Source: Methylocystis rosea SV97 (lineage in GTDB: Bacteria; Pseudomonadota; Alphaproteobacteria; Rhizobiales; Beijerinckiaceae). Taken from it: 64,000 nucleotides of DNA. The notes below the pieces were generated by a model. The model had not been told where the DNA came from, ran no database searches, and saw only the letters and a program-made list of their open reading frames with translations. The stretch covers positions 1,993,923 through 2,057,922 of the forward strand of contig NZ_KB889963.1 in NCBI RefSeq assembly GCF_000372845.1, in the 5' to 3' direction. The translations under genes were made by a program, and so were the position numbers. This document shows positions 1-64,000 of this stretch, piece after piece (within the stretch, counting starts at the first letter, position 1; every line of letters begins with the position of its first letter).

Positions 1-489
1 GACGAGGCTGTCGATGTCGTCGGGCAGCATTTCGCGCAGCTTCTCGCCGCCAGCGGTCAGGAAGGGCTTGGCGCGCGCGTCCTTGACCCATTCCGGCTGA
101 TTCGTTTCGGGCACGAGCCAGCTGTAAAAGACGAAGGCGACCACGGCGAGCAGGGCGCCGCGAACGGCGCCGAACAGGAAGCCGAGCGTGCGATCAAGGG
201 CGCCGACCTTCGAATCGAGGATGACGTCCGAGAGCTTCACCGTGACAAGAGAAACGGCGATCAAAGCGACGAAAAACACGGAGGCCACGGAAGCCGCGAG
301 AGCGATCTCGTCCTTGCTGACGTATGGTTTGATGTAGGGCAGGGCGAGCGGATAAAAGAAATACGCCGCAGCCGCGGCCGCAACCCAGGACAGGATTGCA
401 AGGACTTCACGGGTGAAGCCGCGCAAAAGAGCGAGCATCCCCGATATCAGAACGACGGTAATCACAGCCAAATCAAGATATGATGGCAT
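1..489 (-). CDS. cvpA: CvpA family membrane protein (3' part cut by window edge)
   Basis: The reading frame opens with ATG at 489 and runs off the left edge without a stop, giving at least 163 residues. It starts MPSYLDLAVITVVLISGMLA, followed by the short RGFTREVL turn and further hydrophobic segments, the layout of the CvpA/colicin V production family of inner-membrane proteins. CvpA proteins are linked to envelope homeostasis and, in gammaproteobacteria, to purF expression; their molecular activity is not settled. The gene follows radA on the same strand about 215 bases downstream, an order common in Rhizobiales. The C-terminus lies outside the window. Confidence 0.85.
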   Translation of the reverse strand, partial: MPSYLDLAVITVVLISGMLALLRGFTREVLAILSWVAAAAAAYFFYPLALPYIKPYVSKDEIALAASVASVFFVALIAVSLVTVKLSDVILDSKVGALDRTLGFLFGAVRGALLAVVAFVFYSWLVPETNQPEWVKDARAKPFLTAGGEKLREMLPDDIDSLV

Positions 490-704
490 CGCTAGCCCCT
501 TGCTTGTTCGCCCCGAGCTCTGATCGCTTCTGAATGGGCTGTTGGCCGCCTTCCGAGCGGCATCCGCACGACCCTCTCCAGAACCTGTGTCAACTTTGCG
601 CCGCCGCGGGTAGGCAAGCGTCGATCCTGCAGGCGTCTCGCTTTCGCACTGGCAGCCTTCTAACGCATCTTGAGGCCAGCCGGAAACACTAATGCACGAC
701 CTCG

Positions 705-2105
705 TTAGCCACGCGCGATCGTTCTTTCGCGCGTCGAAATGCGGGCGATGGCGGCGACGAGGCCGCCGACGTCCGCGCAGGGACGGATCGTCACGCCGGA
801 GCCGCGCCCGTCATCGGAAATTTGTTGGGACTGCGGGACGACGGCGTGATGGAAACCGAGTTTGCCCGACTCGCGCAGTCGCATGCCGGCGTGAATGACC
901 GGCCGCACGGCGCCGGAGAGCCCGATTTCGCCGAAAAAGCACATGTCGGGGGGCAGGACGGCGCCGGTAAGCGACGAGACGAGGGCGGCGGCCGCGGCGA
1001 GGTCGGCGGCCGGCTCATGGGCTCGAAATCCCCCCGCGACGTTGAGATAGACGTCATGCATGCCAAGCTTCAGCCCGCCATGCGCTTCGAGCACGGCCAG
1101 GATCATGGACAGCCGATTCTGGTCGAACCCGACCACGGCGCGTCGCGGCGTGCCCAGCGATGTCGGCGCGACGAGCGCCTGGATTTCGATCAGCAGTGGA
1201 CGCTGCCCCTCCATGCCGGCGACGACCGCCGCGCCCGGCGCGCCAGAATCGCGGCCGGCGAGAAAAAGCGCCGACGGATTGGCGACTTCGGCGAGTCCGA
1301 GGCTGGTCATCTCGAAGACGCCGATTTCGCCTGTGGCGCCAAAGCGATTCTTGGAGGCGCGCAGCATGCGGAAATGATGCGCGCCGTCGCCCTCGAAGGA
1401 CAGGACGGCGTCGACCATGTGTTCGACGACGCGCGGACCTGCAACCTGCCCGTCCTTGGTGACATGGCCGACGAGAACGATCGTCGAACCGGTCGTCTTG
1501 GCGTGACGCAGAAGCGCCTGGGCGCTGGCGCGCACCTGCGTCACCGTTCCAGGCGCCGACTCCGCCATGTTGGTGTGCATCGTCTGTATCGAGTCGATGA
1601 CGATCAACGCCGGGCGGGCGCCTGTCGCGCAGGTGGCGAGAATGTCCTCGACCTGAGTTGCGGCGGCCAGCTCCACCGGCGCATCGGCGAGATTGAGCCT
1701 GGTTGCGCGCAGGCGCACCTGGGCGACGGCTTCCTCACCGGAAATATAGACGACGCGCGCGCCGCGGCGCGCCAGAGTCGCGCAGGCCTGGATGAGCAGG
1801 GTGGATTTGCCGATGCCCGGTTCGCCGCCGAGCAGCAGCACCGAGCCCGGCACGAAGCCGCCGCCGGTGACGCGGTCGAATTCGTCGATTCCTGTCGCGA
1901 TTCTTGGCGCTGCCCGGCCTTCGCCAGCCAGCCCCTCGAGTTCGAAGACGCGGCCGCGCGCGGCGCGGCGGGACACGGCGGGCGCGCCCGCCTCCGACTC
2001 TTCAACGAGGCTGTTCCACTCGCCGCAGGAGTCGCAGCGACCTTGCCACCGCGACGCGACGGCGCCGCAGTTCTGACAGACGTAGACCGCACGGCTTTTG
2101 GCCAT
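705..2105 (-). CDS. radA: DNA repair protein RadA/Sms
   Basis: This 466-residue protein matches RadA, a RecA-like ATPase with DnaB-like activity that promotes branch migration of recombination intermediates. The N-terminus carries a C4 zinc finger (CQNCGAVASRWQGRCDSCGEW spans about residues 9-29). Walker A is GEPGIGKST near residue 100, and the RadA-specific KNRFGATGEIGVFEM segment is near residue 260. The C-terminal third is the Lon-like P domain (LNVAGGFRAHEPAADLA). The frame stays open upstream, but ATG at 2105 gives the usual MAKSRAVYVCQNCG start and family length. It sits 64 bases downstream of ihfA on the same strand and precedes cvpA. Confidence 0.96.
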   Translation of the reverse strand: MAKSRAVYVCQNCGAVASRWQGRCDSCGEWNSLVEESEAGAPAVSRRAARGRVFELEGLAGEGRAAPRIATGIDEFDRVTGGGFVPGSVLLLGGEPGIGKSTLLIQACATLARRGARVVYISGEEAVAQVRLRATRLNLADAPVELAAATQVEDILATCATGARPALIVIDSIQTMHTNMAESAPGTVTQVRASAQALLRHAKTTGSTIVLVGHVTKDGQVAGPRVVEHMVDAVLSFEGDGAHHFRMLRASKNRFGATGEIGVFEMTSLGLAEVANPSALFLAGRDSGAPGAAVVAGMEGQRPLLIEIQALVAPTSLGTPRRAVVGFDQNRLSMILAVLEAHGGLKLGMHDVYLNVAGGFRAHEPAADLAAAAALVSSLTGAVLPPDMCFFGEIGLSGAVRPVIHAGMRLRESGKLGFHHAVVPQSQQISDDGRGSGVTIRPCADVGGLVAAIARISTRERTIARG

Positions 2106-2169
2106 GCATGCTTGGCGCATGACGCGCCGACGCTTGTCAAGCGGGTACGCGCGCCCGTCGGCGCAAGCG

Positions 2170-2523
2170 TCACTCGTCGCCGTTAATTCTTGCGCGCATG
2201 ATGTTGGACGGCTTGAAGGAGACGACCAGCCGCGCCGAAATCTTGGCGCCTGCGCCAGTCTTGGGATTGCGTCCCAGCCGCTCCTTCTTAGAGCGCACAA
2301 CAAAGGCGCCAAAGGACGAGAGCTTGACGTCTTCGCGCGCGACGATGCGCTCGAATATCTCTTCCAGCACCATTTCGACGTATTTCGCGGACTCCGCCCG
2401 CGGGATTCCGACTTTCCGATGGATTGCGTCTGCAAGGTCCGAACGGGTTACGGTGCCCCTGCTCGCCATGCGCTCTTCTATCGCTTCGCCGATTGGCTTA
2501 GCGGTCGCGTCCCCCTTGGCCAT
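2170..2523 (-). CDS. ihfA: Integration host factor subunit alpha
   Basis: A 117-residue DNA-bending protein of the HU/IHF family. The core reads VTRSDLADAIHRKVGIPR, then VKLSSFGAFVVRSKKERLGR, then the GRNPKTG arm that inserts in the DNA minor groove, and FKPSNIMRARING at the C-terminus; these features favour the alpha subunit. The partner beta subunit is not in this window. The start at 2523 adds 18 residues before a second methionine (MASRGTV) that would give the more usual 99-residue length; an AGGG about 7 bases upstream supports the first. It lies between fabH and radA on the same strand, consistent with the plsX-fabH-ihfA order of many Rhizobiales. Confidence 0.93.
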   Translation of the reverse strand: MAKGDATAKPIGEAIEERMASRGTVTRSDLADAIHRKVGIPRAESAKYVEMVLEEIFERIVAREDVKLSSFGAFVVRSKKERLGRNPKTGAGAKISARLVVSFKPSNIMRARINGDE

Positions 2524-2623
2524 TTTCTGCCCTACAATACATTAAAAACAACGGTAGTGGGCTGTCCGGAGCGCGCCGGGGGACGACGGGGCGCGATCAG
2601 GGGCGGCGCGTTAGCGCTCCGAA

Positions 2624-2640
2624 ACCCGCCCACAGCGGGT
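2624..2640 (-). terminator. Weak hairpin downstream of fabH
   Basis: ACCCGC (2624-2629) pairs with GCGGGT (2635-2640) around a 5-base loop. Read on the minus strand it is followed by TTTCGG, so it could be a weak intrinsic terminator or attenuator between fabH and ihfA. The stem is short and the T tract poor. The surrounding 2524-2767 interval is AT-richer near fabH and holds no gene. Confidence 0.3.
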
Positions 2641-2767
2641 ATTCGCCACCGGCTATTGTCGGAATTTTTCAGAATTGAATGCAGAAATCAAGCGCAGGTT
2701 GTAACCGCGCGTGTAATTTTCTTTCGAATATTTGCTTACATTGAAATAGTTGTTGTATTACGCCAGC

Positions 2768-3757
2768 TTACCAGCGTATCAGCGCAGATCCCCAGGTAAA
2801 GCCGCCCCCGACAGCCTCCAGCATGACGAGATCGCCCTGTTTGATTCGTCCGTCCGCCGCCGCGACAGCCAAAGCCAGAGGCACCGACGCGGCCGAGGTG
2901 TTGCCGTGTAGATGCACGGTGGCGATGATCTTTTCCGGCGCAATTCCAAGCTTTTGCGCCGACATGTCGATGATTCGGCGATTGGCTTGATGCGGCACGA
3001 ACCAGTCGAGATCCTCGGGGGTCATTCCCGTTGCGGCGAAAGCGTCCTTGACGACGTCGGTGACTTGGCCAACCGCGAAGCGGAACACCTCTTTCCCCTC
3101 CATACGCAGATGACCGACGGTTTGAGTCGCGGAAGGGCCGCCGTCGACATGGAGTTTCGCGCGATGGCGTCCGTCAGAGCGCAGGTGAGTGGTCAGGACG
3201 CCGCGCTCCTCTGACCCGCCCTGCGAGGGTCGCGCCTCGAGCACCATCGCGCCGGCGCCGTCGCCAAACAGCACGCAAGTCGTTCGGTCGGTCCAATCGA
3301 TGATCCGGGAGAAGGTCTCGGCGCCGATGACAAGCGCGCGCTTGTGCGAGCCCGAGCGCAAAAATTTCTCCGCCGTGGCGACGGCGAAAACGAATCCCGA
3401 GCAGACGGCCTGCAAATCAAACGCCACGCCATGCGTAATGCCGAGAGCCGCTTGAATCTGCGTCGCTGTTGACGGGAAGGTCCAGTCGGGGGTCGACGTC
3501 GCCACGACGATCAGGTCGATGTCGGCGGCGGTAATTCCCGCGTTGGCGAGCGCATCGCGCGCGGCCATTTCCCCGAGCATCGACGTCGTCTCGCCTTCCG
3601 CGGCGATATGGCGCTCCTTGATTCCCGTTCGCTGCACAATCCACTCGTCGCTCGTGTCGACGAGCTTGGACAGCTCGGCATTGCTGAGCGTCTTCGCAGG
3701 CAAATAGGCGCCCACGCCAAGAACGACGGAACGCAGTTGAGGCATGCTTGTGGTCAC
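2768..3757 (-). CDS. fabH: 3-oxoacyl-ACP synthase III (FabH)
   Basis: FabH condenses acetyl-CoA with malonyl-ACP to start type II fatty acid synthesis in the cytosol. The 329-residue protein has the full thiolase-fold triad: the cysteine in [12 protein letters not shown] (Cys119 from this start), the histidine in [12 protein letters not shown] and the asparagine in [10 protein letters not shown]. The C-terminus [13 protein letters not shown] is typical. ATG at 3757 overlaps the plsX stop by four bases (ATGA), so the two are probably translationally coupled; MPQLRS four residues later is an alternative start. It is followed by ihfA. Confidence 0.97.
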
Positions 3758-4830
3758 TGAGCGGCTTCCCGGGGAGGACTGGTCGAATCGGCGCCGTCCT
3801 GCCCCTCGAGGCGGTGCGCCAGCGCGACAGTGTCGCGGATGCGATTGAGAAGGTCGCTGCCCGCCATCTCGTGGCCGATCTCGATCGCGCGCGCAAAGCC
3901 GATTGGATCGGCGCCGCCGTGGCTCTTCATGACAATTCCCTCAAGCCCAAGGAACACGCCGCCATTTGTCGCGCGCGTGTCCACCTTGGCGCGAAGCTCG
4001 CGGAAGGCGCCCTGCGCCAGCAGATAGCCGAGCTTGGCGAGCAGCGATCCGCCCATCGCCTCTTTGAGATAGGCGGAGACCTGCGCCGCGGTTCCCTCGG
4101 CGGTCTTAAGGGCGATGTTTCCGGTAAAGCCCTCGGTGACCACGACATCGACGACGCCTTTGCCGATGCCGTCGCCCTCCATGAAGCCCCGATAATCGAA
4201 GCCTGGCAGGTTGAGGTCGCGCAGCAGGGTCGATGCGGCCTTAACTTCCTCTATGCCTTTAATTTCTTCGGTGCCGACGTTGAGCAAGCCGACGGTCGGG
4301 CGCTCAAGTCCCAGGATGACCCGCGCCATCGCCGCGCCCATGATCGCAAGATCGACGAGGTGGCTGGCGTTGGCGCCCATCGAGGCCCCGACGTCGAGCA
4401 CGACGGACTGTCCCCTTAGCGTCGGCCAAAGGCAGGCGAGCGCGGGACGATCGACGCGCGCCATCGTATGCAGGCAAATTTTCGCCATGGCCATGAGCGC
4501 GCCGGTGTTGCCGGCGGAGACGGCGACGTCGGCGTCGCCTTTCTTGACCGCTTCGATCGCGAGCCACATCGACGAGACCCGCCGCCCGTAGCGCAGCGCC
4601 TGGCTCGGTTTGTCGTCCATGCGGATCGACACCGAAGAGTGGCGCACGTCGGCGCATTCGGCGAGGCGCGGATGACGCTGAAGCTGCGCGCGAATCGCCG
4701 GCTCGTCGCCGATCAATAGAAAGCGGCTCTCGGGACGCCGTTCGAGGGCGTTGGCGGCGCCCGCGATGGTCACCTTCGGACCAAAATCGCCGCCCATCGC
4801 GTCGAGCGCGATCCGGATAGTTTGCGGCAT
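3754..4830 (-). CDS. plsX: Phosphate acyltransferase PlsX
   Basis: PlsX converts acyl-ACP to acyl-phosphate, the donor for PlsY in glycerolipid synthesis. The 358-residue sequence begins [19 protein letters not shown], the diagnostic N-terminus, and contains [32 protein letters not shown] and [18 protein letters not shown]. The C-terminal tail after [17 protein letters not shown] is slightly extended and polar. The gene lies between the DUF177 gene (about 150 bases upstream) and fabH (four-base overlap), the conserved yceD-plsX-fabH arrangement for membrane lipid supply. Confidence 0.97.
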
Positions 4831-4982
4831 TTAACCCGTTTCTCCCGACTGCGCGCCTGGATCCGCCGCCTTAATTCTTGGCCGGCTTTTGTGACGCGTC
4901 CGAGAAGCGCGTTCGCGCTCCCGCCCTTGCGGGCGACTTGCCATTTGCTGGCCACAGGCGCAAGTGCCTATTCTGTCTCGCC

Positions 4983-5540
4983 TCAAGCCTCACGGCGCGG
5001 TTTGAGCCGTCCCAAGGTGGCGAAAGGCGAGACTGCCTGAGCTCCGTCCCCAGGTTGCGGCTCGACGAAATTCGCCCCCGGCTTGCGTGGATAGGGATCA
5101 AGCGCCAGCGTGAAGAACTCGGAAACGACGGCGCCGAGATCGACGACGCCGCCGATCAACGGGTCAGGCGGATCCTCATCCAACGTGATTTCAGTCGTCT
5201 CTTCGTTTCGCCTTCGACCGCGCGGCGCCTCGCCCCGCGGCGGCGCAAAGCGCATCTGAATGGGTTCGACAAGCTCCGAGTCGAACTCCTCGAGGGTCGT
5301 GACGCAGGTTTGCCGAAGCCTGGCGCGCAACTCGCCTTCGATCTCCAATCCGTCGCCGCGCCGTTGCCGCGCGCGCAGCTCTGCTTGGAGCGAATGGACA
5401 GCGGGCAGCGCATTGTGCTGCGCCAGTGCGGCGCACTCGGCCGGCGTCGCCCGGATGTCGACGTCGAGACCTTCGGGCGGCACTTCAGAGACAGCGAGAC
5501 GGCGCGAAAGCGGCGGATGCGGGTCGAAAGTGTTGTTCAT
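4983..5540 (-). CDS. DUF177 (YceD family) protein
   Basis: This 185-residue protein starts MNNTFDPHPPLSRRLAVSEV, and its centre ELRARLRQTCVTTLEEF matches the conserved cysteine-containing core of DUF177. The C-terminal DPYPRKPGANFVEP is the alphaproteobacterial version. YceD homologues are linked to 23S rRNA and ribosome accumulation in E. coli and plants; function here is inferred. ATG at 5540 was chosen because residues before it resemble no family member. It is the first gene of the DUF177-plsX-fabH run and is divergent from bamE. No rpmF follows, as is usual in Alphaproteobacteria. Confidence 0.85.
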   Translation of the reverse strand: MNNTFDPHPPLSRRLAVSEVPPEGLDVDIRATPAECAALAQHNALPAVHSLQAELRARQRRGDGLEIEGELRARLRQTCVTTLEEFDSELVEPIQMRFAPPRGEAPRGRRRNEETTEITLDEDPPDPLIGGVVDLGAVVSEFFTLALDPYPRKPGANFVEPQPGDGAQAVSPFATLGRLKPRREA

Positions 5541-5719
5541 GGCGTCGTCTCCAGGTCGCGCGCGTTCAATAATCAAATATGTGCGTTGGCGCACGGACGC
5601 CAGCGCGGCGCAGCGCGAGAACAGCCGTCTTGCTTTCGCTGCGTTCGAAGATTACGGATTTGGCGAAGGACGATCGACCGGGCGCAGGCGCGCTGCGGCG
5701 GGAGATTTCGGAGATATTC

Positions 5720-6166
5720 ATGGCGCAAGCTTTGCGCGTCTTTTCTCGGTTGGCGGCTGTAGCCGGCCTCGCGGTTTCGCTTGCAGGGTGTCTGGGGTAC
5801 GAGGGCGTCGTCAACCGTGGCGCCGTCCTCGATTCGCGCAGCACCGGGCAAATCAAGCCTGGCATGTCGGCGCAGCAGGTGATGACGGTCCTTGGCACCC
5901 CCTCGACGACGTCGACTGTCGGCGGCGACGCTTGGTATTACGTCAGTCAGCGTATCGAGCGTCAGTTCGCCTTCATGCCTCAGAATATTACTGATCAGCG
6001 CGTCTACGCGGTTTACTTCGACAAGTCGAAGAAGGTTCAGCGTGTGGCGGATTACGGCATGGAAGACGGAAAGCCGATCGACTTCATCACCCGCACGACG
6101 CCCAGCGCCGGCCCCGAGTATCATCTGCTCCAAGGCATGCTCTCCAAAGTGTCGAATCTCTTTTAG
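5720..6166 (+). CDS. bamE: Outer membrane protein assembly factor BamE (SmpA/OmlA)
   Basis: A 148-residue lipoprotein with a signal peptide ending in the lipobox LAVSLAGC, so Cys is predicted to be lipidated and anchored to the outer membrane. The mature part has the SmpA/OmlA fold: GQIKPGMSAQQVMTVLGTPS, then WYYVSQRIERQFAF and QRVYAVYFDKSKKV. BamE supports the BamA beta-barrel machine. It is divergent from the DUF177 gene, a neighbourhood conserved in Rhizobiales. The ATG at 5720 is preferred over an upstream GTG because it places the signal peptide at the N-terminus. Confidence 0.92.
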   Translation: MAQALRVFSRLAAVAGLAVSLAGCLGYEGVVNRGAVLDSRSTGQIKPGMSAQQVMTVLGTPSTTSTVGGDAWYYVSQRIERQFAFMPQNITDQRVYAVYFDKSKKVQRVADYGMEDGKPIDFITRTTPSAGPEYHLLQGMLSKVSNLF

Positions 6167-6376
6167 AGACACCCGCCTCTCGTTTCGAGACGCCGTGGCA
6201 GCGAGTACGCGTCTCGGCTAGTGGCGTCATTGTGGCGACAGTGAAGGGCCTGTCTGCGTAACGCCCTGTACTAACAAGCTATTCAGCTGCAGCGCGCCCG
6301 TGGCGCGAGCTTAATTATGGCGTGAGCATGGCTTCGGCCGCCGATCTTTCGCCCCGCATCGCAGGTAACCTTCTGT

Positions 6377-6395
6377 TTACGCAAACTTTGCGTAA
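6377..6395. promoter_or_regulatory. Perfect 9-bp palindrome upstream of the lytic transglycosylase gene
   Basis: TTACGCAAA (6377-6385) and TTTGCGTAA (6387-6395) are perfect inverted repeats separated by one base, ending 20 bases before the ATG at 6416. The position and symmetry fit a repressor operator or a dimeric regulator site. No T tract follows, so it is unlikely to be a terminator. The binding protein is not known. Confidence 0.45.
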
Positions 6396-6415
6396 TTGTG
6401 GAGAAACCGCGAAGC

Positions 6416-7492
6416 ATGACCGTCACGGTGACGAACGCCCCGCCGCCTTCCAAGGACGAGAAGGCCGCGTCGCCTCGCTCAGGCCGGCAGTCCAAGGCGT
6501 CGCCCCAGGCGACCCTGCCGGGCTTGCTGCTTGATCAATCCTGTTCTCCTTTGTTGCGCGCGCTTTGCGTCGCGACCCTGCTTTCGGTGCTGGCCGTCCT
6601 GGCGATGACCGCCGAGCGCGACGAGACTCGTCGTCCGGAGCGGACCGCGCGCGCTGCACGCGCCCGCGTCGCCGCATCTCCGCTGACGACGCTGGCGACG
6701 CTGACGCAATCCGCCGATGACGATACGGCGCTCGACTCGGATTTTTCTTTGGAGCAGGCGGCGCTCACCTGGTCGCATCGGCTGGGGAGTGACGACGCCT
6801 TCGATACGCCGGGCGTGATGCGGTTCGGTTCCGTCAAGGTGCAGCAGTCGATTGTCGAGCGCGTCGTCAAGGCTGCGCAAACGACCGAAATGGACCCGGC
6901 GCTGCTCATGGCCATCGCCGACAAGGAGTCGAATTTCTCCTCCACCGCAAAGGCGCGGACGTCTTCCGCCAGCGGGCTCTTCCAATTCGTCGAGAAGACC
7001 TGGCTTAAGGCGATGAAAACCTTCGGTTGGCGCCATGGGCACGGCGAGACGGCGGCGGTGATCGCAAGCGACGATTCGGCGCGCGTCAGCGGACAGAAGC
7101 GGGCGCAAATCCTGGGCTTGCGCAATGATCCCTATCTTTCCGCGGTTCTCGCCGCCGAAATGCTTAAGAAGGACAGCACCAGGATCGCCGAGAAGATCGG
7201 CCGTCCTCTGACCCGCGGCGAAACCTACCTCATCCACTTCCTGGGTCCGGACGACGCCGAGCGCTTCATGCGGACCATGGACGAGGCGCCGCACACGTCG
7301 GCGGCGTCGCTACTGCCGAGGCCGGCGCGCGCCAATAAGCCGATTTTCTACGAGCAGCAGGGCCGCCGGCTCAAAGTTCGCTCGGTCCAGGAGGTGCATG
7401 AAGCCTTCGAGACGATGATGGACATGCGCACCAGCCGCTATGAGGACGTCGCGGCGAAACTGCCGGGCGGCGCCACCGCCTATGCCGAATAG
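6416..7492 (+). CDS. Lytic transglycosylase, SLT domain
   Basis: A 358-residue protein with a basic and polar N-terminus, one membrane segment at about residues 44-64 (LLRALCVATLLSVLAVLAM) and an SLT domain from about residue 145. The catalytic glutamate is predicted at Glu171 in MAIADKESNFSS; it is followed by SASGLFQFVEKTWLKAMK and the second-lobe segment LRNDPYLSAVLAAEMLKK. It should cleave peptidoglycan to 1,6-anhydromuropeptides from an inner-membrane anchor. ATG at 6416 is chosen; a GTG six codons upstream is also in frame. A perfect palindrome lies just upstream. Confidence 0.85.
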   Translation: MTVTVTNAPPPSKDEKAASPRSGRQSKASPQATLPGLLLDQSCSPLLRALCVATLLSVLAVLAMTAERDETRRPERTARAARARVAASPLTTLATLTQSADDDTALDSDFSLEQAALTWSHRLGSDDAFDTPGVMRFGSVKVQQSIVERVVKAAQTTEMDPALLMAIADKESNFSSTAKARTSSASGLFQFVEKTWLKAMKTFGWRHGHGETAAVIASDDSARVSGQKRAQILGLRNDPYLSAVLAAEMLKKDSTRIAEKIGRPLTRGETYLIHFLGPDDAERFMRTMDEAPHTSAASLLPRPARANKPIFYEQQGRRLKVRSVQEVHEAFETMMDMRTSRYEDVAAKLPGGATAYAE

Positions 7493-7519
7493 GCGAGCGC
7501 CCGAGCGTCCGCCGCCGGT

Positions 7520-8455
7520 CTAGGCTGAGACGGCGGTCTTCCCCATCATCAGGTCGAGATTTTGCACCGCCGCGCCAGCCGCGCCCTTGCCGAGATTATC
7601 GAGCCGGGCGATGAGAAGGGCGTGGCGGCGCGCTTCGTTTGCGACGACAAAGAGCTCCATATCGTCTGTTCCGTTCAGCGCGAGCGGGTCGAGCTTGCCG
7701 CCTGTTGGCGCGGCCGCGAGCCGAACATGTTTCGCCTCGGCGTAGTGACCCGCATAGGCGCCTTCGATATCCTCGGCTTTGGGCTTGCCGGGCAAGGCGT
7801 CGAGCGCGAGCGGTATCGAAACCAGCATGCCCTGCCTAAAATTGCCGACGGAGGGCACGAAAAGCGGCCGCTCGGAAAGCTGCGAATAGGCCATGATTTC
7901 CGGCACATGTTTGTGCTCGAGCCCGAGCGCGTAGAGCTCGAACGCGGGCGCTTCGCCGCGCTCATAGGCTTCGATCATCTGCCGCCCGCCGCCCGAATAG
8001 CCCGAGATGGCGTTGATCGTCAGCGGCTGGTCCGACCGGATAAGCCCGGCGTCGACGAGCGGACGAATGAGCGCGATCGCGCCCGTGGCGTAGCAGCCGA
8101 CGTTGGCGACGCGGCGCGCGCGGGCGATCGCCGCCGCCTGTCCCTTGCAAAGCTCGGCGAAACCGTAGACCCAACCCTCCGCCACGCGATGGGCGGTGGA
8201 GGCGTCGAGCAACCGTGGTCCGCCCCCGCCGAGGGCGTCGCAGAGCGCGACGGTTTCTCTGGCCGCGTCGTCCGGCAGACACAAAACCGCGATGTCGACG
8301 GAAGCGAGAATGTCGCGTTTCGCGGCGGCGTCCTTGCGCATCTCGGTCGGGAGCGAGACGAGAGAAATGTCCTCGCGTCCGGCGAGCCGCTCGCGGATTT
8401 CGAGCCCAGTGGTGCCGGCGTCGCCGTCGATGAAGATCTTCGTTATCGTCGTCAT
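7520..8455 (-). CDS. argC: N-acetyl-gamma-glutamyl-phosphate reductase, type 2
   Basis: ArgC reduces N-acetylglutamyl phosphate with NADPH in arginine synthesis. The 311-residue length and start MTTITKIFIDGDAGTTGLEI identify the shorter type 2 class, with the Rossmann loop GDAGTTGLEIRERL. The catalytic cysteine is Cys121 in RVANVGCYATGAIALIRPL. ISGYSGGGRQMIEAYE is another conserved block. ATG at 8455 was chosen over an in-frame ATG three codons earlier. The gene stands alone, convergent with the transglycosylase gene. In many Rhizobiales argC follows rpsI; here rpsI is 4 kb away. Confidence 0.95.
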   Translation of the reverse strand: MTTITKIFIDGDAGTTGLEIRERLAGREDISLVSLPTEMRKDAAAKRDILASVDIAVLCLPDDAARETVALCDALGGGGPRLLDASTAHRVAEGWVYGFAELCKGQAAAIARARRVANVGCYATGAIALIRPLVDAGLIRSDQPLTINAISGYSGGGRQMIEAYERGEAPAFELYALGLEHKHVPEIMAYSQLSERPLFVPSVGNFRQGMLVSIPLALDALPGKPKAEDIEGAYAGHYAEAKHVRLAAAPTGGKLDPLALNGTDDMELFVVANEARRHALLIARLDNLGKGAAGAAVQNLDLMMGKTAVSA

Positions 8456-8599
8456 GGCCCGCATCTAATCGATTTGGACAAGGATAAAAAGATTGTCGCG
8501 AAATCCATGGGCGTTTTGACGCGCGCGGCGCGCCATCCTATAGCGCGGCGGGACGCATCCGCCGCACTTCCGGCGCAGCGCAGTCAAAAAGTGGAGCCA

Positions 8600-8803
8600 A
8601 TGGTCGACAGTCCGTGCATAAAGATCTGCGAACTCAATGGCGACGGCGTGTGCGTCGGCTGCGGCCGCACGCGCGCCGAGATCGCCGGCTGGATGTCGAT
8701 GTCCGAGGCGCAAAAAGCCCAGGTCGTCGAGTTGGCGGAAAGGCGCAAACGCGCTTGGAGCGCCAGCCACAAAGGCGACTGTCTTATCGCGTCCAACGAG
8801 TAG
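8600..8803 (+). CDS. DUF1289 domain small protein
   Basis: A 67-residue protein beginning MVDSPCIKICELNGDGVCVG, the four-cysteine signature (CxxxC...CxGC) of DUF1289, followed by CGRTRAEIAGWMSMSEAQK. The spacing suggests metal binding, though no function is established. The frame is open far upstream, antisense to argC, but homology begins only at ATG 8600. It is divergent from argC by about 145 bases and probably has its own promoter there. Confidence 0.85.
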   Translation: MVDSPCIKICELNGDGVCVGCGRTRAEIAGWMSMSEAQKAQVVELAERRKRAWSASHKGDCLIASNE

Positions 8804-8881
8804 GCCCTGACGGCGACGTTCTGGGCTCTATATTGATTTTCAGGAAATGAGTTTTGACCGCCTCCAGGAGGAGGGGAGATT

Positions 8882-9067
8882 ATGGCGAAACAGGTAACGG
8901 AAACAGACGGCGCGCTGAGAGCATTCGCGCTGCGATTTTTGGATTCGGTCTACAACGTCTCGGTCTATTCGGTGATCGGATACAGCGCGCTGTTGGCTGT
9001 GCTCGCAGTCATCGGCCTGGCGATCTTCATGAAAATTATTTACGTGCCAGAATTTCATCCCTGGTAG
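8882..9067 (+). CDS. Small single-pass membrane protein, unknown
   Basis: A 61-residue protein preceded by a strong ribosome-binding sequence (AGGAGGAGGGGAG at about 8865-8878). The N-terminal 30 residues are polar; residues about 31-52 (VIGYSALLAVLAVIGLAIFM) form one hydrophobic helix and the tail is KIIYVPEFHPW. The excellent SD and uninterrupted membrane segment support a real gene. It ends 9 bases before the flavodoxin-fold gene and may be co-expressed with it. I do not recognise the family. The aromatic His-Pro-Trp end faintly recalls antenna beta subunits, but there is no conserved histidine within the membrane helix. Confidence 0.7.
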   Translation: MAKQVTETDGALRAFALRFLDSVYNVSVYSVIGYSALLAVLAVIGLAIFMKIIYVPEFHPW

Positions 9068-9076
9068 CCCGCTCGA

Positions 9077-9541
9077 TTGCCCAAGCGCCTGCTCATCGTC
9101 GCGCATGCGCCGTCGCGCAATACCGAGCGGCTGCGGGACGCGGTCGCGGCCGGCGCGCGCGCGCCCGAGATCGAGGGCGTCGAGGTCGAGACCCTCAGCC
9201 CTTTCGCGGCGACGCCCGAGCATGTTGTCGCCGCGCAGGCGGTCATTCTCGGAACCACCGAAAATCTCGGCTACATGAGCGGGGCGATAAAGGACTTCTT
9301 CGACCGTTGTTACTATCCCTTGTTGGAGCGCACGCAGGGCCTGCCTTACGCGCTCTACATTCGCGCCGGCCACGACGGAACAGGAACGCGGCGCGGCGTC
9401 GAGACGATCGTGACCGGCCTGCGCTGGCGCGCGGTTCGCGAGCCGCTCATTTGCCGGGGCGAATGGCGGGAAGACTTCGTCGATGAATGCCGCGAACTAG
9501 GGATGCTTGTCGCGGCAGGCCTCGACGTCGGGGCCATTTGA
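9077..9541 (+). CDS. Flavodoxin-fold NAD(P)H-dependent oxidoreductase-like protein
   Basis: A 154-residue protein with the flavodoxin fold: first strand PKRLLIVAHAPSRNTERL with an FMN phosphate-loop-like SRNTE, then VILGTTENLGYMSGAIKDFF (GTTENLGYMSG is the typical second flavin loop) and YALYIRAGHDGTGTRRGVE. It probably reduces a quinone, metal or other acceptor with FMN; the substrate is unknown. The only start consistent with the fold is TTG at 9077, nine bases after the small membrane protein, which suggests translational coupling. Confidence 0.75.
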   Translation: MPKRLLIVAHAPSRNTERLRDAVAAGARAPEIEGVEVETLSPFAATPEHVVAAQAVILGTTENLGYMSGAIKDFFDRCYYPLLERTQGLPYALYIRAGHDGTGTRRGVETIVTGLRWRAVREPLICRGEWREDFVDECRELGMLVAAGLDVGAI

Positions 9542-9611
9542 GCCGATCAAGCCATCGTCTATAGCAACCGCACGGGCCGCAGGCCGGCGCGACGATGGTC
9601 CGGCAGGGCGA

Positions 9612-10961
9612 ATGCAGCGAAGCGACGATTTTCTCGGCCATCCGCGTGGGCTCGGTTTTCTCTTCGCTTCCGAAATGTGGGAGCGGTTTTCCTATTACGG
9701 GATGCGGGCGCTTCTCGTCCTCTACATGGTCGACTATCTGCTGACGCCGGCGCGCATGGACGCGGCGCTCGGCCTAGACGCCTTGAAGCGCGGGCTCGAG
9801 ACGATTTCAGGTCCGCTCGGCCCGCAGCCTTTCGCCTCGCAAATCTACGGGCTCTACACCGGCCTCGTTTATCTCGCGCCGATTCTGGGCGGGGCGATCG
9901 CCGATCGTTGGTTAGGGCGCACGCGCACGATCGTCATCGGCGCAGCGTTGATGGCCATCGGCCATTTCATGATGGCGTATGATCGCCTGTTTCTGATCGC
10001 GCTGCTTTGCATCGCGCTGGGCTGCGGCGGCTTCAAGCCGAACATCTCCGTCCAGGTCGGGGAGCTTTATGCGCCGACGGACGTTCGTCGCGACCGCGCT
10101 TATTCGATTTTCTATGTCGGCATCAATATCGGCGCGTTCTTCGCGCCGCTGGTTTGCGGAACGGTCGGGGAGACGATCGGCTGGCATTATGGCTTCGCCT
10201 GCGCGGGCGTCGGCATGGCGATCGGCCTCGCGACGTATGTGATGGGTCTTCCGAGCCTGCCGCCCGAGCCGATGCGCGGCCAATGGCGCGCCCCGACGGC
10301 GCAGGCGCGCGCGCAGTTTCGCCGGTCATTCACCATCCTGATGCTGCTTTTTGCGCCTTCTGCGCTGTTCTGGGCCGCCTTCGAGCAGCAGGGCAACACG
10401 ATCGCGCTTTGGGCGGCGCAGTCCACCGACCGCAGCGTCAATGTTTTCGGATGGCGCGCCGAAATTCCGGTGACTTGGTTTCAGGCTTTCAATCCGCTGA
10501 TGATCTTTCTCTTCACGCCGCCGCTCGTCTCCTTTTGGAGCCGGCTTTCTCGGGCTGGGCGCGAGCCCTCGACGATCAGTAAAATGTCGCTTGGCTGTCT
10601 CGGCGTCGCTGTGAGCTACGGCGTCATGGCGCTTGCGGCCTGGACGAGCGACGGCGGCGCAGCGAGCTGGCTTTGGCTGCTCGCCTTTTTTGCCGTCATC
10701 ACCGTCTCGGAACTGCATTTCTCGCCGATCGCCCTCTCGCTCGTGTCGCATGTCGCGCCTGAAGGATCGCGCTCGGCGCTGATGGGCGTGTGGTTCACGT
10801 CGATGTTTCTCGGCAATCTCCTGGCGGGATGGCTCGGCAGTTTGTGGTCGAGCGTCGCCAACGTGTATTTCTTCCTGCTCATGGGGGCGCTCGGCGTCGT
10901 CGGCGCGCTGATCGTCGAGGCTGCGCGGCGACCGCTTGGCGGCCTCCTGTCTTCCCGCTAG
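9612..10961 (+). CDS. POT/PTR2 family proton-coupled peptide transporter
   Basis: A 449-residue major facilitator protein. The N-terminal FASEMWERFSYYGMRALLVLYM carries the ExxERFxYYG motif of proton-coupled oligopeptide transporters, and IALGCGGFKPNISVQVGELY is the second PTR2 signature. About 12-14 hydrophobic segments follow. It is expected to import di- and tripeptides into the cytoplasm. ATG at 9612 was chosen because the in-frame sequence before it is not hydrophobic or conserved. The gene is followed closely by an MHS-family transporter. Confidence 0.9.
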   Translation: MQRSDDFLGHPRGLGFLFASEMWERFSYYGMRALLVLYMVDYLLTPARMDAALGLDALKRGLETISGPLGPQPFASQIYGLYTGLVYLAPILGGAIADRWLGRTRTIVIGAALMAIGHFMMAYDRLFLIALLCIALGCGGFKPNISVQVGELYAPTDVRRDRAYSIFYVGINIGAFFAPLVCGTVGETIGWHYGFACAGVGMAIGLATYVMGLPSLPPEPMRGQWRAPTAQARAQFRRSFTILMLLFAPSALFWAAFEQQGNTIALWAAQSTDRSVNVFGWRAEIPVTWFQAFNPLMIFLFTPPLVSFWSRLSRAGREPSTISKMSLGCLGVAVSYGVMALAAWTSDGGAASWLWLLAFFAVITVSELHFSPIALSLVSHVAPEGSRSALMGVWFTSMFLGNLLAGWLGSLWSSVANVYFFLLMGALGVVGALIVEAARRPLGGLLSSR

Positions 10962-11019
10962 AGCAGGTTCGCGACTGCGAAGGCGAAGAATCCACGCGCG
11001 CGGACAATCGAGAATTTGC

Positions 11020-12315
11020 ATGCATGTGCGCCAAAACTTCCCCCAAGTGAGAGCGCCAGCGCCCAAGCAGATCGCGGCCGCCGTGATTGGGAATGCGCTG
11101 GAATGGTATGATTTCGTCGTCTACGGCTTTTTTGCTTCAGTTCTGGCGCAGGCGTTTTTTCCAAGCCGAGATGAAACAGCCTCGCTCTTGCTGGCGCTCG
11201 CGACCTTTGGCGCGGGCTTCTGCACGCGCCCGCTCGGCGGCCTCTTCTTCGGATTTTACGCGGATCGGAAAGGGCGAAAGGCGGCGCTGCAACTCATCAT
11301 GTTCATGATGACCGTCGCGATCGCCGTCATCGCCTTCGCCCCGACCTATGCGACGATCGGCCTCTTCGCGCCCATGCTCATCGTGATCGGCCGGTTGCTG
11401 CAGGGCTTTGCGACCGGCGGAGAATTCGCCAGTTCGACCGCGTTTCTGATCGAAGTCGCGCCCGCCGGTCGGCGCGGAGTCTATGGCTCTCTGCAGATGG
11501 TGGGGCAGGGCCTGTCGATCCTGCTTGGGACGCTTGCCGGCATGGTCGTCGCGGGCGTATTTTCGGTCGAAGCGCTGCACGACTGGGCCTGGCGACTGCC
11601 CTTTTTCGCCGGCCTGCTGATCGGCCCAGTCGGCCTCTATGTCAGACGTCATCTCGACGAAACGCCAGCCTTCAAGGCGTCGTCGCAGGAAGAAGGCGTC
11701 GCGCGCGCGTTTCTCGACCTCGTTCGGCGGCGGGGCGATCGACTTCTCGCCTGTTTCGCCGCCACGATCGGCGCGACGATCTCCTTTTACGTGATCCTCG
11801 TCTATATGCCGACCTACGGAAAGACGGAGATGGGACTGAGCCTCGCACAGTCCTTTATCGCCCAGGCGCCGGGTCTTCTGTTGCTCATCGTGCTGACCCC
11901 GCTCATCGGCGCGCTCTCCGACGCCATCGGCAGGCGTCCCTTGCTGCTGGCGTCGTATGGGATGCTTCTCCTTTGCGTCTATCCGCTGTTCGTCTGGCTG
12001 CAGGCCGAGCGCACGCTGTTGGCGCTGACAGTGGCGCAGACGGCCTTCTGCGTCATTCTCTCGGGCCTCTTTGGCGCGCTCTCGACGGCGCTCGCCGAGC
12101 AGTTTCCGACGCATGTCCGCACGGTGGGGCTCGCAATCGCCTATAATGTCGCGGTGATGATCTTCGGCGGCTTCGCGCCCTTCATCGTCGCCTGGCTGAT
12201 CGACTATCTCGCCACGCCGATCGCGCCGGCCTTCTATCTGATCTTCGGGGCGGTCGTCGGACTGATGGGCGTCGCGGGTCTACACGAGCGGCGACATGAG
12301 CCGGGACTCGAATAG
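11020..12315 (+). CDS. MFS transporter, metabolite:H+ symporter (MHS) family
   Basis: A 431-residue major facilitator. GNALEWYDFVVYGFFASVLA is the MHS hallmark, as in ProP, KgtP and citrate carriers. GGLFFGFYADRKGRKAAL is the loop 2-3 motif, and GRLLQGFATGGEFASSTAFL the conserved central segment. Likely substrates are organic acids, betaine or proline; sequence alone does not decide. ATG at 11020 gives a normal N-terminus; earlier in-frame codons overlap the previous gene. It lies 58 bases after the peptide transporter and could share its transcript. Confidence 0.85.
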   Translation: MHVRQNFPQVRAPAPKQIAAAVIGNALEWYDFVVYGFFASVLAQAFFPSRDETASLLLALATFGAGFCTRPLGGLFFGFYADRKGRKAALQLIMFMMTVAIAVIAFAPTYATIGLFAPMLIVIGRLLQGFATGGEFASSTAFLIEVAPAGRRGVYGSLQMVGQGLSILLGTLAGMVVAGVFSVEALHDWAWRLPFFAGLLIGPVGLYVRRHLDETPAFKASSQEEGVARAFLDLVRRRGDRLLACFAATIGATISFYVILVYMPTYGKTEMGLSLAQSFIAQAPGLLLLIVLTPLIGALSDAIGRRPLLLASYGMLLLCVYPLFVWLQAERTLLALTVAQTAFCVILSGLFGALSTALAEQFPTHVRTVGLAIAYNVAVMIFGGFAPFIVAWLIDYLATPIAPAFYLIFGAVVGLMGVAGLHERRHEPGLE

Positions 12316-12350
12316 GCCCGGACCCGGGCGTCATGCGAGCGGAGGATTTG

Positions 12351-12701
12351 ATGAAAAAAATTGCTGTTTGGATCGCGTCTTTCATCATGACGCAGCAGTT
12401 CTTGATTGCGGAGGCGCTCGCCAGACCCGCGAGATGCGTCGTCAATGGCGCCGGCGCGGCGCCATATAACGGGAAATGCGAGTTTTCGCCTGAAACCGGC
12501 GGCAGTTTTTCGATCACGCCAGTTGGAAAAAGCGCATTCGACGGCGCGACCGTGATCAGCGTCTCCGTCACATTGCCAGGAGTGGCGGAAGTGAGAGGAC
12601 TGACCCGCGACGGGATCAACTCCCGCTGGGGAGAAGCGAAGCGCTCTAAGGAGGACCCCGCCTGCTGGATCGGAAGCGACTTCAAGATCTGCGTCTACTG
12701 A
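12351..12701 (+). CDS. Exported hypothetical protein
   Basis: A 116-residue protein with a signal peptide (MKKIAVWIASFIMTQQFLIA, then a cleavage site near ALA). The mature part has cysteines at RCVVNG, KCEF, ACWIG and KICVY, suggesting two disulfides in the periplasm. GGAGGATTTG precedes the ATG and gives a fair ribosome-binding site. The family is not recognised. It ends ten bases before a hairpin shared with the convergent rpsI. Confidence 0.6.
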   Translation: MKKIAVWIASFIMTQQFLIAEALARPARCVVNGAGAAPYNGKCEFSPETGGSFSITPVGKSAFDGATVISVSVTLPGVAEVRGLTRDGINSRWGEAKRSKEDPACWIGSDFKICVY

Positions 12702-12710
12702 CCAAAACAA

Positions 12711-12732
12711 AAGCGGCGCCGAAGCGCCGCTT
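12711..12732 (-). terminator. Intrinsic terminator after rplM-rpsI
   Basis: AAGCGGCG (12711-12718) pairs with CGCCGCTT (12725-12732) around a six-base loop. On the minus strand the stem is followed by TTTGTTTTGG, giving a good rho-independent terminator for rpsI. It also lies just after the convergent exported-protein gene, although the T tract on the plus strand is poor. Confidence 0.75.
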
Positions 12733-12762
12733 TGCAAATGCTTGCCTTGAAGATCGCGAAGC

Positions 12763-13242
12763 TTAGCGCTTCGAGAACTGGAAGCTGCGGCGGGCTTTCC
12801 GCTTGCCGTATTTCTTGCGCTCGACGACGCGGGAATCTCGCGTCAGGAAGCCTTCCTTCTTGAGCGCGGGACGCAGGTCCGGCTCGTAAGCGGTCAGCGC
12901 CTTGGCGAGGCCGTGGCGCACCGCGCCGGCCTGACCCGAAAGTCCGCCGCCGGCGACCGTAACGACGATGTCATACTGACCCGCGCGCTTGGTGACGCCG
13001 AACGGCTGAGCCAGAATCATGCGCAGCACCGGACGGGCGAAATAGACTTCGACGTCGCGGCCGTTAACGGTGATCTTGCCGGGACCCGGCTTGATCCAGA
13101 CGCGGGCGACGGCGTTTTTGCGCTTGCCGGTCGCATAGGCGCGGCCCTGCTTGTCGAGCTTTTGCACATAGCGCGGCGACTCGGGCGCCGTGGCGACGCT
13201 TCCCTGAAGGTCGGAAAGCGAGGAAAGAGTGGACTCGGCCAT
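12763..13242 (-). CDS. rpsI: 30S ribosomal protein S9
   Basis: A 159-residue S9 with the alphaproteobacterial N-terminal extension (about 30 residues) before [39 protein letters not shown] and the invariant C-terminus [11 protein letters not shown], which contacts P-site tRNA, are intact. It follows rplM with only two bases between stop and start, forming the universal rplM-rpsI operon. Confidence 0.98.
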
Positions 13243-13244
13243 GA

Positions 13245-13715
13245 TCAGGCGCTCCGGCTATTCTTGACGTTCAGGGCGGCGATGTCGAGCGTCTGTGGGC
13301 TCTGCGCCTCGTGCGGATGTTCCGCGCCCTTATAGACGCGCAGATTGCCGAACTGCTTGCGGCCCAAGGGGCCTCGCGGCAGCATGCGCTGCACGGCCTT
13401 CTCCAGGACTCGCTCCGGGAAGCGCCCGTCGAGAAGGAACTTCGCCGAGCGTTCCTTGATGCCGCCGGGGAAACCCGTGTGGTGGTGATAGACCTTCTGG
13501 TCGCGCTTGCGGCCGGTCAGGACCACCTTTTCGGCGTTGATGACGATGATGTTGTCGCCGTCATCCATATGCGGCGTGAACGTCGCCTTGTGCTTGCCGC
13601 GAAGACGCAGCGCGATGATGGAGGCGACGCGGCCGACGATGAGCCCGGAGGCGTCGATCAGCACCCACTTCTTTTCGATGTCGGCGGGAGTCGCCGAATA
13701 GGTCTTGCCAAACAT
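13245..13715 (-). CDS. rplM: 50S ribosomal protein L13
   Basis: A 156-residue L13 with start [60 protein letters not shown] and [23 protein letters not shown] at 13715 is preferred because a longer in-frame reading would place the start inside the promoter. It is the first gene of the rplM-rpsI operon. Confidence 0.98.
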
Positions 13716-13755
13716 GGGATGGGAATTCCGTGTGAACGGTGTGTTCGGAGGCCGT

Positions 13756-13784
13756 TGGATAGGGGATGGGCGAGGGGAGGTCAA
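13756..13784 (-). promoter_or_regulatory. Promoter of rplM-rpsI
   Basis: On the minus strand TTGACC (13779-13784) and TATCCA (13756-13761) are separated by exactly 17 bases, close to the housekeeping sigma consensus with the CTATCC-like -10 common in Alphaproteobacteria. The predicted transcription start is about 35 bases before the rplM ATG. Confidence 0.7.
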
Positions 13785-14115
13785 GCGGTTTGTGCGCCGA
13801 CGAGCTTCCGGGAATCTATAAAAACTCGTATGTAGCGCGTGGTGGTAAAATAATACCGTATACGTGCGTTCGCGGCGCAGGCTTCACGTTCGACTTACTA
13901 AAAGAGCTAGGAAGGGCTTTATCAAAAACAGATTGCCGAGCGCACGGGCGTAGAAATCTAGGCAAATTCAACTACCATCCGTCATGGCTAGGCTAGTCCC
14001 GCCTCCCTTTGGGAGACCTCTATGAGGGACCCGCATAAGCTCCACGGCGTGGATGGCCGGGACAAGCCCGGCCATGACGCGGTTTCAAGCCGCCGCCTTT
14101 CTTGAAGCCCTCTCG
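13785..14115. other. Gene-free interval between rplM promoter and amtB1
   Basis: This 330-base stretch is AT-richer than its surroundings (for example TAAAATAATACCG near 13850). A plus-strand frame at 13766-13996 runs through it, but its product has low complexity, no recognisable motif and would begin in the rplM promoter, so I do not call it a gene. The only structured part is the palindrome at 14053-14075. Confidence 0.6.
14053..14075. repeat. REP-like palindrome common in Rhizobiales
   Basis: ATGGCCGGG (14053-14061) and CCCGGCCAT (14067-14075) form a perfect 9-bp inverted repeat around ACAAG. The extended sequence GGCGTGGATGGCCGGGACAA resembles a dispersed repeat I know from many Rhizobiales genomes. 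It lies 40 bases beyond the amtB1 stop on the minus strand and could also end that transcript. Confidence 0.65.
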
Positions 14116-15483
14116 CTACTGATGCAGCGCTTCGCCGTGCAGCGCGATGTCGAGGCCCTCGCGTTCGTCGTCGTACGTCACGCGAAGCGGCGTGATCATC
14201 GAGACAATTTTCAGCGTCGCCATAGTGCCGATCACGCCCCAGACGATCGTGACGAGGACGCCGATCGCCTGCACGTAAAGCTGATGCGGATCGCCTTCCA
14301 ACAGACCCGCGACGCCCGGATCGCCTTCCGAAGCCGTGATTGCGCGCGTGGCGAAGACTCCGGCGAGCAGCGTGCCCATAATGCCGCCGACGCCATGCAC
14401 GCCGAAAACGTCGAGCGTGTCGTCGTAACGGAATTTATATTTGGCGACGGTGCAGAACCAGTAGCAGACGCCGCCGGCGATCATCCCGATGACGACGCCG
14501 TGCCAAGGCAGGACATAGCCCGAGGCCGGCGTGATCGTGCCCAGGCCGGCGACGGCGCCCGAGATGACGCCGAGCACCGACGGTTTGCCGCGCTGAAACC
14601 ATTCCAGGCCGCTCCACACCAGCGCGCCGGCGCAGGCGGCAAGATGCGTCGCCACAATCGCGAAGACCGCGCGGGAATTGGCGGCGAGCGCCGAGCCGCC
14701 GTTGAAGCCGAACCAGCCGACCCAGAGCAGTCCGGTTCCGACGACAGCGAGTGAGAGATCGAAGGGCGAGAGATTTTCGCGCCCGAATCCGACGCGGCTT
14801 CCGAGCACGAGCGCGCAGACGAGGCCGGCGATTCCGGCATTGATATGCACGACGGTGCCGCCGGCGAAATCGAGGAGGCCCATCTTCTGCAAAAATCCGC
14901 CGCCCCAGACCCAATGCGCGGAAGGCACATAGACGATGAACAGCCACAGCGCGCAAAACAGCATGAAGGCGGAGAACTTCATGCGTTCGGCGACCGAGCC
15001 GGCGACCAGCGCGCAGGTGATCACCGCGAAGGTCATCTGATAGAGCATGAACAGGATTTCGGGGATCGTCTTGGCGAATGGGCTCACCGTGTCGATCCCG
15101 ATCCCCGCGAGAAGCGACCGCGACGCGTCGCCGATAAAAGCGCCCTCGCCGCTGAAGGCGAGGCTGTAGGCGACGCCGATCCACAGCAATGAGACGAGGG
15201 CGGTGGCGATGAGGCTCTGCGCCATTGTGGCGAGAACATTCTTCTTGCGCACCATGCCGCTGTAAAAGAGCGCGAGCCCCGGCAGCGTCATCATCAGCAC
15301 CAGCGCGGTGGCGGCGATCATGAAGGCGGTGTCGGCGCCGTCGATCTTGCCCCCGCCGTCCTGCGCGAGAGCCGGGCCGGCCACAAGGGTTGCGCCGAGC
15401 GCCGCGCCAAAACGATCCCACCGGACTCGCGGAATCCTCGCGCCGACGAATGTTATAGCCGCGCGCGCAAACGAGCTCTGCAT
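14116..15483 (-). CDS. amtB: Ammonium transporter AmtB (copy 1)
   Basis: A 455-residue ammonium channel. A long signal-like N-terminus ends at PALAQ, followed by 11 predicted membrane segments. Recognisable Amt blocks include LPGLALFYSGMVRKKN, FAGGTVVHINAGIAGLVCAL, GWFGFNGGSALAAN and DVFGVHGVGGIMGTLLAGVF, whose histidine is one of the pore twin histidines. The cytosolic tail ends REGLDIALHGEALHQ. The ATG at 15483 gives a leader and family length. It follows glnK1 by 31 bases, so GlnK can gate the channel by binding its cytoplasmic face. Identity differs visibly from copy 2 at 28.5 kb. Confidence 0.95.
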   Translation of the reverse strand: MQSSFARAAITFVGARIPRVRWDRFGAALGATLVAGPALAQDGGGKIDGADTAFMIAATALVLMMTLPGLALFYSGMVRKKNVLATMAQSLIATALVSLLWIGVAYSLAFSGEGAFIGDASRSLLAGIGIDTVSPFAKTIPEILFMLYQMTFAVITCALVAGSVAERMKFSAFMLFCALWLFIVYVPSAHWVWGGGFLQKMGLLDFAGGTVVHINAGIAGLVCALVLGSRVGFGRENLSPFDLSLAVVGTGLLWVGWFGFNGGSALAANSRAVFAIVATHLAACAGALVWSGLEWFQRGKPSVLGVISGAVAGLGTITPASGYVLPWHGVVIGMIAGGVCYWFCTVAKYKFRYDDTLDVFGVHGVGGIMGTLLAGVFATRAITASEGDPGVAGLLEGDPHQLYVQAIGVLVTIVWGVIGTMATLKIVSMITPLRVTYDDEREGLDIALHGEALHQ

Positions 15484-15514
15484 CGTGAATCCTGATTGAT
15501 GATTGGGAAGGCGC

Positions 15515-15895
<381 letters not shown>

Positions 15896-15897
15896 TC

Positions 15898-15913
15898 AGC
15901 AATTGGCATGCCA
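15898..15913 (-). promoter_or_regulatory. Sigma54 (-24/-12) promoter candidate for glnK1-amtB1
   Basis: The minus strand reads TGGCATGCCAATTGCT, which matches the RpoN consensus TGGCACG-N4-TTGCW at every position but one. It lies about 45 bases upstream of the glnK1 ATG, an appropriate distance. NtrC control of glnK-amtB is established in Proteobacteria; a convincing NtrC site was not found, although imperfect inverted repeats occur near 15918-15942. Confidence 0.75.
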
Positions 15914-16150
15914 TTATGCGCATAAAATAATCGTTTTGCATCCTGGCGTCGAGTTCAAGTCTGGCCAGTCGTGAGGCGCCAGGCGGCTAAGTTTTATACA
16001 CTATGCGTACATTGTCAGCTGGTGTGGGCGCGGCTCGCCGACTTCGCCCGCCACGCCGCTTGAGGTGAGCGATCTTTCGCTTTTGTGTGATGCGGGCGCC
16101 CGGTAGAGGTAGAAGCCGATCGTCGGGAGCGCAGAAAGCGGCGGAAGCGG

Positions 16151-17539
16151 ATGAAGCTTGAAGACTGGTCGCCCGAGGCGACCGCCATCGATTTCGTTAA
16201 TAAGGAAGACTGGCCCGAACGCCGCGCGAAGCTTCCTGAGCCTACAGCGCGTCTCGCGGAGCTTTCGGGCTTTGAGGCGAAGCCCGGCTCGCTTCTTTTC
16301 GCGCCGGACGCCGACGGCGCGCCGCGGGTCTATTTCGGCGCGGAGGGCAGGGCGCCAAAGGCGCGCGATCCGTTCTTTGCCGGAAAGCTCGCGACTGCGC
16401 TGCCCAAGGGGCTCTACCGGTTTGGCGATGGCGTCGACGCGCCGGCGCAGGCGGCGCTGGCGTTCCTTCTGTCGACCTATTCCTTCACGTGCTACAAGGC
16501 CCCAAAGAGGGAAGCCCCGCGTCTGTGCGCGCCGCAAGGCGTCGACCGCGCGCGCATCGAGCGCATCGCCGGCGCCGTCGGCCTCGGGCGCGATCTCGTC
16601 AACACCCCGACCAATGACATGGGGCCGGAGGCGCTCGCCGAAGCGGCGCTCGCTCTCGGCGCGAAGCATGGCGCCAAGACTCGCGTCATTGTCGGCGACG
16701 CGTTGCTTGCCGAAAACTTCCCCTTGATTCACGCCGTCGGGCGCGCAGCCGCTCAGGCGCCGAGGCTCGTCGAATTCGAGCACGGCCCGGACGACGGTCT
16801 GCGCGTTACGCTCGTCGGCAAAGGCGTTTGTTTCGATACCGGCGGTCTCGACATCAAGCCTTCGAGCGCGATGGCGCTGATGAAGAAGGACATGGGCGGC
16901 GCCGCGACAACCCTCTCGCTTGCGGCGATGCTGCTTGAGGGGAATGCGCCGGTCCGTTTGCGCGTGCTGCTTCCGATCGTCGAGAATTCGATTTCGGCGT
17001 CGGCGTTTCGAACCAGCGACATTTACCGCAGCCGCAAAGGGCTGAGCGTCGAAATCGGCAATACCGACGCCGAGGGCAGACTCATTCTCGCCGATGCGCT
17101 CGCCTATGCGAGCGAAACGCCGCCTGATCTGCTGTTCGATTTCGCGACGCTGACAGGCGCCGCGCGCGTCGCGCTCGGTCCGGAGATTCCGCCGTTCTAT
17201 ACCGGCGATGACGCGCTTGCCCAAGAGATCGCGCGGCAGGCCGGCGCCGTAAACGATCCGGTGTGGCGGATGCCTCTATGGGACAGTTACGACAGCGGTC
17301 TCGACGGCAAGATCTCGGATCTGGTCAATGTCACGAGCGGCCCCTTCGCCGGATCGATCACCGCCGCGCTGTTTCTGAGGCGCTTCGTGGCGGATCCCAA
17401 GCGCTGGGCGCATTTCGATGTTTATTGCTGGAATCCGTCGACGAAACCCGGCCGCCCGGAAGGCGGCGAGGTGCAGGCGGCGCGTTTGCTTTATGAATTG
17501 ATCGAGGCCCGCGCCGAGCAGAGGAACGCGAAGCCGTGA
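16151..17539 (+). CDS. Leucyl aminopeptidase family protein (peptidase M17)
   Basis: A 462-residue M17 metallo-aminopeptidase. Metal-binding and catalytic blocks are present: VGKGVCFDTGGLDIKPSSAM, KKDMGGAATTLSLAAMLLEG and the family signature NTDAEGRLILADAL near residue 305. It should release N-terminal amino acids from peptides in the cytosol as a hexamer. The N-terminal domain is more variable and starts MKLEDWSPEATAIDFVNKED. It overlaps the next gene by four bases (GTGA) and heads a three-gene run with NlpC/P60 and MaoC proteins, linking it to recycling of cell-wall or imported peptides. Confidence 0.92.
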   Translation: MKLEDWSPEATAIDFVNKEDWPERRAKLPEPTARLAELSGFEAKPGSLLFAPDADGAPRVYFGAEGRAPKARDPFFAGKLATALPKGLYRFGDGVDAPAQAALAFLLSTYSFTCYKAPKREAPRLCAPQGVDRARIERIAGAVGLGRDLVNTPTNDMGPEALAEAALALGAKHGAKTRVIVGDALLAENFPLIHAVGRAAAQAPRLVEFEHGPDDGLRVTLVGKGVCFDTGGLDIKPSSAMALMKKDMGGAATTLSLAAMLLEGNAPVRLRVLLPIVENSISASAFRTSDIYRSRKGLSVEIGNTDAEGRLILADALAYASETPPDLLFDFATLTGAARVALGPEIPPFYTGDDALAQEIARQAGAVNDPVWRMPLWDSYDSGLDGKISDLVNVTSGPFAGSITAALFLRRFVADPKRWAHFDVYCWNPSTKPGRPEGGEVQAARLLYELIEARAEQRNAKP

Positions 17540-18399
17540 GCGAAGATTTCGATCGGCGGCTGACGCCCGCGCGCCCAGAAGTCGCGGCCGCCTATCTCAA
17601 GGGACGCGTGAGCGCGGAGCGCTATGTCGAAGGCGTCGCGATGGAGGTCAGAGACTGCGTCGTCGACCTTCGGCGTGAACCACGTCCCGACGCCGCCGTC
17701 GACACTCAGGCGATCTATGGCGAGCGCGTCACCGTTTACGATGAGGAGGAAGGTTGGGCGTGGGCGCAGCTTGCGCGCGACGATTATGTCGGCTGGATCG
17801 CGGCGAATACGCTATGGCGCGAATTGAGCGCGCCGACGCATCGAATCTGCGTTCCACGGACCTTCATTTATCCGGGTCCGAACATCAAATTGCCGCCGCT
17901 CAACGCGCTGCCGCTCGGCGCCGAAGTCGCCATCGCTGAGGAGCGCGGCGGCTTTGGCGTGACGCCGGAACTCGGATTCATCTATCGCAAACATCTCGCG
18001 CCACGCGAGGCGCAGGCGCCAGATTTCGTAGCGGTCGCCGAGACGCTTCTAGGCGCGCCCTATCTCTGGGGCGGCAAGTCTTGGATGGGCGTTGATTGCT
18101 CCGGACTGGTGCAAATTTCCCTGCTGATGGCGGGGGTGAAAGCGCCGCGCGACACCGATATGCAGGAAGCTGCGCTCGGCGCGCGGCTCGATCCCGGCGC
18201 CCCGCTACTGCGCGGCGACATCGTCTTTTGGAAGGGGCATGTCGGCGTCATGCGCGACGCCGCGACGCTGCTTCACGCCAACGCCACGCATATGCAAGTC
18301 ACCAGCGAGCCGCTCGACGTCGTGCGCGCGCGCAACGAAGCGGCGGGGGCTGGACCGGTCACGAGCGTGAAGCGCCTGGCGAAAGACGTTTCGGCATGA
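17536..18399 (+). CDS. SH3 domain and NlpC/P60 cell-wall peptidase
   Basis: A 287-residue protein with a GTG start overlapping the aminopeptidase stop. Residues about 35-155 form two SH3-like repeats (YGERVTVYDEEEGWAWAQL; LPLGAEVAIAEERGGFGVTP). The C-terminal NlpC/P60 domain has Cys188 in WMGVDCSGLVQ, His235 in FWKGHVGVM and His247 in LLHANATHM, the catalytic triad. No signal peptide is visible, as in the DipM/YkfC-like cytosolic or exported forms. It likely cuts gamma-D-glutamyl-diaminopimelate bonds in muropeptides, consistent with the upstream aminopeptidase. Confidence 0.9.
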   Translation: MSEDFDRRLTPARPEVAAAYLKGRVSAERYVEGVAMEVRDCVVDLRREPRPDAAVDTQAIYGERVTVYDEEEGWAWAQLARDDYVGWIAANTLWRELSAPTHRICVPRTFIYPGPNIKLPPLNALPLGAEVAIAEERGGFGVTPELGFIYRKHLAPREAQAPDFVAVAETLLGAPYLWGGKSWMGVDCSGLVQISLLMAGVKAPRDTDMQEAALGARLDPGAPLLRGDIVFWKGHVGVMRDAATLLHANATHMQVTSEPLDVVRARNEAAGAGPVTSVKRLAKDVSA

Positions 18400-18905
18400 C
18401 GAAAAGGCTTTATCTGGAAGATCTTCGCGTTGGGCAGCGGTTACGTTCAGCGAGCGTCACGATCACCGCGCAGGACATTATCCGCTTCGCGCGCGACAGC
18501 GATCCGCAGTATTTTCATCTCGACGAAGATGCGGCCAAAGACAGTATGTTCAGCGGGCTCGTCGCCAGCGGTTGGCAAACCGGCGCGCTGAGCGTGAAAC
18601 TCCTGATCGACTCAGCCGACCCGCCTTTTGCTGGCGGGCTCGTCGGCGTTGAGGCGCATATCGCCTGGAAACTCCCGGTGCGGCCGGGCGATTCGCTGAG
18701 GGTGGAAGCCGAAGTCACGCGGATTGTTCATCCGCGCCGCTATGCCGATCGCGGCTTCGTTTCGATGGACATGGCGACCTATAATCAGCGCGGCGAAGTC
18801 GTGCTCACGCAGAGCGTCACAGTGATCGCCTTCCGCGACCCTGCGCGGGCAAGTGAAACTGCAAACGGCGCCACGGCGATTCCGGGATCATTTTCCGGCG
18901 ACTGA
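18396..18905 (+). CDS. MaoC-like dehydratase (hotdog fold)
   Basis: A 169-residue single hotdog domain. The segment FARDSDPQYFHLDEDAAKDS carries the (R)-specific enoyl-CoA hydratase-type Asp-x4-His pair, followed by SGLVASGWQTGALSVKLL. MaoC proteins hydrate enoyl-CoA thioesters; the substrate is unknown. ATG overlaps the upstream stop (ATGA), and the 3' end overlaps the convergent yejF by 18 bases, so the two transcripts are antisense at their ends. Confidence 0.88.
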   Translation: MTKRLYLEDLRVGQRLRSASVTITAQDIIRFARDSDPQYFHLDEDAAKDSMFSGLVASGWQTGALSVKLLIDSADPPFAGGLVGVEAHIAWKLPVRPGDSLRVEAEVTRIVHPRRYADRGFVSMDMATYNQRGEVVLTQSVTVIAFRDPARASETANGATAIPGSFSGD

Positions 18906-20537
18906 GTTGCCCGGAATGGGCTCCGCCTCATTGCGAAACGCCGCTGCAAAGAGCGCGCGCGTATATTCGCTCTTGGGCTGGGAAAACACCTGGCTCGCCG
19001 GCCCTTCCTCGACCACCTTGCCATAGCGCATAACTATGAGATGGGCGGCGAGCGCCTTCACGACGCGCAGATCGTGACTGATGAAGAGATAGGCGAGCGA
19101 GCGGCGTCGCTGCAGGTCGCGCAAGAGATCGATGATCTGCGCTTGCACGGACATGTCGAGCGCTGAGGTCGGCTCGTCGAGCACGACGAATTTCGGTTCA
19201 AGCACGATGGCGCGGGCGATGGCGATCCGCTGCCGCTGGCCGCCCGAGAATTCGTGCGGGTAGCGATCCATCGTCGATGGATCGAGCCCGGTTTCCTGCA
19301 GCGCGCGCGCAACGATTTCGCGGCGCTGATTGAGCGTAAGTTCGGGCCGCTGAACGGTCAGTCCTTCGGCGACGATTTCCGCGACCGACATGCGCGGCGA
19401 GAGAGAGCCGTAAGGGTCCTGGAAGACGATTTGCATGTCGCGGCGAAGCGGACGCATGGCGTCGACGCTTTTGCCGTCGATGCGCTCTCCGAGGAAGACG
19501 ATCGGACCTTCCGAGCGAATGAGCCGCAGCATCGCCAGCGCCAGCGTTGTCTTGCCGGAGCCCGACTCGCCGACGACGCCGACGGTCGCGCCCTCGCGCA
19601 CTGAAAGGGTGACGCCGTCCACCGCCTTCACATGGCCGACGACGCGACGCATGAAGCCGCGCCGTATCGGAAACCAGACGCGCAGCTGCTCAGCCGATGC
19701 GACGACGGGCGCTTGCGTGTCTTCGATAATCGGCGCGCCCTTGGGCTCCGCCGTGAGCAGCGCCTTGGTGTAGGGATGCTGCGGCGATGTGAAGACCTCT
19801 CCGACCTCGCCCTGCTCGACGATGCGGCCCTGCTGCATCACGCAGACCGTGTCGGCGAAACGGCGCACGAGCCTAAGGTCGTGCGTGATGAACAGCATCG
19901 CCATGCCGTAGGTTTTTTGAAGCCGCTCGAGCAGCGCGAGAATCTGCGCCTGAACCGTGACGTCAAGCGCCGTCGTCGGCTCGTCGGCGATCAGCAGATC
20001 CGGCTTGTTGGCGAGCGCCATGGCGATCATGACGCGCTGACGCTGGCCGCCCGAAAGCTGATGCGGATAGGCGCTCAGTCGCGCCTGAGGATCAGGGATG
20101 CCGACTTCACCCAGAAGCTCAATGACTCGGTTCCGAACCGCGTCTTCGCCGCGCATGCCGTGCAGTTCGAGAATCTCCGCAATCTGCCGCTCGATCATGT
20201 GCAGCGGATTGAGCGAGGTCATCGGCTCCTGAAACACCATTGTGATGCCCGCGCCACGAATGGCGCGCAGACGATTGTCGTCGATCGTGAGCATATTCGC
20301 GCCGTCGAACAGCGCCTCGCCGGACGCGATCGCGCCAGGGGGAAGCAGGCGTACGATCGATAGAGCGCTGATCGACTTGCCGGAGCCGGATTCGCCGACG
20401 AGCGCCAGCGTCTTGCCCCGCTCAAGGGAGAAGGAGACCCGGTCGACGGCCTTGGTCTCGTGCCCGCCTTGCCGAAAGGTGACCGAGAGATCGCGAATGT
20501 TGAGGAGGGGAGACGCTGCGGCGCTGTGAGGTGTCAC
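18888..20537 (-). CDS. yejF: Peptide/microcin C ABC transporter, duplicated ATP-binding subunit YejF
   Basis: A 549-residue protein with two complete ABC domains. Walker A is GESGSGKS in both halves (about residues 45 and 325); signatures are LSGGQRQRVMIAMAL and FSGGQRQRIAIARAI; Walker B DEPTTALD and DEPTSALD. This tandem arrangement is typical of YejF and related oligopeptide systems. GTG at 20537 overlaps the yejE stop by four bases; the longer open frame upstream runs antisense-like through yejE and is rejected. It powers import by YejB/YejE of peptides bound to YejA. Confidence 0.95.
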   Translation of the reverse strand: MTPHSAAASPLLNIRDLSVTFRQGGHETKAVDRVSFSLERGKTLALVGESGSGKSISALSIVRLLPPGAIASGEALFDGANMLTIDDNRLRAIRGAGITMVFQEPMTSLNPLHMIERQIAEILELHGMRGEDAVRNRVIELLGEVGIPDPQARLSAYPHQLSGGQRQRVMIAMALANKPDLLIADEPTTALDVTVQAQILALLERLQKTYGMAMLFITHDLRLVRRFADTVCVMQQGRIVEQGEVGEVFTSPQHPYTKALLTAEPKGAPIIEDTQAPVVASAEQLRVWFPIRRGFMRRVVGHVKAVDGVTLSVREGATVGVVGESGSGKTTLALAMLRLIRSEGPIVFLGERIDGKSVDAMRPLRRDMQIVFQDPYGSLSPRMSVAEIVAEGLTVQRPELTLNQRREIVARALQETGLDPSTMDRYPHEFSGGQRQRIAIARAIVLEPKFVVLDEPTSALDMSVQAQIIDLLRDLQRRRSLAYLFISHDLRVVKALAAHLIVMRYGKVVEEGPASQVFSQPKSEYTRALFAAAFRNEAEPIPGNSVAGK

Positions 20538-21706
20538 CGGAAATTCTTCCTCGGGTCGAAGGCGTCGCGGACCGCTTCGCCGACAAAGACCAGAAGCGAC
20601 AGCATCAGCGCGATGATCGCAAAGCCGGTCAGTCCCAGCCATGGCGCCTGGAGATTGGATTTTGCTTGCAGCAACAGTTCGCCGAGCGAGGGCGAGCCCG
20701 GCGGCAGGCCAAACCCCAGAAAGTCCAGCGCCGTGAGCGTGGTGATTGACGAGTTGAGAATGAAGGGCAGGAAGGTCAGCGTCGCCACGGTGGCGTTCGG
20801 CAGCAGGTGCTTGACGATAATCTTGAAATTGCTCAGCCCAAGCGCGCGCGCCGCGTTGACATATTCGAAGTTGCGCGCGCGCAGGAACTCGGCCCGAACG
20901 ACATGCACCAGCGACACCCAGGAAAAGAGCAGCAGGATGCCGAGCAGCACGAAAAAGCCCGGCGTCAAGAAGGATGAAATGATGATGAGCAGATACAGCT
21001 GCGGCAGCGACGACCAAACCTCGATGAAGCGTTGGAACACGAGATCGACGCGCCCGCCGAAGTAGCCCTGTATGGCGCCCGCGGCGACGCCGACGATCGA
21101 GGAGATCGTCGCCAGGATCAGTCCGAACAGCACCGAGATGCGGAATCCATAAAGGAGGCGCGCGACGACGTCGCGGCCCTGATCGTCGGTGCCGAGCCAA
21201 TTATATTCCAGCGCGGCGCAGCCGCGATTGGGCTCGCCCGGTCGCAGCCCTTTCGCCGCGGCGATCTCGCATTGCTGCTGCGTCAGCATCCAGGTCGGCG
21301 GCGAGGGCGCGGGCGTCGGCAACTCCAGATTATGCGTGTCATAGGAAAAGCGAATCGGCGGCCAAAGCATCCAGCCATGCGCTTTGATTTCGTCGGCGAT
21401 CACAGGGTCGCGATAATCGGTGCGGGCCAGGAAGCCGCCGAATTTATCTTCCGGATAGGACACGAACGCGGGGAACAGCAATTGGCCCTTGTACCAGGCC
21501 AGAATCGGCCGGTCGTTCGCCAGGAAATTCGAGCCGAGCGCCATGATGAACAGCGTCATGAAGACCCAGAACGACCAATAGCCGCGCTTGTTCGCCTTGA
21601 AACTGTCGAGGCGTCGCCGGTCGAGCGGCGTGAGCCGCAGCCAGCCCTCGCGATGAAGGGGCGGGGCGAGATGCGTTTCGGCGTCGGCTGCTGCGCTCAC
21701 CGTCAT
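20534..21706 (-). CDS. yejE: Peptide ABC transporter permease YejE
   Basis: A 390-residue permease with the long YejE N-terminal region (LTPLDRRRLDSFKANKRGYW), a first membrane helix, a large periplasmic loop and a C-terminal BPD_transp_1 domain (DDQGRDVVARLLYGFRISVL; EAA-like ARALGLSNFKIIVKHLLPNA). The loop includes PPIRFSYDTHNLELPTPAPS, characteristic of YejE. ATG overlaps the yejB stop by four bases. It forms the channel with YejB. Confidence 0.95.
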   Translation of the reverse strand: MTVSAAADAETHLAPPLHREGWLRLTPLDRRRLDSFKANKRGYWSFWVFMTLFIMALGSNFLANDRPILAWYKGQLLFPAFVSYPEDKFGGFLARTDYRDPVIADEIKAHGWMLWPPIRFSYDTHNLELPTPAPSPPTWMLTQQQCEIAAAKGLRPGEPNRGCAALEYNWLGTDDQGRDVVARLLYGFRISVLFGLILATISSIVGVAAGAIQGYFGGRVDLVFQRFIEVWSSLPQLYLLIIISSFLTPGFFVLLGILLLFSWVSLVHVVRAEFLRARNFEYVNAARALGLSNFKIIVKHLLPNATVATLTFLPFILNSSITTLTALDFLGFGLPPGSPSLGELLLQAKSNLQAPWLGLTGFAIIALMLSLLVFVGEAVRDAFDPRKNFR

Positions 21707-22815
21707 ACCTCGCGCGTTTCGAAATCGATGCGCGGATCGATCCAGGTATAGGTGAGATCGGAAATGAGATTCACCACAAGTCCGAGCAGCGCAAAGATGT
21801 AGAGGTTGGCGAAAACCACCGGATAGTCGCGATTGACGATGCTCTCGAAAGACAAATAGCCCAGTCCATCAAGCGAAAAGATCGTCTCGATCAGCACCGA
21901 GCCGGTGAGAAAGGCGTGTACGAAGGCGCCGGGAAAGCCGGCGATGACGATCAGCATCGCGTTGCGAAACACATGTCCATAGAGCACGCGCCGCTCCGTC
22001 AGGCCCTTCATGCGCGCGGTCTGAACATATTGCTTGCGGATCTCGTCGAGGAAAGAGTTCTTTGTCAGAAACGTCTGCGTTGCGAAGGCGCCAAGCGTCA
22101 TCGCGGAGACGGGCAGAATGATGTGCCAGAGATAGTCTTTCACCTTGCCAAACAGCGACAGCTGCCAGAAATCGTCCGAGGTCAGGCCGCGCAGCGGGAA
22201 GATCTGCCAGAAGGAGCCGCCGGCGAAGAGCACGATCAGCAGCATCGCAAACAGAAAACTCGGAATGGCGTAGCCGACGATGATGGCGTTGGATGTCCAC
22301 ATGTCGAATTTCGTTCCATCGCGCACCGCTTTGGCGATGCCGAGCGGAATCGAAATCGAATAGGAGAGAAGCGTCATCCACAAGCCGAGCGAAATCGAGA
22401 CGGGAAGCTTTTCTGCGATCAGCTTGAGGACGCTCTCGTCGCGAAAGTAGCTGCGCCCGAAATCGAACATCGCATAATTCTTCACCATCAGCAGGAATCG
22501 CTCCCACGCCGGCTTGTCGAAGCCGAACTGCTTTTCGAGCTCCGCGATGAATTTCGGGTCGAGCCCCTGCGCGCCGCGATATTTAGAGGCGGTTTCGGCG
22601 GCCATCGTTCCGGTCTGGCTCGCGCCGCCCTGTCCGACGTCGCCGCCCCCGCCGGAAAAGCGTCCGGTTGCGCCGACGTCGAAGCCTTGCAGTTGCGCGA
22701 TGATGCGTTCCACTGGACCGCCCGGCGCGAACTGCACGATGACGAAAGAGATGAGCATGATGCCGAGGATCGTCGGGATCATCAGCAGCACGCGGCGGGC
22801 GATATAGGCTCCCAT
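21703..22815 (-). CDS. yejB: Peptide ABC transporter permease YejB
   Basis: A 370-residue inner-membrane permease starting MGAYIARRVLLMIPTILGIM and containing FVIVQFAPGGPVERII, as in DppB-type proteins. The extra periplasmic segment with a Gly-rich patch (about residues 50-75) is a YejB trait. The EAA loop is YVQTARMKGLTERRVLYGHV. It lies 66 bases downstream of yejA and overlaps yejE, so all four genes form one operon. Confidence 0.95.
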   Translation of the reverse strand: MGAYIARRVLLMIPTILGIMLISFVIVQFAPGGPVERIIAQLQGFDVGATGRFSGGGGDVGQGGASQTGTMAAETASKYRGAQGLDPKFIAELEKQFGFDKPAWERFLLMVKNYAMFDFGRSYFRDESVLKLIAEKLPVSISLGLWMTLLSYSISIPLGIAKAVRDGTKFDMWTSNAIIVGYAIPSFLFAMLLIVLFAGGSFWQIFPLRGLTSDDFWQLSLFGKVKDYLWHIILPVSAMTLGAFATQTFLTKNSFLDEIRKQYVQTARMKGLTERRVLYGHVFRNAMLIVIAGFPGAFVHAFLTGSVLIETIFSLDGLGYLSFESIVNRDYPVVFANLYIFALLGLVVNLISDLTYTWIDPRIDFETREV

Positions 22816-22881
22816 TAACGTCTCGCGTTCTTTTGCATCGGCCGCATTTCGGCTCCCGACGGACTGCGCCGGGAGATCCCC

Positions 22882-24792
22882 TTAGCGTCCCGTGAAGTTG
22901 ATTTTTTTCGCCTTATCTTCGTCCCACCACCAGGTCCACAGCACGCCGGTGTCGAACTTCGGCGGGCGCTCGGGCTGGCCGAAGAGATCCCAATAGGCGA
23001 AGCGATGCACCGGATTATACCAGTGCGGGACCCAGTAGCGCTGCGCACGCAAAGCGCGGTCGAGCGCACGGCTGCAGGTGACGAGCTCTTCGCGCGTTTG
23101 CGCCTGGAGCGCTTTTTCAACGAGCGAGTCGATCGCCGGATTGGAGACCCCCGGCAGGTTTCGCGAGCCGGGCACATTGGCGGTCTTCGAACTGAAATAA
23201 GCGCGAAGCTCCTCTCCGGGGTTCCAGCTCATCATCAGCACGTCGTGGACGACGTCGAAGTCAAAGTTTTCAAGTCGCTGCTTGTATTGAGCGGCGTCGA
23301 CGACGCGGATGTGGGCGCTCACTCCGAGAAGCTTCAAATTCTTGATGAAGGGCTGCGTGTGCCGCTCGAAGACGTTGGAATTGTCGAGAAACTCGAATTC
23401 CAGCGGCGTTCCGTCGGGCAAGCATAGAACGCCATCCTTGCGCGTGCAGCCGGCCGCGACGAACAGATCATTCGCCTTTTTGAGCAGGACGCGATCCTGA
23501 CCCGTGCCGTCGGAAACCGGCGCGACGAAGGGCTCGCCAAAAACTTCCGCCGGCAGATCAGCGCGAAAGGGCTCCAGCAGCGCCTTTTCCTGTTCGCTCG
23601 GCAAGCCTTTCGCTTCAAGCTCGGAGTTCTCGAAATAAGACGAGATGCGCTTGTAGGCGTCATACATCAGGTTGCGGCTTGTCCATTCGTAATCGAAGGC
23701 GTAGCCGATCGCTTCGCGCACCCGCGGATCTTTGAAAATCTTGCGGCGCGTGTTGAAGAACCATCCCTGGATCTGCGGAATGTTGTAGTTGGGCGTCGTC
23801 GTTCGCTTGACGCGCCCTTCCTTGAACGCCGGAAAATCATAGCCCGTCGCCCAAACGCGCGCGATGTTTTCCTCTCGCTCGGTGAATGCGCCGGCCTTGA
23901 AGGCTTCGAAGGCGACCTGGCTGTCGCCGAAATATTCGAAGCGCACGACGTCGAAATTGGCCTGACCTGTCGTGATCGGCAGGTCCTTCGCCCAATAGTC
24001 AGGCATGCGATGATAGGCGATGTAACGACCCTGCTCGAAGGCGCCGACCTTGTATGGCCCGGAGCCGAGCGGCGGCTCCATCGTCGTCGCTGCGAAGTCG
24101 CGGTCCTTGTAATAGGCGCGCGAAAAGATCGGCTGACCCACGACGCTGAGCGGCAGATCGCGCGTGCGATCGGGCGCGAAGCGCAGCACCAGAACGTCGT
24201 CGGCCTCCGCTTCGGCGCTTTCGAGGTCACGCAGCATCTGGCTGATGACCGGATGGCCCTTGCTCTTGAGAATGTTGAGCGAAAAGGCGGCGTCATGCGC
24301 CGTGAGCGGCGAGCCGTCGTGGAAGCGCGCCTCTTTACGCAACAGAAAGGCGTAAGTGAGCTTGTCGGGCGAGATGCGCACCTTCTTGGCGACGAGGCCG
24401 TAGTAGGCGTCGCGTTCGTCGAGGCTCTGATTCATCAGACTGTCGAAGACGAGCGTCATGCCCGTCGCCGGATTGCCCCGCAGCACATAGGCGTTGAAAC
24501 TGTCGTAGGTCGAGCTTGCCGGCGACAGCGCCAATGTCCCTCCCTTGGGGGCTTTTGGATTTACGTAGCCGAAATATTTGAAGTCGGCCGGCTCGCCAAG
24601 GTCGCCAAAGGTCGAAAGGCCGTGGCTCTCGACTTCGCCCTGCGCGAGCGGGCCGAAGCGATTGGAGGCGGCGGTCGGCGCTCCGGGCTTGGCCAGCACG
24701 CGCGGCGCGATCAAGGCGGCGGCGCCGGCGCCGATAACAGAGCGACGGGACAGGCGAATGCGCGTCAGATCGACGATTGTGGAATGAGCCAA
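22882..24792 (-). CDS. yejA: Peptide ABC transporter substrate-binding protein YejA (Tat signal)
   Basis: A family 5 extracellular solute-binding protein of 636 residues. Binding-protein blocks include FGYVNPKAPKGGTLALSPAS, GSGPYKVGAFEQGRYIAYHR and MSWNPGEELRAYFSSKTANV. I choose TTG at 24792, about seven bases after GAGG, because it leaves a short basic N-region followed by RLSRRSVIGAGAAALIAP, a twin-arginine signal; no ATG or GTG fits as well. The protein would be exported folded to the periplasm. YejA systems import oligopeptides and microcin C. First gene of yejABEF. Confidence 0.9.
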   Translation of the reverse strand: MAHSTIVDLTRIRLSRRSVIGAGAAALIAPRVLAKPGAPTAASNRFGPLAQGEVESHGLSTFGDLGEPADFKYFGYVNPKAPKGGTLALSPASSTYDSFNAYVLRGNPATGMTLVFDSLMNQSLDERDAYYGLVAKKVRISPDKLTYAFLLRKEARFHDGSPLTAHDAAFSLNILKSKGHPVISQMLRDLESAEAEADDVLVLRFAPDRTRDLPLSVVGQPIFSRAYYKDRDFAATTMEPPLGSGPYKVGAFEQGRYIAYHRMPDYWAKDLPITTGQANFDVVRFEYFGDSQVAFEAFKAGAFTEREENIARVWATGYDFPAFKEGRVKRTTTPNYNIPQIQGWFFNTRRKIFKDPRVREAIGYAFDYEWTSRNLMYDAYKRISSYFENSELEAKGLPSEQEKALLEPFRADLPAEVFGEPFVAPVSDGTGQDRVLLKKANDLFVAAGCTRKDGVLCLPDGTPLEFEFLDNSNVFERHTQPFIKNLKLLGVSAHIRVVDAAQYKQRLENFDFDVVHDVLMMSWNPGEELRAYFSSKTANVPGSRNLPGVSNPAIDSLVEKALQAQTREELVTCSRALDRALRAQRYWVPHWYNPVHRFAYWDLFGQPERPPKFDTGVLWTWWWDEDKAKKINFTGR

Positions 24793-24939
24793 ATGTGACC
24801 TCAGGCGGCGGCGGGCGCTTGCCCATGAACCGCGATTATGTCGGTTTTTTTGCGGGTTCGCGAGCGGCCCGTTAAGGACCGTCACGCCGCTTTGGCCCTT
24901 TGTAGCAAAAATGCGCGACGCGCGCCCAGGGGAAGTCGA

Positions 24940-26388
24940 ATGAACTCTGTCAGCCTAGGCCTTCGCGAGCAAGCATTCATCGGCGGGCTTTGGCTCGGCG
25001 CCGACAGCGGCGTGACCTTCGCCGTCAATAATCCGGCGTCAGGCGCGGTCCTCGGCCAAGTTCCCGACATGGGCGCAGCCGAAACGCGCAGGGCGATCGA
25101 GTCCTGCGCGGGGGCGCTGCCAAGCTGGCGCGATCGCGCCGCCAAGGAGCGCGCGCATATCATGCGCCGCTGGTTCGAATTGATCATGGCCGATCAGGAG
25201 CGGCTGGCGCGCATCATCACCGCTGAAATGGGCAAGCCGCTCGCCGAAGCCCGCGGGGAAATCGCCTATGCAGCGAGCTTTATCGAGTGGTTCGCGGAGG
25301 AGGGTCGGCGCATCTACGGCGACGTGATACCGGGTCCGACCGATCGTCGGCTGCTCGTGTTCAAACAGGCGATCGGCGTCACCGCGGCGATTACGCCGTG
25401 GAACTTCCCGTCCGCCATGTTTGCGCGCAAGGTCGGCGCGGCGCTCGGCGCCGGCTGCGCGATGGTGGTGAAGCCTGCTGAGCTGACGCCCTTCTCCGCG
25501 CTGGCGCTGGCGGAGCTTGCCGAGCGCGCCGGCGTGCCCGCCGGCGTGATCAATGTGGTGACGGCGAAGGATCCGGCGCCGGTCGGACTCGAATTCACGC
25601 AAAATCCCCTCGTGCGCAAGCTGACCTTCACCGGCTCGACCGAGGTCGGGAAAATCTTGCTGCGGCAGGCGGCCGAGAACATCCAGAAATGCTCGATGGA
25701 GCTTGGCGGCAACGCGCCGCTGATCATCTTTGAAGACGCCGATCTCGAGCGCGCCGTCGAGGGCGCGATCGCCACCAAATACCGCAACAGCGGTCAGACC
25801 TGCGTTTCGGCGAACCGCATCCTCGTGCATGCGTCGATTGTCGACGTCTTCGCCGAAAGGCTCGCGGCGGCGGCTGGCGAGTTAAAGGTCGGCGAAGGGA
25901 CGGAGGAGGGCGTCGCCATCGGTCCGCTGATTGAAGAAGCTGCGGTCGAAAAGGTCGAGCGTCACGTCGCCGACGCCGTCGCCCGCGGCGCAAAGGTTCT
26001 CACCGGCGGCGCCCGCCACGCGCTCGGCGGCTCCTTCTTTCAACCCACGGTGCTCGCCAATGTGCCGGCCGACGCGCTCATCTTCAACGAGGAGACCTTC
26101 GGTCCCGTCGCGCCGCTGATTTCCTTTGAAAGCGAGGCTGAAGCGGTGCGTCTCGCCAACGCCACGCCTTACGGTCTCGCCGCTTACTTCTACAGTCGCG
26201 ACGTCGCGCGCGTCATCCGCGTCGCCGAGCAGTTGGAGTTCGGCATGGTGGGCGTCAACGAGACTTTGATCTCGACCGAAGTGGCACCCTTCGGCGGCGT
26301 CAAACACTCCGGTCTCGGCCGCGAAGGATCGCGCTACGGCGTCGATGATTACATCGAGATCAAATATGTCTGCCTCGGCGGACTTTGA
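24940..26388 (+). CDS. gabD: Succinate-semialdehyde dehydrogenase-type aldehyde dehydrogenase
   Basis: A 482-residue NAD(P)-dependent aldehyde dehydrogenase. Catalytic residues are Glu254 in MELGGNAPLIIF and Cys288 in NSGQTCVSANRILV; the cofactor region is TPWNFPSAMFARKVGAAL and FTGSTEVGKILL. Length and GMVGVNETLISTEVAPFGGV favour the GabD/succinate-semialdehyde class, though related substrates such as glutarate semialdehyde are possible. ATG at 24940 gives the family N-terminus (LREQAFIGGLWLGADSG). Its stop directly abuts the stop of the convergent phosphatase gene. Confidence 0.9.
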   Translation: MNSVSLGLREQAFIGGLWLGADSGVTFAVNNPASGAVLGQVPDMGAAETRRAIESCAGALPSWRDRAAKERAHIMRRWFELIMADQERLARIITAEMGKPLAEARGEIAYAASFIEWFAEEGRRIYGDVIPGPTDRRLLVFKQAIGVTAAITPWNFPSAMFARKVGAALGAGCAMVVKPAELTPFSALALAELAERAGVPAGVINVVTAKDPAPVGLEFTQNPLVRKLTFTGSTEVGKILLRQAAENIQKCSMELGGNAPLIIFEDADLERAVEGAIATKYRNSGQTCVSANRILVHASIVDVFAERLAAAAGELKVGEGTEEGVAIGPLIEEAAVEKVERHVADAVARGAKVLTGGARHALGGSFFQPTVLANVPADALIFNEETFGPVAPLISFESEAEAVRLANATPYGLAAYFYSRDVARVIRVAEQLEFGMVGVNETLISTEVAPFGGVKHSGLGREGSRYGVDDYIEIKYVCLGGL

Positions 26389-27888
26389 TCATTCGATCCT
26401 GATGCGGCCATCGACCACGGGCGCAATCACGCGGGTCTTTTCGATGGCGTCGATGATAACGTTCGTCAGCAGCGGTCCCTCAAGGTCGCTGACCAGCGGT
26501 TTCCCCCGCGCAAGCGCGACATAGCCGTCCTTGCCGCGCGCCAGGAAGTCGATCGTCGCAACCTTGTAGAGCTTCGTGTCGTCGAGCGGCTTGCCGCCGA
26601 CCTCGATTGAAACAAGCCGCGAGCCAGGAACCGCGTCGCGCCGCACGACAATGCGGGCGCCGGAAATCTGCGCGAATCGCCCCGCGTCCTTGCCGATCAG
26701 CCAAACGGCGTTTTCCAGCGCCGCGCGAAGATCGGCGCCTGTAAGCGCCAGAGTCACCAGCTGATTGTTGAACGGCAGCTCCTTGGCGATGTCCTTGCGC
26801 GTCAGCGTTGTCCCCGGAGCATAGCTGCGATTGCCGCGAATGCCGCCGCCGTTGATGATCGCGACGTCAGCGCCAGCGGCGGCGCGCATCGCGTCGGCGA
26901 AAAAGTCGCCGATCGCGGTCTCTTCACCGCGCACGCTCGCCTTTCGGCTGTCGAGCGGCGTCTTTGCGACGCCGATGTCGATGTCGAGCGCCTTGTCGAC
27001 CTCGGCTTCATATTGCGCGACGCGCTCCGCAATCGCGGCGTCTGGCGCCACGTCCGCCGTGTCGATGATGCGGAACCTGGGCGTCCAGCGCTTTACGCCG
27101 TCGTCGGCGATCCGCATCTCGACATCAATCGCGACGAGATTGACGCCGTCGGCCTGTGTCTCGCCGATGGCGGCGCGGCCGTCATAGGCGACAAGAAGAT
27201 TGTGATCATGCCCGGACAGAACGATGTCGATCGGTCCAAGCTTCGCCAGACGCAGATCGTCCTGCCATTCGGAATGCGTGACGACGACGACAAGATCCGC
27301 GCCGGCGTCGCGAAGCGCCTGGGCCTCGCGTTTCGCGGTCTCGATCGCGGGCAGAAGTTTCAGGCTTCCGGGGCTGGACCGTCTCGCCGACTCGTCGTCG
27401 GTCAGGCCGAAAATTCCGACCTTCACCCCGTCGATATCGATGATCTTGCTGTCCACGAAGCCGGGCAGGGCGCGACCGGAGGCGTCGCGTAGATTGGCGG
27501 CGAGCAGAGGGAATTTCGCTTCGCCCATGCGCTGGCGAAAAACCGCTTCGCCGAAATCGAACTCGTGATTGCCGGGCGTGAACACGTCGAGGCCAATTCG
27601 GTTGAGGAGATCGATGATATGCGCCCCCTTGTCGACGCTCGAGGTGAGCGAGGGCGACAGCGTGTCGCCGGCGTGCGCGACGATGATATTCTTCGCCTTC
27701 GCGCGCTCGGCTTTCAGCGCGCCGGCGATCCGGGCGAAGCCGCCGCGTCCGTCTCTCTCAGCCATCTCGTAGATGTCGCTGAAGACGACGAAGGTGAGAT
27801 TGACGACGCGCTCGGCTGCGCGGGCGGGGAAGGCGAAAGCCGCGAGGAGGAAGAGAATTACGCCGGAGCGCTGAAGCTTTCGAAACAT
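26389..27888 (-). CDS. UshA-like 5'-nucleotidase/metallophosphatase with altered first metal motif
   Basis: A 499-residue exported protein: signal peptide MFRKLQRSGVILFLLAAFAF to about residue 24, an N-terminal metallophosphoesterase domain and a C-terminal 5'-nucleotidase domain (INGGGIRGNRSYAPG; KDIAKELPFNNQLVTLALTG). Metal motifs AHAGDTLSPS, PGNHEFDFG, VTHSEWQ and SGHDHN are present. The first motif, normally D-x-H, reads VFSDIYEM, so a tyrosine replaces histidine. A subfamily with DIYEM exists as far as I recall, so activity on nucleotides or sugar phosphates remains plausible but the metal site differs. ATG 27888 is preferred to an in-frame GTG at 27909. Confidence 0.85.
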   Translation of the reverse strand: MFRKLQRSGVILFLLAAFAFPARAAERVVNLTFVVFSDIYEMAERDGRGGFARIAGALKAERAKAKNIIVAHAGDTLSPSLTSSVDKGAHIIDLLNRIGLDVFTPGNHEFDFGEAVFRQRMGEAKFPLLAANLRDASGRALPGFVDSKIIDIDGVKVGIFGLTDDESARRSSPGSLKLLPAIETAKREAQALRDAGADLVVVVTHSEWQDDLRLAKLGPIDIVLSGHDHNLLVAYDGRAAIGETQADGVNLVAIDVEMRIADDGVKRWTPRFRIIDTADVAPDAAIAERVAQYEAEVDKALDIDIGVAKTPLDSRKASVRGEETAIGDFFADAMRAAAGADVAIINGGGIRGNRSYAPGTTLTRKDIAKELPFNNQLVTLALTGADLRAALENAVWLIGKDAGRFAQISGARIVVRRDAVPGSRLVSIEVGGKPLDDTKLYKVATIDFLARGKDGYVALARGKPLVSDLEGPLLTNVIIDAIEKTRVIAPVVDGRIRIE

Positions 27889-27971
27889 TTTGCTCACTTC
27901 GAATGACACAAGTGTGATCGCGATTTTGGTAAGCGGCGATGTCCGCTCATGGAGCGAGGCTCCTGCCGCTT

Positions 27972-28010
27972 CCTCTCCCCGCTTGCGGGGAGAGGTGAGG
28001 TGAGGGGCCT
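27972..28010 (+). repeat. Palindromic repeat, left copy flanking DUF559 gene 1
   Basis: CCTCTCCCCGC (27972-27982) and GCGGGGAGAGG (27985-27995) form a perfect 11-bp stem with a two-base loop, followed by the arm TGAGGTGAGGGGCC (27996-28009). The same unit occurs in inverted orientation at 28412-28453 on the other side of the gene. Confidence 0.9.
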
Positions 28011-28026
28011 GGTGATTGCCGGAAAA

Positions 28027-28386
28027 CTATCCGCTCTCATGCAGGGCCGCCAAGATGGCCTCAACGACAGCATCCGCATTTTCATAGAGCTGCGCATTGT
28101 TGAAACGGATGACACTATAGCCCTGAGACTGAAGAAAATCTGTCCGCATAGTGTCGTGCGCGATCTCCGCGGCGCTCGAATGGGTTTCGCCATCGATTTC
28201 CACGATCAGGCTGCGCTGACGACACAGGAAATCTGCAATGTAGGGACCGACTGGCGCCTGTCTTATGAATTTGAATCCGCCGAGCGCCCTGTTCTGCAGG
28301 CGCTTCCATAGGAGGCGCTCGGCGCTTGTGGCGTCGCGCCGGAGGGCGCGTGCGCGGCGCGTTTCCAGTATGCGCAGGCCTCTCAT
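28027..28386 (-). CDS. DUF559 endonuclease-like protein (copy 1)
   Basis: A 119-residue DUF559 protein, a Vsr/PD-(D/E)XK-like nuclease family. The family core is visible: TSAERLLWKRLQNRALGGFK, then YIADFLC (Asp52), LIVEIDGETH (Glu63, His69) and YSVIRFNNAQL. These match the predicted nuclease acidic residues. The gene sits alone between two inverted palindromic repeats, 16 bases from the left copy and 26 from the right. That packaging recurs around a second DUF559 gene at 55.9 kb. Cellular role is unknown; see findings. Confidence 0.88.
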   Translation of the reverse strand: MRGLRILETRRARALRRDATSAERLLWKRLQNRALGGFKFIRQAPVGPYIADFLCRQRSLIVEIDGETHSSAAEIAHDTMRTDFLQSQGYSVIRFNNAQLYENADAVVEAILAALHESG

Positions 28387-28411
28387 CCGTCGTTCGCTTC
28401 GCTAAATCCCC

Positions 28412-28453
28412 TGGCCCCTCACCTTACCTCTCCCCGCTCTCCGCGGGGAGAGG
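28412..28453 (-). repeat. Palindromic repeat, right (inverted) copy flanking DUF559 gene 1
   Basis: GGCCCCTCACCTTA (28413-28426) is the reverse complement, with one mismatch, of the arm at 27996-28009. It is followed by CCTCTCCCCGC (28427-28437), a five-base loop and GCGGGGAGAGG (28443-28453), the same 11-bp stem as the left copy. The two copies are therefore inverted repeats bounding a unit of about 480 bases. Confidence 0.9.
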
Positions 28454-28502
28454 GGCGGCAAGCGTTGCGCCATAACAATTTGCGTCCGCTATAAAAAAGA
28501 AA

Positions 28503-28520
28503 CGGCGCCCGTAGGCGCCG
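28503..28520 (-). terminator. Intrinsic terminator after glnK2-amtB2
   Basis: CGGCGCC (28503-28509) pairs with GGCGCCG (28514-28520) around CGTA. Read on the minus strand the stem is followed by TTTCTTTTTTATAG, a strong T tract. It lies 26 bases after the amtB2 stop. Confidence 0.88.
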
Positions 28521-28546
28521 CTTCGCATCGTGTCAGGAGACTGAAC

Positions 28547-30022
28547 TTAGTAGTTGTAAGCGCGCTCGCCGTGATCGGTGATGTCGAGACCTTCGCGCTC
28601 TTGATCGGGCGTCGGCCGCAGTCCGACGATGAGGTCGACGAGCTTGTAGAGGATCGCCGAACCGATGCCGGACCACAGGAGAGTCGCGATGACGGCGATT
28701 CCCTGCGCCTTCATCTGCGCCATCATGTCGTAGGTTCCGGCGAAGGTTTCCAGATTGGTGTAGTCGGTGATGCCGACGCCGCCGAGATCGGGACTGACCA
28801 GAATACCGGTCGCCAAGGCGCCGGTGATGCCGCCGATGCAGTGCACGCCGAAGACGTCGAGCGCGTCGTCGTAGCCCGCCATCTTCTTCACGAAATCAAC
28901 GAAGAAGAGGCAGATCGGCGAAACGGCGAGGCCAAGGACGATGGCGCCGACCGGACCTGCATAACCCGACGCCGGCGTCACTGCGACGAGGCCCGCGACC
29001 GCGCCGGTGATAAGGCCGAGCATTGACGGTTTGCCCTTCACCAACCACTCGACGATCATCCAGGAGAGCGCCGCAGCCGCCGTCGCCACCATGGTGTTGA
29101 CGAAGGCGAGCGCCGTCGTGCCGTTCGCCTCGAGATTCGAGCCGGCGTTAAAGCCGAACCAGCCGACCCACAGTAATGAGGCGCCGACCATCGACAGGGT
29201 GAGCGAATGCGGCGGCAAGGCTTCTTTGCCGTAGCCGATGCGCTTGCCAACCATGATTGCGCCCACGAGACCCGCGATGCCGGCGTTGATGTGCACCACC
29301 GTGCCGCCCGCGAAGTCCAGCGCGCCCTTGCCGGCGAGCCAGCCCACGGCGGCGTTGATCTCGTCGATCTTCGCCTGCGCGGCCGCTTTCGCCGCTTCGT
29401 CGCCCGCCGCGGCGAGTTGGGTCGCAGCATCAACGAGCGCGTTCGGATCGGCGACGCCCCACACCCAATGCGCGATGGGGAAGTAGATGACCGTCACCCA
29501 GAAGGCGACGAACAGCAGAACGGCCGAAAACTTCATGCGCTCGGCGAAGGCGCCGATGATCAGCGCCGGGGTGATCATCGCGAAGGTCATCTGGAAGACG
29601 AAATAAGCATATTCCGGAATGACGTGGCCGGGGGTGAAGGTCGCCGCATTGGAGGCGGCCGTCACGCCCTTGAGAAACAGCTTGTTGAAGCCGCCGATAT
29701 AGTTGCTGAGCGAACCGCCGTCGCCGAAGGCGAGCGAGTAGCCATAAACCGTGTAGATCACGCCGACGAGCGCGACGATCGCGAAGGTCTGCGACAGGAT
29801 CGACAGCATGTTCTTGGCGCGCACCAGGCCGCCATAGAACAGCGCGAGGCCCGGGATCGACATCATCAACACTAAGAGCGAAGACGTCAGCAACCAGGCG
29901 GTGTCGCCGGGATTGGGGGTCGGATCGTTCGCGGCGAAGGCCGGAAACGCCAATGATGCCGAAATCGCCGCTCCCGCGATGACCGAAGCGACAGAAGCGC
30001 TTCGAGGCGAAGGAAGTTTCAT
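28547..30022 (-). CDS. amtB: Ammonium transporter AmtB (copy 2)
   Basis: A 491-residue Amt protein with a cleavable leader (about residues 1-30, ending AFPAFAAN). Signature blocks are IPGLALFYGGLVRAKNMLSI, FAGGTVVHINAGIAGLVGAI and DVFGVHCIGGITGALATGIL. Compared with copy 1 it carries an extra Ala-rich, probably helical stretch at about residues 190-233 (TQLAAAGDEAAKAAAQAKID) between a membrane helix and the conserved DFAGG block, and a longer loop before the last helix. It follows glnK2 by 32 bases and ends at a strong terminator. Confidence 0.96.
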   Translation of the reverse strand: MKLPSPRSASVASVIAGAAISASLAFPAFAANDPTPNPGDTAWLLTSSLLVLMMSIPGLALFYGGLVRAKNMLSILSQTFAIVALVGVIYTVYGYSLAFGDGGSLSNYIGGFNKLFLKGVTAASNAATFTPGHVIPEYAYFVFQMTFAMITPALIIGAFAERMKFSAVLLFVAFWVTVIYFPIAHWVWGVADPNALVDAATQLAAAGDEAAKAAAQAKIDEINAAVGWLAGKGALDFAGGTVVHINAGIAGLVGAIMVGKRIGYGKEALPPHSLTLSMVGASLLWVGWFGFNAGSNLEANGTTALAFVNTMVATAAAALSWMIVEWLVKGKPSMLGLITGAVAGLVAVTPASGYAGPVGAIVLGLAVSPICLFFVDFVKKMAGYDDALDVFGVHCIGGITGALATGILVSPDLGGVGITDYTNLETFAGTYDMMAQMKAQGIAVIATLLWSGIGSAILYKLVDLIVGLRPTPDQEREGLDITDHGERAYNY

Positions 30023-30054
30023 GTGTAAGAGCTCCTGATGTTGCGGGGAGGCGA

Positions 30055-30495
<441 letters not shown>

Positions 30496-30503
30496 CTACC
30501 GCC

Positions 30504-30519
30504 TTCAAATGCCATGCCA
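30504..30519 (-). promoter_or_regulatory. Sigma54 promoter candidate for glnK2-amtB2
   Basis: The minus strand reads TGGCATGGCATTTGAA about 110 bases upstream of the glnK2 ATG. The -24 GG and the spacing fit TGGCACG-N4-TTGCW, but the -12 element is TTGAA, not TTGCW, so the match is weaker than for copy 1. The 350-base interval 30394-30744 between glnK2 and tesB holds no gene. Confidence 0.45.
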
Positions 30520-30744
30520 GCCGCGCTGACGCCTGAAATCTACTGGCCGGAAGCGTATCTGCTGTGACACCGACCGTGCCGCGGCTTGCAGCGGGTTGGC
30601 TATTGCCTTTGTCCGCCTCGACTATGCGCGAGAGTCAGTGGCGGCCGCGGTTTGCCCGGGCGCTTTCGCTTAAGGCGTCGCCGGCCGGTTATGCGCCTAG
30701 AAATTACGCAGACATTGGTCTGTTGCCTAAAATGTGCGCAGGCA

Positions 30745-31620
30745 TCAGGATCGCGCCGAGTCGCGCTGGCGCACCAGGCCTTCCTGGCTCACCGAGGCGA
30801 CAAGGCGTCCCTCGCGGGTGAAGATCTGCCCGCGTGTCAAGGCGCGCGCGCCGCCGGCCCAGGGGCTTTGCTGCGCGTAGAGAAGCCATTCGTCGACGCG
30901 CAGCGGCCCGTGAATCCACAGGGCATGATCAAGGCTCGCCACCTGGATCTTCGGATCGAAGATCGTCAGGCCGTGAACGAGCAGCGCCGTATTGAGCAGC
31001 GTCATATCGGAAAGATAGGCGAGCAGCGCTGTGTGAATGGCGGGGTCGTCCGGGACCGCGCCGCGCACGCGAAACCAGATCATCTGGCCGGCGGCGCGAC
31101 GTTCGGGAAAAAATACGTCGTCGGGCGCGACAACGCGCATGTCGAGCGCGCTTCGCCGCTTCAGCCAGCTCTCGGCCTGTTCCGGAAGGAAGGCCCGAAA
31201 ACGCTCGACGAGCGCGTGCACGTCGTCGAGACCCTCTGGGTCCGGCGCGTCGGGCATGGGGGCGGCGTGGGTAAGACCTTCTTCTCGCCGCTGAAACGAC
31301 GCCTCCATTGAAAAGATCGTGTGTCCGCGCTGCGTGGCGTTACAGCGCCGCGTCGTGAAGCTCTTGCCGTCGCGCACGCGTTCGACGGCGAAGTCGATTG
31401 GAATCGTGGGATCGCCGGCGAGGACGAAATAGCCGTGCAGTGAATGAACGGGGCGGTCTTTGGGCGCCGTCCGCGTCGCGGCCACGAGCGCCTGAGCCAC
31501 GGCCTGTCCGCCATAGACCTGACGGCCGGAAGAGGCCGGGCTATGGCCGCGGAAGAGGTCTGGTCCGAGCTCCTCGAGATCGAGAAGCGCCGGAAGCTTT
31601 GATGGCGCGTTTTCGTCCAT
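30745..31620 (-). CDS. tesB: Acyl-CoA thioesterase II
   Basis: A 291-residue double-hotdog thioesterase that hydrolyses acyl-CoA. Blocks are FRGHSPASSGRQVYGGQAVA, VHSLHGYFVLAGDPTIPIDF, the catalytic-region HTALLAYLSDMTLLNTALLV (its Asp is the TesB nucleophile-positioning residue) and DHALWIHGPLRVDEWLLYAQ. It is the last gene of the ybbN-LON-Trm112-tesB minus-strand run, 14 bases after the Trm112-like gene. Confidence 0.95.
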   Translation of the reverse strand: MDENAPSKLPALLDLEELGPDLFRGHSPASSGRQVYGGQAVAQALVAATRTAPKDRPVHSLHGYFVLAGDPTIPIDFAVERVRDGKSFTTRRCNATQRGHTIFSMEASFQRREEGLTHAAPMPDAPDPEGLDDVHALVERFRAFLPEQAESWLKRRSALDMRVVAPDDVFFPERRAAGQMIWFRVRGAVPDDPAIHTALLAYLSDMTLLNTALLVHGLTIFDPKIQVASLDHALWIHGPLRVDEWLLYAQQSPWAGGARALTRGQIFTREGRLVASVSQEGLVRQRDSARS

Positions 31621-31634
31621 TGCGGACGAGCCGG

Positions 31635-31859
31635 TCAGTCGACCTGGCGCGCCTCTTCGGGCAGCATGATCGGAATGCCGTCCCGAATCGGATAGGCGAG
31701 CCGCGCCGAGCGCGAAATGAGTTCCTGGCGCGCGCTGTCATATTCGAGAGTCGTCTTCGTCAGCGGACAGACGAGGATTTCGAGCAGGCGCGGATCAATC
31801 CGCGTCGGCTCCGCAGGGGACTCAAATCTCTCGGCGCCGGAATCGCGTTCGTCAGTCAT
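31635..31859 (-). CDS. Trm112/YcaR family small protein
   Basis: A 74-residue Trm112-like protein: [20 protein letters not shown], then [20 protein letters not shown]. Only one cysteine of the zinc-binding set remains, as in bacterial YcaR-type members. Some Trm112 proteins activate methyltransferases; the partner here is unknown. ATG at 31859 is used; another ATG lies eight codons upstream. It lies 14 bases after the LON-domain gene. Confidence 0.85.
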
Positions 31860-31873
31860 GGTGTCAATTTCCT

Positions 31874-32542
31874 TCAATGCCATTGCGGGCGGTCGCCGTT
31901 TCGTTGCGCGAGATCGAGCTTCGCGAGCGCGATAAGCGTTTCCGCGCGGGTTTTCAGATCGATGGCTTCGATCAGCGCCTGCTTGTCGTTGGCGCCGAAG
32001 GGACACATCATCGCGAGCGCGTTGACGAGCGTTTCGGTCGGCGCCGCGTCTATGCTCGCCCAGTCGACTTCAAGTTTCGAACATTCGGCGAAGTTGCGCA
32101 ACATTGACACCATGCTTTCGCGATCGACCGCGTCGGCGCCGGCGCCCGTCGTCAAATCCTCGAAGAATTCGTCATATGCGACCTGACACTGCCGGTATTG
32201 CGTTCGAACTTTAAGCTCCTCGAGAACGCGAAACCGCGCCACGCCGGTGAGGGTGACGAGATAGCGGCCGTCTCCGGTCTCGGCGAGGCGCGTGATCCGT
32301 CCGGCGCAGCCGACATCATAGAGCTGCATTGCTTCGCCGACGGTGTCGTCGCCCGGCAGCGGCTGGATCATGCCGATCAGGCGCGCGCCGGCGATCGCGT
32401 CGTCGACCATTGCGAGATAGCGCGGCTCAAAAACATTGAGCGGCAGTTCGCCGCGCGGCAACAATATGGCGCCCGAAAGCGGGAAGAGCGGCAGAACCCT
32501 CGGCAATTCGTCGATGTCGGCGTAGGGACGGTTCAGGCTCAT
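31874..32542 (-). CDS. LON substrate-binding domain protein (no protease domain)
   Basis: A 222-residue protein consisting of the Lon N-terminal domain only: [38 protein letters not shown] and [20 protein letters not shown]. The C-terminal part is helical. There are no ATPase or protease motifs, so it is not Lon itself. Such LON-substrate-binding proteins commonly follow ybbN in Alphaproteobacteria, as here (16 bases), suggesting a protein quality-control role. Confidence 0.9.
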
Positions 32543-32558
32543 ATCGGCGAACGCCTCC

Positions 32559-33452
32559 CTAGGAGTAGAGCAGCGTGGACAGCCGCCGCCGTGCGTTCAC
32601 GGCCGCCTTATCCATCGGTCCCCACGCCTCAAAAAACTGAATGAGCTGCTTTCTTGCGCCATCGTCATTCCAACTACGGTCGCGGCGGATGATGTCAAGC
32701 AGCGCATCCACCGCTTCATCGCGCAGTCCTTTGGCGTTAAGCGCGAGCGCCAGATCGAAACAGGCCTGCATGTCGTTAGGATTGCCGTTGACGCGATTTC
32801 TCAGTTCGTCGAGTTCGCCGAGATCCTGGGCCTGCTGGGCGTTCTGAAGCGCCGCCCCAGCCGCCGCGACGCCGCTGTCGCGGCGGATGGCGTCGGGGAG
32901 GGCTTCAAACAGCGCCCCGGCCTCATCTAAGCGTCCTGAATCGATATAAAGACGCAGCAAGGCGGCGGCGGCATTGGCGTTGGGCGGTTCGCCGCCGGCG
33001 AGTTCGCTCAGCAGCGATTCCGCGCCGGCGAGATCGCCCTCCGCGACCATCGCCTGGGCCGCTTCGAGCGCATCGCCCTCGTCCTCGATCGGGCCAATCA
33101 GCCGCTCCAGAAAGCCCTTGATCTGACTTTCGGGCAGCGCGCCGACGAAACCATCGATCGGTCGTGCGCGCTGAAACGCCACGACGGCTGGAATCGACTT
33201 GACGCCAAGCTGATCGGCGATCAGCGGATCGGCGTCGATATTCATTTTGACGAGCGCGATCTTGCCGCCCGAGGCGGCCACCAGACGCTCGATGATGGGC
33301 GCGAGCTGGCGACAGGGGCCGCACCATGGCGCCCAAAAATCGACGAGCACGATCTGCCGCATCGAAGCGTCGAGAACGTCGGCGCGGAAACGATCCGTGG
33401 TCGTTTCGACCGGCGTCGTCGGCGCCTTAGCCATTCCCGCCGTCTCAACCAT
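32559..33452 (-). CDS. ybbN: Thioredoxin-TPR co-chaperone YbbN/CnoX
   Basis: A 297-residue protein with an N-terminal thioredoxin domain having WAPWCGPCRQLAP (Cys44 and Cys47, an intact redox pair) and a C-terminal TPR-like helical region (residues about 135-297). The E. coli CnoX holdase lacks the second cysteine, so this version may be redox active, as reported for some homologues. It is the first gene of a four-gene run with LON, Trm112 and TesB genes. The first ATG has AGGGGAG upstream; a second lies six codons later. Confidence 0.93.
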   Translation of the reverse strand: MVETAGMAKAPTTPVETTTDRFRADVLDASMRQIVLVDFWAPWCGPCRQLAPIIERLVAASGGKIALVKMNIDADPLIADQLGVKSIPAVVAFQRARPIDGFVGALPESQIKGFLERLIGPIEDEGDALEAAQAMVAEGDLAGAESLLSELAGGEPPNANAAAALLRLYIDSGRLDEAGALFEALPDAIRRDSGVAAAGAALQNAQQAQDLGELDELRNRVNGNPNDMQACFDLALALNAKGLRDEAVDALLDIIRRDRSWNDDGARKQLIQFFEAWGPMDKAAVNARRRLSTLLYS

Positions 33453-33519
33453 GCGCTTCTCCCCTAGTCGCCATCATCGGCCGTGTGATTTTGTGAAGTC
33501 TTTGCAGCTTGGAGGCGGC

Positions 33520-34203
33520 TTAGCGCAACGCCCGGACGAAGGTCAGATAGACCGGATTGCGGCCTTCGGCCATGGCTTTGGCTTCATATTTGGTTCGGGT
33601 CCAGCCTGGCCATGGCGTTAGCCAGTCCTCCGCGCGCTGCCCGCGCCAGCGGAAGGCTGGGTGGGCGCGCAGCCGCGCCAAGGTCCAGGCGGCGTAATCG
33701 TCGATATCCGTCGCAAAGCGCAGCTCCGCGCCCGCATGCATCGCCCGCGCCAGACGGTCGAGATTTTCACGCGCAACGAAACGCCTCTTGCGCTGGCGCC
33801 TCTTTGGCCAAGGATCTGGGTAAAACAGATACACGCGCGACAGGCTGTCCTCTGGCAGCCAGTCGAGCACATCTGCGGCGTCGCCTTGATGCAGGCGGAT
33901 ATTCGTCAGTCCACGCTCGTCAATCCGGGCGAGGAGCTTCGCCACGCCGTTGAGGAAGGGCTCGCAGCCGATGAATTCAACCTCGGGGCTGTCGCTCGCC
34001 GCCGCGATCAGATGTTCGCCGCCGCCAAAGCCGATCTCGAGGCGCCTTTCGCGGGCGGTAGACTCCGGCGGCTGCGCAAGGTCGAGCGACAGACGCGGCA
34101 AGAGCTCGTCGATCAGAGCCGCCTGACGCTTTCGGAGCGCCTTGCCTTTCGAGCGGCCATAAAGACGGGCGTGAGCGCCGCGTTGCTGAGAGGTCTCGCT
34201 CAT
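33520..34203 (-). CDS. trmB: tRNA (guanine-N7-)-methyltransferase TrmB
   Basis: A 227-residue enzyme that makes m7G46 in tRNA using S-adenosylmethionine. SAM-binding motif I is LEIGFGGGEHLIAAA, followed by EFIGCEPFLNG; YLFYPDPWPKRRQRKRRFVA is the diagnostic TrmB motif. ATG at 34203 matches homologues. It follows metK by about 150 bases, the Rhizobiales metK-trmB order that couples SAM supply to a methyltransferase. Confidence 0.97.
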   Translation of the reverse strand: MSETSQQRGAHARLYGRSKGKALRKRQAALIDELLPRLSLDLAQPPESTARERRLEIGFGGGEHLIAAASDSPEVEFIGCEPFLNGVAKLLARIDERGLTNIRLHQGDAADVLDWLPEDSLSRVYLFYPDPWPKRRQRKRRFVARENLDRLARAMHAGAELRFATDIDDYAAWTLARLRAHPAFRWRGQRAEDWLTPWPGWTRTKYEAKAMAEGRNPVYLTFVRALR

Positions 34204-34352
34204 AAGCGCTAATTGGCCGCGATCATTTGGAACGTCGTCCAGTTTGTGGCGCTGGCTTGCGCCCGCGTCACAAACAGAGCCATCTCGCGACGGACAGAGC
34301 ATTTCCCCGCTGCGGCGTTCGACTTCAGAGCCGCTCGCCGAACCGGCCGAAC

Positions 34353-35543
<1,191 letters not shown>

Positions 35544-35599
35544 TTCCAAATCTCCGTTGGCTTTGAGGAAAAGTTGCATAACTGCGGAGCAGGGGGAGT

Positions 35600-35628
35600 C
35601 ATCTGCCAGCGCCCGTTCGGTGCGTCAA
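35600..35628 (-). promoter_or_regulatory. Possible metK promoter
   Basis: On the minus strand TTGACG (35623-35628) is followed after 17 bases by CAGATG (35600-35605), about 57 bases before the GTG start. The -35 is good and the -10 weak. The gap to the upstream Xre gene is only about 130 bases, so metK may also be read through. Confidence 0.35.
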
Positions 35629-35670
35629 GCCGAAAAGGCCAAATCGTTCGTTTTGGAGAACGACATTCTC

Positions 35671-36090
35671 TTATTCCCTTGGCGGCTCGGGCTGCTCTGC
35701 GAGCGTCGTCACCAGATCCAGCACGCGCTTTCGCACCTTGGGATCGCGGATGCGTGCGAAGGCGCGATTGAGATGCAGGCCTTCCGTCGTCGATAAAAAA
35801 TCGACGACATATTGCGACGAGGACTCCTCCGCGAATCCGTCGGACGGCGCTGGCGCGCCGCTGGTTGGCGCGCCCTCGAAGAAAAAAGACGGCGGCACGT
35901 TCAGAGTCTTCGAAATCTGCTGCAGGCGGCTCGCGCCGATACGGTTGGCGCCCTTCTCGTATTTCTGAACTTGCTGAAAAGTGAGTCCGAGCGCGTCTCC
36001 AAGCTTCTCCTGACTCATTTTCATGAGAATTCGCTGCATGCGAACGCGGCTGCCGACGTGACGATCGATCGGGTCTGGCGCCTTCTTCAA
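35671..36090 (-). CDS. Xre-type helix-turn-helix transcriptional regulator
   Basis: A 139-residue regulator. The HTH is RVRMQRILMKMSQEKLGDAL, then GLTFQQVQKYEKGANRIGAS (residues about 15-65). The C-terminal half is short and polar with VDFLSTTEGLHLNRAFARI. A perfect AGGAGG eight bases before a TTG at 36090 decides the start; an in-frame GTG six codons upstream overlaps that sequence. The position directly upstream of metK is conserved in Rhizobiales, suggesting a link to SAM or methionine supply, but targets are not known. Confidence 0.88.
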   Translation of the reverse strand: MKKAPDPIDRHVGSRVRMQRILMKMSQEKLGDALGLTFQQVQKYEKGANRIGASRLQQISKTLNVPPSFFFEGAPTSGAPAPSDGFAEESSSQYVVDFLSTTEGLHLNRAFARIRDPKVRKRVLDLVTTLAEQPEPPRE

Positions 36091-36372
36091 CGTTACCGCC
36101 TCCTGCACAGTTGTAGCCGAATTGTCGTCGGGCGCGCAAGCTACATCGCAGTTAGGTGCATGAATTTCAAGAAGATTTCAGTTAAGCGCGGTGGGGCGGC
36201 GATCTTCCCGGCAAGGACAGTCTACATTTCCCGGCTTGCCCGATAGCTGCGCGGCCCGTGGAACCGCAAAAAATGCAAGGTTCAGGGAGCGAGGAAAGCG
36301 CTCGGCCAGCATGTAAGCGGCGTCTTTTCGCCGCGGGCGGATCATCGAACGCCCGACGAAGCGGGAGCGAAT

Positions 36373-38016
36373 TTATGGCCGGCGCCTGGCGACGCCGAAC
36401 AAGGCCATGGCCGTCGCGAGGGCAAGGAGCGCCGGGAACGCCAGCGCGCCGTAAGCGGCGAAGACGGTGGGCGCCGCATCCCTCGGCAGACGCCCGTCGA
36501 TGAGGCCTTCTTCGCCGAGCGGCAGCGACTGAAGGATGCGTCCGTAGGCGTCGATGATCGCCGAAACGCCGGTATTGGCGACGCGGATCATTGGCAGCCC
36601 TTCTTCGATCGCGCGCAGGCGCGCCTGGGCCAGATGCTGATAGGGGCCGGTCGTGCGGCCGAACCATCCGTCATTGGTGACGTTGAGAAACAGCCGGGGG
36701 CGATCGGCGGCGTCGCGCTGGATCGTCTCGCCCGAAAAAATCGCTTCGTAGCAGATGAGCGGCGCAACGGGCGGCAGACCGGGGGCCGCAAGAAGGCGCG
36801 GACCCGCGCCGCGGTCCCATATGCCGGGAACGAGGTGACTGATTCCAACAGGCCGCAGCAGATCCTCCAGCGGCAGATATTCTCCGAAGGGGACGAGATG
36901 AACCTTGTCGTAAAAGGCGACGATCGACTCTCCCTTTAGCGCCTCGATCGAATTGAAGATCTTGCCCGGCCGTCCGTCGCCATCGCTTTCAGCCCGCGCC
37001 GCGCCGGTCAAAAGAACGCCGCCCTTGAGCGCGCGGGCGATCGCCGCGAGCGCCTCCGGGTGACGTGAAATGACATAAGGAAACGCCGATTCCGGCCAGA
37101 CGAGATGGGTGATTTCGGCGAGCCCGGACGGCCGCTCGTTTGTCGCGCGTTCCGAGAGGTCGAGATAGTGACGCAAGATTTTCGCGCCGTTTTCGGGGCG
37201 AAATTTCGCATCCTGAGGGAGATTGGGCTGCATCAGGCGCAACGCCACGCCGTCGACATATTCCGTCATATTGGCGCCCAGCCGAAACACGCCATAGGCG
37301 AACATCAGCATGGCGAGCGCCGCCGCGGCGAACATCGTCCCGCCGATGCGGCGGGCGCCGCGCTGCGCGCGATCGATCAGCGTCGCAGGCGCGGCGAAAA
37401 TCACGATCGCGACGATGTCGAGCCCATGCAGGCCGACCAGAGAGGCCGTCTGCGCCATTGGCCCGGCGCTTGTGAGCGCCATGCCGAAATCGTTCCAGGG
37501 AAAGCCCGTGAACAGATGCCCGCGCAGCCACTCCGCGGCGCCCAGTCCCGCGGCCAGCGCGAAGACGCGGGCGCCGCCGGGCGACCACAAGAGGCGCGCG
37601 AGCGCGAAACCCGCGGCGGGAAAGAGCGCGAGAACCGCCGGCAAACCGAATACGGCGAGCGGCAGCGCCCAGGCGAATTGGTCGGCTTCGACGAGCATCG
37701 CGGCGCCCATCCACCAGAGGCCCGCGACGAAATAGCCGAAGCCCAGCCACCAGCCTGCGCCGGCCGCCGAGAGAATCGGCGCAAGGGCGAAGCGCGGCGC
37801 GTTCTCGCCGTCGGCCGCGCCGTCGATGAGCCAGACGGCGACGGTGAGCGGCGCAAACATGGCCGGGATGAAATCAAAAGGCGCGAGGGCGAGAGCGCCG
37901 GCCGCGCCGGCGCAGAACGCGATCGCGCGGCGCGTCCAGCCGCGGGCGAGGATAATGCGCTGCAAAAGAGTCGGCGCCGACGCGCGCGCGCTGGCGATTT
38001 CGGCTATCTGCGCCAT
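36373..38016 (-). CDS. lnt: Apolipoprotein N-acyltransferase
   Basis: Lnt adds the third acyl chain to lipoproteins in the inner membrane. The 547-residue protein has several N-terminal membrane helices and a C-terminal carbon-nitrogen hydrolase domain. The catalytic elements are recognisable: LVWPESAFPYV (Glu), FYDKVHLVPFGEYLPLEDLL (Lys) and APLICYEAIFSGE (Cys). NDGWFGRTTGPYQHLAQARL is the conserved lid segment. It lies between corC-like and Xre genes on one strand. The start at 38016 (MAQIAEIAS) is preferred to an in-frame TTG 19 codons earlier. Confidence 0.95.
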   Translation of the reverse strand: MAQIAEIASARASAPTLLQRIILARGWTRRAIAFCAGAAGALALAPFDFIPAMFAPLTVAVWLIDGAADGENAPRFALAPILSAAGAGWWLGFGYFVAGLWWMGAAMLVEADQFAWALPLAVFGLPAVLALFPAAGFALARLLWSPGGARVFALAAGLGAAEWLRGHLFTGFPWNDFGMALTSAGPMAQTASLVGLHGLDIVAIVIFAAPATLIDRAQRGARRIGGTMFAAAALAMLMFAYGVFRLGANMTEYVDGVALRLMQPNLPQDAKFRPENGAKILRHYLDLSERATNERPSGLAEITHLVWPESAFPYVISRHPEALAAIARALKGGVLLTGAARAESDGDGRPGKIFNSIEALKGESIVAFYDKVHLVPFGEYLPLEDLLRPVGISHLVPGIWDRGAGPRLLAAPGLPPVAPLICYEAIFSGETIQRDAADRPRLFLNVTNDGWFGRTTGPYQHLAQARLRAIEEGLPMIRVANTGVSAIIDAYGRILQSLPLGEEGLIDGRLPRDAAPTVFAAYGALAFPALLALATAMALFGVARRRP

Positions 38017-38097
38017 CGATCCTCGAACCGCCGCGAATCGGCAGGCCGACTTTACAGCGGATTTAGCAGACAAATTTATGCGCGTGCGAAGGATGTC

Positions 38098-39045
38098 TCA
38101 CGCCGGCCGGCGCGAGCGCACGCGCAGCTTGCCGACGCGGCGCGGATCGGCGTCGACGATCTCAAACTCGTGGGAGTCGACCGGCGTCGCGATGATCTCG
38201 CCACGCATGGGCACGCGGCCGGCCAGCCACGCGACCAGACCGCCGAGCGTCGTCACCTCGGCGGGCGTGTCTTCAAGTCTGAAGTCGACGCCGAGCCGCG
38301 CCGTCACTTCATCAAGATCGGCGCGCCCGTCGATGATGAAATCGCCGTTCTCCAATTCGACGAAGCCCGACTCGTCGATGACGTCATGTTCGTCCTCGAT
38401 GTCGCCGACGATCATTTCCATGATGTCTTCGATGGTGACGAGGCCGTCGGTGCCGCCATATTCGTCGATGACGAGCGCCAGATGCGTGCGCGTCGCCTGC
38501 ATACGGATCAAAAGATCCAGCGCCGGCATAGAGCGCGGCACGAAGAGCACCGGCTTGAGCAAATTCGCCTGCGATAGCGGCGTATCGAAGTCGATCTTTC
38601 TCGGTTCAACGGTCGTCGCGTCGGCGCCTTGGGGCCGATCGGCGCAGCACGCGATATGATTGACGAAATCGCGGATATGGATCATCCCGCGCGGATCGTC
38701 GAGCGTATCGGCGTAAACCGGCAGGCGCGAATGGGCGGCGGTGCGAAACAGCTCCAAGGCTTCGCGCAGCGGCGCGTCCAGCGAGATGGCGACGATGTCG
38801 GCGCGGGGGATCATCGCGTCGTCGACGCGCATGTCGTGCAGGCCGAGGACGTTCTTCAAGAGCGCCCGCTCATGCGGGGTCACGTCGCACGCCGACTCTT
38901 CAAGCCTGTCCTCGATGTCCTCGCGCACCGAGGCCGGCGCCAGACCGAGCAGCCCGCGCAGCCTGTCGACGAGGCTCAGGCGTGGTCCATCGCCAGTTCG
39001 TCTGAATGGAATTGGATCGTCGGCGTTATCGTATGGCGTCGACAT
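38098..39045 (-). CDS. CBS-domain hemolysin-family protein (CorC/TlyC type)
   Basis: A 315-residue cytosolic protein with two CBS domains (VDDAMIPRADIVAISLDAPL; LFVPRSMPALDLLIRMQATR with IDEYGGTDGLVTIEDIMEMI) and the C-terminal CorC_HlyC transporter-associated domain (DEVTARLGVDFRLEDTPAEV). No membrane segment is present. CorC homologues are tied to magnesium/cobalt efflux; haemolysin is a historical label. It lies between ybeY and lnt, the ybeZ-ybeY-corC-lnt order seen from E. coli to Rhizobiales. Confidence 0.94.
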   Translation of the reverse strand: MSTPYDNADDPIPFRRTGDGPRLSLVDRLRGLLGLAPASVREDIEDRLEESACDVTPHERALLKNVLGLHDMRVDDAMIPRADIVAISLDAPLREALELFRTAAHSRLPVYADTLDDPRGMIHIRDFVNHIACCADRPQGADATTVEPRKIDFDTPLSQANLLKPVLFVPRSMPALDLLIRMQATRTHLALVIDEYGGTDGLVTIEDIMEMIVGDIEDEHDVIDESGFVELENGDFIIDGRADLDEVTARLGVDFRLEDTPAEVTTLGGLVAWLAGRVPMRGEIIATPVDSHEFEIVDADPRRVGKLRVRSRRPA

Positions 39046-39054
39046 GCGCTTTGT

Positions 39055-39546
39055 TCAATTCGCTCCGCCGGCCGGCCCGTCTGCGTCTTCCGCATAGGGG
39101 TCGGGAAATCCAAGAGCCATCGCGATTTTACGCTCCAGCGCTTCCATCCGCTCGGCCTCGGCGGCGGTCTCGTGATCATATCCGATTAGATGCAGAAATC
39201 CATGCGCGATCATATGCGCCGTGTGGGCGCGCAAAAGCGTGCCCTGCTCCTCCGCCTCTCTGGCGACGGTTTCGAAGGCGACGATAACGTCGCCAAGCAG
39301 AGGCTTGCGCTCGAGCAGGCCAGGCGTCGGAAAAGACAGCACATTCGTGGGCTGATCCTTGCCGCGCCACTCGGCGTTGAGTTCCTGAATCGCCGCGTCG
39401 TCGCAAAATGTGACGCTGATTTCACATTCCGGCGCGAGCGTGGCCGCGCTTAGGGCGAGACTCTGACGAACGCATTCTCTCGTCAAATCTTCCAGATCCT
39501 CGACGCGCCGCCATGCAGGCGCCGCGACATTCACGTCGATCTCCAA
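39055..39546 (-). CDS. ybeY: Endoribonuclease YbeY
   Basis: A 163-residue zinc-dependent RNase for 16S rRNA 3' maturation and ribosome quality control. The metal site is HMIAHGFLHLIGYDHETA (H-x3-H-x5-H), preceded by WRGKDQPTNVLSFP. Length is normal. It lies two bases after the phoH-like gene and nine before the corC-like gene. Confidence 0.97.
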   Translation of the reverse strand: MEIDVNVAAPAWRRVEDLEDLTRECVRQSLALSAATLAPECEISVTFCDDAAIQELNAEWRGKDQPTNVLSFPTPGLLERKPLLGDVIVAFETVAREAEEQGTLLRAHTAHMIAHGFLHLIGYDHETAAEAERMEALERKIAMALGFPDPYAEDADGPAGGAN

Positions 39547-39548
39547 AG

Positions 39549-40592
39549 TCAGGGGTCCCCGCGCGTCTGCTTGTTGGCGCGCGCGGCGCGCTCATAGGCT
39601 CCAACGATTTGCCGAACAAGATCGTGGCGCACCACGTCGCCTTCCGAAAATCTCACGCGGCCGACGACGTCGAGATTGGCGAGCAGGCTTACGGCTTCCG
39701 AGAGGCCGGATTTCTGCCCGGGAGGCAGATCGGTCTGCGATGGATCGCCGGTGACGATCATCCGCGAGCCTTCGCCGAGCCGGGTGAGAAACATCTTCAT
39801 CTGCATCGAGCTGGCGTTCTGCGCCTCATCGAGCAGGATGCAGCTTCGCGTCAGCGTACGGCCGCGCATGAACGCGAGCGGCGCGACTTCGATGAGTCCG
39901 GTCTGCATGCCGCGCTCGACCATCCGCGCATCCATGAAATCATGCAGCGCGTCGTAGATCGGGCGGAGATAGGGGTCGACCTTGTCGCGCATGTCGCCGG
40001 GCAAAAAGCCGAGACGCTCGCCGGCCTCTACGGCGGGGCGGGACAGAATCAACCGTTCGACCGCGCCTTGCTCCATTAGCTGCACGGCGTGGCCGACCGC
40101 GAGCCAGGTCTTGCCCGTGCCCGCAGGACCTTCCGCAAAAACCAGCTCGTAGCGCTTGAGCGCCCGCAAATACTGGTCCTGCGCGGCGTTGCGCGCGCGC
40201 ACCGACCCGCGTTTGCGGGTCAGGATCTGCTCGAAAGCGCCGCGTGACGGCTCCGAATCCGGAAACAGGCTGCGTTGGCGCGCTGATTCTTCTATGGCGC
40301 CGTCGACGTCGCCCAGCGTGATCGTCTGACCCATCGCGACGCGCTCATAAAGCGCCTCCAGCACGCGTCGCGCATGTTCGCAGGCCTCGGACTTGCCTTT
40401 GAGCGTGACGTGATTGCCATTGGCGAAGGAGGCGACCCGCAAGCGTCGTTCGATCTTGGCGAGATTCTGGTCGTAGAGGCCGAAAACGAGCGAGGCGTGA
40501 CGGTTGTTTTCAAAGGCGAGCGTGATTTCCGCTTCCGGGTCAACAGGCTCCGGTCCCCGTGCGGCGAGCAACGGGTCGTCGATGGTCGTCAA
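39549..40592 (-). CDS. ybeZ: PhoH-family ATPase YbeZ
   Basis: A 347-residue PhoH-like protein. After a KH-like N-terminal region ([20 protein letters not shown]) comes the ATPase: Walker [36 protein letters not shown] and Walker [21 protein letters not shown]. It partners YbeY in RNA metabolism. TTG at 40592 overlaps the miaB stop as TTGA and has GAGGAGG upstream, so coupling with miaB is likely; other starts would place the N-terminus inside miaB. Confidence 0.95.
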
Positions 40593-41908
40593 GCCTTCGC
40601 CTCCTCGCTCATGAGCCGTCCGCTCAAGGAATTCGAGCCCGCCGCGATGATCTTCACTCTGACTTCGCGGCCAACGCACGCCATCGGGCCTTCTACATGC
40701 ACAGCCTGCATATAGGGAGTCTTGCCCCCAATTTGGCCCTCATGCCGACCGGCTTTTTCAAAGAGCACGTCGAATTCTCGGCCGACCGTCGCCGCGTTGA
40801 AGCCTTGCCGCTGCTCTTCAAGCAAAACCTGTAGCGCCGCGAGGCGTTCGCTCTTGACGGTCTCGTCAATTTGATCGTCACGGTCGGCGGCGGGCGTGCC
40901 GGGCCGCGGCGAATATTTGAAAGAAAAGCTTGAAGCGAAGCCCACAGCGCGGGCGAGCGCCATCGTCGCCTCGAAATCGGCGTCGCTTTCGCCCGGAAAG
41001 CCGACGATGAAATCCGATGACATCGCGACGTCTGGCCGGGCCTTTCGAAGCTGCTCGACGATGGCGAGGTATGCGTCTGCGCCGTGCTTGCGGTTCATGG
41101 ATTTCAGAATGCGGTCCGAACCCGATTGAACCGGCAGATGCACATAGGGCATGAGCTTTGGATTTGCGCCATGCGCGTCAATAAGCTCCTGCGCCATGTC
41201 GACCGGATGACTTGTGGTGTAGCGCAGGCGCGCCAAGCCTTCGATCTGCGCCAGCCGATCGAGAAGCTGCGCAAGGCTTGCCTGCCGGCCGTCGCCATCA
41301 GGACCAAGATAAGCGTTGACGTTTTGGCCAATCAGCGTGATCTCGCGCACGCCGGCGTCGACGAGGCGCATCGTCTCGGCGATGATCTCGGCGACGGGAC
41401 GCGATGCTTCGGCGCCGCGTGTATAGGGCACGACGCAAAACGAGCAGAACTTGTCGCACCCTTCCTGAACGGTGACGAAAGCCGAAACGCCGCGCGCACG
41501 AATCTGTGCGCCACTGGGAGCGGGCAGGACGCGAAATTTGTCCTCGACGGCGAAATCCGTGTCCGAGACCCTTGCGCCGTCTTTAGCCTGGCGCAGCAGC
41601 TCCGGCAGTCGGTGATAGCTCTGCGGACCGACGACGACATCGACGGCGCGCTGGCGCTTGAGCACCTCTTCGCCTTCAGCCTGGGCGACGCAGCCGGCGA
41701 CGACGATCTTCATGTCGCGGCCTTGCGCGTTCAGCGCGCGTTTGGCGATCGCAAGCTTACCGAGTTCGGAATAGATTTTTTCGGCGGCCTTTTCGCGAAT
41801 ATGGCATGTGTTGAGAATGACGAGATCGGCGTCTTCTTCGCTCTGGGTCTCGGCGTAGCCCTCGCGGCTGAGCAGGTCGGCCATGCGCGTCGCGTCATAG
41901 ACGTTCAT
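40589..41908 (-). CDS. miaB: tRNA-2-methylthio-N6-dimethylallyladenosine synthase MiaB (start disrupted or non-standard)
   Basis: MiaB is a radical SAM methylthiotransferase acting on A37 of tRNA. Present are the MTTase cysteines in [12 protein letters not shown] and [11 protein letters not shown], the radical [15 protein letters not shown] and a C-terminal TRAM domain. The first in-frame ATG (41908) lies within the family motif SYGCQMN and would lose the first cluster cysteine, which is encoded just upstream in the same open frame. No ATG, GTG or TTG occurs in this frame back to a TAG at 42065. Removing one base from the A5 run at 42010-42014 would bring ATG 42023 into frame. The true 5' end therefore lies upstream of 41908. 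Confidence 0.9.
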
Positions 41909-42088
41909 CTGGCAGCCGTATGACTTGACCAGAACTTTGGAGAGTCGTGCCGCTTCGGACCGCTGAGATTTGGATCGCGCCTCAATCAGTTCTTTGACGT
42001 CTGTGACTATTTTTCTGCTCCATCGCTCGCCCCGGCGACTCGGCGCGCCATCCGAGTGGACGCACTATACGACTTTTTTTGCGCCTTA

Positions 42089-42136
42089 GAGCAGGTTCCG
42101 AAAAAGTTGACAGACTTTTTCGATGAGAACCTGCTC
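42089..42136. repeat. Nested palindromic repeat upstream of miaB
   Basis: GAGCAGGTTC (42089-42098) pairs with GAACCTGCTC (42127-42136), and inside it CGAAAAAGT (42099-42107) pairs with ACTTTTTCG (42114-42122). The following CAACATTTTGATTTTGAGCG is AT-rich. It resembles a dispersed intergenic repeat of alphaproteobacterial methanotrophs and Rhizobiales that I recognise from memory. The 42065-42314 interval between miaB and rimI has no gene. Confidence 0.75.
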
Positions 42137-42314
42137 CAACATTTTGATTTTGAGCGATTCCTTATCGATCACTTGGGTCCATGCGATCGGGAAACGCTCT
42201 ACCGCCGCGAGAGACGCCGTGCACTCATATTTTATGAACTGACCCGCCATAGCGCAGGAGCAGCGCACAGCGCGCCTGGGCGACTCATTATAGCCGTCCG
42301 CAAGCCGCGCTCGC

Positions 42315-42803
42315 TCAGATCTCCAGTCGCAGAGCGATCGCCGCGCGCCGTTCGCCGTTAGCACGCTGATAGTAGTTCTCGCGCCTGCCGATCTCTTTGA
42401 AGCCCTCGCGTGCGTAGAGCTTCAGCGCGGCCTCATTGTCGTCGGCCACCTCCAGAAAGACAAGCCGGGCGCCGCCACGCTCGAGATGTTCGAGATGTTT
42501 TTCAAGAATGCGTCGGCCCAGTCCCGCGCCGCGTCTGCTGGGATCGACGGCGAAAGTGAGGACTTCGGCGTCGGGCGGCGTCAGCCGCGAGAGGATGAAC
42601 CCCCCAAGCTCGCCTTTCCGGCCCTCGGGGACCGCCCCATCGGCGATGATGTGGGCGTCCGTCAAATAATTTTCAAAGTCGATTTTCGACCAGCCAAAAG
42701 CGAAGGACGCCCCATGCAGACGTTCGCAGTCATCGGCGCGCTCCGCCCCGATGGGTTCGATGACGAATGTCGGCTTGGCGAAGAAGGACGAAAGCAGCGT
42801 CAT
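42315..42803 (-). CDS. rimI: Ribosomal protein S18 alanine N-acetyltransferase RimI
   Basis: A 162-residue GNAT enzyme. The acetyl-CoA loop is VDPSRRGAGLGRRILEKHLE and ARLVFLEVADDNEAALKLYA is the RimI-type beta4-alpha3 segment, with EGFKEIGRRENYYQRANGER at the end. It acetylates protein N-termini, classically S18. ATG at 42803 is ten bases downstream of the tsaB stop; the tsaB-rimI pairing supports the name. Confidence 0.92.
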   Translation of the reverse strand: MTLLSSFFAKPTFVIEPIGAERADDCERLHGASFAFGWSKIDFENYLTDAHIIADGAVPEGRKGELGGFILSRLTPPDAEVLTFAVDPSRRGAGLGRRILEKHLEHLERGGARLVFLEVADDNEAALKLYAREGFKEIGRRENYYQRANGERRAAIALRLEI

Positions 42804-42813
42804 GGCGCAAAGC

Positions 42814-43554
42814 TCACGCCTGCGCCGCAGCGGCGGCGGCGCGCGCGGCCGCATCGCCCAAGCCCACGGCGCCCTTTGGGGCGGTGGGCCGCGCAGCCGG
42901 CATCGTGACGTCGGGCTCTTTAAGATAAAGCGGCCGGGCCGGCGCAGTATCAGGCTGTGCGGCAAGGCCGAGACGCGCCACGAGGGCGATATCGGGGGCA
43001 GGCCGCTCGCTCGCGATCCTGACCGGTACGCCGCGGGCGCGCGCCTCCTTCGCAAGCAGCGGCGCGCCGGAACCGGTCAGAAGCAGCGGGCCGGTCCCGA
43101 GCGCGCGAAGCGCTTCATGCGCGTTGATGCGGCGCGGCGAGAGGAGCGGGCGCCCGTCCGGGCCGAAGGCGGCGATGTAGACCTTGTCATGGCGGGCGTC
43201 GATCGCCGCCGCGACCACGCCGTCGAAGGGATCAATGATCAGCGGCGCCGCAAGCGCGGCGAGCGTCGAAACGCCGACAATCTCGGTCTTACAGGCGAGC
43301 GCGATCGCCTGACCGGCGGCGAGGCCGATGCGAATGCCGGTAAAAGAGCCTGGTCCGACCGTCACCGCCACCCGGTCGAGCGAAGCGAAACCCCCTTCGA
43401 CCTTGCTCATGACGCGCTTGATCAGCGGCAGCAGCGCCTCGGCGTGGCCGCGCTCCATCTCAATAGACTCGGCGGCGACCGGCTCCGCCCCGTCGTGGTC
43501 CAGCACGCAGGCCGAGACGGCTGGCAGAGCAGTGTCAATCGCAAGGATTCGCAT
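42814..43554 (-). CDS. tsaB: tRNA t6A synthesis protein TsaB
   Basis: A 246-residue ASKHA-fold protein needed with TsaD, TsaE and TsaC to form threonylcarbamoyladenosine at tRNA position 37. N-terminal MRILAIDTALPAVSACVLDH, the conserved VAVTVGPGSFTGIRIGLAAG and VVAAAIDARHDKVYIAAFG are diagnostic. The C-terminus is Ala-rich. First gene of tsaB-rimI. Confidence 0.95.
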   Translation of the reverse strand: MRILAIDTALPAVSACVLDHDGAEPVAAESIEMERGHAEALLPLIKRVMSKVEGGFASLDRVAVTVGPGSFTGIRIGLAAGQAIALACKTEIVGVSTLAALAAPLIIDPFDGVVAAAIDARHDKVYIAAFGPDGRPLLSPRRINAHEALRALGTGPLLLTGSGAPLLAKEARARGVPVRIASERPAPDIALVARLGLAAQPDTAPARPLYLKEPDVTMPAARPTAPKGAVGLGDAAARAAAAAAQA

Positions 43555-43613
43555 GATTCGTTGATTATGACGGTTTTCGGAGCGCGATCAACGTCGCCTC
43601 CGACACGCCGCCC

Positions 43614-44171
43614 CTACGCCGGCTCGACCGCCTTCACCTGCGGAAGGAAATGCTTGAGCAGGTTCTCGATGCCGTTTCGCAAAGTAGCGGTGGATGACGG
43701 GCATCCGGAGCAAGCGCCCTTCATGGCGAGATAGACGACGCCGTCTTTGAAGCCTCGGAAGACGATGTCGCCGCCGTCGCCGGCGACCGCCGGCCGCACG
43801 CGCGTCTCGATCAACTCCTTGATCGTGGCGACCGTCTCGGCGTCGGCGGAGTCATAGAACTCCCCGTCGGGCTGCGCTGGCGCCGCGCCTTCCGTCAGGA
43901 GCGGCGCGCCGGAGGCGAAATGCTCCATGATCGTGCCAAGAATGGCGGGCTTCAGATGCGGCCATTCGGCGCCGTTCTTCGTCACCGAGACGAAATCCGC
44001 GCCATACATCACCGCCTCGACGCCGTCGATGGAGAGCAGCGCCTCGGCGAGCGGCGCGTGGATGGCGTCGTCGCGCGAGCGGAATTCCATGGCGCCTTGG
44101 CCCAGAACGTCCTGGCCGGGCAGAAACTTGAGCGTTGCGGGATTAGGGGTAGCTTCAGTCTGGATGAACAT
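43614..44171 (-). CDS. nfuA: Fe-S cluster scaffold/carrier NfuA (Nfu_N plus NifU C-terminal)
   Basis: A 185-residue protein: N-terminal Nfu/HIRA-like domain (MFIQTEATPNPATLKFLPGQ; GVEAVMYGADFVSVTKNGAE) and C-terminal NifU-like domain (TRVRPAVAGDGGDIVFRGF) with the cluster-binding CxxC in MKGACSGCPSSTATLRNGIE. It passes [4Fe-4S] clusters to apoproteins such as MiaB and LipA. This is the mitochondrial NFU1-like architecture usual in Alphaproteobacteria. Stand-alone gene, with short gaps on both sides. Confidence 0.96.
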   Translation of the reverse strand: MFIQTEATPNPATLKFLPGQDVLGQGAMEFRSRDDAIHAPLAEALLSIDGVEAVMYGADFVSVTKNGAEWPHLKPAILGTIMEHFASGAPLLTEGAAPAQPDGEFYDSADAETVATIKELIETRVRPAVAGDGGDIVFRGFKDGVVYLAMKGACSGCPSSTATLRNGIENLLKHFLPQVKAVEPA

Positions 44172-44254
44172 CGGAAGACTCCTGCGTCCGGTTCAAGGCC
44201 GGCCGGAAGTGCGCGAATATCACAAATCGGGCGCTCTGTGACATCTCGACATGA

Positions 44255-44500
44255 TTACTTAAGCGCTTCGCCGCAGTCTTGCGAGGCTCTTCGCCGCGAG
44301 CGCCAGCGCTTGAGCGCGACCCCTGCCCACACCGCCTCGACCAGGCCGAAGGGCCATGCGCCTTGAATGAACCCGTAGACGGACGCCAAAGCGCAGGCGG
44401 CGGCGAATCCCAGCACGAACCAATGGCTGCGTTCTTCCATTGAATAAGTCAGCAGCATTGCGCTTACCGCGAAAAGTCCGAACCAGGTCAGCGCATCCAT
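44255..44500 (-). CDS. Small hydrophobic membrane protein, unknown
   Basis: An 81-residue protein with two or three membrane segments (WFGLFAVSAMLLTYSM; FVLGFAAACALASVYGFIQG; LVEAVWAGVALKRW) and a basic C-terminal tail. It resembles short conserved Rhizobiales proteins of unknown function. It is divergent from the NTF2-like gene. ATG at 44500 starts just before the first helix. Confidence 0.7.
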   Translation of the reverse strand: MDALTWFGLFAVSAMLLTYSMEERSHWFVLGFAAACALASVYGFIQGAWPFGLVEAVWAGVALKRWRSRRRASQDCGEALK

Positions 44501-44581
44501 CGAACAATTTCTCTCGCGCCGTCCTGCTCTGGGCCCTGTCTTGCATTTGCCATGCCCAATCGAATCTCGCAGTGTCCCCCG

Positions 44582-44974
44582 ATGGATGAAATCTCGCTGC
44601 TCGACGCCAACGCTGCTTATTACCGGGCCTTCGCCGCACGTGACCTTGGCGCTTTGAACGATCTTTGGGCGGAGGAGGGCTGTTCCTGCGTTCACCCAGG
44701 ATGGCCGGCGCTCGTCGGGCGCATGCCGGTGCTCGCCTCCTACCGCGATATTTTTCGTAACCCGGCGCAGGAAGCGGTCGCGACGCGAGATCCAAAGACG
44801 CTCATCGAGGGCGCCGACGGGCGGGTCTTTTGCATCGAGGAGGTCGGCGGCGGGTTGCTGCTCGCGACCAATTGGTTTCGCTGGAACGGGGATCGCTGGC
44901 GGCTCGTGCACCATCAGGCGAGCCCGCTCGCGCCGCCGCCCACGCGGCGGGAAGGAAAGCGGTCGCTTCACTAG
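44582..44974 (+). CDS. SnoaL/NTF2-like protein
   Basis: A 130-residue cone-shaped NTF2 fold: LDANAAYYRAFAARDLGALN, LWAEEGCSCVHPGWPALVGR and the C-terminal strand LLATNWFRWNGDRWRLVHHQ. Members range from isomerases to ligand-binding domains, so no activity can be assigned. ATG at 44582 is preferred to an ATG ten codons upstream. It is divergent from the small membrane protein gene. Confidence 0.8.
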   Translation: MDEISLLDANAAYYRAFAARDLGALNDLWAEEGCSCVHPGWPALVGRMPVLASYRDIFRNPAQEAVATRDPKTLIEGADGRVFCIEEVGGGLLLATNWFRWNGDRWRLVHHQASPLAPPPTRREGKRSLH

Positions 44975-45003
44975 GACGGTTGTCTCGTCACAGCTGACGA
45001 AGC

Positions 45004-45864
45004 TCAGGAGTCCGCGCCTTCCGCCTGCTTCTTCCGGCTCGTCTTCTTCGGCTCTCGGCGCGGGCCTTCCACCAGCCGCACGACCATGCCCCACAGCGTG
45101 CGCACGTCCTGCTGGGTGAGGCCCATGCGGTGGAACATGTTGCGCAGGTTGCGCGACATGACGGGCTTCTTCGTCAGCGGGCGGAAGAAGCCGCGCTTGT
45201 CGAGTTCTCCTTCGAGAAAATCGAAGAAAGCGAGGGTCATCTCGCGCGTCGCCGGGGGCGAGCGCTCTTCGATCTCAAAGGGAATGGCGTCGCCATGCGC
45301 GGCGCGAAACCATTCATAGCCCGTGAGCAGCACCGCCTGCGCGAGATTGAGCGAAGCGTAGGCGGGATTGACCGGAAAGGTGAGGATGGCGTCGGCGAGC
45401 GCGACGTCGTCATTGTCGAGGCCGGTGCGCTCGGGCCCGAACAGCACGCCATGTTTCTCGCCCGCCGTCATGCGCGCCGCCGTGCTTGGCATGGCCTGGG
45501 CGGGCGTCAGCACCGGCTTCATCTGGCCGCGTCCGCGCGCCGTGGCGGCGTAGACGAAGGAGAGATCCTCGATCGCGTCGCGAACGCTCTCGTAAAGTTT
45601 CGCGCTTTCGAGGAGATGCACGGCGCCGGCGGCGGCCGCATAGGCGCCCTTGCGATAGGCGCCGGTGCGCGGCCAGCCTTCACGCGGCGAGACGAGGCGC
45701 AAATCGGAGAGGCCGAAGTTGGCCATGGCGCGGGCGCACATGCCGATGTTGACGGCGAGCTGCGGACGCACGAGCACAATCGCCGGCCCCCCGGAAAGGT
45801 CCGTCTTGCTGCGATCCGTCCCGGCCCCGACCAATTTGCCCCCTCGCCCCAAAGCGGCCGGCAA
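45004..45864 (-). CDS. trmJ: tRNA/rRNA methyltransferase, TrmJ-like (SpoU family)
   Basis: A SPOUT-fold 2'-O-methyltransferase. [20 protein letters not shown] is the family N-terminus (substrate asparagine in NIGMCARAM), [20 protein letters not shown] motif 2 and [16 protein letters not shown] motif 3. TrmJ modifies position 32 of tRNA. The C-terminal extension ([20 protein letters not shown]) is the helical domain of TrmJ. No ATG is available; TTG at 45864 or 45831 are candidates, and the conserved part begins near 45783. It is divergent from icd. Confidence 0.88.
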
Positions 45865-45982
45865 ATTAGGGCGGAAAGTGTGCGGGGGGAAGGGCGCTTC
45901 GACGCTTACCCGAAGGCCCGTGGATTGCTACCCAAAACCTTTAGCGGAGGCTATAAGGCGCGCGGCACAGAGGAGCGGATGC

Positions 45983-47194
45983 ATGCGGAAGATAAAGGTT
46001 GCGAATCCTGTCGTCGAACTCGACGGCGACGAAATGACCCGCATCATCTGGGCCGCCATTAAAGAAAAGCTCGTTCGTCCGTATCTCGACATCGATCTCC
46101 TTTATTACGATCTCTCGATCCAAAATCGCGACGCCACGAATGATCAGGTGACGGTCGACGCGGCCTACGCCATCAAGGAGCATGGCGTTGGGGTGAAATG
46201 CGCGACGATCACGCCCGATGAGGCGCGCGTGAAGGAATTCCAGCTCAAGGAGATGTGGAAATCGCCGAACGGCACGATCCGCAACATTTTGGGCGGCGTC
46301 ATCTTCCGCGAGCCGATCATCTGCAGGAACGTGCCGCGATTGGTGCCGGGATGGACGCAGCCGATCATCGTGGGGCGCCATGCATTCGGCGATCAGTATA
46401 AGGCCACTGACTTCAAAGTGCCGGGCAAGGGTCGCCTGACGATCAAATTCGAAGGCGTCGACGGCGACGTTATCGAGAAGGAAGTCTTCAACTTTCCTGG
46501 CTCCGGCGTCGCGCTGGCGATGTACAATCTTGACGAGTCAATCAGCGAATTCGCGCGCGCGACGTTCAACTACGGGCTCACGCGCAGATATCCGGTCTAT
46601 CTCTCGACCAAGAACACGATCCTGAAAGCCTATGACGGCCGTTTCAAAGATCTGTTCCAGGAGATTTACGACGCCGAGTTCAAATCGAAATTCCAGGGGC
46701 TCGGCCTCACCTACGAGCATCGTCTGATCGACGATATGGTCGCCTCGGCGCTCAAATGGTCGGGGGGCTACATCTGGGCGTGCAAGAATTACGACGGCGA
46801 CGTGCAGTCAGACACCGTTGCGCAGGGCTTCGGTTCGCTCGGCCTGATGACGAGCGTGCTCATGACGCCCGACGGCAAGACCGTCGAGGCCGAAGCCGCT
46901 CACGGCACGGTCACGCGCCACTATCGTGAGCATCAGAAGGGGCACGAGACCTCGACGAATTCGATCGCTTCGATTTTTGCCTGGACGCGTGCGCTCGCGC
47001 ATCGCGGCAAGCTCGATGGGAACGAGGATCTGGTCCGTTTTGCCCGCACGCTCGAAGAAGTGTGCGTCGCGACCGTCGAGTCGGGCTTCATGACCAAGGA
47101 TCTGGCCTTGCTTGTCGGCTGCAATCAGAAATGGCTGTCGACGACAGGCTTCCTGGACAAGATCGACGAAAATCTGCGCAGAGCCATGGAGTGA
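45983..47194 (+). CDS. icd: NADP-dependent isocitrate dehydrogenase
   Basis: A 403-residue enzyme of the eukaryote-like dimeric NADP class: [60 protein letters not shown] and [20 protein letters not shown]. It makes 2-oxoglutarate and NADPH in the TCA cycle. 2-Oxoglutarate is the ligand sensed by the two GlnK proteins in this window. ATG at 45983 matches homologues; the longer upstream frame is antisense to trmJ and is not coding. Confidence 0.97.
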
Positions 47195-47276
47195 GCGGCG
47201 GCGCGGGGAATGATTGTATGTGGCGCCCGTCGCGGCTATATAGGCGTCGCCTATAGGCCAATTAAGGATTCGCGAG

Positions 47277-47693
47277 ATGGCGGTGGATCTGGAAGAAACG
47301 TATAAGCCTTCCGAAGACGAACCCTTCATGTGCGATCGGCAGCGCGAATATTTCCGGCGCAAACTGCTGGCTTGGAAGGAGGACATTCTGCAAGAGAGTC
47401 GCGAAACGCTGGCCACTCTGCAGAATGAAAACGAAAACCATCCTGATCTTGCAGATCGCGCGTCGTCCGAAACCGATCGCGCCATCGAACTGCGCGCGCG
47501 CGACCGGCAGCGCAAGCTCATCGCCAAAATCGACGCGGCGCTGACGCGCCTCGACGACGGCAGTTACGGCTATTGCGAGGAAACTGGGGAGCCGATCTCC
47601 CTCAAGCGCCTCGACGCCCGTCCGATCGCGACACTGTCGATTGAGGCGCAGGAGCGTCACGAACGGCGCGAAAAAGTATATCGAGACGATTAG
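47277..47693 (+). CDS. dksA: RNA polymerase-binding transcription factor DksA (cysteine-poor)
   Basis: A 138-residue DksA. A long coiled coil (FRRKLLAWKEDILQESRETL to LIAKIDAALTRLDDGSYGYC) carries the DxxDxA-like tip DLADRASSE. The globular part reads GYCEETGEPISLKRLDARPI, so only one of four zinc-finger cysteines remains, as is known for alphaproteobacterial DksA proteins that work without zinc. It binds the polymerase secondary channel with ppGpp. It lies 82 bases after icd and ends at a strong terminator. Confidence 0.95.
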   Translation: MAVDLEETYKPSEDEPFMCDRQREYFRRKLLAWKEDILQESRETLATLQNENENHPDLADRASSETDRAIELRARDRQRKLIAKIDAALTRLDDGSYGYCEETGEPISLKRLDARPIATLSIEAQERHERREKVYRDD

Positions 47694-47719
47694 TCCGAAA
47701 CCTTCGGGGGAAAAGTGAA

Positions 47720-47747
47720 GGGCGTCGCCGCTGGCGACGCCCTTTTT
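47720..47747 (+). terminator. Intrinsic terminator after dksA
   Basis: GGGCGTCGCC (47720-47729) pairs perfectly with GGCGACGCCC (47733-47742) around a three-base loop and is followed by TTTTT. The T tract touches the stop of the convergent FliO-like gene, so the hairpin may serve both directions. Confidence 0.92.
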
Positions 47748-48628
47748 CATTCCTTCTGATCCGAGCGGCCGAGCAGCCGCGCCATCTCCGCCTCAAGCGA
47801 GTCCAGCGGATCCACGTCGGCCGGAGCCGCCGGCGGCGGGGGAGGCGGCGGCGCTGCGGGCTTGGGCGGCGGCGGGGGCGCAGGCGGAGGCGCTGCAGGC
47901 CTCGCGGCGGCCGGCGGCGGAGCGGGAGGCGGCGGCGGCGCTGCAGGCCTTGGCGCCGGCGGGGGTTCTGCCGGCCTCGGAGGAGCCACAGGGGGCGGAG
48001 GCGGCGGCGCCGGGGCCGCTGCTTCAGGCGCCGGCGCGGGCTTAGGCGCCAGCCGCTGCTGAGCGCGCGCGAGGAAAGGCGGCGTCGGCGAGCGGGGCGG
48101 AGCCGGGCGCTGCGGCTGGGCGGCCGGACTTGAAACTCTTGGTCCGGCCGGCGGTGGCGGAGGAGGCGGCGGCGCTGCAGGCCGCGTGGGCGCCGGCGCG
48201 AAGAGGTCGGGCGGCAGATTGACGGCGCCCGCCGCGGCGGGTTTCGGCAGCGGCGCTTCTAGCTCTCGAGGCGGAGCCGAGGGCTCGGCAGGCCAGTTCG
48301 CGGCGGCCGGCGCTCCGGGGCGCTGCTCGGGTCCGCGGCTGACAGCGCCTTCGAGCCGGTTGATCGTCGCTTCGACGAGGATGTCGTTCGGGCCGCCGAT
48401 CAGGAGCAGATGTTCGATATTGTCGCGCCGCACAATGACGAGCTGGCGCTCGCGGTCGAGGTCATAGACATCGACAACGTCCAGCCGGCGCGCGCGATTG
48501 CGGCCTCCGGGCGAACGGAGGCGGCGTCCGAACAACAGACGGAAAATATAAAGCAGCAGCACCGCAGCGACGAGGAACGCAACGAGCGCCGCGAGCGCCG
48601 GCAGCAGTTGAGTGAATTTATCGGGCAT
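47747..48628 (-). CDS. FliO-like membrane protein with long proline/alanine-rich tail
   Basis: A 293-residue protein: short periplasmic start, one membrane helix (LPALAALVAFLVAAVLLLYI), then a FliO-like domain (ARRLDVVDVYDLDRERQLVI, VRRDNIEHLLLIGGPNDILV) and from about residue 100 a Pro/Ala-rich region with runs of up to eight prolines. The last 20 residues (DPLDSLEAEMARLLGRSDQ) form a possible helix. Comparable FliO-domain proteins occur in non-flagellar loci of Rhizobiales; no other flagellar gene is nearby. It is divergent from cckA across a CtrA box. Confidence 0.8.
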   Translation of the reverse strand: MPDKFTQLLPALAALVAFLVAAVLLLYIFRLLFGRRLRSPGGRNRARRLDVVDVYDLDRERQLVIVRRDNIEHLLLIGGPNDILVEATINRLEGAVSRGPEQRPGAPAAANWPAEPSAPPRELEAPLPKPAAAGAVNLPPDLFAPAPTRPAAPPPPPPPPAGPRVSSPAAQPQRPAPPRSPTPPFLARAQQRLAPKPAPAPEAAAPAPPPPPPVAPPRPAEPPPAPRPAAPPPPPAPPPAAARPAAPPPAPPPPPKPAAPPPPPPPAAPADVDPLDSLEAEMARLLGRSDQKE

Positions 48629-48704
48629 GAACGGCTAGTCTCTCGTTCGAACGCGCGTGAACCTTGCCAAATTAACAGCTTTCATGGCAAGCGCCGAAAA
48701 AAGG

Positions 48705-48719
48705 TTAATGAATGGTTAA
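48705..48719. promoter_or_regulatory. CtrA-type box (TTAA-N7-TTAA)
   Basis: TTAATGAATGGTTAA matches the full CtrA consensus TTAA-N7-TTAA exactly. It lies in the divergent region between the FliO-like gene (start 48628) and cckA (start 48881). CckA sits at the top of the CtrA phosphorelay, so feedback on cckA, or cell-cycle control of the FliO-like gene, is a reasonable inference. Confidence 0.7.
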
Positions 48720-48880
48720 TGTTTGATGAATCAGCGCCCTTCCGACGTCCGGCGTTGCTATTATTGGCGTTCACAGCCATTGTTTTAGATGATTCTGTAA
48801 GCGTCGGCAGAGTAATAATCGGCGCGCCGGCGTCAGCATGGCCGTCGCGATCGGCGATTTATGACGCGGGTGGTTAAGAA

Positions 48881-51409
48881 ATGAGCGACAGGACCGAAGC
48901 GGCCGCCCTGGGACGCAGCGAGCGGCCCGCGAATATTGGATTGACGCTCGCCCTCGTCATCGCGTTGGTCGCAGGCGTCGCCGCCTATTACCTGACGCCT
49001 TCGGACCTCGCGCCGCGCGTCACCATTTTGGCGCTCGCTGTTTTCGGCGTCGCCGGAATCTTTTTTCTCTTCGCCTATGCGGTCGGATTGATTCACTTCT
49101 CCGGCCGAGTCGCGGGCAACGACGTGACGAAATTCATCGCCGACACATCCGGCGAAGGGCTGCTCGTCACCAGAGGCGATGTGCGCATCGTATACGCCAA
49201 CGAAGCCTATACGGCGATGTGCGACGCGAAGGACGCTTCCGGCGTTCAGCTGGTCGAGCGGCTGTTCTCAGGGCCGCCCGAGGTCTCGGAGGCGATCTAT
49301 AGACTGGTCCAGGCGGCGCGCGGCGGCGTTTCGCATAGCGAAGATCTGCGGCTTTCGCCGCCGCTGTCGGGGCAGGGCGCAGTCGGCTGGTACCGAATCC
49401 GCGTTCGGCCGCTGCCGACGACGTCGGGCGGGCGCTTGTGTCTATGGGCGGTGGCCGACGTGACGGCCGATCGACAGCGGCAGGAGAACGTCTTCCAGGA
49501 GCTCCAGCACGCGATCGATTTTCTTGATCATGCGCCGGCGGGGTTTTTTTCCGCGAGTCCGGACGGCGCCGTCTCTTATATGAACAAAACGCTCGCCGGA
49601 TGGCTGGGCTACGATCTCACGCAGGTCGGATCTGGCGGCGCGACGCTGTCCTCCATCGTCGCCCATAGCGGCGCGGCGCTTCTCGCCGCGATGTCGGGCG
49701 CGCCTGGCGACGTGCGCACTGAGCAGATCGACCTCGACCTGCGATGCCGCAACGGCAAGTCGCTGCCCGTCAGGCTGCTGCACCAGGTCGCGTTCGGTCA
49801 GGACGGCGAATCCGGCGCCTCGCGCACCCTGGTGCTCAACCGCGCCTCTGGCGAACAGCCGGAAGAGAATTTGCGCGCGGCCGAGGTGCGTTTCGCGCGC
49901 TTCTTCAACTCGACGCCGATGGCGATGGCGACGCTGGACGGCGAGGGCCGCGTGCTGACATCGAACGCGGCCTTCGCGAAATTGTTGCCGCAGGCGCTGA
50001 AGTCGGGCCAGGGACAAGCCGCGGCGCCATGGTCGGTTCTGACGGGGCTCGGCGAACGCGACGGCGCCGCCCTGCGCGCCGCGATCGAAGACGCAATCGA
50101 AGGCAAAGGCGAAGTGCGGCCGATCAATGTCGTTTTCGAGGAAGACGCCGCCGGCGCGGCGACGCGTTCGGCGCGTTTCTTCGTCTCTTCCGCCGAGGAC
50201 GCCGGCAAGAAGGGCGCGATGGTCTATGCGCTTGACACGACCGAGCAGCGCAAGCTGCAGGAGGAGTTCGCGCAGTCACAGAAGATGAATGCGGTCGGCC
50301 AGCTCGCCGGCGGCATCGCGCATGACTTCAACAATATGCTGACGGCGATCATCGGCTATTCGGATCTGCTGCTCTCCAGCCACCGGCCGACCGACCCCGC
50401 CTTCCGCGACATTCGCCAGATCAAGGAAACCGCCAATCGCGCGGCAGGCCTGACGCGGCAGCTGCTCGCCTTCTCTCGGCGTCAGACGCTGCGTCCGCAA
50501 GTTCTGCAGCTCGGCGACGCGCTCTCCGAAGTGCAGAATCTGCTGCGCCGCGTCGTCGGCGAAAAGAACGAGCTGGAACTGCGTCTTGGCCGCGATCTCT
50601 GGTTCGTAAAGGCCGACATCACCCAGTTCGAACAGGTGATCATCAATCTCGTCGTCAACGCGCGCGACGCCATGCTGGAGTCAGGCGGACGGGTGCAGAT
50701 CCGCACGCGCAATGTCGCCGCCTCGGAATGCGCCGCCTTTAATGAGGCGGCGCTCCCCGCGGCGGATTATGTGCTGGTCGAGGTTGAGGACTCGGGCAGC
50801 GGCATTCCCGCCGATGTGAAAGAAAAGATCTTCGAACCCTTCTTCACGACGAAGGAAGTCGGCAAAGGCACGGGCCTCGGCCTTTCGACGGTGTTCGGCA
50901 TCGTCAAGCAGTCGGGCGGCTTCATCTCCGTCGACAGCGAGATCGGGCGCGGCGCGGTTTTCCGCATTTTCCTGCCGCGCTACGTGCCGGAGGAGAAGGA
51001 GACGTCGCAGAAGGCCGATACGCCCAAGGTCGCTGCGGACTACACAGGACAGGGCGTGGTTCTCCTCGTCGAAGACGAGGATTCGGTGCGCTCGATCGGC
51101 GCACGGGCCTTGAGTTCGCGCGGCTTCACGGTGCTCGAAGCCGCGACGGGCATGGAGGCGCTCGAGGTCGTCGAGCGCGTCGACGGCAAGATCGATCTCA
51201 TCGTCTCCGACGTGGTGATGCCGGAGATGGACGGCCCCGCGATGTTCGCCGAACTGCGCAAGCGCGGCGTCGCGGCGAAGGTGATCTTCGTTTCCGGCTA
51301 TGCCGAAGAGGCCTTCGCCAAAAACCTTCCCGAGGGCGACTTTGGTTTTCTGGCGAAGCCGTTCTCGATCAAACAGCTGATCGAGACGGTCAAGGCGCAT
51401 ATGCCCTGA
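48881..51409 (+). CDS. cckA: Hybrid histidine kinase CckA
   Basis: An 842-residue hybrid kinase. Two membrane helices (about residues 20-38 and 47-68) are followed by PAS-like domains, a HisKA domain with His481 in [20 protein letters not shown], an HATPase domain ([50 protein letters not shown]) and a receiver with predicted phospho-acceptor Asp777 in [16 protein letters not shown]. This architecture is CckA, which drives the CckA-ChpT-CtrA phosphorelay controlling the cell cycle. A CtrA box lies about 160 bases upstream. Confidence 0.95.
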
Positions 51410-51441
51410 CGCGGCGGAGAACTAAAGCGAGGGGATGAGGC

Positions 51442-52599
51442 TCACAACGCCGGCGCGACGACCCGCATGCGGCGCTTGATCCCATCAGGTCCGATGACTT
51501 CGCGATAGGTTTCCGGCGCAGCGGCCGCGCCATCCGCGGCGCTGGGCTGCGCCTGCGCCGCGGGTTCTGGCGTCTTCGTCGGCTCTGGCGTCGCCGCGGC
51601 GCCTTTCGCTTTCCGACCGCGCGCAACGCCGGGCGGCAGCGCGCGCGACAATTGCTCGGCCTGCTCCGCGGTGACGACCTGATCCTTTGCGTGGCGCTCG
51701 GCGATGAGTCGCTCGGCTTCGACGAGCGCCTCGGCCCACGACTGCCCCGGCGGCTTGCAGCCGCAGGACGGATCATAGGTTGTCTCGAATTTATGGGCGT
51801 TGGGATGGTCCGAATAAGCTTCGCCGTCGATCGAAAGGGCGGAACTGAGCACCTTCGATTGCGACGCCGTATAGAGTTTCACCTCGGCGTTGGGACACAG
51901 CGCCCGGCACATCGTCGCGAGATCGTCGAGATTGGAGCTGCGCGCCGAATAGGTGATGGGGAAAAACCCGCCGTCGCAGGCGCGCACGCAGATCGCCATT
52001 GGACCCCCGCGCGGCTTCCCGTCTGAAGGTTCCTGATCCGGGTCTGGACCGACGGGCATGTCGCGCGCGCCCGGACTTTCATCGGGCGCGACGCCAAACA
52101 GCTCTTCAAAGAAATTGCGCGGTCGTGCAACGCGCGCTTGCGCCGCCTGAGGATTGCGGCATTCAGCCTCATAACGCGCGGCAAGCGCCTGACGCTGGCC
52201 GCCGTCGTCGGCGCTCGCCCGTTCATAGCTGGCGATAGCGCCAGAGAGTTGGTTGAGCTGCGCGTTGATTTGACTGCACTGAGGCGGCGGCGGATCGCCG
52301 AAGAACAGGAATTGGCCGCGATCGCAGCCGAGTGCGCGAGCTTTCGCCGAGACGCGGGCATAGTCGCCGCGCTGCTTGGCGGCCGCGGCCTGGAATCTCC
52401 CCGCGCTGCCGCCGGCGCTGGCGCGGGCGATCTGCGCGCGCAACTCCGTACAATAGGGACTTTCCCCTGCTGCCGGCGAAACGGCGAGGAGGCCGAACGC
52501 GACGCCGGCGGCGACCGCCAGTTTCGTCCGCCTGAAGGCGCATCTCGTCAAAAAGGGCTTTATGGTCGCGGCCTCATTGAAGTTTTTGGCTCTCTTCAC
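51442..52599 (-). CDS. DUF2865 exported protein
   Basis: A 385-residue protein with a signal peptide (VAAGVAFGLLAVSPAAG, after an unusually long N-region; a later start is possible). The DUF2865 core is GGPMAICVRACDGGFFPITY, DLATMCRALCPNAEVKLYTA and TTYDPSCGCKPPGQSWAEAL, rich in cysteines that may pair in the periplasm. The C-terminal 80 residues are Ala/Pro-rich. The family is confined to Alphaproteobacteria and its role is unknown. It is convergent with cckA (32-base gap). Confidence 0.88.
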   Translation of the reverse strand: MKRAKNFNEAATIKPFLTRCAFRRTKLAVAAGVAFGLLAVSPAAGESPYCTELRAQIARASAGGSAGRFQAAAAKQRGDYARVSAKARALGCDRGQFLFFGDPPPPQCSQINAQLNQLSGAIASYERASADDGGQRQALAARYEAECRNPQAAQARVARPRNFFEELFGVAPDESPGARDMPVGPDPDQEPSDGKPRGGPMAICVRACDGGFFPITYSARSSNLDDLATMCRALCPNAEVKLYTASQSKVLSSALSIDGEAYSDHPNAHKFETTYDPSCGCKPPGQSWAEALVEAERLIAERHAKDQVVTAEQAEQLSRALPPGVARGRKAKGAAATPEPTKTPEPAAQAQPSAADGAAAAPETYREVIGPDGIKRRMRVVAPAL

Positions 52600-52992
52600 A
52601 CTCTGGGTAAGAAGCCGAGAAACGCTTGCGCGATCGCTTGGCGACTGATGTTCCGGCGCGCGTCGCTTGCGACGAATCGCGCCATTTTCACCAATCCGGG
52701 CCGCGGATCAAACGTCGCTCGATTAATCGCGCCCATCATGTCGGCAACAAGGCGCCGGACGACGCCGTCAGCCCCATTGCGCGCGCCGAATTTTTTGCCT
52801 CGCCCAGGGCCGAAGCCCTTCCCTTGCCGCGCGGCTTCGCCCATATCGGCAACGGCGTCGCTAGAGCGCCGCTCGCGGAAAAGCGGAATTGGGTTTTTCG
52901 CACAGAGCGCGCTCTAAGCTTTCGAGATTGATCATGATATCCGCCTCTGGGCGATTCCGTCCAAAGGCAGCGTGATCCAGGAGGTTGCCGAT
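52600..52992. other. Gene-free interval between DUF2865 and creA
   Basis: This 393-base stretch has short frames on both strands, none with a convincing start, motif or ribosome-binding site. The part nearest creA holds the inverted repeat at 52862-52916. Promoters for both divergent flanking genes probably lie here. Confidence 0.6.
52862..52916. repeat. Imperfect palindromic repeat (TAGAGCGC arms)
   Basis: TAGAGCGC (52862-52869) and GCGCTCTA (52909-52916) are perfect inverted arms; between them GCGGAAAAGCG and GGGTTTTTCGC are also nearly complementary. The element resembles, in layout, the nested repeat at 42089-42136 (outer GC arms, inner A/T tracts), suggesting two members of dispersed repeat families. 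Confidence 0.6.
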
Positions 52993-53511
52993 ATGAAGCG
53001 TTCCAAATTGCTGGCTCTGATTTCGACGGCCTTTCTTTGTTTCGGCGCCGCGCCGGCCTTTGCGCAGAGTGGGCCGGATCTCATTTTCCGCAAATCGGTG
53101 GATTTCAAGCTCCTCACCCCGAACGACAAGCTCGCGACCTACGGAATCGACGACCCGGTGATCGACGGCGTCGTCTGCTACTATACGGCGCATGAAAAAG
53201 GCGGCGTCGCCGGCATGTTCGGCGTGGCGGAGCAGTCGTCGGAGGTTTCGCTCGCCTGTCGGCAATATGCCCCGATCAAATTCAAGGAGAAGTTCGGCCA
53301 GGGCGATACGGCGTTCAGCGAGCGGCGGTCGCTGCTGTTCAAGCGCATGCATATCGTTCGCGGCTGCGACGCCAAGCGTAATGTGCTGATCTATATGGTT
53401 TATTCCGACAAGCTCGTCGAAGGCTCGCCCGAAAGCTCGACCTCGACCCTCGCCATTCAGCCCTGGGCCGGCCAGAACGAAGTCCCGCAATGCGGGGACT
53501 TTCTGCGCTGA
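52993..53511 (+). CDS. creA: CreA family exported protein
   Basis: A 172-residue protein with signal peptide MKRSKLLALISTAFLCFGAA (cleavage near AFAQ) and the CreA core: DLIFRKSVDFKLLTPNDKLA, DPVIDGVVCYYTAHEKGGVA, EVSLACRQYAPIKF and KRNVLIYMVYSDKLVEGSPE. CreA is a periplasmic protein of unknown activity despite its name. ATG at 52993 is preferred to a GTG seven codons upstream. It is tail-to-tail with the next gene, with one base between the stops. Confidence 0.92.
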   Translation: MKRSKLLALISTAFLCFGAAPAFAQSGPDLIFRKSVDFKLLTPNDKLATYGIDDPVIDGVVCYYTAHEKGGVAGMFGVAEQSSEVSLACRQYAPIKFKEKFGQGDTAFSERRSLLFKRMHIVRGCDAKRNVLIYMVYSDKLVEGSPESSTSTLAIQPWAGQNEVPQCGDFLR

Positions 53512-53512
53512 C

Positions 53513-53845
53513 CTAATCGACGCAGGCGACGACCGCGGCGTCCGGCTCGATCGAGGCGCGCGCCGCGCTTACGTCGATCGAGGCGGTCACATCGTCGGCG
53601 CGGCCAAAAGCTCTGGCCGCGCCATGGCCATGCGCCGCACACCAGGAGTCGGCGACGATCTTGCCGCAATCGGCCTTACGCGTGAGGCATTCCGTCAGGC
53701 CGTAGCCCTCCTGATCGGCGATAACATAGGCGCCGACCGCGCTCGCTTCGGCCCGTGCGGCGCAGGCGTAGCCGACGCCGATCCACATTCCTGCAAGTAG
53801 CGACGCAAACGCGCGCCGCCCGAACGGCGCCTCATATTTCCACAT
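53513..53845 (-). CDS. Exported hypothetical protein, conserved in Rhizobiales
   Basis: A 110-residue protein with a signal peptide (FASLLAGMWIGVGYACAARA) and a compact cysteine-containing domain: YVIADQEGYGLTECLTRKAD, CGKIVADSWCAAHGHGAARA and FGRADDVTASIDVSAA. I recall similar proteins of unknown function in Rhizobiales. The four cysteines could form disulfides in the periplasm. Confidence 0.75.
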   Translation of the reverse strand: MWKYEAPFGRRAFASLLAGMWIGVGYACAARAEASAVGAYVIADQEGYGLTECLTRKADCGKIVADSWCAAHGHGAARAFGRADDVTASIDVSAARASIEPDAAVVACVD

Positions 53846-53969
53846 GACGAACTAGCCCCACGCGACCCCGACAGCCTGCCGCAGACCTAGCGCATAGCGG
53901 TAAAACCCGAGTTAAATCGGCGGCCGCTCGGCAGAGGCTCGCGCTTGACGCGGCGGCGCGCTTTAGCGC

Positions 53970-54026
53970 ATGGTCGCCGCCATGACGCTTCGGCTCACCA
54001 TTTGTCGGAAGACCATCATCAGCTAG
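53970..54026 (+). CDS. Possible leader peptide upstream of cysS
   Basis: An 18-codon ORF encodes MVAAMTLRLTICRKTIIS (or 14 residues from ATG 53982) 80 bases before cysS. It contains one cysteine codon at position 12. TTGACG at 53945-53950 could be a -35. Downstream, CTGGCCGGAG (54038-54047) and the CCCCGGCCGGCGG segment near 54080 can pair in alternative ways with CGGGG near 54100. This would suit attenuation by cysteinyl-tRNA supply, but a single Cys codon is little evidence, so it is marked as weak. Confidence 0.3.
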   Translation: MVAAMTLRLTICRKTIIS

Positions 54027-54106
54027 CGATCACGCTGGCCGGAGCCGTCACGTCTCTCCAAACGACATGAAGCGACGCCCCGGCCGGCGGCCTTGCGGGG
54101 AAATTC

Positions 54107-55672
54107 ATGTCGACGCCTGCGCTGAAAATTTACAATACGCTGAGCCGGACGAAGGAGGAATTCCGTCCGATCGATCCCGCGCATGTGCGCATGTATGTCT
54201 GCGGACCGACGGTCTACGACTACGCGCATATCGGCAACGCCCGGCCGCTCATCGTTTTCGACGTGTTGTTTCGCTTGTTGCGCCACCTCTACGGCGCCGA
54301 GCATGTCACATACGTCCGCAACATCACCGACGTCGACGACAAGATCAACGCGCGCGCCGCGGAGCGCGGAATTTCCATTCGCGATCTGACGGAAGAGACC
54401 AACAAGGTTTTCCAGCAGGACGTGAAGGCGCTCGGCTGTCTCGAGCCGACGATGCAGCCGCGCGCGACCGAGCATATCGCGCAGATGATCGCGATCATTG
54501 AACGCCTGATCGCCGCCGGCCACGCCTATGCGGCCGATGGCCATGTGCTGTTCGACGTGCCGTCCATGCAAAATTACGGACGCCTGTCGCGGCGCTCGCT
54601 CGATGAAATGTTGGCCGGCGCGCGCGTCGACGTCGCGCCTTATAAGCGCGGCGACATGGATTTCGTGCTGTGGAAGCCCTCAAAGGAGAACGAGCCCGGT
54701 TGGGACAGCCCATGGGGCAGGGGGCGTCCCGGCTGGCATATCGAATGTTCGGCGATGTCCTGGGCGCATCTTGGCGAAACCTTCGACATTCACGGCGGCG
54801 GCATCGACCTCGTCTTCCCGCATCACGAAAACGAGATCGCGCAAAGCTGCTGCGCCTTCGGGCAAGATGTAATGGCGAATTACTGGATGCATAACGGCTT
54901 CCTGCAGGTCGAGGGCGAGAAAATGTCCAAGAGCCTGGGGAATTTCGTGACGATCCACGAGCTACTGCATACAGAGAAGTTTGGCGGCAGAGGCTGGCAC
55001 GGTCCAGTGTTGAGATTCGCGATGCTGCGCACGCATTATCGCCAGCCGATCGATTGGACGGTGAAGGCGCTAGAGGAGGCGCACGCAGAGCTCCAAGAGT
55101 GGACGAATTTGCTCGCAAATCGTGCTGCTGAAGCAGAATATCGTGTACATGCGAGCCTGCTACAGCCTAACGAAAAAGTAATGGCTGCTCTTTGCGACGA
55201 TCTGAACACTCCCCAAGCAATTAGCGAATTGAGAGCGCTTGCTCGATCAAAGGTCCATGAGGATCAAGTGTCACTCTTGGATACCTGTATATTCTTGGGG
55301 ATCGTGAATCCAGAAAGAATGTTCATTCTAAACCCTTACCACGTGGGGGAGAGCGTTCTTGCGTCAAGTGATGTGATGCGACGGCTCGATGAGCTTCAAA
55401 TTGCTTTCGCGAACAACAACGAAGAACGCCAGAGAGCGATAACTGAGGAATTAAAGGAACAAGGGGTTGAAGCCGACGTCAGGCATACCGGATCGGTCAG
55501 TTACAAAATATGTGGTACAGACAAGGTCGGGGAATTAATTCATCTACGCAACGCCGCCCGCGCTACAAAAAACTGGGCCGAGTCCGATCGCATCCGCGAC
55601 GAACTCGCCGCTATGGGCATCGCCCTCAAGGACAATAAGGACGGCACGACGACCTGGGAGGTGAAGCGGTGA
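54107..55672 (+). CDS. cysS: Cysteinyl-tRNA synthetase (mosaic 3' region)
   Basis: A 521-residue class I synthetase that charges tRNA-Cys. Zinc and ATP motifs are present: [19 protein letters not shown] (HIGH-like HIGN), [20 protein letters not shown], and KMSKSLGNF. The last blocks [20 protein letters not shown] and GTTTWEVKR are normal. Between about 55085 and 55560 codon use and GC content change: a hand count of 55141-55260 gives 59 G+C in 120 bases, against 37 of 60 at 54661-54720. The frame stays open and residues fit the family, suggesting homologous replacement of this segment from a lower-GC donor. Confidence 0.95.
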
Positions 55673-55680
55673 GCGCTCTT

Positions 55681-55863
55681 TCCCCCACCCGTCGCGCTTC
55701 GCGCGCCACCCTCCCCGCAGGGGGGAGGGATAGGAACGGCGCGACTCGGCGTAGCGATCACGCGCTCATGCGAGGCATTTTGCATGAAGTTTTGCGTTTC
55801 GTTGATGCAGGCCCATCCCTCCCCTTGACGGGGAGGGTGGTTCGCGAAGCGAACCGGGTGGGG
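55681..55863. repeat. Composite inverted-repeat element, copy A (upstream of DUF559 gene 2)
   Basis: The left arm (CCCCCACCCGTCGCGCTTCG and the following CGCGCCACCCTCC) and the right arm (GGGTGGTTCGCGAAGCGAAC, then CGGGTGGGG) are inverted copies of each other, enclosing a CCGCAGGGGGGAGGGA segment and a less conserved core. Copy B at 56240-56398 has the same arms and the same GGGAGGGAT-AGAACGGCGCG-CTCGGCGTA core in direct orientation. Confidence 0.88.
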
Positions 55864-55871
55864 TGACGGAC

Positions 55872-56225
55872 ATGGCCAACCCGCGCGCGCGCGAACTGCG
55901 CAAGAACATGACGCCGCAAGAGGTGAAGCTCTGGTCGCAATTGCGCCTGCTGCGTCCGCAGGGATTTCATTTTCGTCGCCAGGTTTCGCTTGAAGGGTAT
56001 GTGCTCGATTTCGTGTGCTACAAATATCGCTTGATCATTGAAGCTGACGGTTCACAGCACGGCGAAGCTGACGGGCGCCGTCATGACGCTAGGCGCGACG
56101 CGATTTTTCGAGCGAACGGCTTTCATGTGCTGCGCTTCTGGAATCACGAGATCGACGCCAACCTGATCGGCGTCGTGGAGACCATCGTCGCCCGAGCGAA
56201 GGAACATTTGCGGGCGGCGTCGTGA
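55872..56225 (+). CDS. DUF559 endonuclease-like protein (copy 2)
   Basis: A 117-residue DUF559 protein starting MANPRARELRKNMTPQEVKL. The nuclease-like core is GFHFRRQVSLEGYVLDFVCY (Asp46), RLIIEADGSQHGEADGRRHD (Glu57, His63) and GFHVLRFWNHEIDANLIGVV. It is clearly related to, but diverged from, the copy at 28.0 kb. It begins 9 bases after composite repeat A and ends 15 bases before copy B. No partner gene for a restriction or mismatch-repair system is adjacent. Confidence 0.9.
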   Translation: MANPRARELRKNMTPQEVKLWSQLRLLRPQGFHFRRQVSLEGYVLDFVCYKYRLIIEADGSQHGEADGRRHDARRDAIFRANGFHVLRFWNHEIDANLIGVVETIVARAKEHLRAAS

Positions 56226-56239
56226 GAAGCGCTGACGTC

Positions 56240-56398
56240 TCCCCCACCCGGCGCGCTTCGCGCGCCACCCTCCGCGCAAGGGGGAGGGATCAGAACGGCG
56301 CGGCTCGGCGTAACGATGGAACGCTTACGCAAGGCGAGATTTGTGATTTCTTGCGTTTCGAGCATGCAAGGGTGGTTCGCGAAGCGAACCGGGTGGTG
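56240..56398. repeat. Composite inverted-repeat element, copy B (downstream of DUF559 gene 2)
   Basis: Left arm CCCCCACCCGGCGCGCTTCG (from 56241) and right arm GGGTGGTTCGCGAAGCGAAC (56370-56389) plus CGGGTGG are inverted; the core shares GGGAGGGAT and AGAACGGCGCG with copy A. Copies A and B are direct repeats that bracket the DUF559 gene; copy B is a little shorter and lacks the CCCTCCCCTTGACGGGG segment of copy A. Confidence 0.88.
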
Positions 56399-56416
56399 AA
56401 CAGAAGGGGATATCCT

Positions 56417-56551
56417 ATGTCCAATGATGACTGGAAAAAGACGCTTCCCTTCAAGCGCCACTGGGCGCTCTATCTCGCCTTCAAGCTGATCGTGCTGGCG
56501 CTCGCGGCCTTCATCGCGTGGCATCTGCTGCGCGCGTTCGAGATCATGTGA
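56417..56551 (+). CDS. Small single-pass membrane protein
   Basis: A 44-residue protein, MSNDDWKKTLPFKRHWALYL and a hydrophobic helix (FKLIVLALAAFIAWHLL). GGGGAT precedes the ATG at a usable distance. Its stop overlaps the GNAT start (TGATG), which strongly suggests translation of both. Function unknown. Confidence 0.7.
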   Translation: MSNDDWKKTLPFKRHWALYLAFKLIVLALAAFIAWHLLRAFEIM

Positions 56552-57060
56552 TGGCGCGCAGCGCGCAAACGCCCGGTCTGCGGCCGTTTCTTGCCACAGA
56601 CGCCGCGACGCTCGCGGCGCTTTTTCGCGCCAGCGTCGAGGCGCTTGCCGCCGATGACTATGACGATGCGCAGCGCGAGGCTTGGGCGTCCGCGGCTGAC
56701 GACGAAGCGGCCTTCGCGTCGCACCTCGCGGATGCGCTGACCATCGTTGCGCTTGTCGACGGAAACATCGCCGGCTTCGCTGCGCTGCGCGACAACAAGA
56801 TATTCGACATGCTCTATGTGCGGCCCGACATGGCGCGCAAGGGCGTCGGGTCGGCGCTGGCGGAGGCGATTGAAAAACTCGCGGCCGCGCGCGGCACGAC
56901 ACTGCTGACGGTCGAGGCTTCCGACGCGGCGCAGGACTTTTTCGCGGCCCGCGGCTATGTAGCCACGACGCGCAATATGAAAACAATCGCCGGCCAATGG
57001 CTCGGCAATACCACGATGACCAAGGAGTTGGCGGTCCAGGCCGCCGGGAGAGCGCACTGA
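56551..57060 (+). CDS. GNAT family N-acetyltransferase
   Basis: A 169-residue GNAT protein: LRPFLATDAATLAALFRASV at the start, acetyl-CoA loop YVRPDMARKGVGSALAEAIE and TLLTVEASDAAQDFFAARGY. The substrate cannot be told from sequence; the short EASDAAQDFFAARGY helix is typical of small-molecule or protein acetylases. It overlaps the small membrane protein gene by one base and cimA by one base (TGATG both times), so the three form a tight operon. Confidence 0.88.
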   Translation: MARSAQTPGLRPFLATDAATLAALFRASVEALAADDYDDAQREAWASAADDEAAFASHLADALTIVALVDGNIAGFAALRDNKIFDMLYVRPDMARKGVGSALAEAIEKLAAARGTTLLTVEASDAAQDFFAARGYVATTRNMKTIAGQWLGNTTMTKELAVQAAGRAH

Positions 57061-58709
57061 TGGCCAAGGAATGGGCCAAGGATTCGGCCAAGGAACGGCT
57101 GACGCTATACGACACGACGCTGCGCGACGGCGCGCAGACGACGGGCGTCGATTTTTCGCTCGACGACAAGCGTCAGATCGCCGCCATGCTGGACGAGATC
57201 GGAATCGACTATATCGAAGGCGGCTATCCTGGCGCCAATCCGCTCGACACGGAGTTTTTTGCGCAGCGTCCGAAACTGCGCGCGCGCTTCGCCGCCTTCG
57301 GCATGACGCGGCGTCAGGGCCGCTCGGTCGAGAATGATCCGGGCGTCGTGGCGCTGCTCGACAGCAGCGCCGACGTCGTCACCTTCGTCGCCAAGAGCTG
57401 GGACTTTCAGGTCCGCGTCGCCTTACGCTCAACGGAAGAGGACAATCTCGCAAGCGTGACGCAGTCCGTAAACGCCGCCGTCGCGCGCGGCAAGGAAGTC
57501 GCCGTCGATTGCGAGCATTTCTTTGATGGCTTCAAGGCGAATCCGGACTATGCGCTGGCGTGCGCCAAGGCCGCCTATGACGCGGACGCGCGCTGGGTGG
57601 TCCTCTGCGACACCAATGGCGGCACGCTGCCGCACGAGGTCGAGCGCATCGTCGCGGAGGTCGTCAAGCAGATTCCAGGAGACCGCGTCGGCGTGCATTG
57701 CCACGACGACACGGGACAGGCGGTGGCGAATTCGCTTGCCGCCGTGCGCGCCGGCGCGCGGCAGATCCAGGGCACGCTCAACGGTCTTGGCGAACGCTGC
57801 GGCAACGCCAATCTTACGACGATCATCCCGACGTTGTTGCTGAAAGGCGAATTTTCCAAGCGCTTCGAGATCGGCGTGACGCAGGAGAAGCTGACGCATC
57901 TGACGCGCGTCAGCCATGCGCTCGATGAGCTTCTCAACCGCGCGCCCAACCGCCATGCGCCCTATGTCGGCGCCAGCGCCTTTGCGACCAAGGCCGGCAT
58001 TCACGCCTCGGCGGTGCTGACCGATCCGCGCACTTACGAACATGTCACGCCGGAATCGGTCGGAAATGTGCGGCGCGTCCTCGTGTCCGATCAGGCGGGG
58101 CGCTCGAACATCGCGGCCGAGCTTGGCCGATTGGGCGTCGTCCTCGACAAGGACGATCCGCGTCTGGCGCGGCTTCTCGATGAGGTGAAGGAGAAGGAAG
58201 CGCAAGGCTACGCCTATGAGGGCGCCGACGCCTCATTCTTTCTTCTGGCGAAGCGCGTGCTTGGCGAGGCGCCGCATTTCTTCGACATTGAACGCTACAG
58301 CGTCGCGGTCGATCGGCGCTTCGCCAGGAATGGCGGCTTCGAGGACCAGGGCGCCGAGGCGATCGTCAAGATCAATGTCGATGGCGAGAGCCGCATTTCG
58401 GCCGCCGAAGGCAACGGCCCCGTCAACGCCCTCGATCTCGCGCTGCGCAAGGATCTCGGCGCCTATCAACGCTTCATCGACGACGTTCGGCTCGTCGATT
58501 ATCGAGTCCGCGTGTTCCAAGGCGGCACCGACGCGGTCACGCGCGTTCTCGTCGAATGCGCCGACGGCGAGGGCGGGCGATGGTCGACGGTCGGCGTTTC
58601 GGCCAATGTCATCGACGCGTCCTTCGAGGCGCTCGTCGACGCGATCAACTACAAGCTGCTGGTGTCGGTCGAGCGCAACGACCGTCAGACCGCTACAGCC
58701 GTTCGGTGA
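57060..58709 (+). CDS. cimA: Citramalate synthase
   Basis: A 549-residue DRE-TIM enzyme. N-terminal LTLYDTTLRDGAQTTGVDFS, then HCHDDTGQAVANSLAAVRAG (metal-binding H-x-H) and GLGERCGNANLTTIIPTLLL. The C-terminal part is the LeuA dimer/regulatory domain (VFQGGTDAVTRVLVECADGE). These features and length fit citramalate synthase (TIGR00977 type) that joins pyruvate and acetyl-CoA for isoleucine synthesis, rather than 2-isopropylmalate synthase. Its 3' end overlaps the convergent LOG gene by 17 bases. Confidence 0.93.
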   Translation: MAKEWAKDSAKERLTLYDTTLRDGAQTTGVDFSLDDKRQIAAMLDEIGIDYIEGGYPGANPLDTEFFAQRPKLRARFAAFGMTRRQGRSVENDPGVVALLDSSADVVTFVAKSWDFQVRVALRSTEEDNLASVTQSVNAAVARGKEVAVDCEHFFDGFKANPDYALACAKAAYDADARWVVLCDTNGGTLPHEVERIVAEVVKQIPGDRVGVHCHDDTGQAVANSLAAVRAGARQIQGTLNGLGERCGNANLTTIIPTLLLKGEFSKRFEIGVTQEKLTHLTRVSHALDELLNRAPNRHAPYVGASAFATKAGIHASAVLTDPRTYEHVTPESVGNVRRVLVSDQAGRSNIAAELGRLGVVLDKDDPRLARLLDEVKEKEAQGYAYEGADASFFLLAKRVLGEAPHFFDIERYSVAVDRRFARNGGFEDQGAEAIVKINVDGESRISAAEGNGPVNALDLALRKDLGAYQRFIDDVRLVDYRVRVFQGGTDAVTRVLVECADGEGGRWSTVGVSANVIDASFEALVDAINYKLLVSVERNDRQTATAVR

Positions 58710-59289
58710 TCGCTGTCTCGCTGATGTCTGGAGAATGGCGAACCGCCGCGAAAATCATCGGCAGAATGTCTTCGATGCGTTCGGCCACGAGATAGCGCAC
58801 GTTATCGACTTCCCCGAAGAACTCCTCGTTCCGCATATGCGCGAAAAGCGACAGCAGCGGACGCCAGAAGCCGCCGATGTCGGCGATGACCAGAGGCTTG
58901 GTGTGACGGCCGAGCTGAATCCAGGTCAGCTGCTCGGTCAGCTCCTCCAAAGTGCCGACGCCGCCAGGCAGCGCGATGAAGGCGTCGGATCGTTCGAACA
59001 TCAGGCGCTTACGCGTGTGCATGTCGTCGACGACGACGAGTTCCGTCGCGCCCGTGAAGGGAATCTCCCGTCGGTCCAGGAACTCGGGAATGATCCCGGT
59101 GACAACGCCGCCGGCGGCGACCGTGGCCTTCGCCAGAACGCCCATTAAGCCAATGGCGCCGCCGCCATAAACGAGGCCGACTCCGGCGCGTGCAAGGGCC
59201 GCGCCCAGCGCGCGCGCCGCCGCTGTGTAACGCGGATCGGCGCCGATCGAGGAGCCGCAATAGACGCAAACGTTCTTAATTTCTCGCAT
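58693..59289 (-). CDS. LOG family protein (TIGR00730 Rossmann fold)
   Basis: A 198-residue protein with VCVYCGSSIGADPRYTAAAR, GLVYGGGAIGLMGVLAKATV and the signature PGGVGTLEELTEQLTWIQLG, preceded by MHTRKRLMFERSDAFIALPG. LOG proteins hydrolyse nucleoside 5'-monophosphates to ribose 5-phosphate, and some act on cytokinin nucleotides. ATG at 59289 is chosen because AAGAGA is suitably spaced; another ATG lies two codons earlier. It is divergent from the Atm1-like exporter gene. Confidence 0.93.
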   Translation of the reverse strand: MREIKNVCVYCGSSIGADPRYTAAARALGAALARAGVGLVYGGGAIGLMGVLAKATVAAGGVVTGIIPEFLDRREIPFTGATELVVVDDMHTRKRLMFERSDAFIALPGGVGTLEELTEQLTWIQLGRHTKPLVIADIGGFWRPLLSLFAHMRNEEFFGEVDNVRYLVAERIEDILPMIFAAVRHSPDISETAITERL

Positions 59290-59397
59290 GTGCATTCTCT
59301 TGCAGCGCTATCGCCGCGCTGCGGCTTGGGGTGCGCATTCCTTCTAAAACTCATATATGACGCAAAACGCGACGGCGGCCCATTCAATCGGAGACCT

Positions 59398-61308
59398 ATG
59401 CTGAATCCTGATCAAGGCGAATCAAGCGCAATCGATGCGGAAGACGCCGCGCCTCAGCCCATTAATGAACAGCAATTGTCGGAATCGTCTCTTTTCAAGA
59501 CGATACGCCATTTGTGGCCCTACATCTGGCCGCGCGGCCGCCGCGATCTCGAGCTTCGGGTCGCCGCGGTCTTTGCGCTGCTCGTCGTCAGCAAGCTGTT
59601 CAACGCCGCGACGCCATACGCTTTCAAATGGGCGACGGACGCGCTGGCTGAGGGCGGCCCAGGCGTGGCGGGGAAGCTCGCAACCGCGGCGGTCTTTTTC
59701 ACTCTAATGATGGGCGCTATCCGCATCGCTTCGGTCGTGCTGATGCAGCTGCGTGACGGCATCTTCGCGGCGGTGGCGATGCACGCCGTGCGTCGGCTGG
59801 CGACCGATCTTTTCGTGCATATGCATGAGCTGTCGCTGCGGTTTCATATCGGCCGAAAGACCGGCGGACTGACGCGCGTGCTCGAGCGCGGGCGCAACGG
59901 CATCGAGACGCTGTCGCGCCTCATCATGTCGACCGGCGCCCCGACAGTGCTGGAGATGGCGCTGGTCCTTGGCATTTTTCTCTATCAGTTCGGCTGGCGC
60001 TATGGGCTCGTCCTGGTCGCGACTCTCGCCGGATATTTTCTCTATACGACGCTCGCCACAAATTGGCGGATCGCCATTCGGCGCAGGATGAACGACAGCG
60101 ACACCGACGCCAATCAGAAGGCGATCGACAGCCTGCTGAACTATGAAACGGTCAAATATTTCGGCGCGGAGAGACGTGAGGCTGAGCGCTACGACAAATC
60201 GATGATCCATTACGAGCAGGCGAGCACGCAGTCCTATGTCTCGCTTGCGGTGCTCAACGCCGGCCAGACGGTGATCTTCATCATCGGCCTCACCACCATG
60301 ATGGTGATGTGCGTCTATGGCATCGAGGCCGGCCGCAATACGGTGGGCGATTTCGTCCTGATCAACCTGATGATGGGGCAGTTGGCGCAGCCCCTAAATT
60401 TCATGGGCACCTTCTATCGCGAGGTGCGGCAGGCGATCATCGACATCGAAACGATGTTTTCGATCCTGGCGCAGAGCCCGGAGATCCTGGACAAGCCCGG
60501 CGCGACGCCGCTCCTCGTGCGCGAAGGGCGGATCGTTTTCGATAATGTCGCGTTCCACTACGAGCCGAACCGGCCGATCCTCAAGGGCGTGAGCTTTGAA
60601 GCCGAGCCCGGACAAACCATCGCCATCGTCGGGCCGTCCGGCGCCGGAAAATCGACGATCTCGCGCCTGATGTATCGTTTCTACGAGCCGCAAGGCGGCC
60701 GCATCACGATCGACGGGCAGAATATTCTCGACGTCACGCAGGAAAGCCTGCGGGCGGCGATTGGCATGGTGCCGCAGGACACCGTGCTGTTTAACGATTC
60801 GATCGGCTACAACATCCGCTATGGAAGATGGGACGCGAGCGACGAAGAGGTGCGCGAGGCGGCGCGGCTCGCGCAGATCGACCGCTTCATCGAAAGCGTG
60901 CCGGAGGCCTATGGCGCGCAGGTCGGCGAGCGCGGGCTGAAGCTTTCCGGCGGCGAGAAGCAGCGCGTCGCGATTGCGCGCACGATTCTCAAAGGTCCGC
61001 CGATTCTCATCCTCGATGAAGCGACGTCGGCGCTCGACAGCTTGACCGAACATGAAATTCAGGAGGCGTTGAGGCGGGTCGCGCGCGGCCGCACGACGCT
61101 CGTCATCGCGCATCGTCTGTCGACCATCGTCGACGCCGACGAAATCCTGTTTCTCGATCATGGCCGAATCGTCGAACGCGGCACGCACAAGGCGCTGCTG
61201 GCGCTTGGCGGCCATTACGCCGGCATGTGGAACCGTCAGCGCGAGGCCGCCGAGGCGCGCGCTAAATTGCTGGAGGCGGAGCGGGAGGAATTGGAGGAGG
61301 CGGAATAG
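59398..61308 (+). CDS. Atm1/HMT-type ABC exporter (fused permease-ATPase)
   Basis: A 636-residue half transporter: six membrane helices (LFNAATPYAFKWATDALAEG in TM1, LINLMMGQLAQPLNFMGTFY and REVRQAIIDIETMFSILAQS in the Atm1-specific TM5-6 region) and an ABC domain with GPSGAGKS, LSGGEKQRVAIAR and ILDEATSALD. The family exports glutathione-linked sulfur or metal species; in Alphaproteobacteria the homologue aids heavy-metal tolerance and Fe-S supply. ATG at 59398 follows GGAGAC. Confidence 0.93.
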   Translation: MLNPDQGESSAIDAEDAAPQPINEQQLSESSLFKTIRHLWPYIWPRGRRDLELRVAAVFALLVVSKLFNAATPYAFKWATDALAEGGPGVAGKLATAAVFFTLMMGAIRIASVVLMQLRDGIFAAVAMHAVRRLATDLFVHMHELSLRFHIGRKTGGLTRVLERGRNGIETLSRLIMSTGAPTVLEMALVLGIFLYQFGWRYGLVLVATLAGYFLYTTLATNWRIAIRRRMNDSDTDANQKAIDSLLNYETVKYFGAERREAERYDKSMIHYEQASTQSYVSLAVLNAGQTVIFIIGLTTMMVMCVYGIEAGRNTVGDFVLINLMMGQLAQPLNFMGTFYREVRQAIIDIETMFSILAQSPEILDKPGATPLLVREGRIVFDNVAFHYEPNRPILKGVSFEAEPGQTIAIVGPSGAGKSTISRLMYRFYEPQGGRITIDGQNILDVTQESLRAAIGMVPQDTVLFNDSIGYNIRYGRWDASDEEVREAARLAQIDRFIESVPEAYGAQVGERGLKLSGGEKQRVAIARTILKGPPILILDEATSALDSLTEHEIQEALRRVARGRTTLVIAHRLSTIVDADEILFLDHGRIVERGTHKALLALGGHYAGMWNRQREAAEARAKLLEAEREELEEAE

Positions 61309-61495
61309 GCGACGCGAGCCTCGGATGGCGAATTCTGGCCGCTCTTTGGCAAGATCGCTTCTTTGTCGAAATCCGGATTGGCGGCAGCTTCAAAGCTCGG
61401 CGCATTCAACGGGGGCGGCGGCCTTGGATGCTTTTTTTGGCGGCAAGTCGACGGCGTCGAGCCGAACGTCTCGCGCGCCATGACCGGAGGGTCCG

Positions 61496-62104
61496 ATGTC
61501 GGGAAGACTTCTGCTCGCCGCGCTTCTGGCCTGCGTGTGCGTAAACATTGCTCAGGCGCAGATCAGGGCGGAACATCCGCGCCATTGCGTGATGAGCGTC
61601 GGTCCGACGCAAATGATGTTCAGCGCTTTTCAAGAAAATCAGACCGACGAGATTTTCTGCCGGCATGTGCCGACGCTCGGTCCGACGATAATCATCCTCG
61701 ACGCGCGGCAGATCGAGCTGCGCGACATGAACATCGAAATCCGCGTGCTGCGCAATGTCGGTCAGGCCGATTGGCGCGACGATCTCGATGCCAACACCGT
61801 CGCCGTTTTGCCGCCGCAGAAATATTTGGCGGACAAGGGCACGACAAGCTTCACGCATAATTTCGTCAGCGACGGAAGCTATGTCGCTCTCGTCAGGGCG
61901 ACCAGCGACGACGGCGCCAAGGAATATGTCGGGCAGTATGATTTTTCGGTGGGCGAGGGGGCTGAATGGTCCGCCGCGTTCGGCGTGCTCTCGCTTGTGG
62001 GGGCTGGCTGCGCACTGGCGATGTGGCGGCGCAAGCGCGCGGCGCCCCGGCCACGGTTCGCGCGAGACAAATCGTCTCCGTCAGCGCTTCGACAGTCGCG
62101 TTAG
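61496..62104 (+). CDS. Exported protein with C-terminal membrane anchor, unknown
   Basis: A 202-residue protein with signal peptide (LLLAALLACVCVNIAQAQ), a soluble region with two cysteines (RHCVMSVGPT; IFCRHVPTLG), a beta-rich part ending YVGQYDFSVG, and a C-terminal helix (AFGVLSLVGAGCALAMW) followed by basic RRKRAAPRPRF. GGAGGG lies before the ATG. The layout places the body in the periplasm on a single C-terminal anchor. I do not recognise the family. Its last 24 bases overlap the convergent next gene. Confidence 0.65.
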   Translation: MSGRLLLAALLACVCVNIAQAQIRAEHPRHCVMSVGPTQMMFSAFQENQTDEIFCRHVPTLGPTIIILDARQIELRDMNIEIRVLRNVGQADWRDDLDANTVAVLPPQKYLADKGTTSFTHNFVSDGSYVALVRATSDDGAKEYVGQYDFSVGEGAEWSAAFGVLSLVGAGCALAMWRRKRAAPRPRFARDKSSPSALRQSR

Positions 62105-62350
62105 ATTGCCATTGACCCGCTTCGTGTAAACGGCGAGCGCGCGTTCGGCGGCGCGATGCGGTTGTCCTGTCGCCATGCTCATCGCGGCCGCGAGGCTGGC
62201 CTCGGCCGCGGCTTCGAGCTTTTCGCTCACCATCAGGTCGCTTTCGCGCTTGCCATGCGCGCCGCCCGTGGCGATCTTCATCAGCCGCAAGCCGATGACC
62301 TGATTGGCCACGAAGCTCATCTTGAGCGTGTCGGAGAAAAGCTTGTTCAT
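62081..62350 (-). CDS. Small helical protein (phasin-like, often mislabelled antifreeze)
   Basis: An 89-residue all-helical protein: MNKLFSDTLKMSFVANQVIG, LRLMKIATGGAHGKRESDLM, then an Ala-rich helix (SEKLEAAAEASLAAAMSMAT) and RVNGNLTRLSKR. I recall short alphaproteobacterial proteins with the QVIGLRLMKLA motif, annotated as antifreeze or phasin-like. A role with storage granules is only a guess. ATG at 62350 is preferred over an in-frame start seven codons upstream. Confidence 0.65.
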   Translation of the reverse strand: MNKLFSDTLKMSFVANQVIGLRLMKIATGGAHGKRESDLMVSEKLEAAAEASLAAAMSMATGQPHRAAERALAVYTKRVNGNLTRLSKR

Positions 62351-62466
62351 TTTCGATCGACGTCTGCGCATGTTGGCCCCCTATGGAGGCAGATAGCGCG
62401 GTCGATGCGTTGTCCAACTGTCACCGCGAAACATTGGAAGTCACGGGCGCTGAGAGCGGAGCATCG

Positions 62467-62862
62467 CTACGCCATGGCCGGGCGCAAACCGAGGCGCTCG
62501 ACGAATGGGTCGAAATCCCTGTCGCTGTAGAGCAGCGGCAGATCGCTTTCGATGCAGCGGGTGGCGATGATCGTGTCGATGGTTTTCCTCGGCGTGACGC
62601 CGAGACCGCGCAGCTTGCGATAATTTTTTGCCGCGCGCAGGGCGATTTCCTTGCCGCCGAGTTCTACGATCGTCAGCGTGGTCAGGAATTTCTGAGCGCG
62701 ATTGAAATCGCGGTCCCGATCGAAGCCTTGCAGCACTTCAGTCAAGATCAGATCGCCTATTGCGACCAATTCGTCCTGGAGCAACCTGTCCAGACGATCG
62801 GTCTCGGGCGAGGCGACGCCACGAAAATAGTCGATCCAAACGCTGGAATCGACGAGGATCAT
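62467..62862 (-). CDS. vapC: VapC family PIN-domain toxin
   Basis: A 131-residue PIN RNase. Predicted metal-binding acids are Asp5 (MILVDSSVWIDYF), Glu42 (DLILTEVLQGF), Asp96 (RKTIDTIIATRCIE) and Asp114/Asp116 (LLYSDRDFDPF), so the active site looks intact. VapC toxins cut tRNA or rRNA. ATG overlaps the vapB stop by four bases. Confidence 0.95.
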   Translation of the reverse strand: MILVDSSVWIDYFRGVASPETDRLDRLLQDELVAIGDLILTEVLQGFDRDRDFNRAQKFLTTLTIVELGGKEIALRAAKNYRKLRGLGVTPRKTIDTIIATRCIESDLPLLYSDRDFDPFVERLGLRPAMA

Positions 62863-63059
62863 GTTTTCTTATCCGTGCGCATAGCGTCGAGATCGCCCCG
62901 CCAGTCGAGCTTTCCGCGCAGGCTTCGGATTTGCTTTTGCCGCTGGAGGCGTAGCAGCGTCCGCAGCGCGAGTTCGACGGCTTCCTTCTTGGTCTTGAGG
63001 CCCGTCGCGCGCAGCGCCTCTTCCATTAGCTTGTCATCGATGACGATGTTGGTGCGCAT
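62859..63059 (-). CDS. vapB: VapB family antitoxin
   Basis: A 66-residue antitoxin. MRTNIVIDDKLMEEALRATG and LKTKKEAVELALRTLLRLQR form a ribbon-helix-helix DNA-binding fold; the C-terminal tail (SLRGKLDWRGDLDAMRTDK) should wrap VapC. It starts inside a perfect inverted repeat (63057-63088) that is the likely autoregulatory operator. Confidence 0.94.
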   Translation of the reverse strand: MRTNIVIDDKLMEEALRATGLKTKKEAVELALRTLLRLQRQKQIRSLRGKLDWRGDLDAMRTDKKT

Positions 63060-63088
63060 GTGTATGATGCTCCGACTCCATACACATG
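63057..63088 (-). promoter_or_regulatory. VapBC operator candidate
   Basis: CATGTGTATG (63057-63066) and CATACACATG (63079-63088) are perfect 10-bp inverted repeats, 12 bases apart. The first includes the vapB start codon. RHH antitoxins bind such palindromes to repress their own operon. Confidence 0.7.
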
Positions 63089-63167
63089 CTATGCCTGCGT
63101 GGCGCTGGCTTCAAGAGTTTTATGCTATAGAGGGCGAGGATGCGCCGCCGCCGTTTGATCTGACGGA

Positions 63168-63233
63168 CGGCATTTGATTTGCCTCCCCGCCCTCTCCGCA
63201 GAAGCGGGGACGGACATTGCGCCGGCATTTGAT
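63168..63233. repeat. Solo palindrome bounded by an 11-bp direct repeat
   Basis: CGGCATTTGAT occurs at 63168-63178 and again at 63223-63233. The 44 bases between them contain CCTCCCCGC (63182-63190) and GCGGGGACGG (63204-63213), which form a stem and resemble the CCCCGCTCTCCGCGGGG part of the repeat beside DUF559 gene 1. The layout looks like an inserted palindrome with a target-site duplication. Confidence 0.65.
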
Positions 63234-63290
63234 CTAACCAGTGTTTCCCGTCATCTTCCTCTTCCTCTCCTCTCCGTTTGGTAATCGCGG

Positions 63291-64000
63291 ATGCTGAATC
63301 GCCGCGCGTTCCTGCGCCTGATGACCACACTTATTGTCGCTGGCGGCGGCATCGCGATCTATGGCTCGCTCGTCGAGCCGCTTTTTCGTTTGCGCGTCAC
63401 CCGTTACGCCTTCACGCCGCCGACGTGGCCAAAAGACTTAAGGTTGCGGCTCGCGATTGTAGCCGATCTTCACGCCTGCGATCCGTGGATGACCGCCGAG
63501 CGTGTGACGGAAATTGTCGACCTGATCAACAGTCAGGGCGCTGACTGCGCCTTGCTCGTTGGCGACTATGTGGCGACTCACAAATTTCAGAGACAGGAGC
63601 CGGCGAGCGCCTGGTCGCGCGCATTGGCGCGGCTCGACGCGCCTCTCGGCGTTCATGCCGTGCTCGGCAACCATGACTGGTGGGCGGATGAGGCGTCGAT
63701 GCGCCGCGGCGAGGGCCTGCCGGATGTTGGCAAGGCCATGCAGGATGCGGGTCTCGCCGTTTATCAGAATGACGCCGTGCGTTTGGTCAAGGACGGGAAA
63801 GCGTTCTGGATTGTCGGACTGGGCGATCAAATCGCCTTTGTCCCGGTGCGGGGGTGGCGCCACCCCCGATATGGGATCGATGATCTGAACGGGGCGCTGA
63901 CGAAAGTCGCGGACGACGCGCCAGTTATTCTGCTGGCGCATGAGCCGGATATTTTTCCGAGCGTGCCGGCGCGCGTTTCGCTCACGCTCAGCGGCCATAC
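63291..64000 (+). CDS. Metallophosphoesterase (3' end beyond window)
   Basis: The frame from ATG 63291 stays open to the right edge (236 codons). It starts with a signal or anchor segment (LRLMTTLIVAGGGIAIYGSL), then the calcineurin-like motifs: IVADLHACDPWM (D-x-H), ALLVGDYVATHK (GD), AVLGNHDWWADEASM (GNHD) and the final VILLAHEPDIF and LTLSGH. This resembles YkuE/YaeI-type phosphodiesterases, membrane-linked on the periplasmic side. GGTAATCGCGG precedes the ATG with a weak SD. The last metal motif (GH-x-H) is cut by the edge. Confidence 0.9.
   Translation, partial: MLNRRAFLRLMTTLIVAGGGIAIYGSLVEPLFRLRVTRYAFTPPTWPKDLRLRLAIVADLHACDPWMTAERVTEIVDLINSQGADCALLVGDYVATHKFQRQEPASAWSRALARLDAPLGVHAVLGNHDWWADEASMRRGEGLPDVGKAMQDAGLAVYQNDAVRLVKDGKAFWIVGLGDQIAFVPVRGWRHPRYGIDDLNGALTKVADDAPVILLAHEPDIFPSVPARVSLTLSGH

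What the first reader, a model, noticed from the sequence alone, without database searches (positions are those of the whole stretch)
55681..56398. Second DUF559 gene bracketed by direct copies of a composite inverted-repeat element
At 55.9 kb another DUF559 gene, diverged from the first, lies between two elements of about 160-180 bases. Each has long inverted arms (CCCCCACCCG...CTTCG / CGAAG...CGGGTGG), and the two are in direct orientation, in a different repeat family from locus 1. Two independent cases in 64 kb, with two repeat types, suggest that DUF559 nucleases associate with, or spread by, palindromic repeats generally. A direct-repeat bracket could also arise by duplication of the element on either side of the gene.
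Basis: partly seen in the sequence, partly recalled or inferred. Interest (0 to 1): 0.85.

Follow-up and report, generated by a model that had tools for sequence, protein, structure and literature searches.

The report
Nuclease gene bracketed by triplex-type repeats
A small nuclease gene of unknown function (DUF559) sits between two copies of a dispersed DNA repeat, and the same arrangement recurs widely, with repeats of the kind known for decades in E. coli as BoxC or triplex motifs, which suggests a partner gene for repeats that had none.

Summary
A DUF559 gene (55872-56225) lies between two direct copies (55681-55866, 56240-56397) of an element built of two inverted ~47-nt arms. The bracket is general: 71 of 98 DUF559 loci from 61 related genomes are bracketed by the same repeat, against 1 of 415 shifted controls and 1 of 53 PIN/GNAT genes. 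In a scan of named genomes 46 of 79 loci pass a looser cut, against 10 of 824 shifted controls. The repeats differ in sequence but share one architecture: pyrimidine/purine hairpin plus mirror-image third strand (149 of 193 and 90 of 151 flank hairpins; 5-7% with shuffled flanks). This is the intrastrand triplex motif known in E. coli as BoxC/PIT/TM_ECO (PMC4666352); in K-12 the DUF559 gene ycjD adjoins TM_ECO number 9, on one side. Similar DUF559 proteins at unrelated loci carry similar repeats. The fold is nearest to homing endonuclease I-Bth0305I and Vsr; the own genome has no Y1 (RAYT-type) transposase match. Best reading: DUF559 is the partner nuclease of these repeats, probably spreading by repeat-directed cleavage and recombination. 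Association is shown; mechanism is inferred.

The parts
55681..55866 (+). Upstream composite element E1 (two inverted arms, 87-nt spacer)
55683..55729 (+). E1 left arm: CCCC(A)CCC third strand, inner hairpin, CCCTCCCC..GGGGGAGGG hairpin
55817..55863 (-). E1 right arm, facing the gene; best-scoring R1 match of the genome (70.2 bits)
55872..56225 (+). DUF559 (PF04480) nuclease gene, 117 aa from ATG; the listed ORF starts at GTG 55863, inside the arm
56240..56397 (+). Downstream composite element E2, direct copy of E1, with part of the right arm deleted
56242..56288 (+). E2 left arm
56369..56396 (-). E2 right arm remnant (28 nt, identical to E1)
27972..28017 (+). Locus 1 left repeat: hairpin CCTCTCCCCGC..GCGGGGAGAGG plus tail GGTGAGGGG
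28027..28386 (-). Locus 1 DUF559 gene, 119 aa
28405..28453 (-). Locus 1 right repeat, inverted copy

Best explanation
DUF559 is the dedicated partner nuclease of a very widespread class of dispersed repeats, the intrastrand-triplex (BoxC/PIT/TM) repeats, and gene plus bracketing repeats form a selfish unit. SHOWN: the gene is bracketed by repeats of one class in most loci examined; repeat sequence follows DUF559 sequence at unrelated loci; the window's repeat family forms inverted doublets; its inner hairpin is conserved with compensatory changes; at the cysS site gene-bearing and single-element states coexist, and one single element looks like an E1/E2 recombinant. INFERRED: the Vsr/homing-type nuclease nicks or cuts its cognate repeat, probably when it is extruded or single-stranded at replication, and repair by recombination against other repeat copies spreads the gene and the repeats (homing into a dispersed repeat) or removes the gene again. 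The third strand of the repeat would be part of what the nuclease recognises.
For: Bracketing: 71/98 vs 1/415, PIN 1/25 and GNAT 0/28, wider scan 46/79 vs 10/824 (L283 dropped). Pyrimidine/purine hairpins on both sides: 50/96 and 36/78 vs 0/818 and 0/53. Mirror third strand: 149/193 and 90/151 vs 5-7% shuffled. Published TM_ECO consensus 25-fold denser in DUF559 regions: 21 in 91 kb vs 7 in 771 kb; relaxed form within 400 nt of 35/98 and 29/79 DUF559 loci vs 2/53 PIN/GNAT. E. coli K-12 ycjD next to TM_ECO 9. Coupling at non-orthologous loci: bracket similarity >=60 in 80% of 30 pairs with >=70% protein identity vs 1.3-3.4% of 3243 pairs at 35-55%. Arm number tracks DUF559 number, rho 0.77 in 37 genomes. 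24 inverted doublets. Covariation. No Y1 transposase match in the own genome. Fold nearest to I-Bth0305I and Vsr, profile match to I-Bth0305I E 5e-4. Site states.
Against: No activity is tested. No clean empty site and no target duplication was found; at the L041 locus the 10 relatives read have no arm at the insertion point. Some DUF559 genes lack a bracket: 5 of 79 loci of the wide scan show neither hairpin nor bracket (two of the five, L250 and L267, have a relaxed TM match), L040 is 84-90% identical to five bracketed-family genes but has no upstream element, and E. coli ycjD has the motif on one side only (flank scores 28 and 20 in strain KE47). F1 arms persist in genomes without DUF559 (G022 20, G025 23, G028 30) or with only a differently bracketed one (G010, G011, G024). 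Left/right flanks from different DUF559 loci also match at 34 of 584, since families are shared. A DUF559 protein of Caulobacter, VsrA, has been given a mismatch-repair reading (PMC12907096, passages).
Confidence: 0.6

Rival explanations
1. RAYT-like rival: DUF559 acts as a true transposase-like enzyme that excises and inserts the inverted doublets (REPIN-like) and its own gene through a DNA intermediate, rather than inducing recombination.
For: Doublet organisation, 22 of 24 in one orientation; gene-repeat coupling at unrelated loci; compensatory changes as described for REPINs (PMC3116915 passages).
Against: The fold is a PD-(D/E)XK/Vsr nuclease with no strand-transfer chemistry known in its nearest relatives (chemistry recalled). 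No target duplications or defined ends seen; both bracket orientations occur (32 direct, 31 inverted among 63 bracketed genus loci).
Confidence: 0.2
2. Passenger rival: the repeats spread by another route (slippage, other enzymes) and DUF559 genes are cargo or tolerate the same intergenic sites.
For: Repeats exist in genomes without DUF559; the same intergenic site is colonised by different repeat families in different species; hairpins of the class away from DUF559 have the third strand as often (47 of 72).
Against: PIN and GNAT genes are hardly ever bracketed (1 of 53); repeat type follows DUF559 type at unrelated loci; the own genome has no Y1 transposase match.
Confidence: 0.15
3. Housekeeping rival: DUF559 is a Vsr-like repair or structure-processing nuclease that relieves stalled replication at triplex repeats; the repeats beside its gene serve for control of its expression.
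For: Vsr fold; Caulobacter DUF559 protein VsrA linked to DNA damage response and cytosine methylation (PMC12907096, passages); BoxC motifs are unstable loci (PMC4666352, section 19) and block polymerase in vitro (passage).
Against: Patchy presence (40 of 61 genomes), broken copies, up to 7 matches per genome with different repeats: a selfish pattern rather than a conserved repair gene.
Confidence: 0.15

Closest known systems
REP/REPIN with RAYT (REP-associated tyrosine transposase)
   Same: Dispersed palindromic repeats, mostly inverted doublets with compensatory changes, and a nuclease gene flanked by its own repeat type
   Different: The gene is a PD-(D/E)XK/Vsr-type DUF559, not a HUH Y1 enzyme; the repeat is a triplex-type motif; the own genome has no Y1_Tnp match
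BoxC / PIT / TM_ECO intrastrand triplex motif
   Same: Pyrimidine arm, purine arm, mirror purine third strand; inverted pairs; intergenic; widespread; published instance 9 lies next to ycjD
   Different: The parts of the published work that I read report no gene association; in the window family F1 the second loop is a covarying hairpin of 17-19 nt instead of 3 nt
EDxHD homing endonucleases (I-Bth0305I)
   Different: DUF559 is a stand-alone single domain of about 117 aa, without the DNA-binding extension described for the family (PMC3943268, passages), and not in an intron
Vsr endonuclease / Caulobacter VsrA
   Different: Linkage to a cytosine methyltransferase was not tested here; bracketing repeats are not in the passages seen on VsrA

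Membership tests
DUF559 (PF04480) | Profile match above the curated cut-off | tested here: met
   122.6 bits against cut-off 20.6
REPIN/RAYT | Partner gene is a HUH Y1 transposase | tested here: not met
   Gene is DUF559; Y1_Tnp PF01797: 0 matches in the own genome, matches in 8 of 37 genus genomes and 14 of 61 in all
REPIN/RAYT | Repeats organised as inverted doublets | tested here: met
   24 inverted doublets, 11 singlets, expected close pairs 0.18
REPIN/RAYT | GTAG tag beside the hairpin | not tested
   No search for the tag was run
BoxC/PIT/TM triplex motif | Hairpin with mirror-image third strand | tested here: met
   149/193 and 90/151 flank hairpins vs 5-7% with shuffled flanks
BoxC/PIT/TM triplex motif | Published E. 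coli consensus with a 3-nt second loop | tested here: not met
   Exact consensus within 400 nt of only 3 of 98 and 8 of 79 DUF559 loci; relaxed form 35 of 98 and 29 of 79, PIN/GNAT 2 of 53. Class architecture shared, E. coli subfamily mostly not
BoxC/PIT/TM triplex motif | Triplex forms physically | not testable with these tools
   Needs CD/NMR/footprinting on the window repeats
EDxHD homing endonuclease | Fold of the catalytic domain | tested here: met
EDxHD homing endonuclease | Family catalytic residues | tested here: inconclusive
   R10, E17, W21, R36, D46, E57, D59, G60, H63, R88 invariant in 86 proteins; not mapped residue by residue on the I-Bth0305I active site
EDxHD homing endonuclease | Cuts the empty target site of its own gene | tested here: inconclusive
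   Single-element states exist at the cysS site but no clean empty site or cut site was shown; at L041 the relatives read have no arm
Insertion sequence | Defined ends with target-site duplication | tested here: inconclusive
   No duplication seen by eye at E1/E2 or, but no clean empty/filled pair was available

The most novel reading that the evidence does not exclude
A new kind of mobile element: a stand-alone Vsr/EDxHD-type nuclease that homes into dispersed intrastrand-triplex repeats and maintains them as a genome-wide population of targets, from E. coli BoxC with YcjD to many proteobacteria; DNA triplexes would then have a dedicated enzyme.
Probability: 0.35. Interest if true: 0.93.

Novelty: new variant of a known kind. 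Interest (0 to 1): 0.84.

Why it matters
BoxC/PIT/TM repeats have been known since the 1990s in E. [quoted passage not shown] DUF559 is a large family of unknown role. Linking the two gives the repeats a candidate enzyme and the enzyme a candidate substrate, and the link can be tested at once in E. coli K-12, where ycjD and the 23 motifs are already mapped.

Tried and rejected
Rejected: chance or local duplication; repeats as ubiquitous intergenic elements (PIN/GNAT controls; 59 arms in 3.9 Mb); mobilisation by a RAYT/IS200 transposase in this genome (0 Y1_Tnp matches); a known defence gene (PADLOC gave only a 17.6-bit match to DpdF). The controls have a weakness: shifted positions are mostly coding and PIN/GNAT genes are often in operons, so flanks of stand-alone intergenic genes were not matched exactly.

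Led nowhere: empty-site hunts at locus 1 (filled in G000 and G004, remnant in G013; F1-arm hits lie at that place in several other relatives), at the L006 element (another repeat family at the same place in G018) and at L041 (left flank unrelated, no arm in the relatives read). The single element of G021 is about as close to E1 as to E2 of five relatives, so it shows no hybrid. A text search for CCCTCTCCC gave 430 papers, the 40 listed unrelated. The first PIN/GNAT control was spoiled by loci cut at contig ends; redone on 53 of 60. L283 was dropped because its left flank was an index artefact (score 800); the 824 shifted controls still hold its 6. The downstream small-ORF query was translated off frame; it served only to mark the position of the next gene and failed in some genomes ('no smORF').

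Rows dropped: one search lists 109 matches; one search tested 98 non-redundant loci after merging pieces and identical copies. Not fetched: G013:C218, G030:C20:76119, G035:C53, G038:C91. L151 gave no hit with my profile; L150 (two short pieces) was filtered out. Fragments such as L143-L149 and L152 are among the 98.

Papers: searches. PMC4666352: abstract, sections 12, 15, 18, 19 and passages. PMC3733652: passages and section 16. PMC12907096, PMC3116915, PMC3943268, PMC2267715, PMC9403480: passages. The I-Bth0305I paper is not held. Of the 14 papers that name DUF559 I saw passages of two and the listing of the rest. That the DUF559-repeat link is not in print rests on these searches of an incomplete library; subscription papers on BoxC/PIT were not seen.

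Recalled, from no call: that YcjD is the only DUF559 protein of K-12; that the palindrome of L065/L066/L070 resembles CGTC-tagged REPs; chemistry of PD-(D/E)XK nucleases. The PF04480 control search did not ring in its E. coli genome although ycjD is annotated DUF559 in MG1655; this was not resolved.

Full report
OBSERVATION. The window holds a DUF559 ORF at 55863-56225, with a likely ATG start at 55872. It lies between cysS (54107-55672) and a small ORF followed by further genes. The flanking elements, 55681-55866 and 56240-56397, are direct copies, 79% identical over 129 nt and 100% over the final 28 nt. Each is made of two inverted arms; the downstream one has lost part of its right arm, as comparison with L069 shows. 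The genome (3.9 Mb) has three DUF559 genes. Their left/right flank scores are 138 (this gene), 66 (locus 1) and 50 (third gene).

THE REPEATS ARE A DISPERSED POPULATION. A covariance model of the arm (R1) finds 66 matches in the own genome. After six partial or low-scoring overlapping rows and one overlap were left out, 59 arms form 24 inverted doublets and 11 singlets; 22 doublets have one orientation and 2 the other, with 0.18 close pairs expected. E1 is of the rarer orientation. The inner hairpin of the arm varies with compensatory changes: 3 pairs and 17 cells changed on both sides in 22 F1a arms, 5 pairs and 24 cells in 13 F1b arms; cells and covariation score are reached by 0 of 500 shuffles in both. 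Two cruder measures are weaker: the number of pairs with such changes is reached by 10 and 50 of 500 shuffles, and the number of pair types by 499 and 157. The outer hairpin hardly varies and so says nothing by this test.

THE BRACKET IS A RULE, NOT A PAIR OF CASES. Best local alignment of the left against the right 400-nt flank reaches 60 in 71 of 98 DUF559 loci from 61 related genomes, against 1 of 415 shifted positions in the same loci and 34 of 584 left/right pairs taken from different loci. Within the genus it is 63 of 80, 32 direct and 31 inverted. In uncut control loci PIN genes give 1 of 25 and GNAT genes 0 of 28. In 79 loci from a scan of named genomes, by their titles mostly Proteobacteria, 25 reach 60 and 46 reach 45, against 6 and 10 of 824 shifted positions (L283 dropped). 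The 80 loci were the best of at least 555 confirmed, so they are not a random sample.

ONE ARCHITECTURE. The bracket repeats fall into many sequence families. Many hold a pyrimidine arm, a loop and a purine arm: such hairpins stand on both sides of 50 of 96 and 36 of 78 DUF559 genes, against 0 of 818 shifted positions and 0 of 53 PIN/GNAT genes; counting a hairpin on one side or a bracket score of 45, 92 of 96 and 74 of 79 loci have some repeat. Of the hairpins in DUF559 flanks, 149 of 193 and 90 of 151 have a nearby mirror image of the purine arm, against 5-7% with shuffled flanks. Hairpins of this kind elsewhere in the same wide-scan loci have it as often (47 of 72), so the third strand marks the repeat class and not the DUF559 copies alone. 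A hairpin with a mirror third strand is an intrastrand triplex motif. The class is known in E. coli as BoxC, PIT or TM_ECO: 23 copies in MG1655, more than 260 genomes, no function established, no mobility genes found around it (PMC4666352: abstract, sections 12, 15, 18, 19 and passages). In the window family the second loop is itself the covarying hairpin. The exact published consensus is 25 times denser in DUF559 regions than elsewhere in the same loci (21 in 91 kb, 7 in 771 kb), though only 3 of 98 and 8 of 79 loci hold it; a relaxed form lies within 400 nt of 35 of 98 and 29 of 79 loci and of 2 of 53 PIN/GNAT genes.

E. COLI. In K-12 MG1655 ycjD (b1289, DUF559) lies between fabI and sapF. 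The ycjD-fabI interval holds the motif at 1,351,204-1,351,239, which is entry 9 of the published table. It is the only listed motif between 0.62 and 3.05 Mb. The other side of ycjD has none, and the flanks of ycjD in strain KE47 do not match each other (28 and 20). So E. coli shows adjacency, not a bracket.

COUPLING AND TURNOVER. Among 3487 pairs of DUF559 genes in non-orthologous surroundings (87 genes), bracket repeats are alike (score 60 or more) in 80% of 30 pairs with at least 70% protein identity, 46% of 159 pairs at 55-70%, 3.4% of 1934 at 45-55%, 1.3% of 1309 at 35-45% and none of 55 below. The 30 close pairs are not independent: three genes make up most of them, and the pairs below 60 are mainly those of L040. 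Exceptions are listed under evidence against. At the cysS site element-gene-element is found in 11 genomes (G000, G001, G008, G015, G016, G018, G020, G026, G030, G031, G036), a gene remnant in G006, a single element at the same place in 7 (G010, G017, G021, G024 in part, G025, G033, G034), another repeat family with a reversed, different DUF559 in 3 (G004, G005, G032), another palindrome in 5 (G002, G022, G023, G028, G035) and no repeat in G009 and G027; the other 8 genus genomes were not resolved. The single element of G017 matches the upstream element of G026 over its first 60 nt (98.3% against 93.3% for the downstream one) and the downstream element after that (96.9% against 74.2%), as recombination between the two would leave; the left margin is only 1 against 4 differences, the direction of change is not shown, and the single element of G021 shows no such pattern. 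Some DUF559 copies are broken (stop counts, split hits).

READING. The association is established on this sample. That DUF559 acts on the repeats is likely, because type follows type. The homing-like route is the simplest that joins a Vsr/EDxHD nuclease, direct and inverted brackets, gene-bearing and gene-free states at one site and broken copies. It is not shown, and the failure to find a clean empty site counts against being sure.

Noticed in passing
window 55150-55530: The middle of the 3' half of cysS is shared with G016 (99%) but gives no blastn match in 16 other relatives whose neighbouring cysS segments are 81-96% identical: a mosaic segment just upstream of the element.
   Followed up: partly
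L030 1227-2501: A long minus-strand frame beside F1 arms carries repeat-like peptides in frame (PLEGEGR-, PLPASGER-like), as if repeats had inserted into a coding gene.
   Followed up: no
L065, L066, L070, L074, L076 (cysS downstream): Five relatives carry another palindrome (GTCATGGCCGGGCTTGTCCCGGCCATCCACG) at the same intergenic site; resembles CGTC-tagged REPs (recalled).
   Followed up: no
E. coli MG1655 0.62-3.05 Mb: Only one listed TM_ECO motif lies in this half of the chromosome, and it is the one beside ycjD. A 70-base query around it matches at a median of 14 places per E. coli genome.
   Followed up: no
L062, L120, L136: Some DUF559 domains in order relatives lie in long open frames (618-818 aa), possibly fusions.
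   Followed up: no
L006 site, C1:3297801: The same intergenic site carries an F1 element in G000 and G015 but an element of another family in G018: repeated colonisation of one site.
   Followed up: partly
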